From Sedimenticola sp. (GTDB lineage Bacteria; Pseudomonadota; Gammaproteobacteria; Chromatiales; Chromatiaceae): a stretch of 64,000 nucleotides of DNA. The notes under the pieces were generated by a model. It was not told where the DNA came from, made no database searches, and saw nothing but the letters and a program-made list of their open reading frames with translations. Both the position numbers and the translations under genes were made by a program. Shown piece after piece: positions 1 through 64,000 of the stretch. Position 1 is the first letter of the stretch; every line of letters begins with the position of its first letter. The DNA is taken from NCBI GenBank assembly GCA_026994195.1, contig JALWRH010000050.1:1-64000 (forward strand), read 5' to 3'.

Positions 1-2
1 CT

Positions 3-134
3 TCCGGTGACCAGGAATCCGACCAGCAGCAGTCTTCGGGCAATCAGGAGTCCGACCAGCAGCAGTCGTCAGGCGACCAGGAATCCGAAGAGCAACAATC
101 TTCCGGTGATCAGGAATCCGACCAGCAACAGACT
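3..134 (+). repeat. 33-bp in-frame tandem repeat (4 copies)
   Basis: Four consecutive 33-base units encode SGDQESDQQQS, SGNQESDQQQS, SGDQESEEQQS and SGDQESDQQQT. Third codon positions differ between copies (for example tcc ggt gac, tcg ggc aat, tca ggc gac) while the protein repeat is kept. Further copies may lie left of the window edge. Confidence 0.85.
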
Positions 135-794
135 TCGGATTCCGGAAAACAGCCCCCTGAAGCGCAACAAGAAGACACAGCCGCCAGTCAAAGCGCTGAA
201 GAGGAAAAGGATACCAGCGGCGGAGAAGAACCAGATCAGCAAGAATCAGGTAAAGACGATCAATCCGGAGAACAGGAGGAAAGCGGCCCGCCATCTGAAG
301 AACAGCCGACCGAGCAGAAGCCCGAAGGCAGCAATGCGGACAAAGAGCAGAAAGGCGATCAGGGAAAAGACCGGGATGAAAACGCTACAGAGGAATCCGG
401 CGACCAGGACAAGTCCCAGGGAGATCGGGCTGCTGCTGGTTCTCCGCCCCCCAAAGCGCCCTCATCAGGTCAGCCGCCCCCTCAGCATCCGGGGTCTGCA
501 GCAAAGGAAACTGAAACCTTCGATGCAGAACAGGCTGGAAAAGATCAGGGCGCCGTGGAGAAATTTGATCAACAGGGTCAACAGCCCGACAAGGGCGCAG
601 AGCAGCAAAGCGATCAGGACGTACAGGGCTCCAATGCTGAAAAAGCCGGCAATGGCGCCATGGGTCTCATGGAACAATGGTTGCAGCAGGCGGAAGGCAA
701 TCCCGCCTACCTCATGCGCAATCAGTTCATGCTGGAAGAAAAGCGTGCTGTCAGCACCCGGTCTGCACCCCTGCAGGAACCGCGCCCCTGGTAA
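3..794 (+). CDS. BatB-like VWA/TPR protein, C-terminal part (5' end outside window)
   Basis: The open frame enters from the left edge and ends at TAA 792-794, so only the last 263 residues are visible. It begins with four copies of an 11-residue unit (SGDQESDQQQS and variants), followed by about 180 residues rich in Gln, Glu, Asp, Ser and Lys that look disordered. It ends in a folded-looking tail, MEQWLQQAEGNPAYLMRNQFMLEEKR. That tail resembles the end of BatB-type (Bacteroides aerotolerance) proteins, which carry VWA and TPR domains upstream and sit in a membrane complex. The VWA and TPR domains themselves would lie outside the window, so the assignment rests on the tail and the low-complexity linker. 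It converges on secF, which ends 65 bases downstream. Confidence 0.65.
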   Translation, partial: SGDQESDQQQSSGNQESDQQQSSGDQESEEQQSSGDQESDQQQTSDSGKQPPEAQQEDTAASQSAEEEKDTSGGEEPDQQESGKDDQSGEQEESGPPSEEQPTEQKPEGSNADKEQKGDQGKDRDENATEESGDQDKSQGDRAAAGSPPPKAPSSGQPPPQHPGSAAKETETFDAEQAGKDQGAVEKFDQQGQQPDKGAEQQSDQDVQGSNAEKAGNGAMGLMEQWLQQAEGNPAYLMRNQFMLEEKRAVSTRSAPLQEPRPW

Positions 795-859
795 ATCGCA
801 TGGGTGGAACAAGCAGGGCAAGCTTTGCGCGCCACGCCGCAACTATCACACTTCCCCGT

Positions 860-1795
860 TCAGGGCATATCGTCGACAACACCTTCCTTCTGTACCGGCA
901 TGAGGTCTGCCTTGCTCACACCCAGCATGAGCGCAGCGCTGCTGGCCACGTAGATGGAAGAATAGGTACCCACGACCACGCCCAGAATCAGCGCCAGGGA
1001 GAAGTTGTGAATGACTTCTCCGCCTATGACGAACAGAGCAATCAGCACGATGAGGGTGGTCAATGAAGTGACTATGGTGCGTGACAAGGTCTGGTTCAAC
1101 GAGGTATTGATGATCTGTTCCGAATCGCCTTTGCGGATCTTGCGGAAGTTCTCACGGATACGGTCGAACACCACGATGGTGTCGTTTAGTGAGTAACCGA
1201 TGACCGCCAGCACCGCTGCCAGCACTGTCAGATCAAATTCGATGTGGAATATAGAGAAAAAGCCCAGGGTGATGGTCACATCATGCACCAGGGCGATAAC
1301 GGACCCTAGGGCAAAACGCCACTCGAAACGTACCGCCACGTACATGAGTATGGCAATCAGTGAAACCAGTACGGCAAGGGCGCCATCCTCAGTAAGCTCA
1401 TCACCCACCTGGGGACCAACGAACTCCACCCGGCGCAACTCCACCTTGCCCGGAGAGCGCTTGCTCAGCACCTGAAATACCTTGTCGCTGAGTTCAGAAC
1501 TCTTGATGCCTTCCCGGGGAGCCAGTCGGATCAGCACGTCTCTGGGGGTGCCAAACTGCTGTACCTGAGCATCCGCAAAGCCATTGGCCGCGAGTTCGTT
1601 GCGCACGGATTCCAGATCGACATCCTCGGTATAACCCACCTCGATGAGGGTGCCGCCGGTAAAATCGATGCCGAACACCAGACCCCGGGTCACCAGGGAA
1701 GCCAGGGAGATCACCACCAGGGTAATAGAAAAGATCATGGCCAGCTTGCGTCTGCCCATGAAGTTGAAATGCAAGTTTGATGTCAGGGTTTTCAT
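860..1795 (-). CDS. secF: Protein translocase subunit SecF
   Basis: SecF is the smaller partner of SecD in the RND-type complex that uses the proton gradient to pull exported proteins through SecYEG on the periplasmic side. The 311-residue product has an N-terminal membrane segment (about 20-38), the family motif GIDFTGGTLIEVGY just after it (about 42-55), a periplasmic domain, and a C-terminal membrane bundle with IGYSLNDTIVVFDRIREN. The length matches other proteobacterial SecF proteins. It lies 14 bases downstream of secD on the same strand, so the two are surely co-transcribed. Confidence 0.97.
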   Translation of the reverse strand: MKTLTSNLHFNFMGRRKLAMIFSITLVVISLASLVTRGLVFGIDFTGGTLIEVGYTEDVDLESVRNELAANGFADAQVQQFGTPRDVLIRLAPREGIKSSELSDKVFQVLSKRSPGKVELRRVEFVGPQVGDELTEDGALAVLVSLIAILMYVAVRFEWRFALGSVIALVHDVTITLGFFSIFHIEFDLTVLAAVLAVIGYSLNDTIVVFDRIRENFRKIRKGDSEQIINTSLNQTLSRTIVTSLTTLIVLIALFVIGGEVIHNFSLALILGVVVGTYSSIYVASSAALMLGVSKADLMPVQKEGVVDDMP

Positions 1796-1809
1796 AGGTG
1801 ATTACCGAT

Positions 1810-3666
1810 TCAGATGGCCAGTTTCTTCACGCGTTTGCCGCCATACACAAGGTTGGCCAGAGCCCGCGTTCCCACAATGGAAGTGAACATGGAGGTGACG
1901 ATGCCGATCGCCAGGGTCACGGCAAAACCCTTCACCGGTCCGCTGCCTATGGAAAACAGCACAATGGCTGCAATCAGCGTGGTGACGTTGGCGTCCATGA
2001 TGGTGCTGAAGGCTTTTTCGTAGCCGGCATGAATGGCGGCCTGGGGCGTACTGCCCACCCGCAGCTCCTCGCGGATACGCTCGTAGATAAGCACGTTGGC
2101 ATCCACCGCCATGCCCACGGTCAGCACAATACCGGCAATACCCGGCAGGGTCAGTGTGGCCTGCAGCATGGAGAGGATAGCCACGATGAGCACCAGGTTG
2201 GCCAGCAGGGCCGCGTTGGCGAACAGGCCGAAAACCTTGTAATAGACCACCATGAAGATCATTACGGCCAACAGCCCGATCAGTACAGAATTCAGGCCCT
2301 GATCGATGTTCTCCTGTCCCAGGCTGGGGCCAATGGTGCGTTCCTCGACAATGTCGATAGGCGCGGCCAGGGCGCCGGCACGCAGCAGCAGGGCCAGTTC
2401 ATGGGCTTCCTGGGGGCTGTCCAGCCCCGTGGTCTGGAAACGCGCGCCCAGGGGTTCCAGGATATTGGCAACGCTGATGACATCTTCCACCAGGCGCTTG
2501 ACGGGTTTGCCGTCGGCATCACGACCCACTACGCGGTTCTCCTTGAACACCACAGCCATGGGCTTACCCACGTTGTCGATGGTCACGTTACGCATGCGCC
2601 GTGCGCCCTTGCTGTCCAGGTTGACGGTGACCATGGGGCTGCCTGAACGCTGGTCGAAACCGGATGCGGCATCAGTGATCTGGTTACCCGTAACGATAAC
2701 GCGCTTCTTCAACAGGATGGGGCGGCCATCCTCGCGCACGGTGTACAGGCGTGATCCCGGGGGAATCTTGCCGGTGTTCTTGGCATCCAGGGCATCATGC
2801 TCCGTATCCACCAGGCGGTATTCCAGGGTCGCCGTGGCGCCCAGAATATTCTTCACCTGGGTGGGATCCTGCACGCCGGGCAACTCCACCACGATACGGC
2901 GATCACCCTGTTGCTGCACCAGGGGCTCCGCCACACCCAGGGCGTTCACCCGGTTGCGGATGGTGGTGATATTCTGCTGCAGGGCAAATTTCTTGATGGA
3001 GCGGATCTCGGTTGGCGGCAGGGTCAGGCGCACCAGGTAGCCACCATCAGCATCCAGTGTTTCGACCCCCAGATTGCGGAACTCATTGCCCAGCACTTCT
3101 TCCGCCTTGTCCCGGGTAGCGGCATCCTTAAACTTGATATTGATTCCCAGGGCATCCGCTTTAACCGTCAGATAACGGATTTTCTTTCCCCGCAGGGTCG
3201 CACGCACATCGCCTGTATAGGCCTCCACCTTTTCCTTGATGGCCGCATCCATATCCACGTCGATGAGCACATGGATGCCACCGCGCAGGTCCAAGCCCAG
3301 GTTCATGGGCTTGCCGCCCATACTCAACAGCCAGCCCGGCACATTGGCCGCCGTAGTCAATGCATAAGAAACCGTTTCCGGCAGCACCTCGGCAATGACC
3401 TTCTGGGCTTTCTGCTGATCCGTAGTGGAGGAAAAATGAATCAGCAGGCTGCTACCCTTGTCTTCCACTTCCTTGGCGGTAATACCCGCCTTGCCAAGCG
3501 CCTCTTGAACCTTGTCTTTGACCGACTGCTCCACCACCGCACCCCGCACGCCGGAGATGGCGATCGCCGGGTCCTGGCTGTAAACATTGGGCAGCGCATA
3601 AAAGAGACCGATTGCCAATACAAAGACAACCATGAGGTTTTTCCACAAAGGGTATTGATTCAACAT
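1810..3666 (-). CDS. secD: Protein translocase subunit SecD
   Basis: SecD is the large subunit of the SecDF secretion motor. The 618-residue protein has a first membrane segment (about 11-29, LMVVFVLAIGLFYALPNVY), the conserved LGLDLRGGIHVLIDVD stretch at the start of the periplasmic domain, and a C-terminal bundle containing GMAVDANVLIYERIREELR, whose Asp/Arg pair belongs to the proton path. The length is typical of the family. It sits between yajC (50 bases upstream) and secF (14 bases downstream). The usual tgt and queA genes are not upstream of yajC here. Confidence 0.97.
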   Translation of the reverse strand: MLNQYPLWKNLMVVFVLAIGLFYALPNVYSQDPAIAISGVRGAVVEQSVKDKVQEALGKAGITAKEVEDKGSSLLIHFSSTTDQQKAQKVIAEVLPETVSYALTTAANVPGWLLSMGGKPMNLGLDLRGGIHVLIDVDMDAAIKEKVEAYTGDVRATLRGKKIRYLTVKADALGINIKFKDAATRDKAEEVLGNEFRNLGVETLDADGGYLVRLTLPPTEIRSIKKFALQQNITTIRNRVNALGVAEPLVQQQGDRRIVVELPGVQDPTQVKNILGATATLEYRLVDTEHDALDAKNTGKIPPGSRLYTVREDGRPILLKKRVIVTGNQITDAASGFDQRSGSPMVTVNLDSKGARRMRNVTIDNVGKPMAVVFKENRVVGRDADGKPVKRLVEDVISVANILEPLGARFQTTGLDSPQEAHELALLLRAGALAAPIDIVEERTIGPSLGQENIDQGLNSVLIGLLAVMIFMVVYYKVFGLFANAALLANLVLIVAILSMLQATLTLPGIAGIVLTVGMAVDANVLIYERIREELRVGSTPQAAIHAGYEKAFSTIMDANVTTLIAAIVLFSIGSGPVKGFAVTLAIGIVTSMFTSIVGTRALANLVYGGKRVKKLAI

Positions 3667-3716
3667 GTTTTGGACTTATGGTTATTTACTGGGAAGTATA
3701 GAAAGAGAGAGAGGGT

Positions 3717-4052
3717 TCAAAGTTCCTTGAGAGTACCCTTGGGCATGACGGCTTCGACGGCGGAACGGCGTACGGTGACCACCATGCCGTCAGCAATTTC
3801 CACTTTCACGAAATTTTCACCCACATCGGTGATCTTGCCCATGAGGCCGCCCATGGTCTGGACCTCATCGCCTTTTTTCAGGCTTTCCACCAGAGCGCGA
3901 TGCGCTTTCTGACGCTTCACCTGGGGACGGATCATGAAGAAATACAGAACGATGATCAGGCCAATAGGAAAAAGCAGACCGGCCAGGCCATTGGGTCCCG
4001 CTGCAGCAGCAGGAGCCGCCTCGGCCAGGGCGTCATTGATAAAAAAGCTCAT
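3717..4052 (-). CDS. yajC: Preprotein translocase accessory subunit YajC
   Basis: YajC is a small single-span inner-membrane protein that associates with SecDF. The 111-residue product has one membrane segment (GLLFPIGLIIVLYFFMIRP) followed by the family's basic QVKRQKAH stretch and a compact cytosolic domain with GDEVQTMGGLMGKI. The ORF track extends the N-terminus by 26 residues. The ATG at 4052 is preferred because GGAG lies at a good distance upstream and the protein then begins MSFFINDALAEA like its relatives. It is the first gene of yajC-secD-secF. Confidence 0.95.
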   Translation of the reverse strand: MSFFINDALAEAAPAAAAGPNGLAGLLFPIGLIIVLYFFMIRPQVKRQKAHRALVESLKKGDEVQTMGGLMGKITDVGENFVKVEIADGMVVTVRRSAVEAVMPKGTLKEL

Positions 4053-4118
4053 TGTGTTTCTCCAGGAATGCCGCCATCCGGCAACACTCGGCAAAGTAGA
4101 AGGATGATGAAGCCGGGT

Positions 4119-4124
4119 ATTATG
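4119..4124 (-). promoter_or_regulatory. Candidate -10 element for yajC-secDF
   Basis: On the minus strand CATAAT lies about 67 bases before the yajC start, in the 133-base gap after parC. No convincing -35 hexamer is found 16-18 bases upstream, so this is only a possible promoter. Confidence 0.3.
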
Positions 4125-4185
4125 CCACAAATCCCCTGACAGGAACCCAGATTTGGCAGATCAGCGCAGCCAGCAGGGGCTTCAC

Positions 4186-6429
4186 TCACGCCAGCGCCAG
4201 ACCATCCACTTTCTGGAAGCCCCGCGGCAGCTTGTTGCCCCGGCGCCCTCTTTCGCCTTCATAGGCATTGAGGTCAGCCGCTTTCAGATTCAGGTGCCGT
4301 TTGCCGGAAATAAGCCGCACCTTACCGCCTTCAGGCACCACCAGCATATCCACCACATACTCTTCCCGGGCGGCAACACGCTTGCCGGGAATGCCGATGA
4401 TCTTGTTGCCCTTGCCCCGGGCCATCTCGGGCAAATCGCTCAGGGGAATCACCAGCATGCGTCCTTCGTTGGTAACCGCCACGACCCGGTCCGTATGGAT
4501 ATCCGTTACCGGCCGCGCTTTCAGCACTCTGGCCCCTTTGGGCAGGGTCAGCACCGACTTGCCTTTCTTGGTATTGGCCAGAAGGTTTTTTGCCTGGGTA
4601 ATGAAGCCATAACCGGCATCCGAAGCCAGCAGCCAGCGCTGTTCAGGATCACCTCCCAGGGCGGCGGTGAACACGGCGCCATCCGGCGGGGCGAAGCGGC
4701 CGGTCAAAGGCTCACCCTGCCCCCGGGCCGATGGCAGGGTATGAGCCAGGAGGGAATAACTGCGCCCGGTGGAATCCAGGAATATGGCGGGCTGATTACT
4801 GCGCAGGCGCACCGCATCCTGGAAACCATCCCCTGCCTTGTAGTTCAGGCCCGCTGGATCGATCTCGTGTCCCTTGGCGGCGCGTACCCAGCCTTTTTCC
4901 GAAAGCACCACGGTCACCGGCTCGCTAGGGGTCAACTCGGATTCATCCATAGCGATGGCGGCTTCACGCTCCACCAGCGGTGAACGGCGATCATCACCGT
5001 ATTCCCGGGCATCCGCCTGCAGTTCCTTGCGCACCAGGGTTTTCATGCGTTGCTTTGAGCCCAGGGTCTTTTCCAGCTGATCCCTTTCCTTCGCCAGCTC
5101 CTCCTGCTCGGCACGGATCTTCATCTCTTCCAGGCGCGCCAGCTGGCGCAGCTTGGTGTCCAGCACATAATCGGCCTGAATCTCGGTGAGATCGAAGCGG
5201 GTCATGAGCACGGGTTTGGGCTCGTCCTCGGTGCGGATGATGTGAATGACTTCATCGATATTGAGGAAGGCGATGAGCAGGCCTTCCAACAGGTGCAGGC
5301 GGTCCAGAACCTTGTTTAGGCGGTGCTGCAGGCGCCGGCGCACGGTGGCAAAACGGAAGTCCAGCCATTCCACCAGGATCTCCCGCAGATTCTTCACCTG
5401 CGGGCGGCCATCCAGGCCAATGAGATTCAGGTTCACCCGGTAACTGCGCTCCAGATCCGTGGTTGCAAACAAATGGGACATGAGGCGTTCCACGTCCACC
5501 CGGTTGGAGCGCGGCACGATGACCAGGCGCGTGGGATTCTCGTGATCGGACTCATCCCGCAGGTCTTCGATCCAGGGGAGCTTCTTGGCGCGCATCTGGC
5601 CGGCGATCTGTTCCAGGATCTTGGCGCCGGACACCTGGTAAGGTAGAGCGTTGACTACCAGGTTGCCGTCCTCCTTTTCCCAGCGGGCGCGGGCTTTGAC
5701 GCTGCCACGGCCGGTCTGGTAAATCTTGAGCAGGTCAGACCTGGGGGTCACGATCTCTGCCTGGGTGGGAAAATCCGGCCCCGGCACATGCTCACAGAGT
5801 TCTTCCAGGGTGCTTTTCGGCGCTTCGATAAGACGGATGCAGGCGCTGACCACTTCCCGCAGGTTGTGGGGCGGGATATCGGTGGCCATGCCCACGGCAA
5901 TACCTGTTGCGCCGTTGAGCAGCACGTTGGGCAGCCGCGCCGGCAGCAGGCTGGGTTCCTTCATGGTCCCGTCGAAATTGGGCGTCCATTCCACCGTGCC
6001 CTGACCCAGTTCCGCCAGTAGCACCTTGGCATAGGGTGTCAGGCGCGCTTCCGTGTAGCGCATGGCGGCAAAGGATTTGGGATCATCCGGCGAGCCCCAG
6101 TTTCCCTGGCCATCGATAAGGGGGTAACGATAAGAGAAAGACTGGGCCATGAGCACCATGGCTTCATAGCAGGCGGTATCCCCGTGGGGATGAAACTTGC
6201 CCAATACGTCACCCACGGTGCGTGCGGACTTCTTGTGTTTGCTCGCCGCCGACAGGCCCAGCTCGGACATGGCATACACGATGCGCCGCTGCACAGGTTT
6301 GAGCCCATCGCCGATATGCGGCAGAGCCCGGTCGAGAATGACATACATGGAATAATCCAGGTAGGCCTTCTCGGTGAATTCGGCAAGGCGGATGCGCTCT
6401 GTGCCTTCTTCGGTATAGTGTTCGCTCAT
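4186..6429 (-). CDS. parC: DNA topoisomerase IV subunit A
   Basis: ParC is the DNA-cleaving subunit of topoisomerase IV, which decatenates daughter chromosomes. The 747-residue protein begins with the GyrA/ParC winged-helix domain. The catalytic tyrosine is Tyr125 in [10 protein letters not shown]. The quinolone-region stretch reads [12 protein letters not shown], with Thr85 where E. coli ParC has Ser80 and Glu89 at the Glu84 position. Then come a tower/coiled-coil region (about 430-480) and a C-terminal beta-pinwheel. The length and the [19 protein letters not shown] context favour ParC over GyrA, and parE lies in the same operon. Its start overlaps the end of the upstream DUF302 gene by four bases. 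Confidence 0.96.
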
Positions 6430-6887
6430 TTGGGATTTTTCAGATCACGCATTTCATTCAGCATGGCGCGAATGTCGTTATACCACCGGGCCAGCTGCAC
6501 CTGGAGTTCCGGATCATCGGGAAACATGGGCGCCAGAGACCGGGGGTCCACGGAAGCCAGCACCGTGCCCTCATTCTCCGCCACGACTGCTATCTTCAAA
6601 GGCAGATAGGGCGACATCTCGGGATGACGTTGCAGTACAGCCCGTACTTCCTCGATCTTGCCGAAAAACACCACCCGGTAGAAGTCAGACTTGTAGTGAA
6701 ACTCTGCCATGCCACCATCGCAACGTTGCACATGAGCGGTCTGGTAACCGTATTCCAGAACGGTTTCCTTGAGCACATCCATGACATGAGCTGCCTTGGC
6801 GGGACTGCGCACCATAACAAGGTTCTGCTCGTTGGCGAAAGTGGCGCCAGCTCCCAGTATCAGCAGTATCGCAAGCAATTTTTTCAC
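6426..6887 (-). CDS. Exported DUF302-domain protein
   Basis: The 153-residue product starts with a clear signal peptide ([20 protein letters not shown]), so it is periplasmic or exported. The rest matches the pattern of DUF302 proteins: a small alpha/beta domain with [18 protein letters not shown] and [24 protein letters not shown]302 proteins have no settled function and are common in bacteria with sulfur or metal redox chemistry. Overlaps of four bases with the cytochrome/DUF302 gene upstream and with parC downstream imply translational coupling. A shared function with its DUF302-containing neighbour is likely but inferred. Confidence 0.8.
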
Positions 6888-7912
6888 AGGGTGGCCTCCT
6901 CCATGACAGAAAGAATGATCTCCTCCATGAGCACGCCCACTTCCGACAGCTCCTGGTTGTTGAACAAGGTTGCCAGCTGGGCCACATTGGCGGAGATCAC
7001 CAGAACTTTACCGTCCCGTTCGATGACATTGATGCGGCAAGGCAATACGGTACCCAGGCGCGGGTCGATGTTGAGCAGGTGATAAAGTTCTTTGAAGTTA
7101 CAGAAACGGATGCTGATCTGGCGGGTGTTCACACTGAACTCATCCGTCAGGCCCTGCTCCAGGTAGCGCGGAGGAAAGATGCGGAAATTGGCGCCGGTCA
7201 GCGCCTGCTTCACGTTCTCCACCGTGGTTTCGAAATCATAAGGCGATTCCATGATATAGGCCGGCTTGCCACGCCATTCTTCCATGCCCTGCTTGGGCGC
7301 TGGTGGTTCCAGGGTTCGCACGTAGGCAACAACGTCGGCAATCTCCTGATCTGTGAGCTTGCTCTTGAATGACGGCATGCCCCCCACCTTACGCCCGGAC
7401 AGGACAATGTCATGAATCATGGCATCCGAGGCCGACTGCTGGAAACCGGGGTTGTTCAAGGCCGCCGGCATGACCATGAAAGAACGCTCCCGGGACTGGG
7501 TCACGCCTGTGCCCGGCCCTTCCCCACTGCCGTCCTGGCCATGGCAGCGCACACAATGCTTCTTATACAGCGGTTTGCCCCTGGCAACATTCCCTTTGCT
7601 CTTTATAGCCTTGAATACCGGACCGGGTTTTCCCGACCAGCTGCGGATATAGCGGATGATCGCACCCACCTGCGCATCGCTGAGGGTATTGAACGAGGGC
7701 ATGATGCGCCCCGGACGCCCCACGCGTATAGTGCGCCCGATATAGTCATCAGAGATCTGCGAAAGAATCTCCTTTGTCAGCGGCAGGCCAATACCGCCCT
7801 CACCCCTGTAGGAATGACAGACGCTGCATTTCTCCTCGTACAAGGCCTTGCCGTCCGGTGCTGCATGGGATGCGAGACTCAGGAACAACAGCAACAAACT
7901 CATATATTTCAT
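6884..7912 (-). CDS. Di-haem cytochrome c fused to a DUF302 domain
   Basis: A signal peptide (MKYMSLLLLFLSLASHAA) precedes two class I cytochrome c domains. The first has CSVCH at 29-33 and a likely axial Met71 in RIMPSF. The second has CVRCH at 120-124 and Met179 in GGMPSF. Residues from about 219 to the end form a DUF302 domain. The protein should be a periplasmic electron carrier whose fused domain binds an unknown partner or ligand. It overlaps parE upstream by one base and the separate DUF302 gene downstream by four, so it is embedded in the topoisomerase IV operon. Function is not known; the domain assignment is secure. Confidence 0.85.
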   Translation of the reverse strand: MKYMSLLLLFLSLASHAAPDGKALYEEKCSVCHSYRGEGGIGLPLTKEILSQISDDYIGRTIRVGRPGRIMPSFNTLSDAQVGAIIRYIRSWSGKPGPVFKAIKSKGNVARGKPLYKKHCVRCHGQDGSGEGPGTGVTQSRERSFMVMPAALNNPGFQQSASDAMIHDIVLSGRKVGGMPSFKSKLTDQEIADVVAYVRTLEPPAPKQGMEEWRGKPAYIMESPYDFETTVENVKQALTGANFRIFPPRYLEQGLTDEFSVNTRQISIRFCNFKELYHLLNIDPRLGTVLPCRINVIERDGKVLVISANVAQLATLFNNQELSEVGVLMEEIILSVMEEATL

Positions 7913-9828
7913 CAGGCTTCGACTCCTGCAATAAGGTCCTGGGCAGCTTCTGCCATATCGCCCTTTTCCTGCAGCCAGGTTTTCCGGTCGGCTGCGCGTT
8001 TCTTTGCCAAAAGCATATCCATCACCTTCATGGTTTCATCACCAGGCTCCATGGCCAGTTGCACCAAACGCCGGGTATCCGGATGTATGGTGGTCTCCCG
8101 AAGTTGCAGGGGATTCATTTCACCCAGTCCCTTAAAGCGCTGTACGTTGACTTTGCCTCTGAGCTTTTCAGCCTCGATACGGGCAAGCACGCCCTGCTTT
8201 TCCGCATCGTCCAAGGCATAGAACACCTGTTTGCCCACGTCGATACGGTACAGGGGCGGCATGGCGACATACACATGCCCTTCCCGCACCAGCTTGGGGA
8301 AATGACGTACAAACAGGGCGCACAACAGGGTGGCGATATGCAGTCCATCCGAATCCGCATCCGCCAGAATACAGATTTTGCCGAAGCGCAGCTTGGACAG
8401 ATCATCCACCCCAGGCTCAACTCCAATAGCCACGGAAATATCATGCACCTCCTGAGAGGCCAGCACTTCGGCAGAACCCACTTCCCAGGTGTTCAGGATC
8501 TTGCCACGCAAGGGCATGATGGCCTGAAAATCCTTGTCCCTGGCCTGCTTGGCCGAACCCCCGGCGGAATCTCCCTCCACCAGGAACAATTCCGTGCGTT
8601 TCACATCGTCCGAGGCGCAATCCGCCAGCTTGCCCGGCAGGGCAGGCCCCTGAGTGACCTTCTTGCGCACCACCTTGCGTCCGGCACGCATCCGCATCTG
8701 GGCGGCATTGATGGCGAGGTCGGCAATGGCTTCCCCCGCTGCGGTATTCTGATTCAGCCAGAGACTGAAAGCATCCTTCACCACCCCGGAAACAAAAGCC
8801 GCGCATTCCCGGGAGGACAGGCGCTCTTTGGTCTGGCCGGAGAACTGGGGGTCGGACATCTTTACCGACAGCACGTAGCTGACCCGGTTCCAGACATCAT
8901 CCGGCGTGATCTTCACCCCCCGGGGCAGCAGATTGCGGAACTCGCAGAACTCGCGCACAGCTTCAGTCAGGCCCGCACGCAGACCGTTTACATGGGTGCC
9001 GCCCTGGGCCGTGGGAATCAGGTTCACATAGCTTTCGGTCAGAGGATCTCCCCCCTCTGGAAGCCAGGCGACGGCCCAGTCGGCAGCTTCCCCGGTGCTG
9101 GACATGCTGCCGGTGAAAGGATCCGCAGGCAGCATCTCAAATCCCTGCAGGGCATCCAGGAGATAGTCCTTGAGACCATCGGCATACTGCCACTCCTCGG
9201 TCTCACCGGTTTTCTCCTCGGTGAACCGGACCAGCAATCCTGGACACAGCACAGCCTTGGCCCGCAGCACATGCTTGAGCTGGCGCACACTGAACCTGGG
9301 ACTGTCGAAGAAGCTGGCATCCGGCCAAAAGCGGATACGGGTGCCGGTATTCTGCTTGCCCACCTTGCCCACGACTTCCAGATCGGAAACCTTCTCACCG
9401 TTGGCGAAGGCGATGTTGTACTCCTTGCCATCCCGTTTGACCCAGACTTCCAGATGGCGGGACAAGGCATTGACCACGGACACGCCCACACCATGCAGAC
9501 CACCGGAAAACTGGTAGGACTTGTTGGAGAACTTGCCACCCGCATGCAGCTTGCACAGAATGACTTCCACTCCGGGCAGACCTTCTTCCGGATGAACGTC
9601 CACCGGCATGCCCCGGCCATCATCGGCCACTTCCAGGGATCCATCCTGGTACAGGATCACTTCGATTTTCTTGGCATATCCGGCCAGGGCCTCATCCACG
9701 CTGTTGTCGATGACCTCCTGGGCCAGGTGATTGGGCCGTGTGGTGTCCGTGTACATGCCTGGACGCTTGCGCACGGGCTCCAGACCACTGAGAACCTCGA
9801 TGGCCGAGGCATCGTATGATTCAGTCAT
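7912..9828 (-). CDS. parE: DNA topoisomerase IV subunit B
   Basis: ParE is the ATPase subunit of topoisomerase IV. The 638-residue protein has the GHKL ATP-binding motifs (QEVIDNSVDEALAG, DDGRGMPVDVHPEEG, GLHGVGVSVVNALS) in the first 120 residues. A transducer domain follows, then the TOPRIM domain beginning VEGDSAGGSAKQARD with the acidic DADSDG cluster. The length (E. coli ParE has 630) and the lack of the GyrB insertion favour ParE. It overlaps the CNP1-like gene upstream by eight bases and the cytochrome gene downstream by one. Confidence 0.96.
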   Translation of the reverse strand: MTESYDASAIEVLSGLEPVRKRPGMYTDTTRPNHLAQEVIDNSVDEALAGYAKKIEVILYQDGSLEVADDGRGMPVDVHPEEGLPGVEVILCKLHAGGKFSNKSYQFSGGLHGVGVSVVNALSRHLEVWVKRDGKEYNIAFANGEKVSDLEVVGKVGKQNTGTRIRFWPDASFFDSPRFSVRQLKHVLRAKAVLCPGLLVRFTEEKTGETEEWQYADGLKDYLLDALQGFEMLPADPFTGSMSSTGEAADWAVAWLPEGGDPLTESYVNLIPTAQGGTHVNGLRAGLTEAVREFCEFRNLLPRGVKITPDDVWNRVSYVLSVKMSDPQFSGQTKERLSSRECAAFVSGVVKDAFSLWLNQNTAAGEAIADLAINAAQMRMRAGRKVVRKKVTQGPALPGKLADCASDDVKRTELFLVEGDSAGGSAKQARDKDFQAIMPLRGKILNTWEVGSAEVLASQEVHDISVAIGVEPGVDDLSKLRFGKICILADADSDGLHIATLLCALFVRHFPKLVREGHVYVAMPPLYRIDVGKQVFYALDDAEKQGVLARIEAEKLRGKVNVQRFKGLGEMNPLQLRETTIHPDTRRLVQLAMEPGDETMKVMDMLLAKKRAADRKTWLQEKGDMAEAAQDLIAGVEA

Positions 9829-10408
9829 CGTTCATCCAGTTGTTGAAAGGATTGTGGGCCTCATACAGGCCTTTCACGGCCTGCTTGATCTGGTACTTTC
9901 TGCGCGGCGTCTCACCGGCGCAGAATACATCCTCGGCCAGTTCCTGGCGGTAGTTGCCGCTTCTGCCGTTACCCAGGGGGCGCCAGCGGGGCTGTTTTAC
10001 CGGGCGCACAGGCGGTGTGCGTTTCTTGTAGCCCCAGGCATAGAGGATGTACTCCCTGGCGCTGCAGCGGACGCCTTCAAAGCTTGCCGTGTATGCGCCC
10101 TTGTCAGAACGGATCAGCAACCAATAGCGCACCACGAAATCCTTGTCCGAGACATTCAGACTGTTCATGTCCAGGTAGGCGTGAAGATTTTTTGGCAGAG
10201 TGTCGATGGAAACCGGTGTCCAGGCATCGTCAGCAGGCACAGGCGGGACTTCAGTGCGAAACTCTTTCCACTCCTTCACATCAGCCTCGAAATCGTCCTG
10301 ATCCCCGGTAAGTTCTTCATACCGGTCCGTGGGCGCAGCGAGCAGCCCACCGGCACAAAGCAGCAGGGAAATCAGAAACCATTGTTTTATTCCACACACA
10401 GCGCACAC
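9821..10408 (-). CDS. CNP1-like family exported protein
   Basis: The 195-residue protein has a hydrophobic N-terminus (QWFLISLLLCAGGLLAAP) that looks like a signal peptide. It continues with a CNP1-like domain: EVPPVPADDAWTPVSID, VRYWLLIRSDKGAYTASFEGVRCSAREYILYAWG. This family is found in beta- and gammaproteobacteria and has no defined role. The start is uncertain, because GTG at 10408 and GTG at 10399 are both possible and neither has a clear ribosome binding site. It is the first gene of the parE/parC operon, overlapping parE by eight bases. Confidence 0.75.
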   Translation of the reverse strand: MCAVCGIKQWFLISLLLCAGGLLAAPTDRYEELTGDQDDFEADVKEWKEFRTEVPPVPADDAWTPVSIDTLPKNLHAYLDMNSLNVSDKDFVVRYWLLIRSDKGAYTASFEGVRCSAREYILYAWGYKKRTPPVRPVKQPRWRPLGNGRSGNYRQELAEDVFCAGETPRRKYQIKQAVKGLYEAHNPFNNWMNDD

Positions 10409-10651
10409 CGAAAAGGATGGGGTTCAAGGGCGGAAGTTTACAACCCTCGCCCGCGAAAGAACAGAAAGCTTCGCTCAGGGAACCGCTGATTCCGGCATTA
10501 GCAGAGGCTGAATCGGGTGAATTTCCCCGCAATTCGAAACTGCCGGTATCCTCATCACTCTACCCGGGCGGCAGCCAAAATCACAGCCGTCATTGCAGCA
10601 GACCGGCGTCTGGGGTATTTTGCTGCCTGCGAAACCAATAATCGAGCTGCT
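10409..10651. other. Divergent intergenic region (CNP1-like / xseB)
   Basis: This 243-base gap separates the minus-strand topoisomerase IV operon from the plus-strand xseB-ispA pair and must hold promoters in both directions. Only the xseB-side candidate (see separate entry) is convincing. Short ORFs in the track here have no support. Confidence 0.6.
10593..10621 (+). promoter_or_regulatory. Candidate sigma-70 promoter for xseB-ispA
   Basis: TTGCAG (10593-10598) and TATTTT (10616-10621) are separated by 17 bases. Each hexamer matches four of six consensus positions. Transcription would begin about 25 bases before the xseB ATG. Confidence 0.5.
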
Positions 10652-10897
10652 ATGAGCCGAAAAAAACCGGAAAACCTGGATTTTGAAAGCGCCCGGGACG
10701 AACTGCAAGACATCGTGGAGAAACTTGAGCAAGGTGATATATCCCTGGAAGAATCCCTGAAAGCCTTCGAACGCGGTGTAGCCCTGTTCCGCAATTGTCA
10801 GAAACTGCTGTCTGAAGCGGAACAGAAGGTCAGCATACTCAGTGAAAAAAGCATGGATGCAGAGCCCGAAGCCTTCGAGCCCGACCATGCAGACTGA
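10652..10897 (+). CDS. xseB: Exodeoxyribonuclease VII small subunit
   Basis: XseB is the small subunit of exonuclease VII, which degrades single-stranded DNA from both ends. The 81-residue protein has the family pattern: NLDFESARDELQDIVEKLEQGDISLEESLKAFERGVALFRNCQKLLSEAEQKV. The ORF track adds 45 N-terminal residues; the ATG at 10652 gives the normal length of about 80. Its end overlaps the start of ispA by 11 bases, the usual arrangement in gammaproteobacteria. The large subunit gene xseA is not in this window. Confidence 0.95.
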   Translation: MSRKKPENLDFESARDELQDIVEKLEQGDISLEESLKAFERGVALFRNCQKLLSEAEQKVSILSEKSMDAEPEAFEPDHAD

Positions 10898-11783
10898 TAC
10901 CGGTTTCAGCGACTTTTCCAGCCAATGCATTTCCCGGGTGGAACAAGCCCTTGAAAAGCAGCTCCCCTCCACTGCCATAGAGCCCGCCCGATTGCACGAG
11001 GCTATGCGTTACGCCACGTTCAACGGCGGCAAACGGGTGCGGCCCATACTCGTCTACGCCAGCGGCCTGGCCTGCCAAAGCGCTCCGGAGCGACTGGATA
11101 TGGCCGCCTGTGCCGTGGAACTGATCCACAGCTATTCCCTGGTGCATGATGATCTCCCGGCCATGGACAACGATGATCTGCGCCGGGGCAAACCCACCTG
11201 CCACCGGGCCTATGACGAAGCCACCGCCATTCTGGTGGGAGATGCCCTGCAATCCCTGGCCTTTCGCCTCCTGGCGGAGACCCAGGCAGAATTGGCTGCA
11301 GACACGCGCCTGCAGATGGTGAGCCTGCTGGCCACTGCCAGCGGCTCCCGGGGAATGGCCGGCGGCCAGGCCATGGATATCGACGCCGTGGACCGGGATC
11401 TGTCGCTGCCGGAGCTGGAGATCATGCATATTCACAAGACCGGCGCACTGATCCGCGCCAGCGTGCAGCTGGGCGCCCTGGCCGCCGGCGCCGGAGAACA
11501 GCAACTGCGCTTGCTCAGGCGCTATGCCACGGCGGTGGGCCTGGCTTTCCAGGTACAGGACGATATTCTGGATATCACCGGCGACACGGACACTCTGGGT
11601 AAGACCCAGGGCAAGGATGCTGCCGCCAATAAACCGACCTACCCGGGCCTTCTGGGATTGGACGGCGCACGGCAGAAGGCGCAGGAACTGCTGGATGAGG
11701 CTCTGGATGCTCTGGTGGATTTTGGCGCTGAAGCGGATCAACTGCGCCACCTGGCCCGTTATGTGGTGCAGCGCGTCCATTGA
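10887..11783 (+). CDS. ispA: Farnesyl diphosphate synthase (polyprenyl synthetase)
   Basis: IspA condenses IPP with DMAPP/GPP to give farnesyl diphosphate for ubiquinone and undecaprenyl phosphate. The 298-residue protein has the first aspartate-rich motif in LVHDDLPAMDNDDLRRG, the GGKRVRP substrate-binding stretch, and the second aspartate motif QVQDDILDITGDT. The ATG at 10887 inside the end of xseB is chosen because it gives the standard length; the track's start lies 45 bases upstream. In many relatives dxs follows ispA, but here folE2 follows after a 166-base gap. Confidence 0.96.
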   Translation: MQTDTGFSDFSSQCISRVEQALEKQLPSTAIEPARLHEAMRYATFNGGKRVRPILVYASGLACQSAPERLDMAACAVELIHSYSLVHDDLPAMDNDDLRRGKPTCHRAYDEATAILVGDALQSLAFRLLAETQAELAADTRLQMVSLLATASGSRGMAGGQAMDIDAVDRDLSLPELEIMHIHKTGALIRASVQLGALAAGAGEQQLRLLRRYATAVGLAFQVQDDILDITGDTDTLGKTQGKDAAANKPTYPGLLGLDGARQKAQELLDEALDALVDFGAEADQLRHLARYVVQRVH

Positions 11784-11826
11784 TCCCCTGGTTGAAGCCA
11801 GACATTACCCCTTTGAGGCAGCGGTT

Positions 11827-11844
11827 GTCGGGCTGAAGCCCGAC
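11827..11844. repeat. REP-like palindrome
   Basis: GTCGGGCT-GA-AGCCCGAC is a perfect 8-bp inverted repeat with a two-base loop, in the gap between ispA and folE2. It belongs to the same sequence type as the two palindromes between lysS and prfB at 28236-28285 (core GGGCT/AGCCC flanked by CCTA or its complement). Confidence 0.75.
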
Positions 11845-11949
11845 CTACCCATAAATTACATCCTGATGCTGTAGGGTTATTTCAGATTTCCCTTATATGC
11901 CCAACCGGGCTAAAATGAGCGGCTATCATTCGGAACCCATTGTCCATCC

Positions 11950-12750
11950 ATGACCACTCACTGCAGCACATCGACCCCTGAAATCGAGGACGTACAGGGC
12001 AGCGCCGATACCCGGCAGATTGCCATCGACCGCGTCGGCATCAAGGACATCCGCCATCCCGTGCGGGTGAAAGACCGCAGCGAGGGCGAGCAGCACACCA
12101 TTGCCAATTTCAACATGTACGTGTTCCTGCCCCATAACTTCAAGGGCACACACATGTCCCGCTTCGTGGCCATACTCAACAACCACGAGCGCGAGATTTC
12201 CATCAGTTCCTTTGAGGACATGCTCATGGAAATGGTGGAACGGCTGGAATCCGAGTCAGGCCATATTGAAATGACCTTCCCGTTCTTTGTCAACAAGACG
12301 GCCCCTGTATCCGGCGTACAGAGCCTCATGGACTACGACGTGACCCTCATTGGCGAAGTGGAAAACGGCAAGCCCAGCATCTTCACCAAAGTGGTGGTGC
12401 CAGTCACCAGCCTGTGCCCCTGTTCCAAGTCCATCTCCGATCGCGGCGCGCACAATCAGCGTTCCCATGTCACGGTGACCGTGAGCACTACGGATTTCAT
12501 GTGGATCGAAGAGATCATAGAACTCGTGGAAAGCGAGGCATCCAGCGAACTCTACAGCCTGCTCAAGCGGCCTGATGAGAAATTCATCACCGAGCGCGCC
12601 TATGACAACCCCAAGTTCGTGGAAGACGTGGTGCGTGACGTGGCAGGCCGGCTCAACGCCGATTCCCGCATTGCCTCCTATGTGGTGGAAGCCGAGAATT
12701 TCGAATCCATCCACAACCACTCTGCCTACGCGCGCATCGAAAAACCCTGA
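11950..12750 (+). CDS. folE2: GTP cyclohydrolase FolE2 (type IB)
   Basis: FolE2 converts GTP to dihydroneopterin triphosphate, the first step of folate synthesis and also the entry to queuosine. The 266-residue protein carries the type IB signature around [22 protein letters not shown], with Cys156 and Cys158, and is unrelated in sequence to the common FolE. The length is typical. The N-terminal 20 residues are variable. The gene stands alone, converging directly on the M1 peptidase gene with no gap. A queF gene for the queuosine branch lies 6.3 kb away. Confidence 0.95.
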
Positions 12751-15348
12751 CTACACCGGCCCCCCGGACACACCGCCTGCCCCGGCGTCCTTTCGAATTC
12801 GCATGGCTCTGGCCAGGGAATCGCGGGCTTCAAGCAGCAGTCTGCGCAGAAAACCCGGCTCCCCGGCTTTCTCCCTGAGCAGCTGGTCGGTGGCATCGAG
12901 CACATCTTGATCCAGGTACAGGCGCGGGTAGGCGAACCGAATGAAACGCCGGGCGAACAAAGGATCGCGCTTGCTCACTACTTTTGGAAGCTCCTGGAAA
13001 TAGCGTTTGGCCCAGGGCCGCGTCAGAGCCAGGCTGGAACGCTGGTAGAACACTTCCAGGGCGGCACGCACATGGGTCAGGGGAAGATCCTCATCCTCCA
13101 GCAGACGCTTCCAGATCCGTGCTTTTAACGCAGGATCCGGTCTGGCGGCCTGGGCGGCAAACAGCTGCCTGCTGCCCCTCTCGCCCGGATCGCGCTGGGC
13201 TTCCCGGGATAACAGGTTTTCGATGTCCTCCGCCCCCAGGCCCGCCAGGCGCACCAGGATCTGCCAGCGCCGGTCCTGGCTCAGCTCCAGCCCCGGAACC
13301 ACCACCCTGCCATCCAACAGGTCATGCAGGCGCTGGGCCGCCCCGGTCGTCTCCGCTGCGCGAAGCAGGTGTTCGAACCAGGCCGCCTGCAGGTCAGAAC
13401 CCGGCCTCAGGGACAGCAACTGCTGCCAGGCCGTCTCGTGCAGCCGTCTGGCACTGGAGCGCCATTCTTCTTCGCTCAGGTACTGACTGAAAAGCGTATC
13501 CAGTTTCCAGCGGAAGGATTTGACCAGGCTGGCGTCGGTTTCCCTGGGAAGTTTGTCCAGGAGAATATCCATGTAGGCTGCGGGAGACAGGCGCCCATCC
13601 CTGACCATGAACCACAGGGTATTCCAGACATTGACACGGATATCCCCCGGCAACTGCTCCAGGTGCGCCCTGGCCCACGCCAGGCTGCGTTCATCCAGAT
13701 ACACCTTGGCATAGGCATGATCACCCTGGTTGGGGAAAATGAAGTCTGGCGCGGGCAGGCCCTCCAGGGTCCCGATCCGGGAATGCTCCCCGCGAATCGC
13801 GGCAGTAACGCGCTTTCCCGGAACGCCCTGGGAATAAAAGGCGATCTGCAGCCGGTGCGGACGCAACACCCCATCTCCATTGCCTCTGCCCTGCACCAGC
13901 TCGAAGCGCGTAATGATTCCCTCCGCGTTGGTATCGTAGTCCACTTCCAAAGTATTGATGCCCGAAGTCTGCAGCCACAGGCGGGTCCAGGCCTGCAGAT
14001 CCTTCCCGGAGGAGCGGGCGATGGCACGGATAAAATCCCTGCGTTCGGCATTCTTCCAGGCATGGTGCTTAAGATAAGCGGAAACACCTTTCCTGAAGCT
14101 GTCCTCTCCCACGAAGAACGCCAGCTGTTTGAGCACGGATGCGCCTTTTCCGTAGGTGATGCCGTCGAAGTTGTCGAAGGTGGAGAGCGTGTCCGCCACC
14201 GGGGTTTCAATGGGATGAGTGGTGGGCAGTTGATCCTGCCAGTAAGCCCAGACCTTCATGCGGCTGGAAAAATTCTGCCAGGCCTTTTTATCCGCCGTGG
14301 CCTGCACCTGGGCCAGGTAGGACGTATAGGTGGCAAAGCTTTCATTCAGCCACAGGTCATTCCACCAGCGCATGGTGACCAGATCGCCAAACCACATATG
14401 CGCCATTTCGTGCAGCAGGGTATTGGCGCGCCTGTTCAGGCTGGATGGCTGGGGTTTCTCCCGAAACAGGTAGGCATCTTCATTCACCACCACGGCTGCC
14501 ACATTTTCCATGGCCCCGGCATTGAAATGAGGCACCATGATCTGATCGTATTTTTCGAAGGGGTAAGGAATGCCGAAGTAGGCCTCATAGAAATCCATGC
14601 CCTGGCGGGTCACTGTAAAAATGTTCTCCACGTCAGCATAGCGGGCCATGGACTGGGTGGTGAATACCCGGCTGGGCAGCTTTGCCCGGGCATCTTCGAA
14701 AACCGCAAAAGGACCACCCACCAGTGCAAACAGATAAGTGGAGAAACGCGGGCTGCGCTTGAACACATGCCGCGACCTCTCGCCGGCCCGGGTGATGGTG
14801 GCCAGGGTGTTGCTCACGATCTGCCAGTCCCTGGGCGCCATCACCGTCAGTTCAAAACTGGCCTTCAGATCCGGCTGGTCGAAACAGGGAAAAAGGCGAT
14901 TGGCGCGAAAAGGTTCAAAGTGGGAAAAGAAGTAGGCTTTGTGATCCTCCGGATCGACAAAGCGGTGCAGGCCGCTGCCGTTGGTATCAAAGCGGTTCTC
15001 GTATTCCAGGATTACCCGGTTGCGCCCGGGTTTTAGCATTTCCGGCGCCAGCTGTACGCGAAAGTCCCTGATGGCCGCCTGGGGCATGTCCCTGCCATTG
15101 ATGACGACGGATTTCAGACTGTCGCCCTGAAAATCCAGAAACAGGGAACGGGGCCTGGCGCGTAGATCAAAAGAAACCTGCGTCCGACCACTGTATTGGC
15201 TGCTGCCGGCCGTGAACTCGAAATACAGCTTGTAGTCCACGGCCGATATCTGGCGGCTGCGGGCCTGCGCTTCATCCTGAGTCAGATTCGGCGTGGCGCC
15301 AAACGCCAGGCTGGCCAAACCCAGGAACAAAGCGATGAAGCGGAGCAT
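12751..15348 (-). CDS. M1 family metallopeptidase (aminopeptidase N-like), exported
   Basis: This zinc aminopeptidase has the family motif GAMENVAAVVVNEDAYLF (about residue 280), the zinc site HEMAHMWFGDLVT with the distal Glu in WLNESFATY, and a long C-terminal ERAP1-like helical domain. A signal peptide (MLRFIALFLGLASLAFGA) suggests a periplasmic enzyme, unlike cytosolic PepN. The ATG at 15348 begins right at that signal peptide. A GTG at 15369 that overlaps the smc stop (GTGA) is an alternative and would add seven residues. It lies directly downstream of smc, where zipA often sits in gammaproteobacteria. Confidence 0.9.
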   Translation of the reverse strand: MLRFIALFLGLASLAFGATPNLTQDEAQARSRQISAVDYKLYFEFTAGSSQYSGRTQVSFDLRARPRSLFLDFQGDSLKSVVINGRDMPQAAIRDFRVQLAPEMLKPGRNRVILEYENRFDTNGSGLHRFVDPEDHKAYFFSHFEPFRANRLFPCFDQPDLKASFELTVMAPRDWQIVSNTLATITRAGERSRHVFKRSPRFSTYLFALVGGPFAVFEDARAKLPSRVFTTQSMARYADVENIFTVTRQGMDFYEAYFGIPYPFEKYDQIMVPHFNAGAMENVAAVVVNEDAYLFREKPQPSSLNRRANTLLHEMAHMWFGDLVTMRWWNDLWLNESFATYTSYLAQVQATADKKAWQNFSSRMKVWAYWQDQLPTTHPIETPVADTLSTFDNFDGITYGKGASVLKQLAFFVGEDSFRKGVSAYLKHHAWKNAERRDFIRAIARSSGKDLQAWTRLWLQTSGINTLEVDYDTNAEGIITRFELVQGRGNGDGVLRPHRLQIAFYSQGVPGKRVTAAIRGEHSRIGTLEGLPAPDFIFPNQGDHAYAKVYLDERSLAWARAHLEQLPGDIRVNVWNTLWFMVRDGRLSPAAYMDILLDKLPRETDASLVKSFRWKLDTLFSQYLSEEEWRSSARRLHETAWQQLLSLRPGSDLQAAWFEHLLRAAETTGAAQRLHDLLDGRVVVPGLELSQDRRWQILVRLAGLGAEDIENLLSREAQRDPGERGSRQLFAAQAARPDPALKARIWKRLLEDEDLPLTHVRAALEVFYQRSSLALTRPWAKRYFQELPKVVSKRDPLFARRFIRFAYPRLYLDQDVLDATDQLLREKAGEPGFLRRLLLEARDSLARAMRIRKDAGAGGVSGGPV

Positions 15349-15365
15349 GATACGAGCCGCTGCCG

Positions 15366-18300
15366 TCACATGGCCGCCATCTGTGCGGCTTCCTCCACAT
15401 CCACGGACACCAGGCGGGAGACCCCGGGCTCGTTCATGGTCACGCCCAGCAACTGGTTGGAGATGGCCATGGTCACCTTGTTGTGGGTGATGAAGATGAA
15501 CTGCACGGTATCGGACATTTCCTTCACCAGTTCGCAGAAGCGTCCCACGTTGGCATCGTCCAGGGGCGCGTCCACCTCATCCAGCATGCAGAAAGGCGCG
15601 GGATTGAGCTGGAAGATGGAAAACACCAGGGCCACGGCGGACAGAGCCTTTTCACCGCCAGACAGGAGATGAATGCTGGAATTGCGCTTGCCCGGCGGCC
15701 GCGCCATGATCGCCACGCCAGCATCCAGGGGATCTTCGCCCACCATTTCCAGGTAGGCATGGCCACCGCCGAACAGCTTGGGAAACATGGCCTTGAGACC
15801 ACTGTTGACCTTGTCGAAGGTTTCCTTGAAACGGGTGCGGGTCTCACGGTCGATCTTGCGTATGGCCTCTTCCAGGGTTTCCAGGGACTTAGTTACATCT
15901 GCGTGCTGGGCATCAATGTATTCCATACGCTCTTTCTGCTCGCGGAATTCATCAATGGCCGCCAGGTTGATGGCGCCCAGGCGCTGGATACGCCGGGCCA
16001 GAACCTCGGAACGCTCCTTCCATTCGGCAATGCTGGCATTTTCATCCAAGCCCTGTTCCAGCTCTGAGCGGGACTTGCCCGTCTGCTGCAACTGTTCTTC
16101 CAGAGTGGTGATACGCACCACGATCTCCTGGCGGGACAGGTTCGCCTGGTTGAGCTTTTCACGCTGTTCCTGCACCTGCTGCTCGGCCAAATGGCGTTCC
16201 TTGTCGAGTTCCCGCAGACGATGATCGATGGACTCCAGCTGATTGCGCGCCCCTTTGAGTTCGGTTTCCACCTGCACGCGTTTCTGCAGCAGGTTTTCCA
16301 GTTCCTGCTGCTGCGCCTGGAGGGGCTCACTGCCCTGCTCCAACTGTTCGCTGAGAATCTGGCAGCGTTCCTCGTACTGGGCGAGTTGCTGGGCGGCGCG
16401 TTCTATGCCATCGCGCAGGGACTGCTCAGAGCTGCGCATGGACTCCACGCGCAAGGCGATCTGGTGCGCTTCGCTGCGGGCCTGGCGGGCGGCTTCCCGG
16501 GCATCCGCCAGCTCTTTTTGCAGCCGTTCGCGGCGGGCCGCCAGCTGTTCGCGCTGCACGCTGAAAATCTCCATCTGTTCCAGAGCACGGTGCAGACGCT
16601 GACGGGCCTGCTCCATGTTTTCCTTGTCCTGTTCCAGCTGGGTGCGGATCTCTTCCATGTCCTGAGCCAGGCCTTCCATGCGCTGCCGGATATGGTCGGC
16701 GCGGGCGCGCTTGCCACTGAGCTGGGCCTGGATGGCCGCCACCTCTTTGTTGGCCTGCTCGATACCCCGCTGTTGTTCAGCGCGGCGCTGTTCCTGCTCT
16801 GCCAGGCGCCTGCGGTCATCGGCCAGCTGCTGGTTGAGCTGCTCCACCCGGGGTTCCAGTTCCTCCACCCGGGCGGCCAGTTCGCGGATCTCCTGTTCCC
16901 GCGCCAGGATGCCGGCGCTGGCGTCCCCGCGCTCCAGGCGCAGCCATCCCCTGCCCAGGCACACGCCTTCAGGCGTCACCAGCATTTCACCGGCAGACAG
17001 GCTGTCGCGCTGATGCAGAGCGCTGTCCAGGTCATCGGCCAGGCGCACCCGGCTCAACAGCAGGCGCAGGGCATCCGGCCCCCGAACCACAGCCGCCAGG
17101 CTGCCCTGGGTGTCGTCCACACTTAGCGCGGCAGTTTCCACCAGGTTGAGGTGACCGGACTCCAGGCCCGCCAGCCGCGGCGACAGGGTTTCCAGGTTCT
17201 CCACCAGCAATCCCTGCAGCTGATCCGCGAGCACCGCCTCCACCGCCTGCTGCCAGCGGGGTTCCACCTGCAGCTGTTCGAGTATGCGCGGGGCATTCTT
17301 CAGCCCTGTCTCGTCCAGCCAGGCGGAAAAGACTTCGTCATCATCCCCCATGGCGGCCTGCTGCAGGGTGCGCAGGGATGCCAGCCGGCCCCGGGCCGTT
17401 TCAAGCTCGCTGCGGGCGCTGGCCAGGGACTGCTGCTGCTCCTCCAGGCGGGCGCGGGTCTCCTCGATACTCAGATTGACTTCTTCCGCGCCTTCACGGA
17501 GTTCTTCCAGAAGCGCCGCCTTCTCCGCCTCCTGGGATTCCAGTTCACTGATCTCCGCCTGAAGCTTGAGATCCGCCAGCTTGTGATGCTCGTCCTCCAG
17601 GCGCGCCAGGCGGGTCTTGAGCTGTGTTTCCTGCTGCTCCAGCTGATTGATGAGGGCGCGCTCCACCTGGGCAGTCTGGGCAGGTTCCGTGGCAGTAGCA
17701 TTGAAACTGTCCCACTCTTCCTGCCAGGTCTGCATGGTCTGTTCCGCATCCGCCTCGCGGTCGGCCAGTTCCGTGGCCCGGGCGCGGGCCAGTTCCAGTT
17801 CCGGCTGATCCTGCATCAGGGACTGGGCCATCTCCTGGAGTTTGCCTTCATCCTGGGAACGGTGTGCGCGGGCTTCTTCAAGGGCCTGGCGGGCGCGCAG
17901 CAATTCCGCCTCGTTGCGCTGACGGGACTCCCGGGCATACTGAATGGCTTCCTCGATGCGGGCAATATCAGCGCCGGCGGCATAGAAACGCCCTTGCACT
18001 TCATTGAAGACCTCGTTGGCCTCATTGTGCGCTTCACGCTGGGCTTCAATCTCGCTTTCCACCCGGCGCTGATTGGCCAGGGCTTTTTCAAAGCGATTCT
18101 TCTCCTCGGCAATGCGCCGGTCCTTGCGCGCCTGTTCCTCCTCCATATCACGCAGGCGCAACAGCAGCAGTTCAGCATTCACCTGGCGTTCTTCGGCCTT
18201 GAAGGTCTTGTACTTCTCGGCGGTGGCCGCCTGGCGTTCCAGATGACGAAGCTGCTTTTCGATTTCGTCGCGCAGATCCGTGAGACGTTCCAGGTTGTCC

Positions 18301-18863
18301 CGGGTGTGGCGAATGCGGTTTTCCGTCTCCCGGCGCCGTTCCTTGTACTTGGAGATTCCCGCGGCCTCTTCCAGATAGACGCGCAACTCCTCTGGCCGGG
18401 ACTCGATAATGCGCGAAATCATGCCCTGCTCGATGATGGCGTAACTACGGGGACCCAGGCCGGTACCCAGGAACAGATCGGTGATGTCCCTGCGGCGGCA
18501 GCGCACGCCATTGAGGAAATAGGTGGACTGCCCCTCCCGGGTCACCTGGCGGCGCACGGAAATGGTGCTGTACTGGGCGTATTGCCCGCCGGCCTTGCCA
18601 TCACTGTTGTCGAACACCAGCTCGACACTGGCCACGCCTACGGGTTTGCGCGCGCTGGAACCATTGAAGATGACATCGGCCATGGATTCCCCCCGCAGCA
18701 TCTTGGCGGAGCTTTCCCCCATGACCCAGCGCACGGCGTCGATGACATTGGATTTGCCACAGCCATTGGGCCCCACAACCCCCACCAGGGAACTGGGAAA
18801 GGGAACATTGGTGGGATCAACAAAGGACTTGAATCCGGCGAGTTTGATTTTTTCCAGACGCAT
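15366..18863 (-). CDS. smc: Chromosome partition protein Smc
   Basis: SMC ATPases form long antiparallel coiled coils that compact and segregate the chromosome with ScpA and ScpB. The 1165-residue protein has the N-terminal head with Walker [10 protein letters not shown] (about 32-40) and two very long Gln/Glu/Arg-rich coiled coils flanking a hinge (about 500-650). The C-terminal head has the signature [19 protein letters not shown] and Walker [16 protein letters not shown]. The ATG at 18863 ([18 protein letters not shown]) is preferred over the TTG nine bases upstream. Many gammaproteobacteria use MukB instead; this organism has true Smc. Confidence 0.97.
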
Positions 18864-19063
18864 GGGGCGCAAAGATACAGGAACAAGGGGGGGTGAGACA
18901 AGCAGAATCTATATTGATTATTTACTTTATATATTTCTTTTATCTTATTATTATTTATCGTTTTATTGTCTTTTTCCGCCTCCCCAATAAAGACAAACCA
19001 GCTTCCCGCACGGCGCCTGTCCTCCGGTATAATCGACCCATCATTTTTTTCAGGAGGCGCCTC
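18864..19063. other. AT-rich divergent intergenic region (smc / queF)
   Basis: The first half (about 18900-18980) is strikingly AT-rich, with runs such as tatttactttatatattt, in an otherwise GC-rich window. It lies between the divergent smc and queF starts and should contain both promoters. No riboswitch fold was recognised. Confidence 0.6.
19028..19033 (+). promoter_or_regulatory. Perfect -10 hexamer for queF
   Basis: TATAAT is 36 bases before the queF ATG, with a strong ribosome binding site (AGGAGG at 19052) in between. No good -35 sits at 16-18 bases; TTCCCG at 19 bases is weak. Confidence 0.5.
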
Positions 19064-19453
19064 ATGCCCAGCCAGCCCAGCAAAGAACTGGAAACCTTCG
19101 ACAATCCCCAGCCAGCGCGGGACTACAGCATTCGCATCCGCATTCCGGAATTCACCTGCCTGTGTCCGAAAACCGGGCAGCCGGATTTCGCCGAACTTCA
19201 TCTGGAATATGTGCCCAGGCACCTGTGCGTGGAGCTCAAGGCCCTGAAGATGTACGTCTGGTCTTTCCGCGATGAGGGGGCTTTTCATGAAGCTGTCACC
19301 AACCGGATACTCGAAGACCTGGTAGCCGTTACGCAGCCGAAATTCATGCGCCTGACGGCGGACTTCAATGTTCGCGGCGGCATCTACACCACGGTGGTGG
19401 CCGAGCATCGTGATCCGGAATGGCAGCCACCGGTACCCGTGACGCTGCCCTGA
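19064..19453 (+). CDS. queF: NADPH-dependent 7-cyano-7-deazaguanine reductase (type I)
   Basis: QueF reduces preQ0 to preQ1 in queuosine synthesis. The 129-residue length identifies the short, single-domain (YkvM-like) form rather than the long E. coli type. Visible motifs are [16 protein letters not shown], with the Cys that attacks the nitrile, and [21 protein letters not shown], the QueF signature. The ATG at 19064 follows AGGAGG at ideal spacing; the track start 171 bases upstream lies in the AT-rich promoter region. The downstream kinase gene overlaps or abuts its end. Confidence 0.96.
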
Positions 19454-20754
19454 GGGTGAAACCACCCGGCTTCATCGGCATCGACCTGGGCACTTCGGGC
19501 TGCCGGGGCGTTTGCATCGATGAAACCGGTCATGTCCTGGCCTCGGCGCAGCTTCCCCTGTCCCCTTCCCGGCATCCACAGGAGAACCGGGCGGAACAGC
19601 AGCCCGAGGACTGGTGGCGGGCTGCCCTGACAGTACTCGGGGAGCTGTGTGAACGCGTGCCGGATCACCAGGTTCTCGCCCTGGCGGTGGATGGTACTTC
19701 CGGCACTCTGCTCCTGGCTGATCAGCAGGGCAAGGCCCTGACGCCCGGACTCATGTACGATGACAGGCGCGCCGTGGAGGAAGCACGCAGGCTGGCCATC
19801 CTGGCGCCGGATCAGCCCGCCCTGCACACCCCCTCTTCCAGCCTGGCCAAGCTTATGTGGCTGCAACAGCACTCTGGCATCCCTGCCGGCGCCCGGGCTC
19901 TGCATCAAAGTGAATGGATCAGCGCAAGACTGTGCGGCATCTGGGGAATCGGCGATGAAAACAACTGCCTGAAACTGGGCTATGACCCCGTTGAGCAGCG
20001 CTGGCCCGACTGGCTGGCCAAGCTGGAATTGCCAGAGGGACTGCTGCCCCAGGTGCATCCTGTGGGAACTCTCATGGGCCGCCTCAGCCCGGACATCGCC
20101 GCGCGCACCGGGCTGCCCGCACAGTGCCAGGTCGTCTGCGGAACCACGGACAGTACCGCTGCCGCCCTGGCCGCTGGCCTGGAACGCCCCGGCCAAGCCC
20201 TGACCTCCCTGGGCAGCACCCTGGTATGCAAGATCCTGGTTGACCGGCCCGTGCAATCTTCGGTTTACGGTATCTACAGTCACCGCATCTTCGGCCAATG
20301 GCTGGCGGGAGGCGCGTCCAACAGCGGCGGAGCCGTACTGCGCCAGTATTTCACCCAACAGGAGATCCAGCATCTGAGCCAACGACTGGATCCCCGGCGC
20401 AGCCTGTGCCTGGAATATTATCCCCTGCCTGCGCCGGGAGAGCGCTTTCCCATCAATGATGCGCACATGCAACCCCGTCTGCACCCTGTACCCCGGGACC
20501 GGGGACGTTTTCTGCAGGGGATTCTTGAGGGCATAGCGCGCATCGAAGTCCTGGGGTACAGAAAACTCGAAGCCCTGGGGGCAGGCTATCCCATCGAAGT
20601 GTCCACCAGCGGCAGGGGCGCGGCCAACGCCTACTGGGAAAAGCTGCGCCAACGTCTGCTGGGACGCCCCGTAACAGCGGCCCGGCATTCCGAACCCGCC
20701 TATGGCGCAGCCCTCATCGCAAAACGGGGCATACTGTTGGGCCGGGAGGGTTGA
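19420..20754 (+). CDS. FGGY-family carbohydrate kinase (possible D-ribulokinase)
   Basis: The N-terminal ATPase-fold motif [18 protein letters not shown] and the second domain's [14 protein letters not shown] and [11 protein letters not shown] place it in the FGGY sugar kinase family. [14 protein letters not shown] and [11 protein letters not shown] are the substrate-side segments. At 444 residues it is shorter than xylulokinase or glycerol kinase. It resembles the compact D-ribulose kinases of cyanobacteria and plants, so phosphorylation of D-ribulose is plausible but not proven. The start is either ATG 19420, overlapping queF by 34 bases, or GTG 19456 just after the queF stop. Coupling to queF is suggested. 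Confidence 0.85.
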
Positions 20755-20768
20755 GCGGCCCTCCCGGC
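20741..20768. terminator. Hairpin at the convergent kinase / ATPase gene ends
   Basis: GCCGGGAGGG and CCCTCCCGGC form a perfect 10-bp stem with an 8-base loop. The kinase stop codon lies in the loop and the ATPase stop lies seven bases beyond. Only a short T run (GGTTT) follows on the plus strand, so it may act as a weak bidirectional terminator. Confidence 0.5.
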
Positions 20769-20774
20769 AGGGTT

Positions 20775-22703
20775 TCAGGCGCTCAGTACGTCCAGATCGC
20801 GGCTGCAGCGTATGCTCTGGGCAAACTCCACATCCGCACCCTCGGGATACACCTGGGACACGATCCAGATCTGGGTCAGCTTGTCGCTGAGATCCGTGAG
20901 GGCTTTCAGGGCATAGCGGGTGCGCTCTTCATCGAAGAAGGCAAAGGGCTCATCCAGGAAGGCGAACTGATCGCCATGCACACGGCGCACCAGCAGCTTC
21001 TCTGACAAAGCCAGGCGCAGGGCCAGCATGATCTGCCGCTGGGTGCCACTGGACACTTCATCCAGGTCCATGAAGTCCCGCTTGTCACTGGAGAATACCC
21101 GCACGGTCAGATCCGGGTCGATACGCAGGTGCTCGTAACGGCCCTGGGTAAATACCGGCAGGGTGCGGGCCACCAGGTCGCGGATATCCCGGTTGAAGTT
21201 GCTGGAAACATAGCCGGAAGCCCCTTCCAGGAGTTCGATGGCTTTGAGACGTTTCTCCCGGTTGGCGTCCAGCTCCGCCATCTTGGCCTCCAGGCCGTCG
21301 ATGACTTCACTCAGGCGGGCCACCTGGCGCACACGTTCCATTTCCCGGTCCACTTCCTGACCATGGGCCCAAAACTGCTCTTCCTTGCGGCTGATATGCT
21401 CGCGCAACCAACGCGCTTCCTGTTCCACGTAATTGCGCATCTCGGAAACACCCGCCAGCACATCTTCCACCCGGGACAACAAGGCGGCATAAGCGCTTTC
21501 TTCGGGACGTTCCAAAGCCTCTTCTGTCATGGACAGGCTCATGGCTTCTCCGGCGGCCACATCCGTATCCTCTTCGGCGGCAGTCTCCTGGGCTGCCTCT
21601 TCCTGAATCACGGTTTCCTGCGCGCTTTCCCCGGTATCACCCTCGAAGGCGGAAACCGCCCTGGCTTTCTCCAGGGCATCGCCCAGCACCCGGGCGTCTT
21701 CCGCCAGGCGCGTGGCGCGGGAACCATGGCTGGCAGCCCGTATCCAGAACAACAACATGAGTACGGCGAACACAATGCCCGCAATGCCGATATAGGGAAT
21801 CCAGGCATCCTGCCAGTTCGGCACTTTCTGCTGCAGGAGATGCAGCAACTGCTGGGACTGGGCCAGATCCGGTTTCTTTGCCAGCATGAACCAGGCGCCG
21901 CCGCCGATGAGGGCCAGCACGAAGCTCAGGAAGCGCCAGAAGCGCGCCCGGCCGCGCTTGCTGCGGGCGCGGCGGATCTGGGGATGATTCTCGGCATAGA
22001 TGTCCGCCGCCTGCTCCAGATTCTCCACGGCGGACTTGTTGGCATTGACCTCAGCTTCCAGGGCATTCTTGCGGTCTTCCAGATCCACCAGATAGCCTTC
22101 CTGGAAATCCATCTCCTCCAGTTCCTGGCGCAAGGTCTCTGCTTCCGCATCCAGCTCTTCGCGCATTTCATCGAACTGGGCGATCTCTTCCTGGAAACTG
22201 ACCATCACATGTTCCAGGGGCGCGACACCCGCCATGGTCTTCACCGCAACGCTGTGGGGATGCGGCGTGGTGATCTCCCGCTGCGCCAGGTAGAAGGACT
22301 CCACGAATTCATCGAATTCATAGCCCAGAATATCGAACAGCTTGTCCGCCACGCTGTTCACGCCCCGGGCTACAGGATTCTCAGTGTCCCCGGCCAGGCT
22401 CAGGCGGGCGCTGTGATTGCCGTCCCGGTCGAGAAAACGCGACAGCTGGTAGTCTGTACCTTCCACGGAGAACTCCAGCACCACGGAACAGTGATGCTCG
22501 CCCCAGCGCAGGACTTTGTCCAGGTCGTCGGGGCCCAGGGAGAAGGTTCGGCCGAACAGGGCGAAACAGACGGTTTCACCAATGGTGCTCTTGCCGGATT
22601 CATTCTCACCGCTGATGGCGATGATGCCTTTTTCAGGAATATCCCCCAGATCCAGGGAGGCATACTTGAGGACGTTTTCTGCTTTTACCGACTTGATGAT
22701 CAT
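20775..22703 (-). CDS. Rad50/SbcC/YhaN-like ATPase with two membrane segments
   Basis: The 642-residue protein has an N-terminal ATPase half with Walker A GENESGKST (32-40) and a Q-loop in YLAQREI (Gln141). A coiled coil (about 165-235) follows, then two hydrophobic segments (about 255-274 and 303-321). A second coiled, acidic region comes next. The C-terminal half has the ABC signature SSGTQRQIMLALRLALSE and Walker B FAFLDEPFAFFDEERT. This is the SbcC/Rad50 layout with the hook region replaced by a membrane hairpin, as in Bacillus YhaN. No SbcD/Mre11-like nuclease gene is adjacent. The start overlaps the end of the 65-residue gene by four bases. Function is unknown; a role in DNA or RNA end processing is a guess. 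Confidence 0.75.
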   Translation of the reverse strand: MIIKSVKAENVLKYASLDLGDIPEKGIIAISGENESGKSTIGETVCFALFGRTFSLGPDDLDKVLRWGEHHCSVVLEFSVEGTDYQLSRFLDRDGNHSARLSLAGDTENPVARGVNSVADKLFDILGYEFDEFVESFYLAQREITTPHPHSVAVKTMAGVAPLEHVMVSFQEEIAQFDEMREELDAEAETLRQELEEMDFQEGYLVDLEDRKNALEAEVNANKSAVENLEQAADIYAENHPQIRRARSKRGRARFWRFLSFVLALIGGGAWFMLAKKPDLAQSQQLLHLLQQKVPNWQDAWIPYIGIAGIVFAVLMLLFWIRAASHGSRATRLAEDARVLGDALEKARAVSAFEGDTGESAQETVIQEEAAQETAAEEDTDVAAGEAMSLSMTEEALERPEESAYAALLSRVEDVLAGVSEMRNYVEQEARWLREHISRKEEQFWAHGQEVDREMERVRQVARLSEVIDGLEAKMAELDANREKRLKAIELLEGASGYVSSNFNRDIRDLVARTLPVFTQGRYEHLRIDPDLTVRVFSSDKRDFMDLDEVSSGTQRQIMLALRLALSEKLLVRRVHGDQFAFLDEPFAFFDEERTRYALKALTDLSDKLTQIWIVSQVYPEGADVEFAQSIRCSRDLDVLSA

Positions 22704-22897
22704 GCCAGCCCCTCTTCTTCAAGCTGACGCAGGCGCACCAGGGCCATTTCCATAGCTTCCTGATAGGCAGCCTCGTCAAAATCCTCGCCGGAATTCCGGC
22801 GGCGTTCAAATTCCGCGTTACAGTAGGCTACGAATTCTTCCGAAATAGCCGTTTGTCGTTGGGCGGGATGAGGTGCGAGTTCTGTTTCCAGGGACAT
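22700..22897 (-). CDS. Small acidic protein coupled to the Rad50-like ATPase
   Basis: The 65-residue product (SEEFVAYCNAEFERRRNSGEDFDEAAYQEAMEMALVRLRQLEEEGLA) is acidic and predicted helical, with no signal peptide. AAGGA lies about eight bases before the ATG, and its stop overlaps the ATPase start (ATGA), so the two are translationally coupled. I do not recognise a family. The real coding status is supported by the ribosome binding site and the overlap; a role as an ATPase partner or adaptor is inferred from position. Confidence 0.7.
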   Translation of the reverse strand: MSLETELAPHPAQRQTAISEEFVAYCNAEFERRRNSGEDFDEAAYQEAMEMALVRLRQLEEEGLA

Positions 22898-22967
22898 AGT
22901 CTTGTTCCTTCATGTCTAGGCAGACAGGATGTCTGTCGAAAAAATGCTTGTCGTGCTCCGGCAGGCG

Positions 22968-24785
22968 TCAGATCCTGCGAAAATAAACGGCCTGTGCCGG
23001 CACGTCCACTTCCTGAACCTGCAGCTTGACGGTTTGGTCGAGCTGCATGTCCTCGGTTCGGCGAATCCGGGTCTCCAGAGCCAGCTGTGGAATCATAACA
23101 ACCGCCTTGCGTTCTTCCAACGCCAGAATGACAGCTTCCCCCTGCCAGTGCTCCTGTTCCTTGAGCCAGATCAGTTTCCAGTGCAGATTGGACAGGCGCT
23201 CAGCGCGGCGGATGATGCCCCCCACGGCCCCTGCCTCGGCCACCCTTTCAGTCACTTTCTCTTTATCCAGGGGAGTAGCGCCCGTCACGAAGGCGCGCAG
23301 TTGCTGGTGCACCACCAGATCCATGTAGCGGCGCAGAGGGCTGGTGGTGCGGGCATAGTAGTCCAGGCCCAGGCCAAAATGCCGGCCCGCGCTCATGGCT
23401 GCATTGCTGGGCTTGAACAGGCGGCGGTAAGCATGGGACTCCGACAGGGTTTCCGGGTGGCGGATCTCCTGGGGTTCGGGCTGCACGGCGTAGGGAATGC
23501 TGATGCCGTTGGCCTCGGCAAAACGTGCGGCCGCTTCTCCAGCCATGAGCATGGCATCAGTGACCATCTGGCGGGAAGCCAGACGCGGCAACGGGCGGAT
23601 CTGCACCTCGCCATCCACGACCTTTACACTGACCTCGGGCAGATTGATCTGGGCGGCATTGCGCGCCAGGCGTGCTTCGCGGTAGCGGCGGGTAATGGCC
23701 AGCAGAGGTGCAAACGCTGCCTCTTCCAGGCGCTGTTCCGCAGCCTCGTAACTGATGCGCTGCACCCGGACGCGGCTGGGGGTGATCTCGATATCCGTCA
23801 CCTCCGCCGCATCATTCAGCTTGAAACCGAAAGACAGGGCCACGGATTCTTCCTGCAGCCCCAGTCCCAGGAGATCCGTGGTAACCGGAGGCAACATCTG
23901 CACCATGCCTTCAGGCAGGTAGAGATTGGCGCTGCGGGAACGGGCCGCCAGGTCCAGGTGGGAGTCCGGTTTCACCAGGGCAGCCACATCAGCCACATGC
24001 ACCCAGATGCGTTCCCCATCGAGACTGATGGCATCATCCGGGTCGGTATTGCCTTCATCATCGATGGCCCAGGATTCCAGATGGGTCAGATCCCGGCGGG
24101 GTTCGTCCACCAGGGGGGGCACCGGCAGGTCCGGCGATTCCAGGTTGGCGCCCTGGCGCGCCGGCCAGGGGTTGTAAGACGCCGGCCAGTACCCACAGCG
24201 CAGCAGAAACGCGTGGGCGCTCTCGGGAGACTCGGTGATATTCAAGGCGCTGAGTACCCTGCTTTTGGCGGTCTGTCCCAAAGCCACACGCTCCACTTCA
24301 CCCAGACGGCTGCGGTCGGCTTCTTCCAGCTTTCCCTGCTGCACCCGCTCAAGAAAGTCCGCCCATTCCTGAGCCTCCCGGGCTTTGCGCTCCCGGGCGG
24401 CCCGGTCATCTGCCACCGCCTGGGCCTTGCGCCCGCGGATGCTGCGTACAGAACCTTCGAAGTACAGTCCGTCGCGCAGCAGCTGCCAGACGCCCCAGGC
24501 ACTGGCCGGGGTGTACTCGCCGTAAACCAGCTCCGCCACTTCTTCCAGTGACGCCTGCTCGCCTTCGAGGAGTTCCCAGGCTTCCTCCAGATTGCCTTCC
24601 CCGGCATCGAGCCCCCCCAGATCCACTCCCGGCCCCGGATGCAGCAAGCTGATGTCCTTGTCCCGCACCCGCTTGGTCTTGCCGTCCTCGAATCGGATTT
24701 CGATCTTGTCTCCGACGGACGCCACCACGGCAGGGCGTATTTTGTACAACACCAGGGCGCCTGCCCTTGTTCCTGATTCAGCCAC
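22968..24785 (-). CDS. RNase II/RNB-family 3'-5' exoribonuclease
   Basis: RNB-domain enzymes degrade RNA processively from the 3' end. The central domain shows HLESWAIDDEGNTDPDDAISLDGERIWVHVADVAALVKPDSHLDLAARSRSANLYLPEG, where the Asp cluster binds catalytic magnesium. Later come YAVQPEPQEIRHP and YARTTSPLRRYMDLVVHQQL. The N-terminal part (about 1-200) lacks the usual paired cold-shock domains and resembles the VacB-like/RNB proteins of Chromatiales and cyanobacteria. I prefer the GTG at 24785 (then ESGTRAGALVLYKIRPA). An ATG at 24842 would add 19 residues that fit less well. It lies 70 bases upstream of the small protein and ATPase, possibly in one operon. Confidence 0.88.
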   Translation of the reverse strand: MAESGTRAGALVLYKIRPAVVASVGDKIEIRFEDGKTKRVRDKDISLLHPGPGVDLGGLDAGEGNLEEAWELLEGEQASLEEVAELVYGEYTPASAWGVWQLLRDGLYFEGSVRSIRGRKAQAVADDRAARERKAREAQEWADFLERVQQGKLEEADRSRLGEVERVALGQTAKSRVLSALNITESPESAHAFLLRCGYWPASYNPWPARQGANLESPDLPVPPLVDEPRRDLTHLESWAIDDEGNTDPDDAISLDGERIWVHVADVAALVKPDSHLDLAARSRSANLYLPEGMVQMLPPVTTDLLGLGLQEESVALSFGFKLNDAAEVTDIEITPSRVRVQRISYEAAEQRLEEAAFAPLLAITRRYREARLARNAAQINLPEVSVKVVDGEVQIRPLPRLASRQMVTDAMLMAGEAAARFAEANGISIPYAVQPEPQEIRHPETLSESHAYRRLFKPSNAAMSAGRHFGLGLDYYARTTSPLRRYMDLVVHQQLRAFVTGATPLDKEKVTERVAEAGAVGGIIRRAERLSNLHWKLIWLKEQEHWQGEAVILALEERKAVVMIPQLALETRIRRTEDMQLDQTVKLQVQEVDVPAQAVYFRRI

Positions 24786-24882
24786 GTATTGTTTTTCACT
24801 TAGAGAGAATAGGCGGCAATGATACCTGTTTGACCGCGGCATGGGGGTAAAACCTGCGCGGTTGTTGTGTCTGCTTTTTGGC

Positions 24883-24888
24883 TACAAT
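24883..24888 (+). promoter_or_regulatory. Candidate -10 element for ygfZ
   Basis: TACAAT is 34 bases before the ygfZ ATG. TTGTTG lies 15 bases upstream, shorter than the ideal spacing. It is in the divergent gap with the exoribonuclease gene. Confidence 0.4.
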
Positions 24889-24921
24889 GAACGCATTGCT
24901 TCCATCAACCGGCACAGGCTT

Positions 24922-25911
24922 ATGAACTGGAATGATTTACTGCAACAGGCGTCTCCGGACACCCAGGCTGCTGAGGCGAACTGCGCATTGGCACCTGTGG
25001 CGTCCGTGGGATTGATACGGGTTCAGGGCGAGGACGCACGAACCTTTCTCCAGGGACAACTGACCAACGACATCAATGCGGTCAGTGAAGAACAGGCTCA
25101 GCTCAGCGCCTGGTGTACCCCCAAGGGACGCATGCTGGCCCTGTTCCTGGTCTTTCAGCGCGGGGATGACCTGTACCTGCAACTGCCCCGGGAACGCCTG
25201 GATGCCGTACTCAAGCGCCTGCGCATGTTCGTGTTGCGCACCAGGGTGACCCTGGAAGACGCCAGCGACGCCCTGGCCATCGCCGGTGTCTGGGGCGACT
25301 GCCTGGGCAGCCAACTGGAAACTCTGCCTGAACAAGACTTTGGCGCCGCCAACCTCAACGGCCTGACCCTGATCCGGTTTCCCGGCGCTTCCCCGCGTGT
25401 GCAGATCATCGGCGAACCCGAAGCACTGGCGAATTTCTGGCAGCCATTGGCCGACGAAGGAACACTGGCCCATGAACAGAGCTGGACTCTGCACAACATC
25501 CGCGCCGGCCTGCCCACGGTGGTGGATGCCACGGCGGAAGCCTTCATTCCCCAAATGCTGAACCTGGATGTCCTCGGCGGCATCAGCTTTACCAAGGGTT
25601 GCTATACAGGTCAGGAAGTGGTGGCGCGCATGAAATACCTAGGCCAACTAAAACGCCGCATGTACCTGGCGCGCCTGTCCGGGGAAACGCCGGCCGCGCC
25701 CGGCGACGCTCTGTGGTCAAAGGAAAGCCAATCCGCCCAGGGCGCAGGCAGAATCGTCCTCACGGCCAAAACGGAAGATGGCGGACAGGAAGCCCTGGTA
25801 GTGGCGGAAATCAGCGCTGCCAAAAAGGGCGGCATGCGCCTGACAGACGAGAACGGACCGGAAGTCGTCCTCAGTCCTCCTCCCTACGAGGTGCCCGAGC
25901 TGAACGACTGA
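24922..25911 (+). CDS. ygfZ: Folate-binding iron-sulfur protein YgfZ
   Basis: YgfZ is a GcvT-like protein that binds tetrahydrofolate and supports iron-sulfur enzymes such as the tRNA methylthiotransferase MiaB. The 329-residue product has the FLQGQLTNDI stretch near the N-terminus and the diagnostic KGCYTGQEVVARMKYLGQLKRRMYLARL, containing the conserved Cys. The track start adds 27 residues; ATG 24922 is chosen because a promoter-like TACAAT lies within the extension. It is monocistronic and converges on the alpha/beta hydrolase gene. Confidence 0.93.
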   Translation: MNWNDLLQQASPDTQAAEANCALAPVASVGLIRVQGEDARTFLQGQLTNDINAVSEEQAQLSAWCTPKGRMLALFLVFQRGDDLYLQLPRERLDAVLKRLRMFVLRTRVTLEDASDALAIAGVWGDCLGSQLETLPEQDFGAANLNGLTLIRFPGASPRVQIIGEPEALANFWQPLADEGTLAHEQSWTLHNIRAGLPTVVDATAEAFIPQMLNLDVLGGISFTKGCYTGQEVVARMKYLGQLKRRMYLARLSGETPAAPGDALWSKESQSAQGAGRIVLTAKTEDGGQEALVVAEISAAKKGGMRLTDENGPEVVLSPPPYEVPELND

Positions 25912-25945
25912 AGGGCGGCTGTTACCTGAAACCGGGGTTTGTGTA

Positions 25946-26734
25946 TCACTTCTCCCGCGAACGGAAATACCCGGTTCGTAAGAACTGTATGACCGCGTCC
26001 ACCAACTGGTCACTGAAGCGCATCATGACGTGATCCGAGTTCACCAGCATGAAATCCTTCATCCCCGCAACCCGGGTGCTCTCAACAGAAACAATACCGT
26101 CATCCGGCCCCTTCAATAGCCATGATCCCACAGGATTGAGGCTGTGGGTGCCGGCGATCACTCCGAGTTCATAATCCGGTGTGGGCAGGCTGTGGGGAAA
26201 ACTCTGCTCGCCCGTACCCAGACGCCCCCCGGCAGGTCCTGCCAAGCTCTTGAAGAGCCGGGTATCTCCCAGCAAGTCCACCAGTTGAGCCCCTTGATTG
26301 GGCGTACCCAGGATGACAACCCGGCCAAGGTTGACAGGACGTTTTTCGGCCAACATGGCCCGGACCAGAAGCCCCCCAAGGGAATGGGCGACGAAATGCA
26401 CTTTTTGCTTCTCCGCACAACAGAGCTGCACCCGGTCATGCAGCAGCCTCACGAGACTTTCCGGTGGCAACTCCGTTGAAGGATAACCGATGTTGAAGAC
26501 TTCGAAGCCGGCCCGGGTCAGGCGGTATTCCAGGTAGTGCATGGCTCGGGGATGGCGCCCCAGACCGTGCAGGAGCACCACGGTTTCCCGGGATGCCGGA
26601 GACGAGGCTGTTTCCGGTTCCGTCGCGCAACCCCAGGCCAGCAAAACGGGCAAGAGCAGAACCAGACAGCGCCACCTGGCCAGTGAACGCGCGCCTGAGG
26701 CGGAAACACAGGACCAGCGGGCGTTTCCGCACAT
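25946..26734 (-). CDS. Lipase-like alpha/beta hydrolase, probable exported or lipoprotein
   Basis: The 262-residue protein has a hydrophobic N-terminal segment ending LLPVLLAWGCATEPE, which resembles an imperfect lipobox. A hydrolase core follows: ETVVLLHGLGRHPRAM (oxyanion HG), VHFVAHSLGGLLVRAML with the nucleophile Ser in HSLGG, LGTPNQGAQLVDLLG, and GPDDGIVSVEST with a candidate Asp. The final catalytic His is probably in NSDHVMMRF. It resembles PGAP1/lipase class proteins; the substrate is unknown. It begins three bases after the lysS stop on the same strand and is probably co-transcribed. Confidence 0.82.
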   Translation of the reverse strand: MCGNARWSCVSASGARSLARWRCLVLLLPVLLAWGCATEPETASSPASRETVVLLHGLGRHPRAMHYLEYRLTRAGFEVFNIGYPSTELPPESLVRLLHDRVQLCCAEKQKVHFVAHSLGGLLVRAMLAEKRPVNLGRVVILGTPNQGAQLVDLLGDTRLFKSLAGPAGGRLGTGEQSFPHSLPTPDYELGVIAGTHSLNPVGSWLLKGPDDGIVSVESTRVAGMKDFMLVNSDHVMMRFSDQLVDAVIQFLRTGYFRSREK

Positions 26735-26737
26735 TGA

Positions 26738-28216
26738 CTACAGTGGACGCATATGGGGGAACAACAGCACGTCGCGGATAGACGGCACATCGGCAAACAG
26801 CATCACCAGACGGTCTATGCCTATGCCCTCGCCCGCCGTGGGGGGCAGGCCGTGCTCCAGAGCTTGCACGTAATCCTCATCGAAGTGCATGGCTTCGTCG
26901 TCGCCGGCATCTTTTTCCTCCACCTGCTTGCGGAAACGCTCTGCCTGGTCTTCGGGATCATTGAGCTCGGAAAAACCGTTGGCGATTTCCCGCCCGCCGA
27001 CAAAGAACTCGAAGCGGTCGGTGACGAAGGGGTCCTCGTCATTGCGCCGCGCCAGGGGTGAGACTTCCGTGGGATAGGCGGTAATGAATGTGGGCTGCTT
27101 GAGATTGTGCTCCACGGTCTTCTCGAAGATCTCGATCTGGATCTTGCCCAGGCCATAGCTTGGCTTGACCTCCACACTCAGACGCTGGGCATGGGCTGCC
27201 GCCTTTTCCCGGTCCTCCAGATCTGCCGCAGGAATATCCGGATTGAAATGCAGGATAGACTCCTTCACCGTCATGCGTGCGAAGGGCTTGCCGAAATCAC
27301 AGGTCTCGCCCTGGGATTCGATTACGGTGTTGCCTACCAGATCCTCGGCAATGCCGCGCAGCATGGCCTCGGTGAGATCCATGAGGTCATGGTAGGTGGC
27401 ATAGGCCTCGTAGAACTCCAGCATGGTGAACTCGGGATTGTGCCGGGTGGACAGGCCCTCGTTGCGGAAGTTGCGGTTGATCTCGAAGACTTTCTCGAAC
27501 CCCCCCACCACCAGGCGCTTGAGATAAAGCTCCGGCGCGATGCGCAGATACAGAGGTAAATCCAGGGCATTGTGATGGGTGACAAAAGGCCGCGCCGTGG
27601 CGCCGCCGGGGATCACCTGCATCATGGGCGTCTCCACTTCCAGGAAGCCCCGTTCCACCAGGAAGCGGCGAATGTAGTCGATCATCTTCGAACGCAGCTC
27701 GAACACCTTGCGCGACTCGGGGTTCATGATCAGATCCAGGTAGCGCTGGCGGTAGCGCAGCTCGGTGTCCGACAGGCCATGCCACTTCTCAGGCAATGGG
27801 CGCAGGGACTTGGTGAGCAGTACGGCGTTTTTCAGATTGATGTACAGATCGCCCTTGCCAGACTTGTGCACCGGCCCCTCGCCGCCGACGATATCGCCAA
27901 TATCCCAGGTCTTGATGTCTTCCAGCAGCTCCGCCGGCAGACCCTTGCGGTCCACGTAGAACTGGATGCGGCCGCTCATGTCCTGAATAACCAGGAAAGG
28001 CCCGCGCTTGGCCATGATGCGCCCGGCCACCTTGGCCTGGCGGTCCAGGGCTTCCAGCTCTTCCTTGCTCTTGTCACCCAGCTCGGCGTTCAGGTCCGCT
28101 GCCAGGTCCTCGCGGCGGAAATCATTGGGAAAGGCCACGCCCTGCTCGCGCTTGCGCTGGAGTTTCTCCCGGCGCAGGGCAATGAGCTTGTTTTCTTCCT
28201 GGGTTGTATCATTCAT
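26738..28216 (-). CDS. lysS: Lysyl-tRNA synthetase (class II)
   Basis: LysS charges tRNA-Lys. The protein has an N-terminal OB-fold anticodon-binding domain ([26 protein letters not shown]) and a class II catalytic core. Core motifs include [56 protein letters not shown], and motif 3 [13 protein letters not shown]. The ATG at 28216 ([19 protein letters not shown], 492 residues) fits the family start and has GGTG upstream. An ATG five codons earlier is the track's choice. It follows prfB, separated by two REP-like palindromes; a prfB-lysS order is common in gammaproteobacteria. Confidence 0.96.
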
Positions 28217-28235
28217 ATTTTCAAACACCATTTGT

Positions 28236-28257
28236 AGGTCGGACTTCAGTCCGACCT
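28236..28257. repeat. REP-like palindrome, copy 1 of the lysS-prfB pair
   Basis: AGGTCGGACT-TC-AGTCCGACCT is a perfect 10-bp inverted repeat with a two-base loop. It is immediately followed by a second, related palindrome. Confidence 0.8.
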
Positions 28258-28263
28258 GTCTTC

Positions 28264-28285
28264 AGGCTGGGCTGAAGCCCAACCT
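28264..28285. repeat. REP-like palindrome, copy 2 of the lysS-prfB pair
   Basis: AGGCTGGGCT-GA-AGCCCAACCT forms a 10-bp stem with one mismatch and a GA loop. It shares the GGGCT-GA-AGCCC core with the element at 11827-11844. Confidence 0.8.
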
Positions 28286-28298
28286 ATCATATAACTCC

Positions 28299-29397
28299 TC
28301 AAAGACCGCTCTTCAGGCTGGCCTCGATGAACATATCCAGACCACCATCGAGCACCGCCTGGGTATTGCCGGTTTCCACGCCCGTGCGAAGATCCTTGAT
28401 CCGCGACTGATCCAGTACATAGGAACGGATCTGGCTGCCCCAGCCGATATCGGACTTGGAATCCTCCAGCTCCTGCTGGCTTTCCATGCGCTTCTGCATC
28501 TCCAGCTCGTAGAGCTTGGCCTTGAGCTGTTTCATGGCCTGGTCTTTGTTCTTGTGCTGAGAACGGCCGCTCTGGCACTGCACCACGATATTGGTGGGCA
28601 AATGGGTCAGGCGCACGGCGGATTCGGTCTTGTTGACGTGCTGACCACCGGCACCGGAAGCCCGGTAAACATCCACACGGATATCCGCCGGATTCAGATC
28701 AATATCCACGCTGTCGTCCACCTCGGGGGAGACGAACACAGCCGCAAAAGACGTATGACGCCGGCCGCCGGAATCGAAGGGCGACTTGCGCACCAAGCGA
28801 TGCACACCAGTTTCCGTGCGCAGCCAGCCATAGGCATAAGGGCCTTCAAAGCGAATGGACGCCGACTTGATGCCCGCCACTTCCCCCGGCGACACTTCCA
28901 TCAGCTCGGTCTTGAAACCGTGGGCCTCACCCCAGCGCAGATACATGCGCAGCAGCATCTCCGCCCAGTCCTGGGCCTCAGTGCCGCCAGAGCCGGCCTG
29001 AATCTCCAGGAAGGCATTACTGCTGTCCATGTCGCCGGAGAACATGCGGCGGAACTCCAGCTCCTCCACGCGCTTCTCATAGCCATCCACTTCACTGGCA
29101 ATGCTGGCGACAGATTCCTCGTCGCCCTCTTCCACGGACATTTCCAGCAGATCGCCCGCGTCTTCCAGACCCGAGGTAATGGCATCGATGTTCTCGACCA
29201 CCGCCTCCAGATCCGCACGCTCGCGCCCAAGAGCCTGCGCCCGGTCAGGGTCGTTCCACACCTCCGGGTCTTCCAGTTCTGCCAGAACTTCTGTCAGCCG
29301 GTCCTTCTTTTCAGGGTAGTCAAAGATACCCCCTGAGGGATTCCACACGTCCCTTCAGATCAGCGATTTTATTGGTAATTGGATTGATGTCCTGCAT
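28299..29397 (-). CDS. prfB: Peptide chain release factor 2, with programmed +1 frameshift
   Basis: RF2 recognises UGA and UAA. The gene is read as 25 codons from ATG 29397 ([25 protein letters not shown]), then an in-frame TGA at 29322-29320. The ribosome slips +1 on CTT TGA C and continues as DYPEKKDRL to the stop at 28299. The slip site is preceded by the internal Shine-Dalgarno AGGGGG. The joined product has 365 residues, the same as E. coli RF2. The body has the GGQ motif in [21 protein letters not shown]. An SPF-type anticodon tripeptide region is expected near [23 protein letters not shown], where SPF is visible. The ORF track shows only the second frame. Confidence 0.97.
29320..29334 (-). 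promoter_or_regulatory. RF2 programmed frameshift site
   Basis: On the minus strand AGGGGGTATCTTTGA contains the internal Shine-Dalgarno, the CTT slip codon and the in-frame TGA. It makes RF2 synthesis depend on its own scarcity, as in E. coli. Confidence 0.95.
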
Positions 29398-29649
29398 CTT
29401 GGTTCCTCGAAATCAGGAAACCGGGTAGTTTACTCAGTTTGAGCGCTGACTGAAAGCGCAAGACGGCCCCGACCTTCAGAGGAGGAAGGTTCTGACCGGG
29501 AAGGGGCAATGGATGGAGGTTCTTATTTGCCATTAACCGCAGAACTACACCGAGGACGCGAAAGAAGAAGCGCCCTGTTGGGCCTGGCTATACATACCCC
29601 TAATTGCTGGTGTAGTATTTTAACGACACTCACATACAGGGAAACGACA
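29398..29649. other. Spacer between prfB and the cassette region
   Basis: No gene is supported here. A GTTGGGC heptamer at 29577-29583 matches the integron core-site pattern GTTRRRY and could mark the left end of a degraded cassette. On its own it is weak. No integrase gene or attI-like site was recognised. Confidence 0.5.
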
Positions 29650-29781
29650 ATGACAGATGCTCAGGGACGATTCCAGCCGTATCTCCGACATTCATCTTCA
29701 TCGCACCGGACTTCTAGCCAGGTTTCCTTCGAAGTTGCTTCAAGCCTGGCGGGTTTCCCCATCGTGTTATTGGTGACCTAA
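29650..29781 (+). CDS. Possible 43-residue peptide upstream of the first clear cassette
   Basis: An ATG with GGGAA upstream opens a 43-residue frame (MTDAQGRFQPYLRH...GFPIVLLVT) ending at TAA. The stop lies inside ACCTAAC, which fits the inverse core consensus RYYYAAC. No family is recognised and composition is unremarkable. The stop-in-core position is typical of cassette ORFs, but coding status is doubtful. The track's longer version (from 29509) has no support for its N-terminal part. Confidence 0.3.
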   Translation: MTDAQGRFQPYLRHSSSSHRTSSQVSFEVASSLAGFPIVLLVT

Positions 29782-29889
29782 CGCCAAGGTGGATCAATGA
29801 AATCTGCGGGTTATGGTGGATACGGAATTTTATTTGGCGGATTCGTCGTGTTGCAACATGACGGATTTGCCGTCGAATTGTAGTTATGC
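29776..29889 (+). other. Possible degenerate attC (left of cassette 1)
   Basis: ACCTAAC (29776-29782) fits the inverse core and GTTATGC (29883-29889) is the junction core of cassette 1. Between them lies a 36-base near-perfect hairpin, GGCGGATTCGTCGTGTTG/CAACATGACGGATTTGCC (29836-29871, wobble pairs only). The hairpin is off-centre relative to the two cores, so this could be a decayed attC or another boundary. Confidence 0.35.
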
Positions 29890-29909
29890 ATTAAAAGAAA
29901 ATCATCTAC

Positions 29910-30536
29910 ATGGCTTCGAAAGATATTAGAAGATACACTGATTTTCCATCAGTGCTGTATATGCTGAGGAATAGGAAGTTAACCCTGCTTAACCCGTCAA
30001 GCTGGGATGATAGGAATGACGCCTACTTCCTTGAGGTATATAAGGAAAAAAAGAATCTTTCGTCTGCTCTCGCGCTGTGTTTTTCAGAGAAAAATGAAAC
30101 GTACCACCATTGGAGCGTGTTTTGCTCTAGAGAAAACGGTGTGTGTATTGTATTCGATAGAGAAAAATTCATAGAACACCTAAGCGGTCAGCAAGGGATT
30201 ACTTTTGGGCCAGTTAATTATAGAACAATTGGTGATACCGGCTGGCCCGATCTGGCAATAGATGATTTGCCATTTTTGAAAAGGTGGGCGTTCAGAGACG
30301 AGTCGGAATTTCGAATTATCTACTCTGATGAATCCAGATCAGAAGAAACCAAAGATATTCATTTGCCGCTTTCTTGTGTGAAGAAAATAATGATCAATCC
30401 ATGGATTCCAGATCAGTTGTTTTTTGCCATTAAAGAAACGATAAAGGAAATCGATGGATGCAAGTCACTCGGTGTTGGAAAATCTAGGCTAATAAATAAC
30501 GACAGCTGGAAGATGGTCGGAAAAATAATTGCATAA
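29910..30536 (+). CDS. Cassette 1 protein, DUF2971-like
   Basis: The 208-residue protein reads YTDFPSVLYMLRNRKLTLLNPSSWDDRNDAYFLE, then ALALCFSEKNETYHHWSVFCSRENGVCIVFDREKF, and later LKRWAFRDESEFRIIY. This order (an N-terminal ligand-like loop, cysteine-serine strand, W-x-x-F/Y and G-V-C-I-x-F-D) resembles DUF2971 proteins, which have no established function and often occur in mobile or defence-linked regions. There is no signal peptide. The stop overlaps the inverse core GCATAAC, as in typical cassettes. A clear ribosome binding site is lacking. Base composition is AT-rich compared with neighbours, consistent with transfer. Confidence 0.7.
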   Translation: MASKDIRRYTDFPSVLYMLRNRKLTLLNPSSWDDRNDAYFLEVYKEKKNLSSALALCFSEKNETYHHWSVFCSRENGVCIVFDREKFIEHLSGQQGITFGPVNYRTIGDTGWPDLAIDDLPFLKRWAFRDESEFRIIYSDESRSEETKDIHLPLSCVKKIMINPWIPDQLFFAIKETIKEIDGCKSLGVGKSRLINNDSWKMVGKIIA

Positions 30537-30603
30537 CAAGAAAATTAACGCGGAGGCTATTTTCGCTAGCGCTCAAATTGCCCCGGTTATTTAGTCGTTG
30601 GGC
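30531..30603 (+). other. attC site of cassette 1
   Basis: The 73-base site runs from inverse core GCATAAC to core GTTGGGC. Inner arms AAATTAACGCGGAGGC and GCCCCGGTTATTT are imperfectly complementary, as in folded attC stems. The inverse core is the exact complement of GTTATGC at the start of the same cassette. Confidence 0.8.
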
Positions 30604-30624
30604 AGAAAAAGGGAGGAATACAAT

Positions 30625-31539
30625 GTGAGCATCAAAGAGATTGCACTTTTAATAGTCTCGCTACTATTGACAACTTTCGCGAACGCAGACCAAGCTGCAG
30701 TCGAGAAATACAAGAACTTCACGCCGAAACAGATCGCTGGTATTCCCGAAAAACAAAGAAGCTCCGAGGTTCCTATGATGTATATCATGGCCGCAAGGAA
30801 GGCATTATCGGAAGGTTCTGAATTGGTCTTTGGGATGGAGCTCAACCAATTAATGTATTCTGGCTTGTACGCATATCAAGATGCGGTTCGCCAATTTCAG
30901 AAAGATCTTGGTGATACTCCCTCTGGTAAGTTAACTGTTTGGCAAATTCATCAGCTCGGCCAAAGGGCTGAAATGCAGGGGCTATCTCGCGTCCTATTCC
31001 CAGATCAATTTTCGAGCTTCATCACAGATGACTACGCTAGCGTCCAGGGCACGATGAAGATCGTAGATGACAATATTGCTTGGCCAATCAATCATTCAAA
31101 AATTAAATGTTTTAAGGCAACTGGCCAGTGTGAATTCAGCCAAATTTATCTCAATGTTCCAGATGAATCATCTTGGAGTCAAAACTACCACGTGATGGAG
31201 GCGGATACTGAGTACTATTCGATTTCTCGATGGGGAAAAGATAGCATTGAAACCCTTCCCCTTGGAGGAAGCAATGCATGCAGGACCACAAGTATTAGCC
31301 TTAACTTTAAAACAAAAGAGTTCTATTTCATAACAAAGAACGCTGGCGGCGAGTGTAAAGCATTGGGAGTTGAGCTAGAAAAGCTCTCTAAGCCACGTAT
31401 TGCACAAGTTGTCGATGGCGCGGAAATCATCAATTCTAAGTTCTCCGAAATTCAGAAAAAGTCGTTTGAAGTGCTGGCGAGCGATTTCCGCAAGAAGGTA
31501 CAAGCGTCAATAGAAAAAGCAAAGAAAGCTGGTGAGTAG
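30625..31539 (+). CDS. Cassette 2 protein, exported, with a possible peptidoglycan-binding segment
   Basis: The start is GTG 30625, preceded by GGGAGG at eight bases; the track's TTG lies inside the recombination core. The 304-residue product has a signal peptide (SIKEIALLIVSLLLTTFANA). The segment MYSGLYAYQDAVRQFQKDLGDTPSGKLTVWQIHQLGQRAEMQGL resembles a PG_binding_1 repeat. The remaining domain has four cysteines (CFKATGQC, ACRTT, GGECKA) that could form disulfides. It ends in a Lys-rich helix. No enzyme motif is recognised. It is probably periplasmic; the function is unknown. Confidence 0.7.
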   Translation: MSIKEIALLIVSLLLTTFANADQAAVEKYKNFTPKQIAGIPEKQRSSEVPMMYIMAARKALSEGSELVFGMELNQLMYSGLYAYQDAVRQFQKDLGDTPSGKLTVWQIHQLGQRAEMQGLSRVLFPDQFSSFITDDYASVQGTMKIVDDNIAWPINHSKIKCFKATGQCEFSQIYLNVPDESSWSQNYHVMEADTEYYSISRWGKDSIETLPLGGSNACRTTSISLNFKTKEFYFITKNAGGECKALGVELEKLSKPRIAQVVDGAEIINSKFSEIQKKSFEVLASDFRKKVQASIEKAKKAGE

Positions 31540-31555
31540 TACCGCAATGATTTAT

Positions 31556-31644
31556 GCCCAACACATGCCCTGAGGCATGTCCATTAAACCTCCCCCAAAA
31601 AAGCGCTGCGCTTATTTTTGGGCAACTAGAATGCGACGTTAGGC
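31556..31644 (+). other. attC site of cassette 2
   Basis: This 89-base site runs from GCCCAAC to GTTAGGC. It contains CATGCC-CTGA-GGCATG, a perfect stem-loop, and CCCAAAAAAGCGC-T-GCGCTTATTTTTGGG, a strong central hairpin. The inverse core is exactly complementary to GTTGGGC at the cassette's left end. Confidence 0.85.
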
Positions 31645-31663
31645 TTACAAAGGAGTAATTGGC

Positions 31664-32032
31664 ATGAAAAAACTTACTCTGATATTTTTGCAATTAGCAG
31701 TTGCTCCGCTTTCATGGGCAAGCACAGCAAACTGCAATATAGAAATTGAGGATGTAAATGCTGGCACTAAATACAATGTAGAGCAAAAGTTTACAAATCA
31801 ACCAGGTTCTGATGCCCAAAGGAAGCATTTCAAACTACCAGGGAGCAATTATTCCTGCACCTTAGCTTTTTTTAACCTTGAGAGCGGCACCATGTTGTCG
31901 TGCCAGTTTGATGAGTTAGGCCAAAATTTCGTGCAATCTGACCGAAGTATCATTGGTGAGGGTAATGCGAAAAACAATCTCAGCTTTCGCTATGAATCCT
32001 CTTTTTTTGTTTTACACTCAAGCTGCAAATGA
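31664..32032 (+). CDS. Cassette 3 protein, small exported protein of unknown function
   Basis: The 122-residue product begins with a signal peptide (MKKLTLIFLQLAVAPLSWAS) after AGGAG at good spacing. The mature part (ANCNIEIEDVNAGTKYNVEQKF...YSCTLAFFNLESGTMLSCQFDE...VLHSSCK) has four cysteines and looks like a compact beta-rich periplasmic domain. No family is recognised. The stop lies two bases before the inverse core GCCTAAC. It is AT-rich like the other cassette genes. Confidence 0.7.
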   Translation: MKKLTLIFLQLAVAPLSWASTANCNIEIEDVNAGTKYNVEQKFTNQPGSDAQRKHFKLPGSNYSCTLAFFNLESGTMLSCQFDELGQNFVQSDRSIIGEGNAKNNLSFRYESSFFVLHSSCK

Positions 32033-32033
32033 A

Positions 32034-32065
32034 GCCTAACACACGCCCTGAGGTAGTCCATCAAG
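32034..32065 (+). other. Truncated attC of cassette 3
   Basis: GCCTAACACACGCCCTGAGGTAGTCCATCAAG closely matches the left arm of the preceding attC (GCCCAACACATGCCCTGAGGCATGTCC). No right arm or GTTRRRY core follows before the VOC gene. The right end of the array has been lost. Confidence 0.75.
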
Positions 32066-32118
32066 AAAAACCCACCTGACTCGCCAGCTCTTCAATAAGC
32101 CCCCCAGGAGATACCCCA

Positions 32119-32541
32119 ATGAGCCTGCTCCGCAACATTGACCATATCAACCTTACTGTCGCCGACTTTCGGGAATCAGCCCGTTGGTATGAGCAGGCAT
32201 TCGGCTTTGTAGTCGTCGAGGAAGCAGTTACCGATGGCGTTCTGTGGGGCATTCTCCGGGCAGGGGACAGCATGTTGTGCCTGTATGAGGCGCCGGACTT
32301 TACTCTGCTGGATCGCCACCAGCTGGCGGAGCGCAAGCTTCATGGCCTGGCGCATTTTGGCCTGCGTATCAGCGATCCGGAGAAATGGCAGCGGATTGCC
32401 AGGGAAATGGGCATCGAAATTCTTTATGGCGGGACCTACCGTTGGCCTCATTCCGACAGTTGGTACATCAAGGATCCCACCGGGTATGAAATCGAAGTCG
32501 TCCACTGGGATAAGGAACAGATAAGCTTCGATCCGCTATAA
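32119..32541 (+). CDS. VOC (glyoxalase/bleomycin-resistance) superfamily protein
   Basis: The 140-residue protein has the vicinal-oxygen-chelate fold pattern: IDHINLTVADFRESARWYEQAFGFVVVEE with a metal-type His at the first strand, LHGLAHFGLRISDPEKW with the second, and YIKDPTGYEIEVVHWD with the Glu. It may be a glyoxalase-like lyase or a dioxygenase relative. The substrate cannot be told. AGGAG lies upstream of the ATG. It is the first chromosomal-type gene after the cassette array, and its composition returns to the GC-rich background. Confidence 0.85.
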   Translation: MSLLRNIDHINLTVADFRESARWYEQAFGFVVVEEAVTDGVLWGILRAGDSMLCLYEAPDFTLLDRHQLAERKLHGLAHFGLRISDPEKWQRIAREMGIEILYGGTYRWPHSDSWYIKDPTGYEIEVVHWDKEQISFDPL

Positions 32542-32575
32542 TCGGATCTTTCCCGTTGTTCTCCCTATTCCGTTC

Positions 32576-34618
32576 ATGAAAAAAACCTGGCGACTCCGCC
32601 CCCTTCTGGCCGATACCGGCTTCATTGTTTTGAGCGCATTTCTACTGCTGTTCCTGCAGGCTTTGCTGCGCGCTCTGTTGCTGGTACGCAACCCGGAACT
32701 GGCGGCAGGCGCCGCCAACACAGATCTTGCCTGGGCTTTCGTGGTGGGCATGCGCTTCGATTTCATTATCGCCAGTTATATTCTGCTTCCCCTGGTTTTG
32801 TCACTACTGTTGCCCAACGGCCTGGGAGAACGCCGCCTGGCGCGTCTGTGGCTGCTGTTTACCGGCGGCATCGTGCTGTTTCTGGGGGTTTCAGAACCGG
32901 AGTTCTATCACGAATTTCACACCCGCCTGAACAGCCTGGCCATTCAGTACCTCAAGGAAGATCCTTCTACCGTGAGCAGCATGATCTGGCACGGTTTTCC
33001 CGTGGTGCGCTATCTGCTCCTGTGGGCCGTGCTCCAGGCTGTTCTGGCCTGGGGCCTGAAGCTGGCTGACCGCTGGACACGCAAGTTTGGCATGGCCTAT
33101 CCCCAGTGGTGGGCGCGTATTCCTGTATTTCTGATATTCGCCTTCCTGGTGGCCTTGGGCGCCAGGGGTACTCTGCGTCATGGCGCACCCCTGCGCTGGG
33201 GCGATGCCTTTCACAGCCAGAATCTGTTTGCCAATCACCTGGCTCTGAACGGCACCTGGTCCCTGGCCAAGGCGGCCATGGGCAACAAGAAAAAAGATGC
33301 GGGCAAGACCTGGCTCAAAGCCATGAACCGGGAACAGGCCCTGGCCCGCACCCGCCAACTTCTGCTGGCGCCAGGCGATGATCTGCAGCAGCCGGATCAA
33401 TACCCGGTATTGCGCCGCCACCAACCTGGCGCCACCCTGCCCCACCCGCCGAAAAACCTGGTGTTCATCATCATGGAAAGCTTCTCCGGCCAGTTCACCG
33501 GCGCGCTGGGCAACGACCATGGCATCACCCCCCGTTTCGACGAGCTGGCGCAGGAGGGCCTGCTCTTCGACCACATGTTCTCCAACGGCACCCATACCCA
33601 CCAGGGCATGTTCGCCACCGTGGCCTGTTTCCCCAACCTGCCCGGCTTTGAATACCTCATGCAGGAGCCTGAGGGGCAGCACCAGTTCTCCGGCCTGCCC
33701 GCCCTGCTCAAGCCCCTGGGCTTTCAGGACGTGTATGTGTACAACGGCGCCTTCAACTGGGACAACCAGAAAGGGTTTTTCCGTAACCAGGGCATGACCC
33801 GATTCATTGGCCGGGACCAAATGGAAAACCCGGTATTCACTGACCCCACCTGGGGCGTGTCCGACCAGGATATGTTCGATCAGGCGTTGCGTGAACTGAA
33901 CCGCATGCGCCCGGATCAGCCCTTCTTTGCGGTATTGCAGACCCTGTCCAATCACACGCCTTATGCCCTGCCCGATCCCCTGCCGGTGGACAAGGTGACA
34001 GGCTTTGGCGGGCTGGATGACCATCTCACCGCCATGCGCTATGCCGACTGGGCTCTGGGGCGGTTCTTCGATGAGGCGAAGAAACAGCCTTGGTTCAAGG
34101 ACACCCTGTTTGTCCTCCTGGGTGATCATGGATTCGGAGTCAAGAAACAACTGGGAGAAATTGACCTACTGCGCTTCCACATTCCTATGCTGATGCTGGC
34201 GCCCGGCATCCAGGACCGGTTCGGCAAGCGTATCCACACAGCCGCCACCCAGGTGGATGTGATTCCCACCAGCGTAAGCCTTCTCCTGGGCAAGCCTTTT
34301 ACCCACCAGTGCTGGGGGCGGGATATCCTTTCTCTGCCCGCAGATGATCCTGGCCTTGGCGTCATCAAGCCCTCGGGCAGCGATCATACGGTGGCCCATT
34401 TCCGGGGTGACCGCATCGTTATCAAACCGCCCCATGGCAAAGCTGTGGCCGGGCGTTACCGGCTCTATCCCGAACCGGCCTTCTTCCCGGATGGGAAACC
34501 GGCGGAAAAAAGCGAAATGCTTGCTGATCTGAAAGCGTATGTCAGCACCGCCATGCATGCTCTGCTGGAGAACCGCACGGGACTGCCAAACGCTTCTCGC
34601 TCAGGAAAACAGGATTGA
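32576..34618 (+). CDS. LtaS-type sulfatase-family membrane protein (phosphoglycerol transferase-like)
   Basis: The 680-residue protein has about five membrane segments in the first 200 residues (for example GFIVLSAFLLLFLQALLRALLLV and FDFIIASYILLPLVLSLLL). A periplasmic alkaline-phosphatase-fold domain follows. Metal-site motifs are visible: NLVFIIMESFSGQFTG (Glu), MFSNGTHTHQGMFATVACFPN with the likely catalytic Thr, and LLGDHGFGVKKQ (Asp-His). The family includes lipoteichoic acid synthases and the Gram-negative OpgB/phosphoethanolamine-type transferases. In a Gram-negative host a glycan or lipid decoration role is likely. It is followed by the HD-domain gene with a one-base overlap. Confidence 0.87.
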   Translation: MKKTWRLRPLLADTGFIVLSAFLLLFLQALLRALLLVRNPELAAGAANTDLAWAFVVGMRFDFIIASYILLPLVLSLLLPNGLGERRLARLWLLFTGGIVLFLGVSEPEFYHEFHTRLNSLAIQYLKEDPSTVSSMIWHGFPVVRYLLLWAVLQAVLAWGLKLADRWTRKFGMAYPQWWARIPVFLIFAFLVALGARGTLRHGAPLRWGDAFHSQNLFANHLALNGTWSLAKAAMGNKKKDAGKTWLKAMNREQALARTRQLLLAPGDDLQQPDQYPVLRRHQPGATLPHPPKNLVFIIMESFSGQFTGALGNDHGITPRFDELAQEGLLFDHMFSNGTHTHQGMFATVACFPNLPGFEYLMQEPEGQHQFSGLPALLKPLGFQDVYVYNGAFNWDNQKGFFRNQGMTRFIGRDQMENPVFTDPTWGVSDQDMFDQALRELNRMRPDQPFFAVLQTLSNHTPYALPDPLPVDKVTGFGGLDDHLTAMRYADWALGRFFDEAKKQPWFKDTLFVLLGDHGFGVKKQLGEIDLLRFHIPMLMLAPGIQDRFGKRIHTAATQVDVIPTSVSLLLGKPFTHQCWGRDILSLPADDPGLGVIKPSGSDHTVAHFRGDRIVIKPPHGKAVAGRYRLYPEPAFFPDGKPAEKSEMLADLKAYVSTAMHALLENRTGLPNASRSGKQD

Positions 34619-35205
34619 TGAAAAACAATAGTTCTATTGCGGCCATTCTTGATTTCATCGTGGAGATAGAAAAACTCAAGGCGGTGCAACGCAAGACCCG
34701 CCCGGTAGGACTGGATCGCTACGAGAACTCTGCAGAACACAGCTGGCATGTCTGCCTCACGGCCCTGATGCTCAAGGATTACGCCAACGAGGACATCGAT
34801 ATCGACAAGGTGATCCGCATGCTTCTAGTTCACGATCTGGGTGAAATCGATGCCGGTGACCAGATCGTCTATGCAGAACAGGATGCTTCCCGCTACAACC
34901 AGGAGCGGGAGGGCGTCAAACGCGTACTTGGAAAGCTTCCCGGAAACCAGGGCGATGAGTACCTGGCTCTGTGGGAGGAATTCGAGGCGGGGGAGTCAGC
35001 CGAATCCCGCTATGCCCGGGCCATAGACCGCGTCCCGCCCCTGTTGCACAATCTGCACGGCAATGGCCACAGCTGGAAGGAGAACCGGGTGCCAAAGGAA
35101 AAGGTTCTGTCCCTGAACAGCCGTATCGCCCAGGGCAGCGAATTGCTGTGGCAGGTGCTGCGAGAACGACTTGAGCAGGCCGCCGCCGACGGCCTGCTGC
35201 GGTAG
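34618..35205 (+). CDS. HD-domain hydrolase (YfbR/HDDC2-like)
   Basis: The 195-residue protein has the HD-superfamily metal motifs ENSAEHSWHVCLTALML (first His), LLVHDLGEIDAGD (His-Asp) and a later Asp in YARAIDRV. This layout fits the HD_3 group, which includes nucleoside 5'-monophosphate phosphatases such as YfbR and HDDC2. ATG 34618 overlaps the upstream stop as TGATG, giving translational coupling; the track used the TTG codon just before it. The last Asp belongs to a DRVPPLLHNL stretch often seen in the family. Confidence 0.87.
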   Translation: MKNNSSIAAILDFIVEIEKLKAVQRKTRPVGLDRYENSAEHSWHVCLTALMLKDYANEDIDIDKVIRMLLVHDLGEIDAGDQIVYAEQDASRYNQEREGVKRVLGKLPGNQGDEYLALWEEFEAGESAESRYARAIDRVPPLLHNLHGNGHSWKENRVPKEKVLSLNSRIAQGSELLWQVLRERLEQAAADGLLR

Positions 35206-35211
35206 CCTCTC

Positions 35212-35613
35212 CTACATGACTTCGGAAAGAAAAGCGCCCAGGTCCATGTCTGCGCCCAGAATATGTCCCGTCAGCCAGTGTTCCAGAAACTGGATATCTT
35301 CGGCGGTGATGTCCACCTCATGTTGCTGACGTTCCTGCTGCAGGGCTTTGACGCTTTCAATCAGCTCGTCATGTTCCCGACGATGCTCCTGGTATCCACC
35401 ATAGCCATGGCGGATCATCAGACGCTCTTCGTGCTTGAAATGCCAGACGGTGCAGGCGATGAGTTCGTCCAGCAATGCTTCTATGTAATCCCTGGGTGCG
35501 CCCTCTTCCACGGCATGCCCCAGTAGATTAAACAGCTCTACCAGGCGGCGATGATCCTCATCGATTTCCTGAACCTGGACACTCAGGGTATTGTCCCATA
35601 TCAGATCTTTCAC
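35212..35613 (-). CDS. Bacteriohemerythrin
   Basis: A 133-residue oxygen-binding di-iron protein. All seven usual ligands can be placed: His21 (DEDHRRLVELFN), His58 and Glu62 (HFKHEERLM), His77 and His81 (HRREHDEL), His117 and Asp122 (HILGADMD). There are no extra domains. It may store or deliver oxygen, or sense it. It is a single gene, convergent with the HD-domain gene, with six bases between the two ends. Confidence 0.93.
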   Translation of the reverse strand: MKDLIWDNTLSVQVQEIDEDHRRLVELFNLLGHAVEEGAPRDYIEALLDELIACTVWHFKHEERLMIRHGYGGYQEHRREHDELIESVKALQQERQQHEVDITAEDIQFLEHWLTGHILGADMDLGAFLSEVM

Positions 35614-35723
35614 GACGGCAGTCCTCCTGTTGGTTCTTATTCTGATTTTGCGTCAGATCGGTCTTTGAAACCATTGTTCCAGATCAGTCAGAGTGGAAAT
35701 CGGTCAGACCCGCAGAGCAGGCT

Positions 35724-36230
35724 TCATTCTGCCGTATGCCGCCCTATCCAGGCGGACAGAATCATGGTGAGGATCACGCTGGCGGCAAAGGCGTACAGGC
35801 CAAATTCCACCTGGGCTCTAGCCAGCATGCCCAGCTTCAGGGTCACCACCAGCAGGGCCACCACGAACACATCCAACATGGACCATTTGCTGTAAGTATT
35901 GAGCCATTTCAGGTGTTTGCGGTGTCCCGGGCTGCGCGCATCCTCCAGATTCCAGATGTAGAAGAGCAACAACAGCTTGACCACAGGAAACAGCAGGCTG
36001 AACGAGCCGATGAGCACCGCCAGGCCCTTTTCCCCCTCCTGCCAGAGCTGGGAGATGGCGGACAGCAGGCTCACGGTGTTGCCGAAGAACCAGAATTTTT
36101 CGATGCTGACCAGAGGCAGTTTGAGCCCCAGGGCCAGCAGGGCACAGGCGAGCAACAGCATCAGGTTGATCAGAACCCCTCTCAAGGGATGCCGTGCGGC
36201 ATAGCTGTTGCGGATATTCAGTGCAGCCAT
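35724..36230 (-). CDS. PqiA-like (paraquat-inducible protein A family) membrane protein
   Basis: The protein has about four membrane segments and the PqiA family motif TYSKWSMLDVFVVALLVVTLKLG. At 168 residues it corresponds to a single PqiA domain, half the size of E. coli PqiA or YebS, and lacks the zinc-ribbon-like N-terminus. PqiA proteins accompany MCE lipid-transport proteins, but no MCE gene is adjacent here. ATG 36230 lies 13 bases inside the end of tilS; the track's TTG start adds five residues. Confidence 0.85.
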   Translation of the reverse strand: MAALNIRNSYAARHPLRGVLINLMLLLACALLALGLKLPLVSIEKFWFFGNTVSLLSAISQLWQEGEKGLAVLIGSFSLLFPVVKLLLLFYIWNLEDARSPGHRKHLKWLNTYSKWSMLDVFVVALLVVTLKLGMLARAQVEFGLYAFAASVILTMILSAWIGRHTAE

Positions 36231-37528
36231 TCGGGACGTTCCCAAAGCAAAGGGTTGTCATTGGAGGGGGCATCACAAAGGCAGTAGTCCGCCACGGCCA
36301 GCAGCTTTCCGTCACGCACCAGCAGGGGTATGCGGGGACGCAGCCAGGGAGGAATATGCAGGTCCTGACACAGGCGTTTGAAACTGCGTTCCCCCTCACG
36401 GCCCGCCGGCTGGCATTTCATGCCTCCCTGACGAAACTGGATGGAGACGCCGTCCTGCAGCCAGGATGCCGGTTCCTTGAGCGCCAGACGGCCTAGACCC
36501 TGGGGGAGCTGCAGGCTATCCCTGCCATCCCATTCCACCACCAGGTCTTTGTCTGGCGCCTTTGGCAGAGGCGGCATCAGATACAGCTGCCCACGATAAC
36601 GGCGCAGCTGGCCGCCTTCCCAGTCCACCTGGGGAACGGCATCTTCCCGGGCGGGTATGAGTTCCTGTTGCACCCGGGCCAGCACTTTTTCTGGCGGCAA
36701 AGGCAGATCGCGGCTGCCTATCCAGTAGCGCAGCAGGTTCTTGCGGCGTTCGGGAGAGAGCGCTTCCAGGCCCTGCAGCGGTAGTTGCCAGGGCTTGGCA
36801 AGATCCAGGATCAGCATCAGATCCTCTTCTGCTGCTTCACCCAGAATACGGGCGGCCTCAGCGCAGTGCCGGGCGCTGCGCCCCAAAGTGGCCACCAGGC
36901 CGGGCCATTGTTCCCTGAGCAGGGGAATGACCTCATGGCGCAGGTAGTTGCGGCGGATATCCGTTTCCCAGTTGCTGGGGTCTTCCCGCCACCGAAGTCC
37001 GTGGGCCTTGGCCCAGGCTTCCAGCTCGGAACGGCTGAAACCCAGCAGGGGACGCGCCAGCCAGCCGGACTGCCAGTCCCGCAGCAGGGGCATGGAAGCT
37101 AGCCCCTGAACACCGGCGCCGCGCAGCAATTGCAGGAGCAGGGTTTCCGCCTGGTCATCGCCATGATGGGCGGTGAGGAGCATTTCCCCTTCCTGCAACT
37201 GTTCGGCAATGATGCTGTAACGTGCCTCCCTGGCCAGGGCTTCCAGGCTCAAACCGCGCATGGGCTGCAGTTCCAGCTGCAGACTGATCAGGGGAATATC
37301 CAGGGAGGCGCACAGGGCTTCGCAGAAGTTTTCCCATTCCAGAGCATCGCCGTGCAGACCGTGATTCACATGCACAGCTTCCACAGGGGCATCGAGACCG
37401 GCGGCGATCTCATGGAGCGCATGCAGCAGGGTTACCGAGTCCAGGCCACCACTCAGGGCAACCCGATAGGTGGTGGGAACAGGCAGCCCCTGCAGGATCT
37501 GCAACAGATTTGCGGGGGAGAAAGTCAT
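36218..37528 (-). CDS. tilS: tRNA(Ile)-lysidine synthase
   Basis: TilS converts C34 of the CAU anticodon of tRNA-Ile2 to lysidine, using ATP and lysine. The 436-residue protein has the PP-loop SGGLDSVTLLHAL near residue 26, HVNHGLHGDA, LTAHHGDDQAETLLLQLLRGAGVQGLASM and DPSNWETDIRRNYLRHEVIPLL, all typical of TilS. A C-terminal substrate-binding domain follows. It lies 11 bases downstream of accA, the standard gammaproteobacterial order, and ends inside the PqiA-like gene. Confidence 0.96.
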   Translation of the reverse strand: MTFSPANLLQILQGLPVPTTYRVALSGGLDSVTLLHALHEIAAGLDAPVEAVHVNHGLHGDALEWENFCEALCASLDIPLISLQLELQPMRGLSLEALAREARYSIIAEQLQEGEMLLTAHHGDDQAETLLLQLLRGAGVQGLASMPLLRDWQSGWLARPLLGFSRSELEAWAKAHGLRWREDPSNWETDIRRNYLRHEVIPLLREQWPGLVATLGRSARHCAEAARILGEAAEEDLMLILDLAKPWQLPLQGLEALSPERRKNLLRYWIGSRDLPLPPEKVLARVQQELIPAREDAVPQVDWEGGQLRRYRGQLYLMPPLPKAPDKDLVVEWDGRDSLQLPQGLGRLALKEPASWLQDGVSIQFRQGGMKCQPAGREGERSFKRLCQDLHIPPWLRPRIPLLVRDGKLLAVADYCLCDAPSNDNPLLWERPEWLH

Positions 37529-37539
37529 GTCCGGCGATG

Positions 37540-38496
37540 TTACTCGCTGAACACTCCATAGGACATGAGACGCTGGTAACGGTTGTCCAGCAGTTCCTGG
37601 TCACTCTTGCCCTGCAGTTCATCCAGAGTGGCGATGAGGGCAGTTTTAAGGTTGTCAGCCATGGCATCCGGGTCGCGATGCGCGCCCCCAAGGGGTTCGG
37701 GCACGATGCCATCGATGAGGCCCAGCTCCTTGAGCTTCTCCGAGGTGATGGCCATGGCCTCGGCGGCCTGAGAGGCCTTCTCCGCGCTCTTCCACAGAAT
37801 CGAGGCACAACCCTCGGGAGAAATGACCGAATAAGTGGCGTACTGGAGCATCATCAGCTTGTCCGCCACGCCGATGGCCAGGGCGCCGCCGGAGCCACCT
37901 TCACCAATGACGGTGGCGATGATGGGGGTGCGCAGCCCCGCCATCTCGCGCAGGTTGCGGGCAATGGCCTCGCTCTGACCCCGCTCCTCGGCATCGATGC
38001 CGGGATAGGCGCCGGGGGTGTCGATAAAGGTGAGAATGGGCAGCTTGAAACGTTCTGCCGTTTCCATCATGCGCAGGGCTTTGCGATAACCTTCGGGGCG
38101 CGGCATGCCAAAGTTGCGCTTGAGTTTTTCCTTGGTGTCCCGGCCCTTCTGGTGTCCGATGATCATCACCGGCCGGCCATCGATACGACCGATGCCGGAA
38201 ACGATGGACTGGTCGTCCGCAAAAGCGCGATCGCCGTGCAGGCCTTCGAAATCATCCACGATGCGTTCGATGTAGTCCTTGGTATAGGGACGCAGGGGAT
38301 GGCGGGCCAGCTGGGAGATCTGCCAGGGGTTCAGGGATGAGAACAGGGACTCGGTGAGCTTGCGGCTCTTCTCTTCCAGGCGTTCGATTTCTTCCTGGAT
38401 GTTGATCTCGGCATCATCGCCAAGCAGACGCAATTCGCTGATCTTGGCTTCGAGTTCGGCAATGGGTTGTTCGAATTCAAGAAAATTGAGATCCAT
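37540..38496 (-). CDS. accA: Acetyl-CoA carboxylase carboxyltransferase subunit alpha
   Basis: AccA pairs with AccD to transfer the carboxyl group from biotin to acetyl-CoA, the first step of fatty-acid synthesis. The 318-residue length matches E. coli (319). Visible signatures are [19 protein letters not shown] at the start, [30 protein letters not shown], and [17 protein letters not shown]. It lies between dnaE and tilS. Confidence 0.97.
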
Positions 38497-38559
38497 GAAG
38501 GCCGCTCACTGGTTTTTTTGGATGAGGCATATCATACCTTAATCCGCTGGTCCGGCATA

Positions 38560-41500
38560 TCAGGCGCCCATTGTGGCTGTTTCCTGAATGAGACTGCCAA
38601 AGTGCAGCACCACCCCCTCCCGGCCAAGGGCGCGGTACAGGCGGTGCAGCAGCTCATCCCCCGGTTTCACCCGCCAGTCGTCGCCGAGGCGGATCAGAGC
38701 GCTGGCATCCGCGCGCTGGTAACGCACCGCCACAGGCACCGTGCCGCCCCGGGCGTCGGCCAGCAGTTCCTGCAGCCAGTTGCGCAGGTCAACGGCGCTC
38801 CACTTGCGGCTGCGTATGAATGCTTCATCCAGCACCAGGTCCAGGGCCGCCAAGCGGCTCTCCCGGTAGTCCTCGAAACTGCTCACCTGGTTGGCGCGCA
38901 GGCCCAGGCCGCCCCGGTATTCGTCATGCACCAGCTTGCCCTGCACCACCAGCACCTTGTCCACCACCAGCAACTCCCGGCATGCCTCGAAAGACTCGTT
39001 GAACAGGGTCAGCTCGATACGTCCGCTCTTGTCGTCCAGGAGTACCGAAGCCATGGTGCCGCGCTGGGTGTTGCGCTTGTTCACTTCCATCACCAGCCCG
39101 GCCACGGTCACATCCTTGCCCCGGCCATAGCCTTTCTGGCTCTCATCCAGGGACAGGCTGCCGATGCGGCTGGCGATCTGCTTCAGCTCCGCTTCGTAGA
39201 AATCGATGGGATGCCCGGTGAGGAACAGCCCCAGGGTTTCCTTTTCACCCCGCAGGCGCTGTTCATCACTCCAGTCCTCCTGATCATCAGGGATGATGCC
39301 CATGGCCGGCGGGGCTTCGGGTTCACTCATGCCAAACAGATCTGTCTGTCCCGCGGCTTCCAGGGCATGATGCTGTTCCGCCATCTTCAGGGCCAAGGGC
39401 AGCTGCACCATGAGGGTGGCGCGGTTGCTGCCCATCTCGTCCAGGGCGCCGGCACGGATCAGGGATTCCAAAACCCGGCGGTTACACTTGCGCAGGTCGA
39501 TACGGCGGCAGAAATCGAACAGGTCCTTGAACGCCCCGCCTTCTTCCCGAGCGGCAATAATGCCTTCGATGGCGGACTCCCCCACCCCTTTTATGGCGCC
39601 CAGGCCGTAGATCACCGTGCGTTCCCCTTCGGCATTGAACATGTACTGGGAACGGTTCACCTGGGGCGGCAGCACCTCCAGCTTCATCTCCCGGCATTCT
39701 TCGATGAGATGCACCACCTTGTCTGTGTTGTCCATATCGGCAGACAGCACCGCCGCCATGAAGGGAGCGGGATAGTGGGTCTTGAGCCACAGGGTCTGGT
39801 AGGACACCAGGGCGTAGGCCGCCGAGTGAGACTTGTTGAAGCCGTACCCGGCAAAGTGCGCCATCAGATCGAAGATACGCGTGGCCAGGGCCTCGTCCAC
39901 GCCACGCTCCACGGCGCCTTTGCGGAAAATCTCGCCCTGCTTCTCCATCTCCTCGGGTTTCTTCTTGCCCATGGCCCGGCGCAGCAGGTCCGCGCCACCC
40001 AGAGAATAGCCCGCCAGCTCCTGGGCGATCTGCATGACCTGCTCCTGGTAGAGGATGACGCCATAGGTGGGCTTGAGTATGGGTTCCAGCTTGGGATGGG
40101 GATATTCGGCCTGTTTTTTGCCGTGCTTGCAGGCGATGAAATCATCCACCATGCCCGTGCCCAGGGGGCCGGGGCGGTACAGGGCCACCAGGGCGGTGAT
40201 CTCGTCGAAGTTATCCGGCTGCAGTTTGCGGATCAGCTCTTTCATGCCATGGGATTCGAGCTGGAACACCGCTGTGGTGGCCGCGGACTTGAGCAGGGCA
40301 AAGGACTCGGGATCGTCCATGGGTATGGCATCGATATCCACAGGCTCCAGCCCCTGCTCCCGGCGCTGGCGGTTCACGCTCTTCAGGGCCCAGTCGATGA
40401 TGGTCAGGGTGCGCAGGCCCAGGAAGTCGAACTTCACCAAGCCCACGGCTTCCACGTCGTTCTTGTCGAACTGGGTCACCAGGTTGCCGCCATCAGCATC
40501 GCAGTACAGGGCGGTGAAGTCCGTGAGTTTCCCCGGTGCGATGACCACCCCTCCAGCATGTTTGCCCGCGTTGCGGGTCAGGCCCTCCAGTTGCAGGGCC
40601 ATGTCGATGAGCTGGGTGACCTCCTCGTCGTTCTCATAGGCCTGTTTCAGGTCTTCGCTCTCTTCCAGGGCTTTGCTCAGGGTTATGCCCAGATCGAAAG
40701 GCACCATCTTGGCTACCCGGTCGGTAAAACCGTAGGGATGGCCCAGCACCCGGCCCACATCACGCACCACAGCCTTGGCCGCCATGGAGCCGTAGGTGAT
40801 GATCTGGGATACAGCATCCCGGCCATATTTCTGCGCCACATACTCGATGACATGGTCGCGCTTGTCCATGCAGAAATCGATATCGAAATCCGGCATGGAT
40901 ACCCGCTCGGGATTGAGGAAACGCTCGAACAGCAGCTCCAGGGCCAGAGGATCGAGATCCGTGATCTTCAGGGCATAGGCCACCAGGGAACCCGCGCCAG
41001 AACCGCGCCCAGGCCCCACAGGAATGTCATTGTCCTTGGCCCACTGGATGAAGTCTGCGACGATGAGGAAGTAGCCGGGGAATCCCATCTCGATAATGAC
41101 ATCCAGCTCGGTCTTCAGGCGCTCGTCGTAGGGTTTGCGTTTTTCCTGAAAATCCTCCGCCTCCCGGTCAAGAATCTTGTCCAGGCGTGCTTCCAGGCCC
41201 TTCTGCGCCAGCTGGCGGAAAAACTCGTCCATGGTCAGGCCATCCGGCACGGGGAAATCCGGCAGGAAATTCTCACCAAAGCTCATGCGCACATTGCAGC
41301 GCCGGGCGATTTCCACGCTGTTCTCCAGGGCTTCAGGAATATCGCTGAACAGTTCCGCCATTTCCTCGGCGCTGCGCAGGTACTGCTGGGGTGAGTAGTC
41401 CCGGGGCCGGCGGGGATCATCCAGGGTGCGCCCCTGGTTGATGCACACCCGCACCTCATGGGCCTGAAAGTCTTCTTCTTTCAGGAAACAGACCTCGTTG

Positions 41501-42096
41501 GTGGCCACCACCGGCACTTGGCGGCGCGCCGCCAGTTCCACGCTCAGGTGCAGGCAATCTTCCTCGTCAGGACGGCCCGTGCGCACCAGCTGCAAATAAT
41601 AGGCATCGCCAAACAGTTCCAGCCAGTGATCCAGCAGGGCTTCCGCCTGTTTCTCATGACCCGCCAGCAGCGCCCGGCCCACATCCCCGTCCCGGGCGCC
41701 GGACAGAGCGATGAGTCCCTGGCAGCTCTGGGGGGTCAGCCAGTCCCGGTCCAGCATGGGCTTGCCCAGGTGCTGACCCTGCTGGTAGCCCCGTGACACC
41801 AGTTCCCGCAGATTGCGGTAGCCTGTCTCATCCCGGGCCAGCAACACCAGGCGGTCCGGCTGGTTCAGGTTTTCCGGATTGCGCAGATGCAGATCCACGC
41901 CGAAGATGGGCTTGACGCCCGCGCCGGTGGTCGCACGGTAGAACTTCACCAGGGAAAACAAATTGAACTGATCAGTCACCGCCACGGCCGGCATGCCCTG
42001 CTCCGCCAGGCTGTCCACCAGGGGTTTGATACGCACCACGCTGTCCACCATGGAGTACTCGGTGTGCAGGTGCAGGTGTACGAAGCGGGGTTCCAT
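38560..42096 (-). CDS. dnaE: DNA polymerase III subunit alpha
   Basis: DnaE is the replicative polymerase. The 1178-residue protein has an N-terminal PHP domain (FVHLHLHTEYSMVDSVVRI), the C-family polymerase core with catalytic aspartates in MPDFDIDFCMDKRD and VGPGRGSGAGSLVAYAL, a helix-hairpin-helix region and an OB fold (VTVAGLVMEVNKRNTQRG). QTDLFGM after about residue 920 matches the internal beta-clamp-binding motif. The length is slightly above E. coli's 1160. It lies 63 bases upstream of accA and 45 bases after rnhB. Confidence 0.97.
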   Translation of the reverse strand: MEPRFVHLHLHTEYSMVDSVVRIKPLVDSLAEQGMPAVAVTDQFNLFSLVKFYRATTGAGVKPIFGVDLHLRNPENLNQPDRLVLLARDETGYRNLRELVSRGYQQGQHLGKPMLDRDWLTPQSCQGLIALSGARDGDVGRALLAGHEKQAEALLDHWLELFGDAYYLQLVRTGRPDEEDCLHLSVELAARRQVPVVATNEVCFLKEEDFQAHEVRVCINQGRTLDDPRRPRDYSPQQYLRSAEEMAELFSDIPEALENSVEIARRCNVRMSFGENFLPDFPVPDGLTMDEFFRQLAQKGLEARLDKILDREAEDFQEKRKPYDERLKTELDVIIEMGFPGYFLIVADFIQWAKDNDIPVGPGRGSGAGSLVAYALKITDLDPLALELLFERFLNPERVSMPDFDIDFCMDKRDHVIEYVAQKYGRDAVSQIITYGSMAAKAVVRDVGRVLGHPYGFTDRVAKMVPFDLGITLSKALEESEDLKQAYENDEEVTQLIDMALQLEGLTRNAGKHAGGVVIAPGKLTDFTALYCDADGGNLVTQFDKNDVEAVGLVKFDFLGLRTLTIIDWALKSVNRQRREQGLEPVDIDAIPMDDPESFALLKSAATTAVFQLESHGMKELIRKLQPDNFDEITALVALYRPGPLGTGMVDDFIACKHGKKQAEYPHPKLEPILKPTYGVILYQEQVMQIAQELAGYSLGGADLLRRAMGKKKPEEMEKQGEIFRKGAVERGVDEALATRIFDLMAHFAGYGFNKSHSAAYALVSYQTLWLKTHYPAPFMAAVLSADMDNTDKVVHLIEECREMKLEVLPPQVNRSQYMFNAEGERTVIYGLGAIKGVGESAIEGIIAAREEGGAFKDLFDFCRRIDLRKCNRRVLESLIRAGALDEMGSNRATLMVQLPLALKMAEQHHALEAAGQTDLFGMSEPEAPPAMGIIPDDQEDWSDEQRLRGEKETLGLFLTGHPIDFYEAELKQIASRIGSLSLDESQKGYGRGKDVTVAGLVMEVNKRNTQRGTMASVLLDDKSGRIELTLFNESFEACRELLVVDKVLVVQGKLVHDEYRGGLGLRANQVSSFEDYRESRLAALDLVLDEAFIRSRKWSAVDLRNWLQELLADARGGTVPVAVRYQRADASALIRLGDDWRVKPGDELLHRLYRALGREGVVLHFGSLIQETATMGA

Positions 42097-42141
42097 GAGG
42101 GGGATTATTTCAGTTTTCCGGGGCGGGGAACAATAGCATGT

Positions 42142-42711
42142 TCACGCCTCCAGCAAGCGCCGCACGGGACCAAAGCTGCAGCGGTGGATTTCTGTGACAC
42201 CCAGCGCCGCCAGGGCCTCCAGGTGCGCCTTGGTGGGATAACCCTTGTGACGGGCCAGGCCATAACCGGGATAACGCTGGTCCAAGACAAACATTTCCCG
42301 GTCCCGGGAGACCTTGGCCATGATGGATGCGGCGCTGATGCAGGCCACGCTACCGTCACCGCCAACAATGGCCTCGGCACTGCAGGAAAGCACCGGCAGC
42401 TTGTTACCGTCCACCAGCGCATGATCCGGGGACACGGGCAAAGCCTCTACGGCCCGTTGCATGGCCAGCAGGGATGCCTGCAGGATGTTGATCCTGTCGA
42501 TCTCTTCCACTTCCGCCCGGCCCAGGGACCAGGCCAGGGCCTTGTTGCGAATTTCCTCGAACAGGGCTTCGCGGCGCTTCTCCGTCAGCTTCTTGGAATC
42601 GTCCAGGCCGGATATGGGCTGTGCTGGATCGAGTATCACTGCGGCAGCCACCACCGGCCCGGCCAGGGGTCCCCGGCCGACTTCATCCACGCCACATATC
42701 CGCTCAGTCAT
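42142..42711 (-). CDS. rnhB: Ribonuclease HII
   Basis: RNase HII cleaves RNA in RNA-DNA hybrids and at single ribonucleotides. The 189-residue protein has the catalytic motif [23 protein letters not shown], a second Asp in [10 protein letters not shown] and the late [12 protein letters not shown] region. Its start overlaps the lpxB end by four bases. Confidence 0.96.
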
Positions 42712-43850
42712 GTTTTCTCCATTTGTTTCAACACCGCCCGGGCGGCAAGATCATTGGTCTCCATGACCAGGGATTCATGCACCTGCCGGTACCGGGCGGC
42801 AATCACGTCCCGGCGTTCGGCATCTCCGAACAGATCCAACAGGGCGCCCGCGAGGTTTTCCGCGGTGCATTCCCCCTGGAGATATTCCCGGGCCAGAGGT
42901 TCTCCAGTCAGAAGATTGGCCATGGAGACATGCTCGATCTGCAGCAGTTTCAATCCGCGGATAATGCCATGAGTGAGGGCATTGAGGCGATAGCCCACCA
43001 CCATGGGACGCTCGCACAGCAGCGCCTCGAAGGTAGCCGTACCAGAAGCCACCAGCACCACATCGGCAGCCTCCAGGGCCTGGCGGGTGCGATTGCGCAC
43101 CAGGGTGATATCGAGTTCCGATGCTGTTTCCCGGCAGGCGCGCTGAAAATCTTCATGGGTGCGCGCCGTGGCCAGCGGTGTAACCACCTGCAGTTGCGGG
43201 AGCTTTTCCAGGCACAGACGCGCAGCGCCAAGAAACGGTGGCGCCAGGCGTTTCACCTCCCCCACCCGGCTGCCGGGCAGCAAGGCCAGAACCGGCGCTT
43301 CCTTCTTAAGACCCAGGGCATCCCTGGCGGCAACCCGATCCGGCTGCAGTGGATAATCAGCCGCCATGGGATGTCCCACGTAAGCACTGGGAACCTGGTG
43401 CTGATGGAGAAAAGCCTCTTCAAAGGGAAAGATGCTGAGCACCAGGTCTGCGGCGCGGCGGATCTTCTTCACCCGCCCGGGGCGCCAGGCCCAGACCGTG
43501 GGACAGACATAATGCACCGTAGGCACTCCCCCTTCCCGCATCCGGGTCTCCAGCTTGAGATTGAAATCCGGAGCATCCACGCCAATGAACAGGTCCGGTG
43601 GCTGATCCTTCCAGCGCCGGATCAGATCATGGCGCAGTTTCAGCAACCGGGGCAGGCGCCCCAGCACTTCCACCAGCCCCATGACCGAAAGCTGTTCCAT
43701 GGGGGCCAGGCTCTCCAGCCCGGCGGCAAGCATGGCTTCCCCGCCGATGCCTTCAAACCGGACCTCAGGATGCAGTTCAGCGATACGGCGCATGAGCCCG
43801 GCGGCAAGCTGATCGCCCGAGGGCTCAGCCGCTACCAGCGCGATACGCAT
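42708..43850 (-). CDS. lpxB: Lipid-A-disaccharide synthase
   Basis: LpxB condenses UDP-diacylglucosamine with lipid X to make the lipid A disaccharide at the inner membrane. The 380-residue protein begins [23 protein letters not shown] and contains [45 protein letters not shown] and [22 protein letters not shown], all family signatures. ATG 43850 overlaps the lpxA stop by one base (TGATG); the track start lies 72 bases into lpxA. Confidence 0.97.
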
Positions 43851-44638
43851 CAGCGGATGATGCTGCGCGAGGGATTGGCGATGAATTCTGCCAGGGGACG
43901 CACGGCTTCGGCATCCTCGCACATCTGTTGAATCTGTTCCCTGGCCTCTTCCAGGCGCAGGTTGGAGCGGTATAGCAAGCGGTAAGCCTTTTTCAGGGCG
44001 GACAGATCCCCGGCATCGAAACCACGGCGCTTGAGCCCTTCACTGTTGATGCCACGCGGCACGGCGGGGGCACCACCCACCATGACGTAAGGCGGCACGT
44101 CTTTACCGATGGCGCTCCCCATGGCGGCAAAACTGTGGGCGCCCACCCGGGTGAACTGATGCACCATGGAAAAACCGCCGAGAATAGCCCAGTCGTTGAT
44201 CCGCACATGCCCTCCCAGGGAAGCGGCATTGGCCAAAATGGTGTTGTCTCCAAGGATGCAGTCGTGGGCCACATGGGTGTAGGCCATGAGCAGGTTGCCA
44301 TTGCCAATGCGGGTCACGCCCTGATCCTGGGCCGTTCCGCGGTTGATGGTGGCGAACTCGCGGATGACGTTGTCATCACCGATCTCCAGCCAGGTTTCCT
44401 CGCCGGCGTATTTCTTGTCCTGGGGATCATCGCCCACGGAGGCGAACTGGTACACCTTGTTGTTGCGCCCCAGGCGGGTATTGCGGCGGATGACCGCGTG
44501 AGAGCCGATCTCGCAGCCGTCACCGATCTCCACGCCGGGGCCAATGACGGCAAAGGGACCCACCTGCACGCCTTCCCCGATACGGGCGCTGTCGTCGATG
44601 ATGGCGGAGGGATGGATCAAATTTCTCTCGCAGTACAC
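43850..44638 (-). CDS. lpxA: UDP-N-acetylglucosamine acyltransferase
   Basis: LpxA adds the first 3-hydroxyacyl chain in lipid A synthesis. The 262-residue protein is a left-handed beta helix with hexapeptide repeats ([22 protein letters not shown]). It has the catalytic His region [22 protein letters not shown] and the C-terminal helical domain. The start is GTG 44638, inside the fabZ end; a TTG six codons later ([12 protein letters not shown]) is an alternative. It sits between fabZ and lpxB. Confidence 0.96.
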
Positions 44639-45045
44639 ATGATTTCAGCGCTGGCCGCCAGTTTGCCATCCACCAGGGCCCGGGCGCTGAACACCCAGAT
44701 GCCCCGTTTGCGTTTCTCCAGGGTGGCCTGCAGAGCAAGCTGGTCGCCAGGAACGACCTGTCGCTTGAAGCGCGCATTGTCCACCCCGGCCAGCAGATAG
44801 GTGATGTCCTTGTCGGAAGGCTCCGTCTCCATGGCCAGCAGGCAGGTGGCCTGGGCCATGGCTTCCACCAGAAGCACTCCAGGCATCACCGGCTTGCCGG
44901 GGAAATGTCCCTGAAAGAAAGGTTCGTTCATACTCACGTTCTTGATCGCCAGTAGGCTTTCTCCGGGGGTGCACTCCAGCACCCTGTCCACCAGGAGAAA
45001 GGGGTAGCGGTGTGGCAGCCGCTCCATGATCTGACCGATATCCAT
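44617..45045 (-). CDS. fabZ: 3-hydroxyacyl-[ACP] dehydratase FabZ
   Basis: FabZ dehydrates beta-hydroxyacyl-ACP in fatty-acid elongation. The 142-residue protein starts [24 protein letters not shown] and has the hot-dog catalytic segments [26 protein letters not shown] (His in QGHFPG, Glu in LVEAMAQ). The track's ORF adds 121 unsupported N-terminal residues over the gap to lpxD. ATG 45045 is the family start. It lies between lpxD and lpxA, balancing fatty-acid and lipid A precursors. Confidence 0.96.
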
Positions 45046-45122
45046 ATTTTCCAAGGGAACCTCCCAAATACCGGCTGTCAGGGACAGGCCGGACTGATGT
45101 TGGTATATCCTGCGCCTGCGCG

Positions 45123-46163
45123 TCAGGATTTGTCTTGCGGCGCATCCGCCAGCAGCTTCTCCAGTTTTCTGAGCCGCCTGGCCATGTCGTCGAGTTGCTT
45201 TATTCGTGCGATATTCTTCTGCCAGGTCTTGTGGGGCATGGCCAGAACACCGCCTGTGTACACGCCGGGCTCCTTCAGAGAACGGCTCACCACGCTTGCG
45301 CCGGAGACATGCACGCCGTCCGCCAGTTCGATATGCCCCACCACGCCCACGCCACCGGCCAGGGTGCAGCCAGCGCCAATGCGCGTGGAGCCGGAAATGC
45401 CCGTGCAAGCGGCAATGGCCGTATTTTCGCCAATCTCCACGTTATGGGCCACCTGAATCTGGTTGTCCAGCTTCACGCCATCGGCAATAACCGTATCGTG
45501 GATCGCGCCCCGGTCGATGGTGGTATTGGCCCCGATCTCCACGTTGTTGCCGATAGTCACACTGCCCAGCTGGGCGACCTTCTCCCAACGCCCCTGGTCA
45601 TTCGCCAAACCGAAGCCGTCGCTGCCGATGACGGCGCCAGGATGAATCAGGCAGTCTTCACCTATGCTGACGCCATCCAGAACGGTGACCGAAGCCACCA
45701 GCCGCGTGCCCCGCCCCAGAATCACGTTCCGGCCAATGACGCAATGGGGACCGACCTGCACATCCGGCCCCAGCATGGCGCCCTCGCCCACCACGCTTCC
45801 TGCCGCAACAGCGGCACTTTCGTGAACGTCAGCCAGCGCATGGACCACAGCAGTGGGATGAATCCCCGGCTCCAGGCGATCCTGCCTGGCGAAGCAGGCG
45901 GTGACCCTGGCCCAGGCCAGGTAGGGGTTGTCCGTCAGCAGGGCACTGCAGGGGCAGTCATGCGCATCTTCGGGGCGCAGAATGACCGCAGAGGCGGCTG
46001 TGTCTGCCAGGTATCTGCGGTACTTGCTGTTGTTGAAAAAACTGATCTGGCCGGGACCGGCGCCGTTCAGGGATTCCACCCCGCTGATGACGCAGTCGCC
46101 ATCCCCGCGCAACTGCGCGCCGGTGCACTGCGCCAGTTCAGCGAGAGTATAAGTCCTGGCCAT
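45123..46163 (-). CDS. lpxD: UDP-3-O-(3-hydroxyacyl)glucosamine N-acyltransferase
   Basis: LpxD adds the second (N-linked) acyl chain in lipid A synthesis. The 346-residue protein has an N-terminal uridine-binding domain ([16 protein letters not shown]). A hexapeptide-repeat beta helix follows, containing [41 protein letters not shown] and the catalytic His in [11 protein letters not shown]-terminal helix ends it. It lies between ompH and fabZ, the standard order. Confidence 0.97.
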
Positions 46164-46175
46164 AAACGATGGGAA

Positions 46176-46682
46176 TCAGCGCCGTTTCAGCTCTTTGAGG
46201 ACCTGGGGTGTGATGTTGACCTTGTCGTTGGCCCAAACAACACCGCTTTCCAGCACCAGATCATAGCCACCTTTCTTGGCTACCTTGACGATCACTTCGG
46301 CAATGATCTTACGCAGTTTGCCCAGTTCCTCATTCTGGCGCAGTGCCAGGTCTTCCTGGAATTCACTCTGGGCGTTCTTCAGCTTGCGGGTGCGCGCAAT
46401 GATGTCTCTTTCCAGGCGCTTGCGTTCCGCTTCACTCATGATGCTGCCATCACGGGCCAATTTTTCCTTGAGCTTCTTCAGTTTCTTCTGCTCTGCCACC
46501 AACTGGTCATCCCGCTTGGCGAATTCCTTACGGATCTTCTCCTTGACGGCCTTGACCTGGGGGGATTCCTGCAGCACCTTGCCAACTTCCACATAGGCGA
46601 TCTTGGTGGCGGACAATGCGGCCCCGCTCAGAGAAACAAGAAACACTGCAAGCAGCGCCAACATCGACGTTTTCTTCATCAT
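46176..46682 (-). CDS. skp: Periplasmic chaperone OmpH/Skp
   Basis: Skp carries unfolded outer-membrane proteins across the periplasm to BamA. The 168-residue protein has a signal peptide (KKTSMLALLAVFLVSLSGAALSA), the family start TKIAYVEVGKVLQESP, and long Lys/Glu-rich helices that form the tentacles. It lies 14 bases after bamA and 12 before lpxD. Confidence 0.93.
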   Translation of the reverse strand: MMKKTSMLALLAVFLVSLSGAALSATKIAYVEVGKVLQESPQVKAVKEKIRKEFAKRDDQLVAEQKKLKKLKEKLARDGSIMSEAERKRLERDIIARTRKLKNAQSEFQEDLALRQNEELGKLRKIIAEVIVKVAKKGGYDLVLESGVVWANDKVNITPQVLKELKRR

Positions 46683-46696
46683 TTTCTACACTCCTG

Positions 46697-48976
46697 TTAA
46701 AAAGCCGAGCCAAAGCTGAACTGGAAGTTTTCCACGTCATCGATGCTTTGGTCATTCATAGGCACACCGTAGCTGAGAGTCATGGCGCCCATGGGAGACA
46801 ACCATGTGGCTCCAACGCCAACAGAATACCGTATGTCGTTAAATTCTACCCTGTCCTGGAAGACGTTGCCCGCATCGACGAATACAGACAAACGGAGTGT
46901 CTGTGCCAGGTCCTCGGAAAAAGGCGGAGGCATGAACAGCTCCATACCGCCCACGAGCTTTATATTCCCGCCCAGGGGATCGCCCGTAGAATCCCGGGGA
47001 CCCAGGGTATTGTTCTTGAAGCCACGCACGCTTCTCTCACCACCGGCGAAGTAGTTCTCGAAGAAAGGCAGCTTGCTGGTGCTGCCATAGCTGTCTCCAT
47101 AACTCAGATCCACCCGGCCGGACAGAATGAATTTCCGGTAAACCGGCACATAGTGGCGATATTTGTATGAGAGCTTGTAGAACTGCAGGTCACTGCCCGG
47201 CAGGGTGAGGATACCGGAGAAACTCTGCTTGGTTCCCACTGAAGGGAAGATGGCGCTGTCCCTGGAATCGTGACTCCAGCTGCCATTCAGTTTGAAGTCC
47301 AGGTAGCTGTCCCCTTCCTGTTTTACGAAATCGATGATTTCAAGGGGTGGAATGGAGCCCAGGGTGAGATCGGTATTTTCAATGGCAAAACCGCCTCTCA
47401 AGCGGTTGAAATCACTCAGGGGAACGCCGTAATTCACCGACGCCACGGATTTGTCCGTACGGAAGTCGGATACATTCAGCTGGTTGAAATTTGTTTTCTG
47501 GTAACTGAGATTGAAGCCCCGGCTGATACCGTTGATGGTCGCATAGGGATTGAAATAGGACAGCTGATAGCGTGTGTTGTAGCTGCTGGTGTTCGCCGCC
47601 AGGGTGACCTTTTTGCCAGTGCCCAGGAAATTGTCCTCGGTGATACTGGCCTGGAAACTGATGCCCTGATCCCCGGAATAGCCCAATCCACCGGCCAGGG
47701 AGCCGGAAGGCTTCTCCTTCACGGTTACAACCACATCACTCAGATCCGTGGAGCCGGGCACTGTGGGGGTTTCGATAGTCACATCCTCGAAGAATCCCAG
47801 GCGGCGCAGACGCTCCCGGGACAGGTTCAGACGGGTGTTGGACATCCAGGTGTTCTCCATCTGGCGCATTTCCCGGCGGATGACCCGGTCCCGGGTCCGG
47901 GTGTTGCCCTTGATGTCGATGCGGCGCACATAGACGCGTTTGCCCGGATCCATGAAGAAAGTGATGGCAACCGTATTGTTTTTCTTGTCGATCTCGGGAA
48001 TATGGTTGATGTTGGCAAAAGCGTAACCCATTTCCGACAGTTTCTCGGTGATTCTGTCTGTGCTGTCCACGACCTTGCGCCGGGAAAAAGGCTCCCCGCG
48101 CCGCAGGTGTATCAGGGGAAAGTACTCTTCGGGGTCAACGATGAGTTTTCCGGTGATGTGAATATCACTGATGGTGAATACCTCGCCTTCCCTGACATTG
48201 ATAGTGACGTACACGCCTTTCCGGTCGGGAGTGACGGTCACCTGGGTCGAATCAACAGCAAAATTCAGGTAACCGCGATCCAGGTAGAAAGACTTGATCA
48301 GTTCCAGGTCTCCCGCCAGTTTCTGCCGTGAATATTGATCATCCTTGGTCAGCCAGGAAAACCAGCCGCCAACGCTGGACTGGAAGCCTTTCATCAGCTC
48401 TTCGTCGCTGAAAGTTTTGTTACCAACGATATTGATCCCCCGGATACGGGCCGTATCCCCTTCACGGATCTTGATCTTCACCGCCACGCGATTGCGTTCC
48501 AGGGGGGTCACTTCGGTTTCCAGCTGTACGCCGTACTTGCCGCTGTTGAAGAACTGGCGCCGCAGTTCCTGTTCGATCTTGTCCAGCACGGAACGGTTGA
48601 AAGTGCGCCCTTCCGCCAGGCCGATGTCCCGCAGTCCGGTTTTCAGGTCATCCGTCTTGATGGACTTGTTGCCGGTAATTTCGATCTGGGCAATGGCCGG
48701 GCGTTCCTGCACCACGATATTGAGGACATCACCTTCCCGTTCCAGGCGCACGTCCTTGAAAAAACCGGTTTTGTAGAGCGCCCGGATCACCTTGGGCATA
48801 TTGTGGCTGTCCAGCACCTCGCCAGGCTTGAGAGGCAGGTAATTGAATACTGTGCCAGCGGAGATACGCTGCAAACCTTCCAGGCGGATGTCCTTGACCA
48901 CGAAAGGTTCAGCCAGCGCCGATGCCACCAGCATCAGGCTGACAAACAATGCAGAGATATAACGGCTGGTGCGCAT
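46697..48976 (-). CDS. bamA: Outer membrane protein assembly factor BamA
   Basis: BamA is the central subunit that inserts beta-barrel proteins into the outer membrane. The 759-residue product has a signal peptide (RTSRYISALFVSLMLVASALA) and five POTRA domains (the first FVVKDIRLEGLQRISAGTVFNYLPL, the last including YVRRIDIKGNTRTRDRVIRREM). A 16-strand barrel follows, with the loop 6 motif VRGFKNNTLGPRD. It ends in Phe (FQFSFGSAF), the usual outer-membrane terminal residue. ATG 48976 begins the signal peptide; a GTG two codons earlier is possible. The track's start lies 96 bases further upstream, inside rseP. Confidence 0.97.
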   Translation of the reverse strand: MRTSRYISALFVSLMLVASALAEPFVVKDIRLEGLQRISAGTVFNYLPLKPGEVLDSHNMPKVIRALYKTGFFKDVRLEREGDVLNIVVQERPAIAQIEITGNKSIKTDDLKTGLRDIGLAEGRTFNRSVLDKIEQELRRQFFNSGKYGVQLETEVTPLERNRVAVKIKIREGDTARIRGINIVGNKTFSDEELMKGFQSSVGGWFSWLTKDDQYSRQKLAGDLELIKSFYLDRGYLNFAVDSTQVTVTPDRKGVYVTINVREGEVFTISDIHITGKLIVDPEEYFPLIHLRRGEPFSRRKVVDSTDRITEKLSEMGYAFANINHIPEIDKKNNTVAITFFMDPGKRVYVRRIDIKGNTRTRDRVIRREMRQMENTWMSNTRLNLSRERLRRLGFFEDVTIETPTVPGSTDLSDVVVTVKEKPSGSLAGGLGYSGDQGISFQASITEDNFLGTGKKVTLAANTSSYNTRYQLSYFNPYATINGISRGFNLSYQKTNFNQLNVSDFRTDKSVASVNYGVPLSDFNRLRGGFAIENTDLTLGSIPPLEIIDFVKQEGDSYLDFKLNGSWSHDSRDSAIFPSVGTKQSFSGILTLPGSDLQFYKLSYKYRHYVPVYRKFILSGRVDLSYGDSYGSTSKLPFFENYFAGGERSVRGFKNNTLGPRDSTGDPLGGNIKLVGGMELFMPPPFSEDLAQTLRLSVFVDAGNVFQDRVEFNDIRYSVGVGATWLSPMGAMTLSYGVPMNDQSIDDVENFQFSFGSAF

Positions 48977-49061
48977 GCTTACAGGGCCATTGTTTTTGTG
49001 ATGCGGTATTATATCGGCTGGCCGGGAAATTGCACCCGAATCTGGCGATTTCCACACATTA

Positions 49062-50432
49062 TTAACCCGCAAGACGGGCGATATCCTGGTAGAACACCAG
49101 CACCATCAGGCTCAGTAGCAACGCCAGACCGATTTGCTGCCCACGCAGCATGAAATCTTCAGATGGCGGCTTGCCCCGGACAGCCTCGATCAGGAAATAC
49201 AGCAGGTGTCCACCATCCAGAACCGGAATCGGCAACAGGTTGAATACCCCCAGACTCACGCTGATGATCGCCAGCAATCTGACAAAGGAAACCAGCCCCG
49301 CGCTGACCGCGCTGCCCGCCGCATCCGCCATGGTAATGGGGCCGCCCAAATTTTTCAGGGAAGCCTGACCACTGACGATACGCCACATCACCTTGAAGGT
49401 CAGGATGGAAAAATCCCAGGTCCGGGTCACCGCCACCGGCACGGCTTCAAGAGGCCCCAGAGAATACTCCACGCGATAAGGCTTCCATAATTCCGGCATG
49501 GGCTGATTGGCCGCGCCGATACGGCCGATGGCTTTTCCGTCCGCCCCATCGATGGCCGCTGGCACAAGCTCCAGATCCATGACCTGCCCGTCACGTTCAA
49601 TCTTCACCAACAGGGGCTGCAAAGGCTTCTTCCTGATGATCTTTACCCATTGGGTCCAGCTCTTCACGGGATCTCCATCCACTTCGAGAATCCTGTCCCC
49701 GGGTCTCAGGCCGGCTTTTTCTGCAGGCTCACCGGGAAGCACCTTGCCGATGACCGCGGGCAGCACGGGAAACTCCGGGGTGATACCCAGGGCCTTGAGG
49801 GGATTCTTGACTTCCGCCATATCACCAATGGCATCGAAAGCAAGCTTTCTGTACTGGATACGCTGATCCCGGTCGCGGGTATCCATGACGATGGCGTCTC
49901 CGCTGGCGGCTGCCGACGCAAAATGATAGAGCATCTGGCTCCAGGTCGGAGTTTCCCGGCCATTGATGCGCTGAATTTCTTCTCCCGGAGTAAAGCCCGC
50001 CTGGGCCGCAGGCGTACCCGGCTGCACCTCTCCGACTATGGGTTTCAATCCCGTCTCACCCAGGACCAGCACCAGCCAGAACAGCAATACGGCAAACAAC
50101 AGATTGAACAGGGGCCCTGCCAGCACCACCGCCACGCGCACCCACAGAGGCTGGCGATTGAAGGCACGGTGGGCATCTTCTTCTGGCACCTCCCCTTCCC
50201 GCTCATCCAGCATCTTCACGTAGCCACCCAGGGGAATGGCGGCCAGGACATACTCGGCATCGTCATTCCTGCGGTGCCAGGTCAGAAGGGGCTTGCCAAA
50301 TCCGATGGAAAAACGCAGCACCTTCACCCCCAGCCTGCGGGCCACCCAGAAATGCCCAAACTCATGGACAGTTACCAGGATGCCAATGGCAAGGACGAAG
50401 CCGAAGATACTGTTGGCAAGGGATTCCAGCAT
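49062..50432 (-). CDS. rseP: Site-2 zinc metalloprotease RseP
   Basis: RseP cleaves the anti-sigma factor RseA within the membrane and so releases sigma-E during envelope stress. The 456-residue protein has the zinc motif VTVHEFGHFWVARRLGVK near the N-terminus and two PDZ domains (IVGEVQPGTPAAQAGFTPGEEIQRING and VIGKVLPGEPAEKAGLRPGDRILEVDG). The distal motif NLLPIPVLDGGHLLYF is in the last third. It lies between dxr and bamA. Confidence 0.96.
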   Translation of the reverse strand: MLESLANSIFGFVLAIGILVTVHEFGHFWVARRLGVKVLRFSIGFGKPLLTWHRRNDDAEYVLAAIPLGGYVKMLDEREGEVPEEDAHRAFNRQPLWVRVAVVLAGPLFNLLFAVLLFWLVLVLGETGLKPIVGEVQPGTPAAQAGFTPGEEIQRINGRETPTWSQMLYHFASAAASGDAIVMDTRDRDQRIQYRKLAFDAIGDMAEVKNPLKALGITPEFPVLPAVIGKVLPGEPAEKAGLRPGDRILEVDGDPVKSWTQWVKIIRKKPLQPLLVKIERDGQVMDLELVPAAIDGADGKAIGRIGAANQPMPELWKPYRVEYSLGPLEAVPVAVTRTWDFSILTFKVMWRIVSGQASLKNLGGPITMADAAGSAVSAGLVSFVRLLAIISVSLGVFNLLPIPVLDGGHLLYFLIEAVRGKPPSEDFMLRGQQIGLALLLSLMVLVFYQDIARLAG

Positions 50433-50435
50433 GGT

Positions 50436-51617
50436 TTATGTGACTCTTGCAGCCAACAATCGTTCCGCTGTCTTGCGGGCCAGGGCATCCGCCTGCAGCA
50501 ATATCTCCAGGCTGTCCGCCCCTTGCCCCCGCAGACTGTCCATGGTCTGCTCGATGACACGGGGGATGTCGCCAAAGCCCAGGCGCCCATCGAGAAATGC
50601 CGCTACAGCCACTTCGTTGGCGGCATTAAGAATAGCAGGCATGCTGCCCCCTTCCTCGATGGCGCGGAAAGCCAGACCCAGACAGGGAAAACGCTTCAGA
50701 TCCGGCTTTTCAAAATCCAGCCGGGCCACATCGAACAGATCCAGGCTGGCCACTCCGGAGTCGATGCGCTCCGGCCAGGCCAGGGCATGGGCGATGGGAG
50801 TGCGCATATCAGGATTGCCCAATTGCGCCAGCACCGAACCGTCCACGTATTCCACCATGGAATGAATCACGCTCTGGGGATGGATGACCACCTGTATCCG
50901 CTCGGGGGCGGCGCCAAACAGCCAGTGCGCCTCGATGACTTCCAGGCCCTTGTTCATCATGGTGGCCGAATCCACGGAAATCTTGCGCCCCATGTCCCAG
51001 TTGGGATGAGCACAAGCCTGCTCCGGCGTTACCGAGGCCAGTTCCTCCACCGGCGTGGTGCGGAACGGACCGCCTGAAGCCGTGAGCAGTATGCGCCGCA
51101 CGCCTTTGCCATCCAGCCCCTGTTCATAACCCTCGGGCATGCACTGGAATACGGCGTTGTGTTCGCTATCAATGGGCAGGACGGTCACTCCATGACGGCG
51201 CACCGCGTCCATGAACAGGCCGCCCGCCACCACCAGGGCCTCCTTGTTCGCCAGCAGGATGCGCTTGCCGGCCTCTACCGCCGCCAGCACCGGCACCAAC
51301 CCGGCAGCGCCCACAATGGCTGCCATCACCTGTCCAGCCGCTTCATGGGTGGCCACAGCCTTCAGACCTTCGACACCGGAAACCACGGTGATTTCCGGCG
51401 CTTCTGCGGCCAGCAGGTCAGCCAGCGCTTCAGCGCTGGCATGATCCGCCATGGCCACCAGGGAAGGACGATGAGCCAAGCACTGCCTGCGCATACCTTC
51501 CACATCAGAATTGGCGCTCATGGCAACCACCCGGTATCGATCCGGATGACGCGCCAGCACATCCAGCGTGCTCTTGCCGATAGAACCCGTGGAACCCAGT
51601 ATGCTGACGCCGATCAC
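50436..51617 (-). CDS. dxr: 1-deoxy-D-xylulose 5-phosphate reductoisomerase
   Basis: Dxr makes MEP, the committed isoprenoid intermediate, with NADPH. The 393-residue protein starts with the nucleotide-binding motif [23 protein letters not shown]. It has [15 protein letters not shown], the metal-binding [12 protein letters not shown] and the flap region TASGGPF. Its start overlaps the cdsA end by four bases. Together with ispA and uppS in this window it serves the isoprenoid pathway. Confidence 0.97.
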
Positions 51618-52435
51618 AGGGCCACTCCAGCGGACATCAGGCCAGCCACGAACCAGGGGCCTGCGGCAATCTGGCTATCGATACGGTCCAGGATGCCGCC
51701 ATGGCCCGGCAGTATGTTGCCACTGTCCTTCATGCCCCGTTCACGCTTGAGTACGCTTTCCCACAGGTCCCCCCCCACGGAAACCAGCACGGTGCTGATA
51801 CAAAGCAGCACCAGCTTCCACCAGGGAATGGGCAGCCATTGCAACCCTGCCAGCACCAGGGCGCCCAGCAGGCCTCCGGCCAATGCGCCCAGCACACCTT
51901 CGATGGTCTTGCCCGGGCTGATATGCGGTGCCAGTTTATGCCGGCCAAACTTCCTGCCGGTGAAATACGCCCCGGAATCCGCCACCCAGATCAGCAGCAG
52001 GAAGAACATCATGAGTTGCGGTCCAGGTCCGGCCATATCATGCAGGCGCACCAGAGCCACCCAGACACCGGACAAGGCGACCAGCCCGGTCAGCAGAAAC
52101 AGTGGACGGAGGCTGTTTTTCTGCCGGGGAACAATGATTCCTGAGAGCAGCAACAGCAGATTGATCAGCCAACCGGCAGCCAGCAGCTGAACCAGGCTCA
52201 TGATCCACGTGCTGTGTCTCACCTCATAGACCAACACCAGGATGCCCATGGTGGCAACCACCAGCGCCAGCCGCTGCCAAGTCTTGCCAAAGCCACAGAG
52301 ATTGGCCAATTCCCACACAGCGCCCAGCACGACGAAGCCCAGAGCCAGGGCGAACCAGGCATTGGGCAGGCCAAGGACTCCCCAAAATACCAGAGGCACC
52401 AGCAGCAGCGCCGTGATCAGGCGGGTCTTCAACAT
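51614..52435 (-). CDS. cdsA: Phosphatidate cytidylyltransferase
   Basis: CdsA makes CDP-diacylglycerol from phosphatidate and CTP at the inner membrane. The 273-residue protein has about eight membrane segments and the signature [36 protein letters not shown] near the C-terminus. It overlaps uppS upstream by seven bases and dxr downstream by four. Confidence 0.96.
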
Positions 52436-53175
52436 TTCTCTTCCACCTGTTCAGCAATTTTCCCAAAGCGGCGCTGGCGTCCCGCATAGTCGGTGAAGGC
52501 CTGGAGCAGCTCTTGCTCGCCAAAATCCGGCCACAGGGTGTCGCAGAACCACAGTTCCGTATAGGCGCATTGCCAAAGCAGGAAATTGCTGATGCGCATT
52601 TCACCACCGGTGCGGATGAAAAGGTCGGGATCAGGAACATCTGCAAAAGACAGGCAGGCCGCCAGGGCGTCTTCCGTTACCTGTTCCGGCTGAAGCTCCC
52701 CCCTGGCCACCCGGGGGGCGATCCGGCGCGCGGCCTGGGTGATGTCCCAGCGCCCGCCGTAGTTGGCGGCTATCTGCAACAACAGGCCGTCATTTTCCGC
52801 CGTCAGGCGTTCACTTTCCTGAATGAGTTTTTGCAGTTTGTCGGAAAAGGCGCTGATATCACCAATGACGCGCAAACGCACATTGCGCTTTTTCAGGCGC
52901 CGCACTTCGCGGCTCAGGGCGGAGAAGAACAGCTCCATGAGCATCTTCACTTCTGTTTTGGGACGCCGCCAGTTTTCACTGGAAAAGGCGAACAGGGTCA
53001 GGGTGCGCACCCCCTGCTGACCACAGATCTCCATGACCTGGCGAACGGTTTCCACCCCCGCCCGATGCCCGGCATGACGGGGCTTGCCCCGATTCTGCGC
53101 CCAGCGCCCGTTGCCATCCATGATAATCGCCACATGTTCGGGAACTTTATCCCTGGATGGTACTTTGGATGGCAT
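52429..53175 (-). CDS. uppS: Undecaprenyl diphosphate synthase (cis-prenyltransferase)
   Basis: UppS extends farnesyl diphosphate with eight IPP units to give the carrier lipid for peptidoglycan and O-antigen. The 248-residue protein has HVAIIMDGNGRWAQNRGKPRHAGHRAGVE with the catalytic Asp, LTLFAFSSENWRRP, and the C-terminal DPDLFIRTGGEMRISNFLLWQCAYTELWF. It is the first gene of the uppS-cdsA-dxr-rseP-bamA run, after a 281-base gap downstream of frr. Confidence 0.97.
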   Translation of the reverse strand: MPSKVPSRDKVPEHVAIIMDGNGRWAQNRGKPRHAGHRAGVETVRQVMEICGQQGVRTLTLFAFSSENWRRPKTEVKMLMELFFSALSREVRRLKKRNVRLRVIGDISAFSDKLQKLIQESERLTAENDGLLLQIAANYGGRWDITQAARRIAPRVARGELQPEQVTEDALAACLSFADVPDPDLFIRTGGEMRISNFLLWQCAYTELWFCDTLWPDFGEQELLQAFTDYAGRQRRFGKIAEQVEEKC

Positions 53176-53456
53176 GTTCCGAAGAGCCTTTTCTCAAGCC
53201 GGGAGGAAACCGATGGCATCCGCCACCTGAATCCGCGGGTTCACAGGGAATGCTGCGGGCAGGATACTGTTTTGGCCAACGGGGCAGAAAACCGCGGCCG
53301 CACCATCAGGTCTGGTGGCAAGTCTTGCACGAACGGACAAAGTACATGCCTGTGCGAGGCACCCTGACAACCTTGGGGAGACAGGTGCCCGGTTGGAAAA
53401 TCCGGCACGGCTATCCGATATATCATGTGTGAGAGGCAGCTGCATGAAAGGAGGGG
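53176..53456. other. Gap between frr and uppS
   Basis: These 281 bases hold no supported gene. They probably carry the promoter of the uppS-bamA run on the minus strand, but no convincing pair of hexamers was found and no terminator for frr is obvious. Confidence 0.5.
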
Positions 53457-54014
53457 CTAGACCGCCATCAAGTCTTTTTCCTTGGCCTCCAGCAGTTCAT
53501 CAATCTCCTTCACATGCTGGTCAGTGAGCTTTTGGATGATCTCATGTCCCCGGCGCTCATCATCTTCGGTAATGAGCTTTTCCTTTACCATGTCTTTGAG
53601 ATCTCCATTGGCATCACGGCGGATATTGCGCACGGCAACCTTGGCCTGCTCACCTTCCTGGCGCACCACCCGGGTCAGATCCCGGCGGCGTTCTTCCGTG
53701 AGGGGCGGCATGGGCACGCGGATGACTGTTCCCGCCGTGTTGGGATTCAAACCCAGATCCGACTCCATGATGGCTTTTTCCACGGCCTTGACCATGGACT
53801 GTTCGAAAGGCTGGATGGCCAGGGTGCGGGCATCTTCCACATTGATATTCGCCACCTGTTTCAAAGGCGTGTCCGCACCGTAGTAGGACACACTGAGATG
53901 ATCCAGCAAACTTGGGTGAGCGCGACCGGTGCGGACTTTCGCCAGGGAATCCTGCAGCGCCTTGACGGTCTTGTCCATACGCTCGGCAGCGTCCTTTTTA
54001 ATATCGTCTATCAT
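53457..54014 (-). CDS. frr: Ribosome recycling factor
   Basis: RRF splits post-termination ribosomes with EF-G. The 185-residue length is exactly the family norm. Signatures include [46 protein letters not shown] and [18 protein letters not shown]-type text (visible as [42 protein letters not shown]). Its ATG overlaps the pyrH stop by four bases. Confidence 0.97.
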
Positions 54015-54745
54015 GCTTGTTCTCCGGTGCTAACCAGTGTTCCAATGTCCTCTCCCGCAAGCAGGCGGGCCAGTGCGCCTTCCTGGTTGATGTTCATCAC
54101 CCGCAGGGGCATGTCGTGATCCCGGCACAGGATCAGGGCAGTGGCATCCATGACACCCAGTTTGTCCGCCAGAGCCTTGTCATAGCTCAGGCGGGAATAG
54201 AATACAGCTGTGTTATCCCGCATGGGATCAGCAGAATAGACCCCATCCACCTTGGTGGCCTTGATGAGCAGATCCGCCTTGATCTCGATGGCGCGCAGGC
54301 TGGCCGCCGAGTCAGTAGTAAAGAAAGGACTGCCGGTGCCGGCGGAAAGAATCACCACCCTGCCCTTGTCCAGATGTTCCAGGGCGCGGTAACGGGCATA
54401 GGGCTCACAGACCTGGTTCATATCCAGGGAGGAAAATACCCGGGCATCCACGCCTTTCTTGCGCAGGGCATCCCCCATGGCCAGGGAATTGATCACCGTG
54501 GCCAGCATACCCATGTGATCACCGGTCACCCGGTCCATGCCGCCTCCCGCCAGGCCGGCGCCACGGAAAATATTGCCACCGCCAATCACCAGGGCCAGTT
54601 CATGTCCCCGGGAAGCCAGATCCGCGATCTCCCCGGCAGTGCGTTCCAGGACATCCGGATCGATACCAAAATCTCCGCCGCCCATGAGGGCCTCGCCACT
54701 GAGTTTCAGCAGCACCCTGCGGTACACTAGCTCTCCATCTGGCAT
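54011..54745 (-). CDS. pyrH: UMP kinase
   Basis: PyrH phosphorylates UMP to UDP and is a hexamer regulated by GTP and UTP. The 244-residue protein has [81 protein letters not shown] and [13 protein letters not shown], all typical. It lies in the standard rpsB-tsf-pyrH-frr order, 177 bases after tsf. Confidence 0.97.
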
Positions 54746-54853
54746 ACTTTATCGAACTCCCGTTGGGTTGTGAGGGATCAACTGGACACGAATAGTATCA
54801 ACAGCGATTCGCCTTGTGTAGCAAAATCCTCCGGTTTCCCAGGCGACAGGCAT

Positions 54854-54888
54854 AAAAATGGCGCGGACAGTCGGCTGCCCGCGCCATT
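54854..54888 (-). terminator. Intrinsic terminator after tsf
   Basis: On the minus strand AATGGCGCGGGCAG and CTGTCCGCGCCATT form a stem with one mispair and a short loop, followed immediately by a T run (TTTTT). It lies 35 bases past the tsf stop and before pyrH, so rpsB-tsf can end here. Confidence 0.8.
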
Positions 54889-54922
54889 CTTGCCTTTAAC
54901 AAGCCAACTGGCTCCGGAGGTC

Positions 54923-55807
54923 TTACTGACCACGCATTTGCGCAGCCACTTCCTCGGCAAAGTTTTCCTGCTTCTTCTCGATGCCTTCACCCACTTCAAA
55001 GCGCACAAACTGGTTGACGCTGGCATCCTTGCTCTTGAGCAGTTTGCCGACAGTGGTGTCCGGGTCCTTGACGAAAGGCTGACCGGTGAGGGTCACTTCA
55101 GACAGATACTTGCGCAAACGGCCTTCCACCATCTTTTCGACGATGTTGTCCGGTTTGCCGCTCTCCTTGGCCTGGGCTTCGATGATCTCCTTCTCCTTGG
55201 CCAGCAGTTCCTCAGGAACGTCCTTCTCTTCCACGCACACGGGGTTGCTTGCAGCAATGTGCATGGCCAGATCCCGGCCCAGTTCCTCATCACCACCAGC
55301 CAGGTCCACCAGGACGCCAATGCGCACGCCATGTCGATAGCTGGCGATCTGGCCATCGGTATCCATGCGCACGAAACGGCGCACGCTCATGTTCTCGCCA
55401 ATCTTGGAGACCAGCGCCTGACGGGCCTCTTCGACTGTTGTCTCCTCGCCTTCGTGCAAAGGCAGGGCGTTCAGGGCATCAACATCGGCGACATCGCTGT
55501 CCAGAACACGGCCTACGACCGCATTGGCGAAGGACAGGAAGTTATCATCCTTGGCCACGAAATCGGTTTCACAGTTGACTTCGGCCATAGCGACTTTCTT
55601 GCCGTCGTCACTGGCCTGGATCACGATCACGCCTTCGGCGGCGATACGGCCGGCCTTTTTGGCGGCTTTCGCCTGACCGGATTTGCGCATATTCTCGATG
55701 GCCTGTTCAATATCACCATCAGTTTCGACCAGTGCTTTCTTGCATTCCATCATGCCGGCGCCAGTGCGCTCGCGCAGTTCTTTTACCAAAGCTGCTGTAA
55801 TTGCCAT
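54923..55807 (-). CDS. tsf: Elongation factor Ts
   Basis: EF-Ts recharges EF-Tu with GTP. The 294-residue protein begins [43 protein letters not shown], then has [19 protein letters not shown] with the TDFV motif that contacts EF-Tu, and a C-terminal coiled module. It follows rpsB after 105 bases. Confidence 0.97.
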
Positions 55808-55832
55808 GGTGTTCCTCGCTTGTGTGTTTCAT

Positions 55833-55851
55833 GCAAACGGTAGCCGTTTGC
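55833..55851. repeat. Perfect hairpin in the rpsB-tsf spacer
   Basis: GCAAACGG-TAG-CCGTTTGC is an 8-bp perfect inverted repeat with a three-base loop, 25 bases before the tsf start. Possible mRNA structure controlling tsf translation or processing; no T run follows. Confidence 0.5.
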
Positions 55852-55865
55852 CAATAAATACAACG

Positions 55866-55893
55866 CCCCTGCCCCGCATGCGCCGGACAGGGG
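55866..55893. repeat. GC-rich hairpin after rpsB
   Basis: CCCCTGCCC and GGACAGGGG pair around CGCATGCGC, giving a strong stem with one mismatch 20 bases past the rpsB stop. There is no T run, so it may be an attenuator or RNA stabiliser rather than a full terminator. Confidence 0.45.
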
Positions 55894-55912
55894 AATTCTC
55901 TGTTATCCGGAA

Positions 55913-56653
55913 TCAGCCTTCGGCGGCTTCTTCTGCCGGAGCCTCTTCAGCAACGACGGCTTGGGCCGCCACGGCACGTCCTTCCAGGATCGCAGCGGAT
56001 GCGCCCTGCACATACAGCTGGATGGCGCGGATGGCGTCATCGTTGCCGGGAATAACGTAATCAACCAGCTCTGGGTCGTTGTTGGTGTCCACGACACCGA
56101 TGACAGGAATACCCAGTTTGCGCGCTTCAGCAACGGCAATATCCTCATGGCCGGTGTCCACCACGAACATGGCATCGGGAATACCGCGCATGTTCTTGAT
56201 ACCGCCCACGCTGCGCTCCAGCTTTTCCTGCTGACGCTTGAGACCCAGGGCTTCCTTCTTGTTGAATTTCTGTTCCATGGAACCGTCAGCGGCCATGGCC
56301 TCCAGTTCCTTGAGCTTGTTGATGGACAGCTTGATTGTCTTGTAGTTGGTCAGCATGCCGCCCAGCCAGCGATGGTTGACGTAGGGCATACCGCAACGCT
56401 CTGCCTCTTCCTTGATCACGCTGCTTGCCGCACGCTTGGTGCCCACGAACAGCACCCGACCGCCATTGGAGGCCAGTTTGCCGATAAAGTTCATGGCATC
56501 GTTGAACAGGGGAAGGGTCTTTTCCAGGTTGATGATATGGATCTTGTTACGCTGACCGAAGATGTAGGGAGCCATCTTCGGGTTCCAATAGCGGGTCTGG
56601 TGACCAAAGTGTACGCCTGCTTCCAGCATTTGGCGCATGGATACATTACTCAT
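55913..56653 (-). CDS. rpsB: 30S ribosomal protein S2
   Basis: S2 binds the head-body region of the 30S subunit and is needed for S1 attachment. The 246-residue protein has [69 protein letters not shown] and [26 protein letters not shown]. The Ala/Glu-rich tail is typical. A good promoter and a leader of about 130 bases precede it (separate entry), in line with S2 autoregulation in related bacteria. Confidence 0.97.
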
Positions 56654-56852
56654 GTTTATACCTTCAATTGTAAGGGTTAAGCCTCCGCAACCTCTGGCAC
56701 ACCAATTACCTGGATTCAGAGTAGAATGCAGGCAACACCCATGATGCGCGTCATACCGGGATTGCGTGTGTATTTGCCGTTTGGCGGCGCGTTTTATACC
56801 ATACCCGGCTCAATTCAACAATACCGGGCCATCCGCCCTACTCAGGTACCCC
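56654..56852. other. Divergent region rpsB / map with long rpsB leader
   Basis: This 199-base gap contains the rpsB promoter and an untranslated leader of about 130 bases. The leader includes CCCGGTATGACGCGCATC and GCGCCGCCAAACGGC, which could fold. Leaders of this kind bind S2 in gammaproteobacteria. A promoter for map was not identified. Confidence 0.5.
56793..56821 (-). promoter_or_regulatory. Sigma-70 promoter of rpsB-tsf
   Basis: On the minus strand TTGTTG (56821-56816), a 17-base spacer and TATAAA (56798-56793) form a good pair, with TGG just before the -10 (extended -10). Transcription would start about 130 bases before the rpsB ATG. Confidence 0.7.
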
Positions 56853-57623
56853 ATGTCCATCATCATCAAAACGCCCGAAGAAATCGAAAAAATGCGCGTT
56901 GCGGGACGCCTGGCGGCGGAAGTGCTGGAAATGATCGAGCCTCATGTGCAGGCCGGTATCAGCACGGATGAGCTGGATCGCATCTGCCACGATTACATCG
57001 TGAACGAGCAGAAGGCCATTCCCGCCCCCCTCAATTACCACGGTTTTCCCAAGTCCATCTGCACTTCGGTGAATCACCAGGTCTGTCACGGCATTCCCGG
57101 TGACAAGGTGCTGAAAAACGGCGACATCGTCAACATCGATATCACCGTGATCAAGGACGGCTGGCATGGCGACACCAGCAAGATGTTCTGCATAGGCAAA
57201 CCCAGCGTGTTGGCCAGGCGCCTGTGTGACATCACGCAACAGGCCATGTGGAAAGGCATCGAAGTGGTTCGCCCGGGCGCCCATTTTGGCGATATCGGCC
57301 ATGCCATCCAGCGCTTTGTCGAAGCCAATCACTATTCCGTAGTGCGGGAATACTGCGGCCATGGCATCGGCATGGGTTTCCACGAAGAACCTCAGGTTCT
57401 GCACTTTGGCAAGAAAGGCAGCGGCGTGGAGATTCAGGCGGGCATGATCTTCACCATCGAGCCTATGGTCAATGCCGGCAGGAAAGACGTGAAGCAACTG
57501 GGTGATGGCTGGACCGTGGTCACCCGGGACCGCAAGCTGTCCGCCCAGTGGGAGCACACCATACTGGTCACGGACGAGGGCTATGAAGTACTCACCCTGC
57601 GCAAGGAAGAGCTGAACCACTGA
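56853..57623 (+). CDS. map: Methionine aminopeptidase (type I)
   Basis: Map removes the initiator methionine. The 256-residue protein begins SIIIKTPEEIEKMRVAGRLAAEVLEMI. The metal ligands of the pita-bread fold are visible: NIDITVIKDGWHGDTSKMF (two Asp), CGHGIGMGFHEEPQV (His), MIFTIEPMV (Glu) and QWEHTILVT (Glu). ATG 56853 gives the family length; the track adds 29 residues. It is divergent from rpsB and followed one base later by glnD, a common gammaproteobacterial arrangement. Confidence 0.97.
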   Translation: MSIIIKTPEEIEKMRVAGRLAAEVLEMIEPHVQAGISTDELDRICHDYIVNEQKAIPAPLNYHGFPKSICTSVNHQVCHGIPGDKVLKNGDIVNIDITVIKDGWHGDTSKMFCIGKPSVLARRLCDITQQAMWKGIEVVRPGAHFGDIGHAIQRFVEANHYSVVREYCGHGIGMGFHEEPQVLHFGKKGSGVEIQAGMIFTIEPMVNAGRKDVKQLGDGWTVVTRDRKLSAQWEHTILVTDEGYEVLTLRKEELNH

Positions 57624-57624
57624 C

Positions 57625-60249
57625 ATGCCTCTTTCCCTGATCCCCGACCTGGATGCGCAACTGGCCGCATCCGGCACGCCCCTGGAAGACTTTCGCCAGA
57701 TCATCAAGGCAAGCAAGGCGCATTTGGCCGAACGCTTCGCCGCCGGTGACGATGTGGAAGAACTGGTGCATGCCCGTTCCCACTTCATCGACCAGGTACT
57801 GATCCGCGCCTGGCAACAGTTTCTGCAAGATAAAAATGCCGCACTGGTGGCCGTAGGCGGCTATGGACGCGGCGAGCTGCATCCAGCATCGGACGTGGAC
57901 GTGCTGATCCTGGTGGACCAGACTCCCCAGGGCCAGGTGGCTGAACAGCTGGAGCAGCTGATCACTTTCCTCTGGGATATCGGTCTGGAGGTCGGCCACA
58001 GCGTGCGTACCCTGGAGCAGTGCGTGGAAGCCGCCAAAAGCGATGTGACCATCGTCACCAATCTCATGGAATCCCGCTTTCTCGCTGGCGAGGAAAATCT
58101 GTTCCGGGATATGCGCCAAGCCACCGGGCCTGACCGCATCTGGCCCAGCAACGAGTTCTTTTCCGCCAAATGCGAAGAGCAGAAAGCCCGGCACGCCCGC
58201 TTTGGCGATACCGCCTACAATCTTGAGCCCAACATCAAGTCCAATCCCGGGGGGCTTCGCGACATCCAGATGATTGGCTGGGTGGTAAAGCGCCACTTCC
58301 GCGCCGAACGCCTTTCCGAACTGCTGCATCAGGGGTTTCTCACGGACGCCGAGTACCACGCCCTCAAGGCCGGGCAGAAACATTTGTGGAAGATCCGCTT
58401 CGCCCTGCACCTGCTCACCGGGCGTCATGAAGACCGCCTGCTGTTCGAACACCAGCGCGCCATTGCCCGCCAGTTTGGCTACTGCGACGAAGACAGCAAC
58501 CTGGCCGTGGAACAGTTCATGCAGGCTTATTACCGCACGGTGATGGAACTCAACCGTCTTAACGAGATGCTGCTGCAGCTGTTCCAGGAGGCCATCCTGT
58601 ATCAGAACCAGCCCTGCGACACGCTTAAGATCAACAATCGCTTCCAGTCCTGCAACGGCTACCTGGAAGTGAGCAACAACGCCATCTTCGTCCGCTATCC
58701 CATTGCCATCCTGGAACTGTTTCTCATCCTCCAGGAACATCCGGAACTGGAGGGCGTGCGCGCCAGCACCATCCGCCTGATCCGCGCCCATCTGCATCTC
58801 ATCGACGAACGCTACCGCAAGGACATCCGCGCCCGCAGCCTGTTTCTGGAGATTCTGCGCCAGCCCACGGGCATCACCAATGTCTTGCGGCGCATGCACC
58901 GCTATGGCGTGCTGGAAGCCTATATTCCCGCTTTTGCCAACATCACCGGGCGTATGCAATTCGATTTGTTCCATGTATACACCGTGGATGAACACACTCT
59001 GATGCTGCTGCGCAATCTGCGGCGTTTTTCCGTGGCGGAGTTCGAACACGAGTTCCCCTTGTGTTCCCGGGTTTTCCGCCAGCTCGCCAAGCCGGAGCTG
59101 TTGTACATCGCCGGACTGTTTCACGATATCGCCAAAGGGCGCGGCGGGGATCATGCGCAACAGGGGGCTGTGGATGCCCGGGAATTCTGTAAGCTGCATG
59201 ATCTCTCGGATTATGACGCCAACCTGGTGGCTTGGCTGGTGAGTAAGCATCTGCTCATGTCCGTCACCGCCCAGCGCAAGGATATCGAGGATCCCCTGGT
59301 GGTTCAGGAGTTCGCCGCCGAAGTGGGCGACCGTTCACGCCTGGATTATCTCTACCTGCTCACGGTGGCTGATATTCGCGCCACTAACCCCAAGCGCTGG
59401 ACATCCTGGAAAGCCTCCCTGCTGAACCGGCTCTACCACAGCACCCGCCAGGCCCTGTTGCGGGGACTGAAATCCCCCATGGGACAGGATGAACTCATTC
59501 AAGCCAAGCAGACCGAAGCGCGCCGCCTTCTTGCCAACCAGGGATTCGACCTGGAAAGCATCAATCAGCTGTGGAGCGCACTGTCGCTGGAATACTTCCT
59601 GCAGAACGATCCCGAGGAGATCGCCTGGCATGGCAGCATGGTTCTTTCTGCGAAAAACTTCGAAAAACCCTTGGTGGCGCTGCGCAAGTCCATTCCCCGG
59701 GGCTGCAATGAGATCTTCATCGTCCAAAAGGACCGCAGGAACCTGTTTGCCCAGTGCACAGCCCTGATCGACCAGCTGCATCTGAACATCCTCGAAGCGC
59801 GTATCAAGACCACGGATGACGGCATTGCCCTCAACAGTTTTTTTGTGCTGGAAGTGGACGGCAGCCATATTGCTGCCGGCCGGGCAGAAGAAATCCAACA
59901 GGCGCTGGAAACCGGACTCAGGAATTCACTGGACGGCATACCCCAGGCCCGTCCCCTGCCCCGGCGACTGCAGCAGTTCTCCAGCAAGAGTGAAATCAGC
60001 ATCACCCAGGACGAGGCCAATCAACACACCCTGCTGCGCATCAAGAGCATGGACAGGCCGGGCCTGCTCTCCCTTATTGCCTGGGTACTGGCGGAACAGA
60101 ACCTGCGCCTGCTCAGCGCCAAGGTCACCACTGTGGGTGCCCAGGCGGATGACGTGTTCACCATCACGGATGCCGGAGGCCGCGGACTGACGGATGATAC
60201 CAGGCTGAAAGAGCTGAAAAGTGCGCTTCTGGAGCGGCTGGACGCCTGA
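57625..60249 (+). CDS. glnD: [Protein-PII] uridylyltransferase / uridylyl-removing enzyme
   Basis: GlnD senses glutamine and adds or removes UMP on PII, controlling glutamine synthetase and nitrogen genes. The 874-residue protein has the nucleotidyltransferase motif VGGYGRGELHPASDVDVLIL. A central HD domain (YIAGLFHDIAKGRGGDHAQQGAVDA) carries uridylyl removal, and two C-terminal ACT domains (about 690-770 and 800-874, the latter TLLRIKSMDRPGLLSLIAWVLAEQNLRLLSAKVTTVGAQADDVFTI) bind glutamine. The length is typical. It starts one base after the map stop. Confidence 0.97.
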   Translation: MPLSLIPDLDAQLAASGTPLEDFRQIIKASKAHLAERFAAGDDVEELVHARSHFIDQVLIRAWQQFLQDKNAALVAVGGYGRGELHPASDVDVLILVDQTPQGQVAEQLEQLITFLWDIGLEVGHSVRTLEQCVEAAKSDVTIVTNLMESRFLAGEENLFRDMRQATGPDRIWPSNEFFSAKCEEQKARHARFGDTAYNLEPNIKSNPGGLRDIQMIGWVVKRHFRAERLSELLHQGFLTDAEYHALKAGQKHLWKIRFALHLLTGRHEDRLLFEHQRAIARQFGYCDEDSNLAVEQFMQAYYRTVMELNRLNEMLLQLFQEAILYQNQPCDTLKINNRFQSCNGYLEVSNNAIFVRYPIAILELFLILQEHPELEGVRASTIRLIRAHLHLIDERYRKDIRARSLFLEILRQPTGITNVLRRMHRYGVLEAYIPAFANITGRMQFDLFHVYTVDEHTLMLLRNLRRFSVAEFEHEFPLCSRVFRQLAKPELLYIAGLFHDIAKGRGGDHAQQGAVDAREFCKLHDLSDYDANLVAWLVSKHLLMSVTAQRKDIEDPLVVQEFAAEVGDRSRLDYLYLLTVADIRATNPKRWTSWKASLLNRLYHSTRQALLRGLKSPMGQDELIQAKQTEARRLLANQGFDLESINQLWSALSLEYFLQNDPEEIAWHGSMVLSAKNFEKPLVALRKSIPRGCNEIFIVQKDRRNLFAQCTALIDQLHLNILEARIKTTDDGIALNSFFVLEVDGSHIAAGRAEEIQQALETGLRNSLDGIPQARPLPRRLQQFSSKSEISITQDEANQHTLLRIKSMDRPGLLSLIAWVLAEQNLRLLSAKVTTVGAQADDVFTITDAGGRGLTDDTRLKELKSALLERLDA

Positions 60250-60291
60250 TCCGGGGTTCAAGACACAACCGGCGGTGCCCTGTTCATCCTC

Positions 60292-61002
60292 TTACGATGA
60301 GTGGGCAGGTCTGCCAACAGAAGAACGGGGCTTGGCGGCGACATTGTCGCGGATATACACCGGCAGAGCCGCTTCCGCAGATACCGTATTACCCTTCAGC
60401 AGTGCGGCCAGCCCCAGACTGGCCACATCCCGGGCATGAACGGGCTGCTCTGCCAGAACATGGGAACCGTCAATGCCGCTGGCGGCCGCCAGATCCCCGG
60501 CGTAGCTGGCCCAGCCACTGCCAGCGCCCCAGGCATGCTCTGCAGGTGCGGCTGGGACAGCCTTGGCTGGCCCCACCCGTTCCCCGCTCTCGCCAATACG
60601 CATCACACCATCATCCAGCTCACACCAGGCCCAGTAGATTTCTCCCATGCGGGCATCCAGAGCGCTGAGCACCCGAACCGCCCCTTGCTCCCGCAAGGCG
60701 GCCTGGGCCAGAGCCGCCAGGGTGGAAACCGGCACAACCGGCAGGTCAGCCCCCAGAGCCACGCCCTGGGCCACCCCGGTGGCGATGCGGATTCCGGTGA
60801 AAGAACCGGGACCTCGGCTGAAAGCCAGGCCATCCAGTGCCTGCACGCTGAGCTGTGCTTCGGCCAGCAGGGACTCCATCATGGGCAGGATCAGCTCGCT
60901 GTGACGGCGCGGCGCCAGTTCGAAGCGCCAACGCATCTCATCATCGACGCACAGGGCCACGGAGCAGCTGTCTTCGGTAGTATCCAGGGCAAGCAGTTTC
61001 AT
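60292..61002 (-). CDS. tsaB: tRNA threonylcarbamoyladenosine synthesis protein TsaB
   Basis: TsaB supports TsaD in making t6A37 on ANN-decoding tRNAs. The 236-residue protein begins MKLLALDTTEDSCSVALCVDDE and has the family segments RHSELILPMMESLLAEA and LAFSRGPGSFTGIRIATGVAQGVALG. The C-terminal tail after the conserved PVYIRDNVA is short and variable. It converges on glnD and lies five bases after a small gene on the same strand. Confidence 0.95.
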   Translation of the reverse strand: MKLLALDTTEDSCSVALCVDDEMRWRFELAPRRHSELILPMMESLLAEAQLSVQALDGLAFSRGPGSFTGIRIATGVAQGVALGADLPVVPVSTLAALAQAALREQGAVRVLSALDARMGEIYWAWCELDDGVMRIGESGERVGPAKAVPAAPAEHAWGAGSGWASYAGDLAAASGIDGSHVLAEQPVHARDVASLGLAALLKGNTVSAEAALPVYIRDNVAAKPRSSVGRPAHSS

Positions 61003-61007
61003 GAATA

Positions 61008-61238
61008 TCAGGCGGTAAGCTTTCGGGAACGCTCCAGGGCTTCCTGTTCCGCATCGGACAGGCGGCGTTCCAGCTCGGTCTCCAGGGATTTGTAGACCTG
61101 TATCTCCGCCCGTTGATACACCGTTTCCGGTATCTGCCCGGCAAAGGTAATCAAGGCGTCACAAAAGGCCAGGTCAGCCTCCAGTTCGGAGATCTTGGCC
61201 TTGAAACGCGCGGGCAGTGGAATCTTTCTGGCTTCCAT
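61008..61238 (-). CDS. Small hypothetical protein upstream of tsaB
   Basis: A 76-residue, charged and probably all-helical protein (EARKIPLPARFKAKISELEADLAFCDALITFAGQIPETVYQRAEIQVYKSLETELERRLSDAEQEALERSRKLTA). There is no signal peptide or membrane segment. I do not recognise a family. It ends five bases before tsaB on the same strand, so the two are probably co-transcribed. Coding potential is supported by the tight spacing and the sensible amino-acid composition. Confidence 0.65.
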   Translation of the reverse strand: MEARKIPLPARFKAKISELEADLAFCDALITFAGQIPETVYQRAEIQVYKSLETELERRLSDAEQEALERSRKLTA

Positions 61239-61386
61239 AAAATCTATTGGCGCAACCGCCGGGGCATCCGCATCAGTCGGGTTTCATCATACCGCAGTCC
61301 ATCCCACGATGTTCATACCAGGGGAACCACCGGTGCTATTTTACCGACCAGCAGCATACAATACCGTGAAAATACAACCAGTAGCT

Positions 61387-61410
61387 CCCTCCCCCGCTTG
61401 CGGGGGTGGG
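61387..61410. repeat. GC-rich palindrome in the gap before the pentapeptide gene end
   Basis: CCCTCCCCCGC-TT-GCGGGGGTGGG is an inverted repeat with one mismatch. It is flanked by GCTC and the near-complementary GGGGTGGGAGC, so a larger fold is possible. It could be a dispersed repeat or a terminator for the pentapeptide gene on the minus strand, though there is no T run. Confidence 0.5.
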
Positions 61411-61452
61411 CTGGGGTGGGAGCCAAGACTGGCGCCTTGAACCAGCCCGGCT

Positions 61453-62226
61453 TCAACGGGAAGCCTTCTTATCCAGTATGGCTTGCAAATGAACAGGAAT
61501 GTTCCTGGCGCCGCTGAAATCCGCCGTACCTCTGGCATTGACGAAACGGGAGTTGTGCAGATCAGCTCCCCTGAAACTGGCGCCTTCCAGGGCAGCGCCA
61601 TTCACCAGGGAATGGGTAATGGTGGCCCCATCGAAATTTGCGCCTTCCAGGGCTGCGCCTGTGAGTACGGCGTCATGAAAAAAACTGCCCTTCAGATTGC
61701 TTTCGATGAGCACCACACGCTGCATGAAACAGCCGATAAAGCTGCTATGGTTGAAGTCACCTTCTTCCATGATGATGTCTTTCATATAGGCATCCTGAAA
61801 ATTGACACCCCTGGCCTGCACTTCGATGAGATTGGCGCCGAACATGTCAGCGCCCACAAACCGGCTGCCATCCAGGGTGCTGCCATCGAACACCGTGTGG
61901 AAGAGTTCAGCTTCAAGAAAATCCGCCCCCAGGATCGAGCAGTTGGTCAACTGGGTCCATTTGAAATCCGCCTGTTTCAGGCTGGCGCGCGAAAGATTGC
62001 AGTCCGGCAGCCGGGCATTGGAAAAATCCACGCCATTCAATAGGGAACCGCTGAGATCCAGCCCTCTGATATGTTTTCCGGCAAAGGAACAATGGCGGAG
62101 ATCCGTGTTGGGCTGAGGGTGCTCGCAGTCTCCCCTGGGAACATTGATGACGGGAACAGGCGCCGCCATGGCTTCCACCGGCACCCACAGAGACAGGCAC
62201 AAAAGAACAAGGAACCTCCAAACCAC
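61453..62226 (-). CDS. Exported pentapeptide-repeat protein
   Basis: The 257-residue protein has a signal peptide (WRFLVLLCLSLWVPVEAMA), then PVINVPRGDCEHPQPNTDLRHCSFAGKHIRGLDLSG and about 30 pentapeptide units of the A(D/N)LXX type (LNGVDFSNARLPDCNLSRASLKQADF...LEGANFDGATITHSLVNGAALEGASFRGADLHNSRF). Such repeats form a right-handed quadrilateral beta helix. The GTG at 62226 is chosen over the track start because GGAGGAG lies about seven bases upstream and the signal peptide begins there. It should act in the periplasm. The function is unknown; its export argues against a Qnr-like gyrase role. Confidence 0.82.
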   Translation of the reverse strand: MVWRFLVLLCLSLWVPVEAMAAPVPVINVPRGDCEHPQPNTDLRHCSFAGKHIRGLDLSGSLLNGVDFSNARLPDCNLSRASLKQADFKWTQLTNCSILGADFLEAELFHTVFDGSTLDGSRFVGADMFGANLIEVQARGVNFQDAYMKDIIMEEGDFNHSSFIGCFMQRVVLIESNLKGSFFHDAVLTGAALEGANFDGATITHSLVNGAALEGASFRGADLHNSRFVNARGTADFSGARNIPVHLQAILDKKASR

Positions 62227-62428
62227 AAACACTCCTCCGGTCAGTTTCTTTTTTCTTCCAGGAATGGTTCCATTTTTCCACCCTTGGGTCAAGACAGTAC
62301 AGAAATATCGGATATTCATATTAAATTGCGTTTTTTCTTGTTCCTCCAATATCTTGTGCTAGACTTTTGATAACACTTTCAGCGGGAATCTATCCCATTC
62401 AATACAATAATAGGACAATCTTCCTAAA
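62227..62428. other. AT-rich divergent region (pentapeptide gene / sucA)
   Basis: The region holds the 5' ends of both genes. A weak promoter for sucA may be TTGTTC (62338-62343), 16 bases, TAGACT (62360-62365). No operator or small RNA was recognised. Confidence 0.4.
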
Positions 62429-64000
62429 ATGTCAGAACTGCTACAGCGCCTGAAAGATTCCTCGCCGTTCTATGATGGAAACGCACCCTTTATCGAAAGC
62501 CTGTACGAAGCCTGGTTACAGGATCCTTCCAGTGTAGCGGAAAACTGGCGGCGGCATTTCGAAAGCCTGCCCCAGGTGGATGGCTGGTCTGGAGACGATA
62601 TCTCCCATCAGTCCATCGTGCAGGACTTTCGCCGTATGGCCCGGGAAAAACCGGCGGCCCCGGGTAGCTGCGATGATACCCTGGCGGCCCAGGCTGCCGC
62701 CAAGCAGGCTTCGGTGCTGCGCCTGATCAACGCCTACCGGGTGCGGGGCCACCAGCTCGCTGATCTCGATCCCCTGCATCTTCACGAGCCTCCCCACCTG
62801 CCCGAACTCACCCTCACCTACCACAACCTTACAGAGGAGGATCTGGACAGGCCGTACAACACCGGCTCCCTGTTTGCCCCCGAGCGCCTGCCTCTGAGGG
62901 AAATTCTGGATCTGGTGAAAAAGGTCTATACGGGTACTGTGGGTTCTGAATACATGCACATCACCGATACGGTGGAAAAACGCTGGATCCAGCAGCGCCT
63001 GGAAACCTACCGCACCCGGCCCGAGCTGGCTGCCGGAGACAAACGCTGGATTCTGCGTATGCTCACCGCCGCTGAAGGCCTGGAAAAGTACCTGCACACC
63101 CGCTATGTGGGACAGAAGCGTTTCTCCCTGGAGGGCGGCGAGTCCCTGATTCCCTTGCTGGACGAACTGATTCAGCGCGCGGGAAGAGATGGTATCGAGG
63201 AAGCGGTTATCGGCATGGCTCACCGCGGACGCCTGAACGTCCTCACCAATATCATCGGTAAACCGCCCTCAGAGATATACGACGAATTTCAGGGCACGCG
63301 CAAGGAACACGGCGTGATGACCTCCGGGGACGTGAAATATCACAAGGGTTTCTCCAGCAGTATCGAGACCCCTGGTGGGCTGATCCATGTGGTGCTGGGC
63401 TTCAACCCTTCCCACCTGGAGATCATCGGCCCGGTCATCGAAGGCTCGGTGCGCGCCCGGCAGAAACGCTATGACGATGAGCAGGGCGAGAAAGTACTGC
63501 CCATCGTACTCCATGGCGATGCGGCCTTTGCCGGTCAGGGGGTGGTCATGGAAACCCTGAACCTGTCCCAGACCCGGGGCTTCAGCACCGGCGGCACGGT
63601 GCATATCGTCATCAACAACCAGATAGGTTTCACCACCTCGGACCCCTTCGACAGCCGCTCCACCACCTATTGCTCCGATGTTGCCAAGATGGTCCAGGCG
63701 CCCATCTTCCACGTCAATGGCGATGATCCGGAAGCGGTGATCTTCGTCACCCGTCTGGCCCTGGACTACCGCAACCATTTCCACAAAGACGTGGTCATCG
63801 ACCTGGTCTGTTACCGCCGCCAGGGTCACAACGAAGCCGATGAACCCGCCGTCACCCAGCCCCTGATGTACCAGAAGATCCGCGTGCATCCCACTACCCG
63901 GACTCTGTATGCGGAACGCCTGCTGGCAGAGGGCGTAATCACGCCAGAGCAGGCAGAACACATGATCGGACACTACCGTTCGGAACTGGACAAGGGCGAG
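62429..64000 (+). CDS. sucA: 2-oxoglutarate dehydrogenase E1 component (3' end outside window)
   Basis: SucA is the thiamine-diphosphate-dependent E1 subunit that decarboxylates 2-oxoglutarate in the TCA cycle. The frame is open from ATG 62429 to the window edge, exactly 524 codons, and so is absent from the ORF track. It begins with the E1-specific N-terminal helix (PFIESLYEAWLQDPSSVAENWRRHF). It continues with the RVRGHQLADLDPL linker, EGGESLIPLLDELI, IGMAHRGRLNVLTNIIGK, and the ThDP motif HGDAAFAGQGVVMETLNLSQ...NNQIGFTTSDP. YRRQGHNEADEPAVTQPLMY follows. About half the usual length of about 940 residues is visible. Confidence 0.97.
   Translation, partial: MSELLQRLKDSSPFYDGNAPFIESLYEAWLQDPSSVAENWRRHFESLPQVDGWSGDDISHQSIVQDFRRMAREKPAAPGSCDDTLAAQAAAKQASVLRLINAYRVRGHQLADLDPLHLHEPPHLPELTLTYHNLTEEDLDRPYNTGSLFAPERLPLREILDLVKKVYTGTVGSEYMHITDTVEKRWIQQRLETYRTRPELAAGDKRWILRMLTAAEGLEKYLHTRYVGQKRFSLEGGESLIPLLDELIQRAGRDGIEEAVIGMAHRGRLNVLTNIIGKPPSEIYDEFQGTRKEHGVMTSGDVKYHKGFSSSIETPGGLIHVVLGFNPSHLEIIGPVIEGSVRARQKRYDDEQGEKVLPIVLHGDAAFAGQGVVMETLNLSQTRGFSTGGTVHIVINNQIGFTTSDPFDSRSTTYCSDVAKMVQAPIFHVNGDDPEAVIFVTRLALDYRNHFHKDVVIDLVCYRRQGHNEADEPAVTQPLMYQKIRVHPTTRTLYAERLLAEGVITPEQAEHMIGHYRSELDKGE

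Follow-up and report, generated by a model that had tools for sequence, protein, structure and literature searches.

Archaeal Rad50 and SbcC are ATPases with a bipartite ABC head, which carries Walker A, Q-loop, Walker B and D-loop motifs, and an antiparallel coil with a CxxC zinc hook; they are linked to Mre11 or SbcD, and solved complexes of Rad50 with the Rad50-binding domain of Mre11, a helical hairpin at the base of the coil, exist (3qku, 5da9). YhaN is another SMC/Rad50-like ATPase, with an exoribonuclease gene nearby; in the genome studied here it has about 1170 residues, and the gene for the YhaO nuclease lies directly before its own. LmuB of Lamassu, PbeC and mad3 of Mads are SMC-like ABC ATPases of defence systems that are encoded next to effector or other system genes.

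Here we describe a locus from a 3.0-Mb draft genome of Sedimenticola (Sedimenticolaceae, Chromatiales, Gammaproteobacteria), whose closest named relatives are metagenome-assembled genomes of Sedimenticola and Thiolapillus. The window, by which we mean the whole stretch of 64,000 nucleotides that was analysed, encodes a Rad50-like ATPase and, directly upstream, a small protein that we call p65 (Table 1). We propose, with a probability of about 0.6, that the pair forms a previously undescribed two-subunit complex of the Rad50/SMC type, anchored in the inner membrane, with p65 as the only linked subunit and perhaps docked in the manner of Mre11. A literature search, which covered few subscription journals, found no report on this ATPase/p65 family.

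Table 1. Features of the locus, in window coordinates or ATPase residues
Feature	Position	Strand	Basis or remark
Rad50-like ABC ATPase, 642 aa	20775..22703	minus	ORF list, domain models, predicted fold
ATPase, N-half head	residues 1-160		Walker A GENESGKS 32-39; Q-loop Q141
ATPase, first coil	residues 161-255
ATPase, predicted TM1, periplasmic loop and TM2	residues ~256-276, ~277-297 and ~298-328		hydrophobicity
ATPase, disordered linker	residues ~350-400
ATPase, second coil	residues 402-518
ATPase, C-half head			signature SSGTQRQ 551-557; Walker B/D-loop FLDEPFAFFD 582-591; Gln617 at H-loop position
p65, 65 aa	22700..22897	minus	predicted helical hairpin, helices 18-36 and 42-61
ATGA overlap, p65 stop (TGA) and ATPase start (ATG)	22700..22703	minus	probable translational coupling
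RNB-p65 gap, 70 bases	22898..22967	minus	no TATACT; the equivalent gap of many relatives has a -10-like TATACT
RNB-family exoribonuclease, 624 aa	22968..24842	minus	PF00773, 9e-55; neighbour, judged outside the system

Results

The ATPase is Rad50-like, with a predicted membrane hairpin in place of the zinc hook

Rad50 and SbcC are the best matches of the ATPase in both sequence and fold. The protein matches AAA_23 at 4e-11, sequence models place both of its halves with Rad50 (PRK01156, 2e-22; SbcC, 4e-12), a 31-row profile aligns with archaeal Rad50 from M. jannaschii at 1.6e-38, and the Mre11/Rad50 structure 5dny is the best PDB match of the predicted model (E 9.5e-15; mean pLDDT 85). The bipartite head with its motifs and the antiparallel coil are shared. 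However, the ATPase scores far below the curated Rad50/SbcC cut-offs (79 against 847 bits, and 45 against 478), its coil is short, its signature is SSGTQRQ rather than LSGGE/Q, and it has a glutamine instead of a histidine in the H-loop. In 31 homologues there is little or no variation at Walker A, Gln141, the SSGTQRQ region, FLDEPFAFFD and Gln617. As the H-loop histidine has been exchanged for an invariant glutamine, the ATPase cycle may differ from that of Rad50.

Two hydrophobic segments occupy the place of the zinc hook, between the two halves of the coil. There is no CxxC hook in the ATPase of the window, nor at the hook position in 50 close homologues; a single CxxC occurs in two of the 50, in neither case at the apex of the coil. 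Among 157 distinct homologues, nearly every one has the two-span hairpin, the exceptions being L027 and L228, in which only one segment of the hairpin region exceeds the threshold. The conserved cases include a long form of about 750 residues (L197-L204, L214-L262), with the hairpin at about 364 and 410 and about 107 extra residues on its N-terminal side. Both the Rad50-type halves and the hairpin, as described in the sequence-only reading, are thus borne out. Across the 157 homologues, lysine and arginine make up 31% of residues before TM1, 4.5% in the loop and 24% after TM2, a strong positive-inside pattern that fits a predicted topology in which the heads are cytoplasmic and a short loop, of about 28 residues, reaches the periplasm.

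A conserved membrane hairpin with a periplasmic loop, next to a signature and an H-loop glutamine that depart from Rad50, would also suit an ATP-driven sensor of envelope or membrane stress, in which a Rad50-like head has been reused for signalling or membrane remodelling and does not act on DNA. The lack of a constant DNA-repair neighbour of the pair speaks for this explanation as well. No transporter or signalling ATPase, however, is as close to the head as Rad50, and with only two membrane spans the protein is not a transporter by itself. We consider this the main rival to a DNA-related complex, but an unlikely one, at perhaps one chance in five.

p65 accompanies the ATPase

The 65-residue protein had been described as joined to the ATPase by an ATGA overlap. 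The overlap is present, and because the genes overlap by exactly these four bases at 128 of 154 homologous loci, it is not a chance arrangement; translational coupling is probable. Among 195 genomes of the order, of which 105 carry the ATPase (strong score, E < 1e-30) and 90 do not, p65 is found in the same 105 of 105 genomes. It is present in 79 of 80 named loci, and the exception, L151, is cut by a contig end within the ATPase. Most loci that have an intact upstream region and no match to the p65 profile keep a short ORF in the place of p65 (L205, L223, L238 and L239; L209 with a 3-base gap), while L208 shows only a 52-residue ORF of doubtful relation. Co-distribution and overlap support p65 as the partner of the ATPase.

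The predicted fold of p65 is a helix-loop-helix (pLDDT about 92-96 over the helices), which by analogy may resemble the Rad50-binding hairpin of Mre11. The family has no match among Pfam, NCBIfam and PADLOC models, and Foldseek returned no significant match for the model. The possibility that p65 is a detached C-terminus of YhaO, to which it looks alike by eye, was rejected on the basis of a profile comparison (hhalign, probability 0.3%). Covariation between p65 and the ATPase in 147 paired sequences reached a maximum of about shuffle level.

The pair is widespread and persists amid unrelated genes

Over half of the sampled genomes of the order carry the ATPase, which is mostly single-copy and syntenic in near relatives. 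Two otherwise complete genomes of the order contain copies that are interrupted or have a premature TAG (G031:C1:1537050-1540335, and L076 in G132), which possibly represent decay. The pair also occurs in other gammaproteobacterial families and in a second class of the phylum, where one carrier is a complete genome of 4,719,581 bases and where the ATPase is far more distant. In other lineages the two genes stay together amid unrelated neighbours, among them hslVU-like and various other genes, named by inspection. In the window, ygfZ lies upstream of the RNB gene in divergent orientation, and an FGGY kinase gene, queF and smc follow on the far side of the ATPase. Two plus-strand ORFs of the window, 29910-30536 (208 aa) and 31664-32032 (122 aa), have no Pfam match.

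A small upstream gene with an overlapping start is an arrangement that a defence or toxin-antitoxin module might also show, with an ABC-ATPase as effector and p65 as its antitoxin or regulator, and the head has weak similarity to the mad3, LmuB and PbeC models. Unlike those systems, however, the ATPase has a membrane hairpin, a core-like distribution and no adjacent effector or system genes; no defence gene lies in the immediate neighbourhood, and there is no effector domain. Searches of viral contigs gave no relative of the ATPase, and searches of phages and plasmids gave no full-length copy, only partial and distant head matches to known exonuclease and SMC ATPases. Together with the prevalence and synteny within the order, this makes a defence role quite improbable.

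The RNB exoribonuclease is a neighbour of the pair

The exoribonuclease upstream on the same strand is indeed an RNB protein, with the aspartate motif invariant, an RNB domain with the catalytic aspartates and an S1 domain; its closest solved relative is 2r7d of the RNase II family. The sequence-only reading had considered it a possible partner in a nucleic-acid-processing system, which here would be one for RNA. The 70-base distance, the adjacency that is conserved in the clade of the window and the analogy with Bacillus yhaONM all favour such a partnership. Against it, RNB adjoins the pair in only 35 of 80 named homologous loci and in none of those retrieved when the search was widened to the class and the phylum, with RNB moving off while p65 stays. 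Moreover, of 41 genomes examined for RNB, 40 have it; 31 of the 41 lack the ATPase, and RNB is present in 30 of these. The one genome without a match is a draft of 85% completeness. As a core gene, RNB is simply a neighbour of the pair. On these data the proposed partnership is largely refuted, and we give it hardly any weight.

The pair often has a promoter-like element of its own, which also argues against a joint system with RNB. TATACT is the commonest hexamer upstream of p65, at 43 of 141 loci against 5.9 expected from shuffles, in sequences that are related and therefore do not count as 141 independent cases; inside the ATPase gene it occurs in 0 of 141. This enrichment points to a separate promoter in many lineages. 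A terminator and promoter scan of the window itself remained at chance level. At the 43 loci (e.g. L147, L092, L108), TATACT is surrounded by lineage-specific conserved blocks, such as CTCGCATTTTT...ACTCCCTATACTGG, CTAGAGAAATCGCG..AAGTCCGTATACTT and TGATGACCT...CTCCCTATACT. None of these blocks has a clear TTGACA at -35, and the element is possibly an activator-dependent promoter.

No SbcD- or YhaO-like nuclease shares the distribution of the pair

ORFs and domain models of the window neighbourhood contain no Mre11- or SbcD-like gene, in agreement with the earlier claim that such a gene is missing nearby, and no YhaO gene adjoins the pair at the loci surveyed. As Rad50-type heads usually act with Mre11-type nucleases, the complex could work with an unlinked one (SbcD, YhaO or another metallophosphatase), with p65 as an accessory, and the genome of the window does have YhaO and four other Metallophos genes. 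However, SbcD, present in 26 of 105 carriers and in 18 of 90 genomes without the ATPase, is not associated with it; just 15 of the 105 carriers have a YhaO-like gene, and 64 have neither an SbcD- nor a YhaO-like match anywhere. An unlinked SbcD-like gene of the same distribution, which the sequence-only reading had suggested looking for, was therefore not found. The YhaO of the window genome, in addition, has its own YhaN. We regard an unlinked nuclease partner as improbable, though less so than a defence module.

The YhaO gene (420 aa) is complete and is followed by that for YhaN (1166 aa) on contig C27. The presence of this complete locus in the same genome speaks against the interpretation of the pair as a degenerate YhaNO locus. 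Other AAA/OLD-like genes lie next to it. The region (L037 7535-15848, contig C27 of genome G000) also contains an OLD-like ATPase/TOPRIM gene, an integrase-like gene and a helicase-type gene whose C-terminus is restriction-like, and is possibly a defence island, judging by names that come from inspection only.

The YhaN of the window genome has a similar SSGT- signature, and it scores 265 bits against AAA_27 (PF13514), whereas the ATPase of the pair scores 10.6 bits (E 0.42), below the cut-off of 22. The 21 YhaN sequences of the order have no membrane hairpin, so that the likeness of the hairpin to YhaN would concern the Bacillus protein alone. Ten genomes of the order have both the YhaN system and the p65-ATPase pair, which are therefore different genes. 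YhaON shows a strong inverse pattern within the order (10 of 105 ATPase carriers, 50 of 90 non-carriers), suggesting that the ATPase might replace it. This idea was rejected, since among 369 genomes of the class, with 36 ATPase and 24 YhaN carriers, five have both, when about 2.3 are expected; the pattern within the order is thus probably due to clade structure.

Discussion

Obligate co-distribution, overlapping genes, persistence amid unrelated neighbours and the lack of a linked nuclease fit a single two-protein complex. The cellular role of this complex is one that we infer, as follows. The ATPase would dimerize, with the membrane hairpins, instead of a zinc hook, joining the two protomers or setting their position. 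ATP binding would shut the heads on a ligand at the membrane surface, and homology suggests that this is most likely duplex DNA. p65 may dock on the coil near the heads, by analogy with the helical Rad50-binding domain of Mre11 or with a kleisin, and may gate the ATPase or recruit its target. In this model the complex acts as a tether or sensor, and not as a nuclease.

A bolder version of this model, which we put forward tentatively and at somewhat less than even odds, is that the pair represents a branch of the Rad50/SMC proteins that works without a nuclease and is anchored in the membrane, with a transmembrane hairpin in the role of the hook and p65 in that of the whole Mre11 or kleisin module. 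In Gammaproteobacteria and one further class of proteobacteria, such a minimal SMC-like complex would tether DNA to the inner membrane.

p65 is an unannotated protein family, and this Rad50-like ATPase is its sole known context. Rad50-like ATPases are usually understood through their nuclease partners. If our model is correct, the pair would separate tethering or sensing from cutting and, with about 700 residues in all, would offer a compact system in which these Rad50 functions can be tested.
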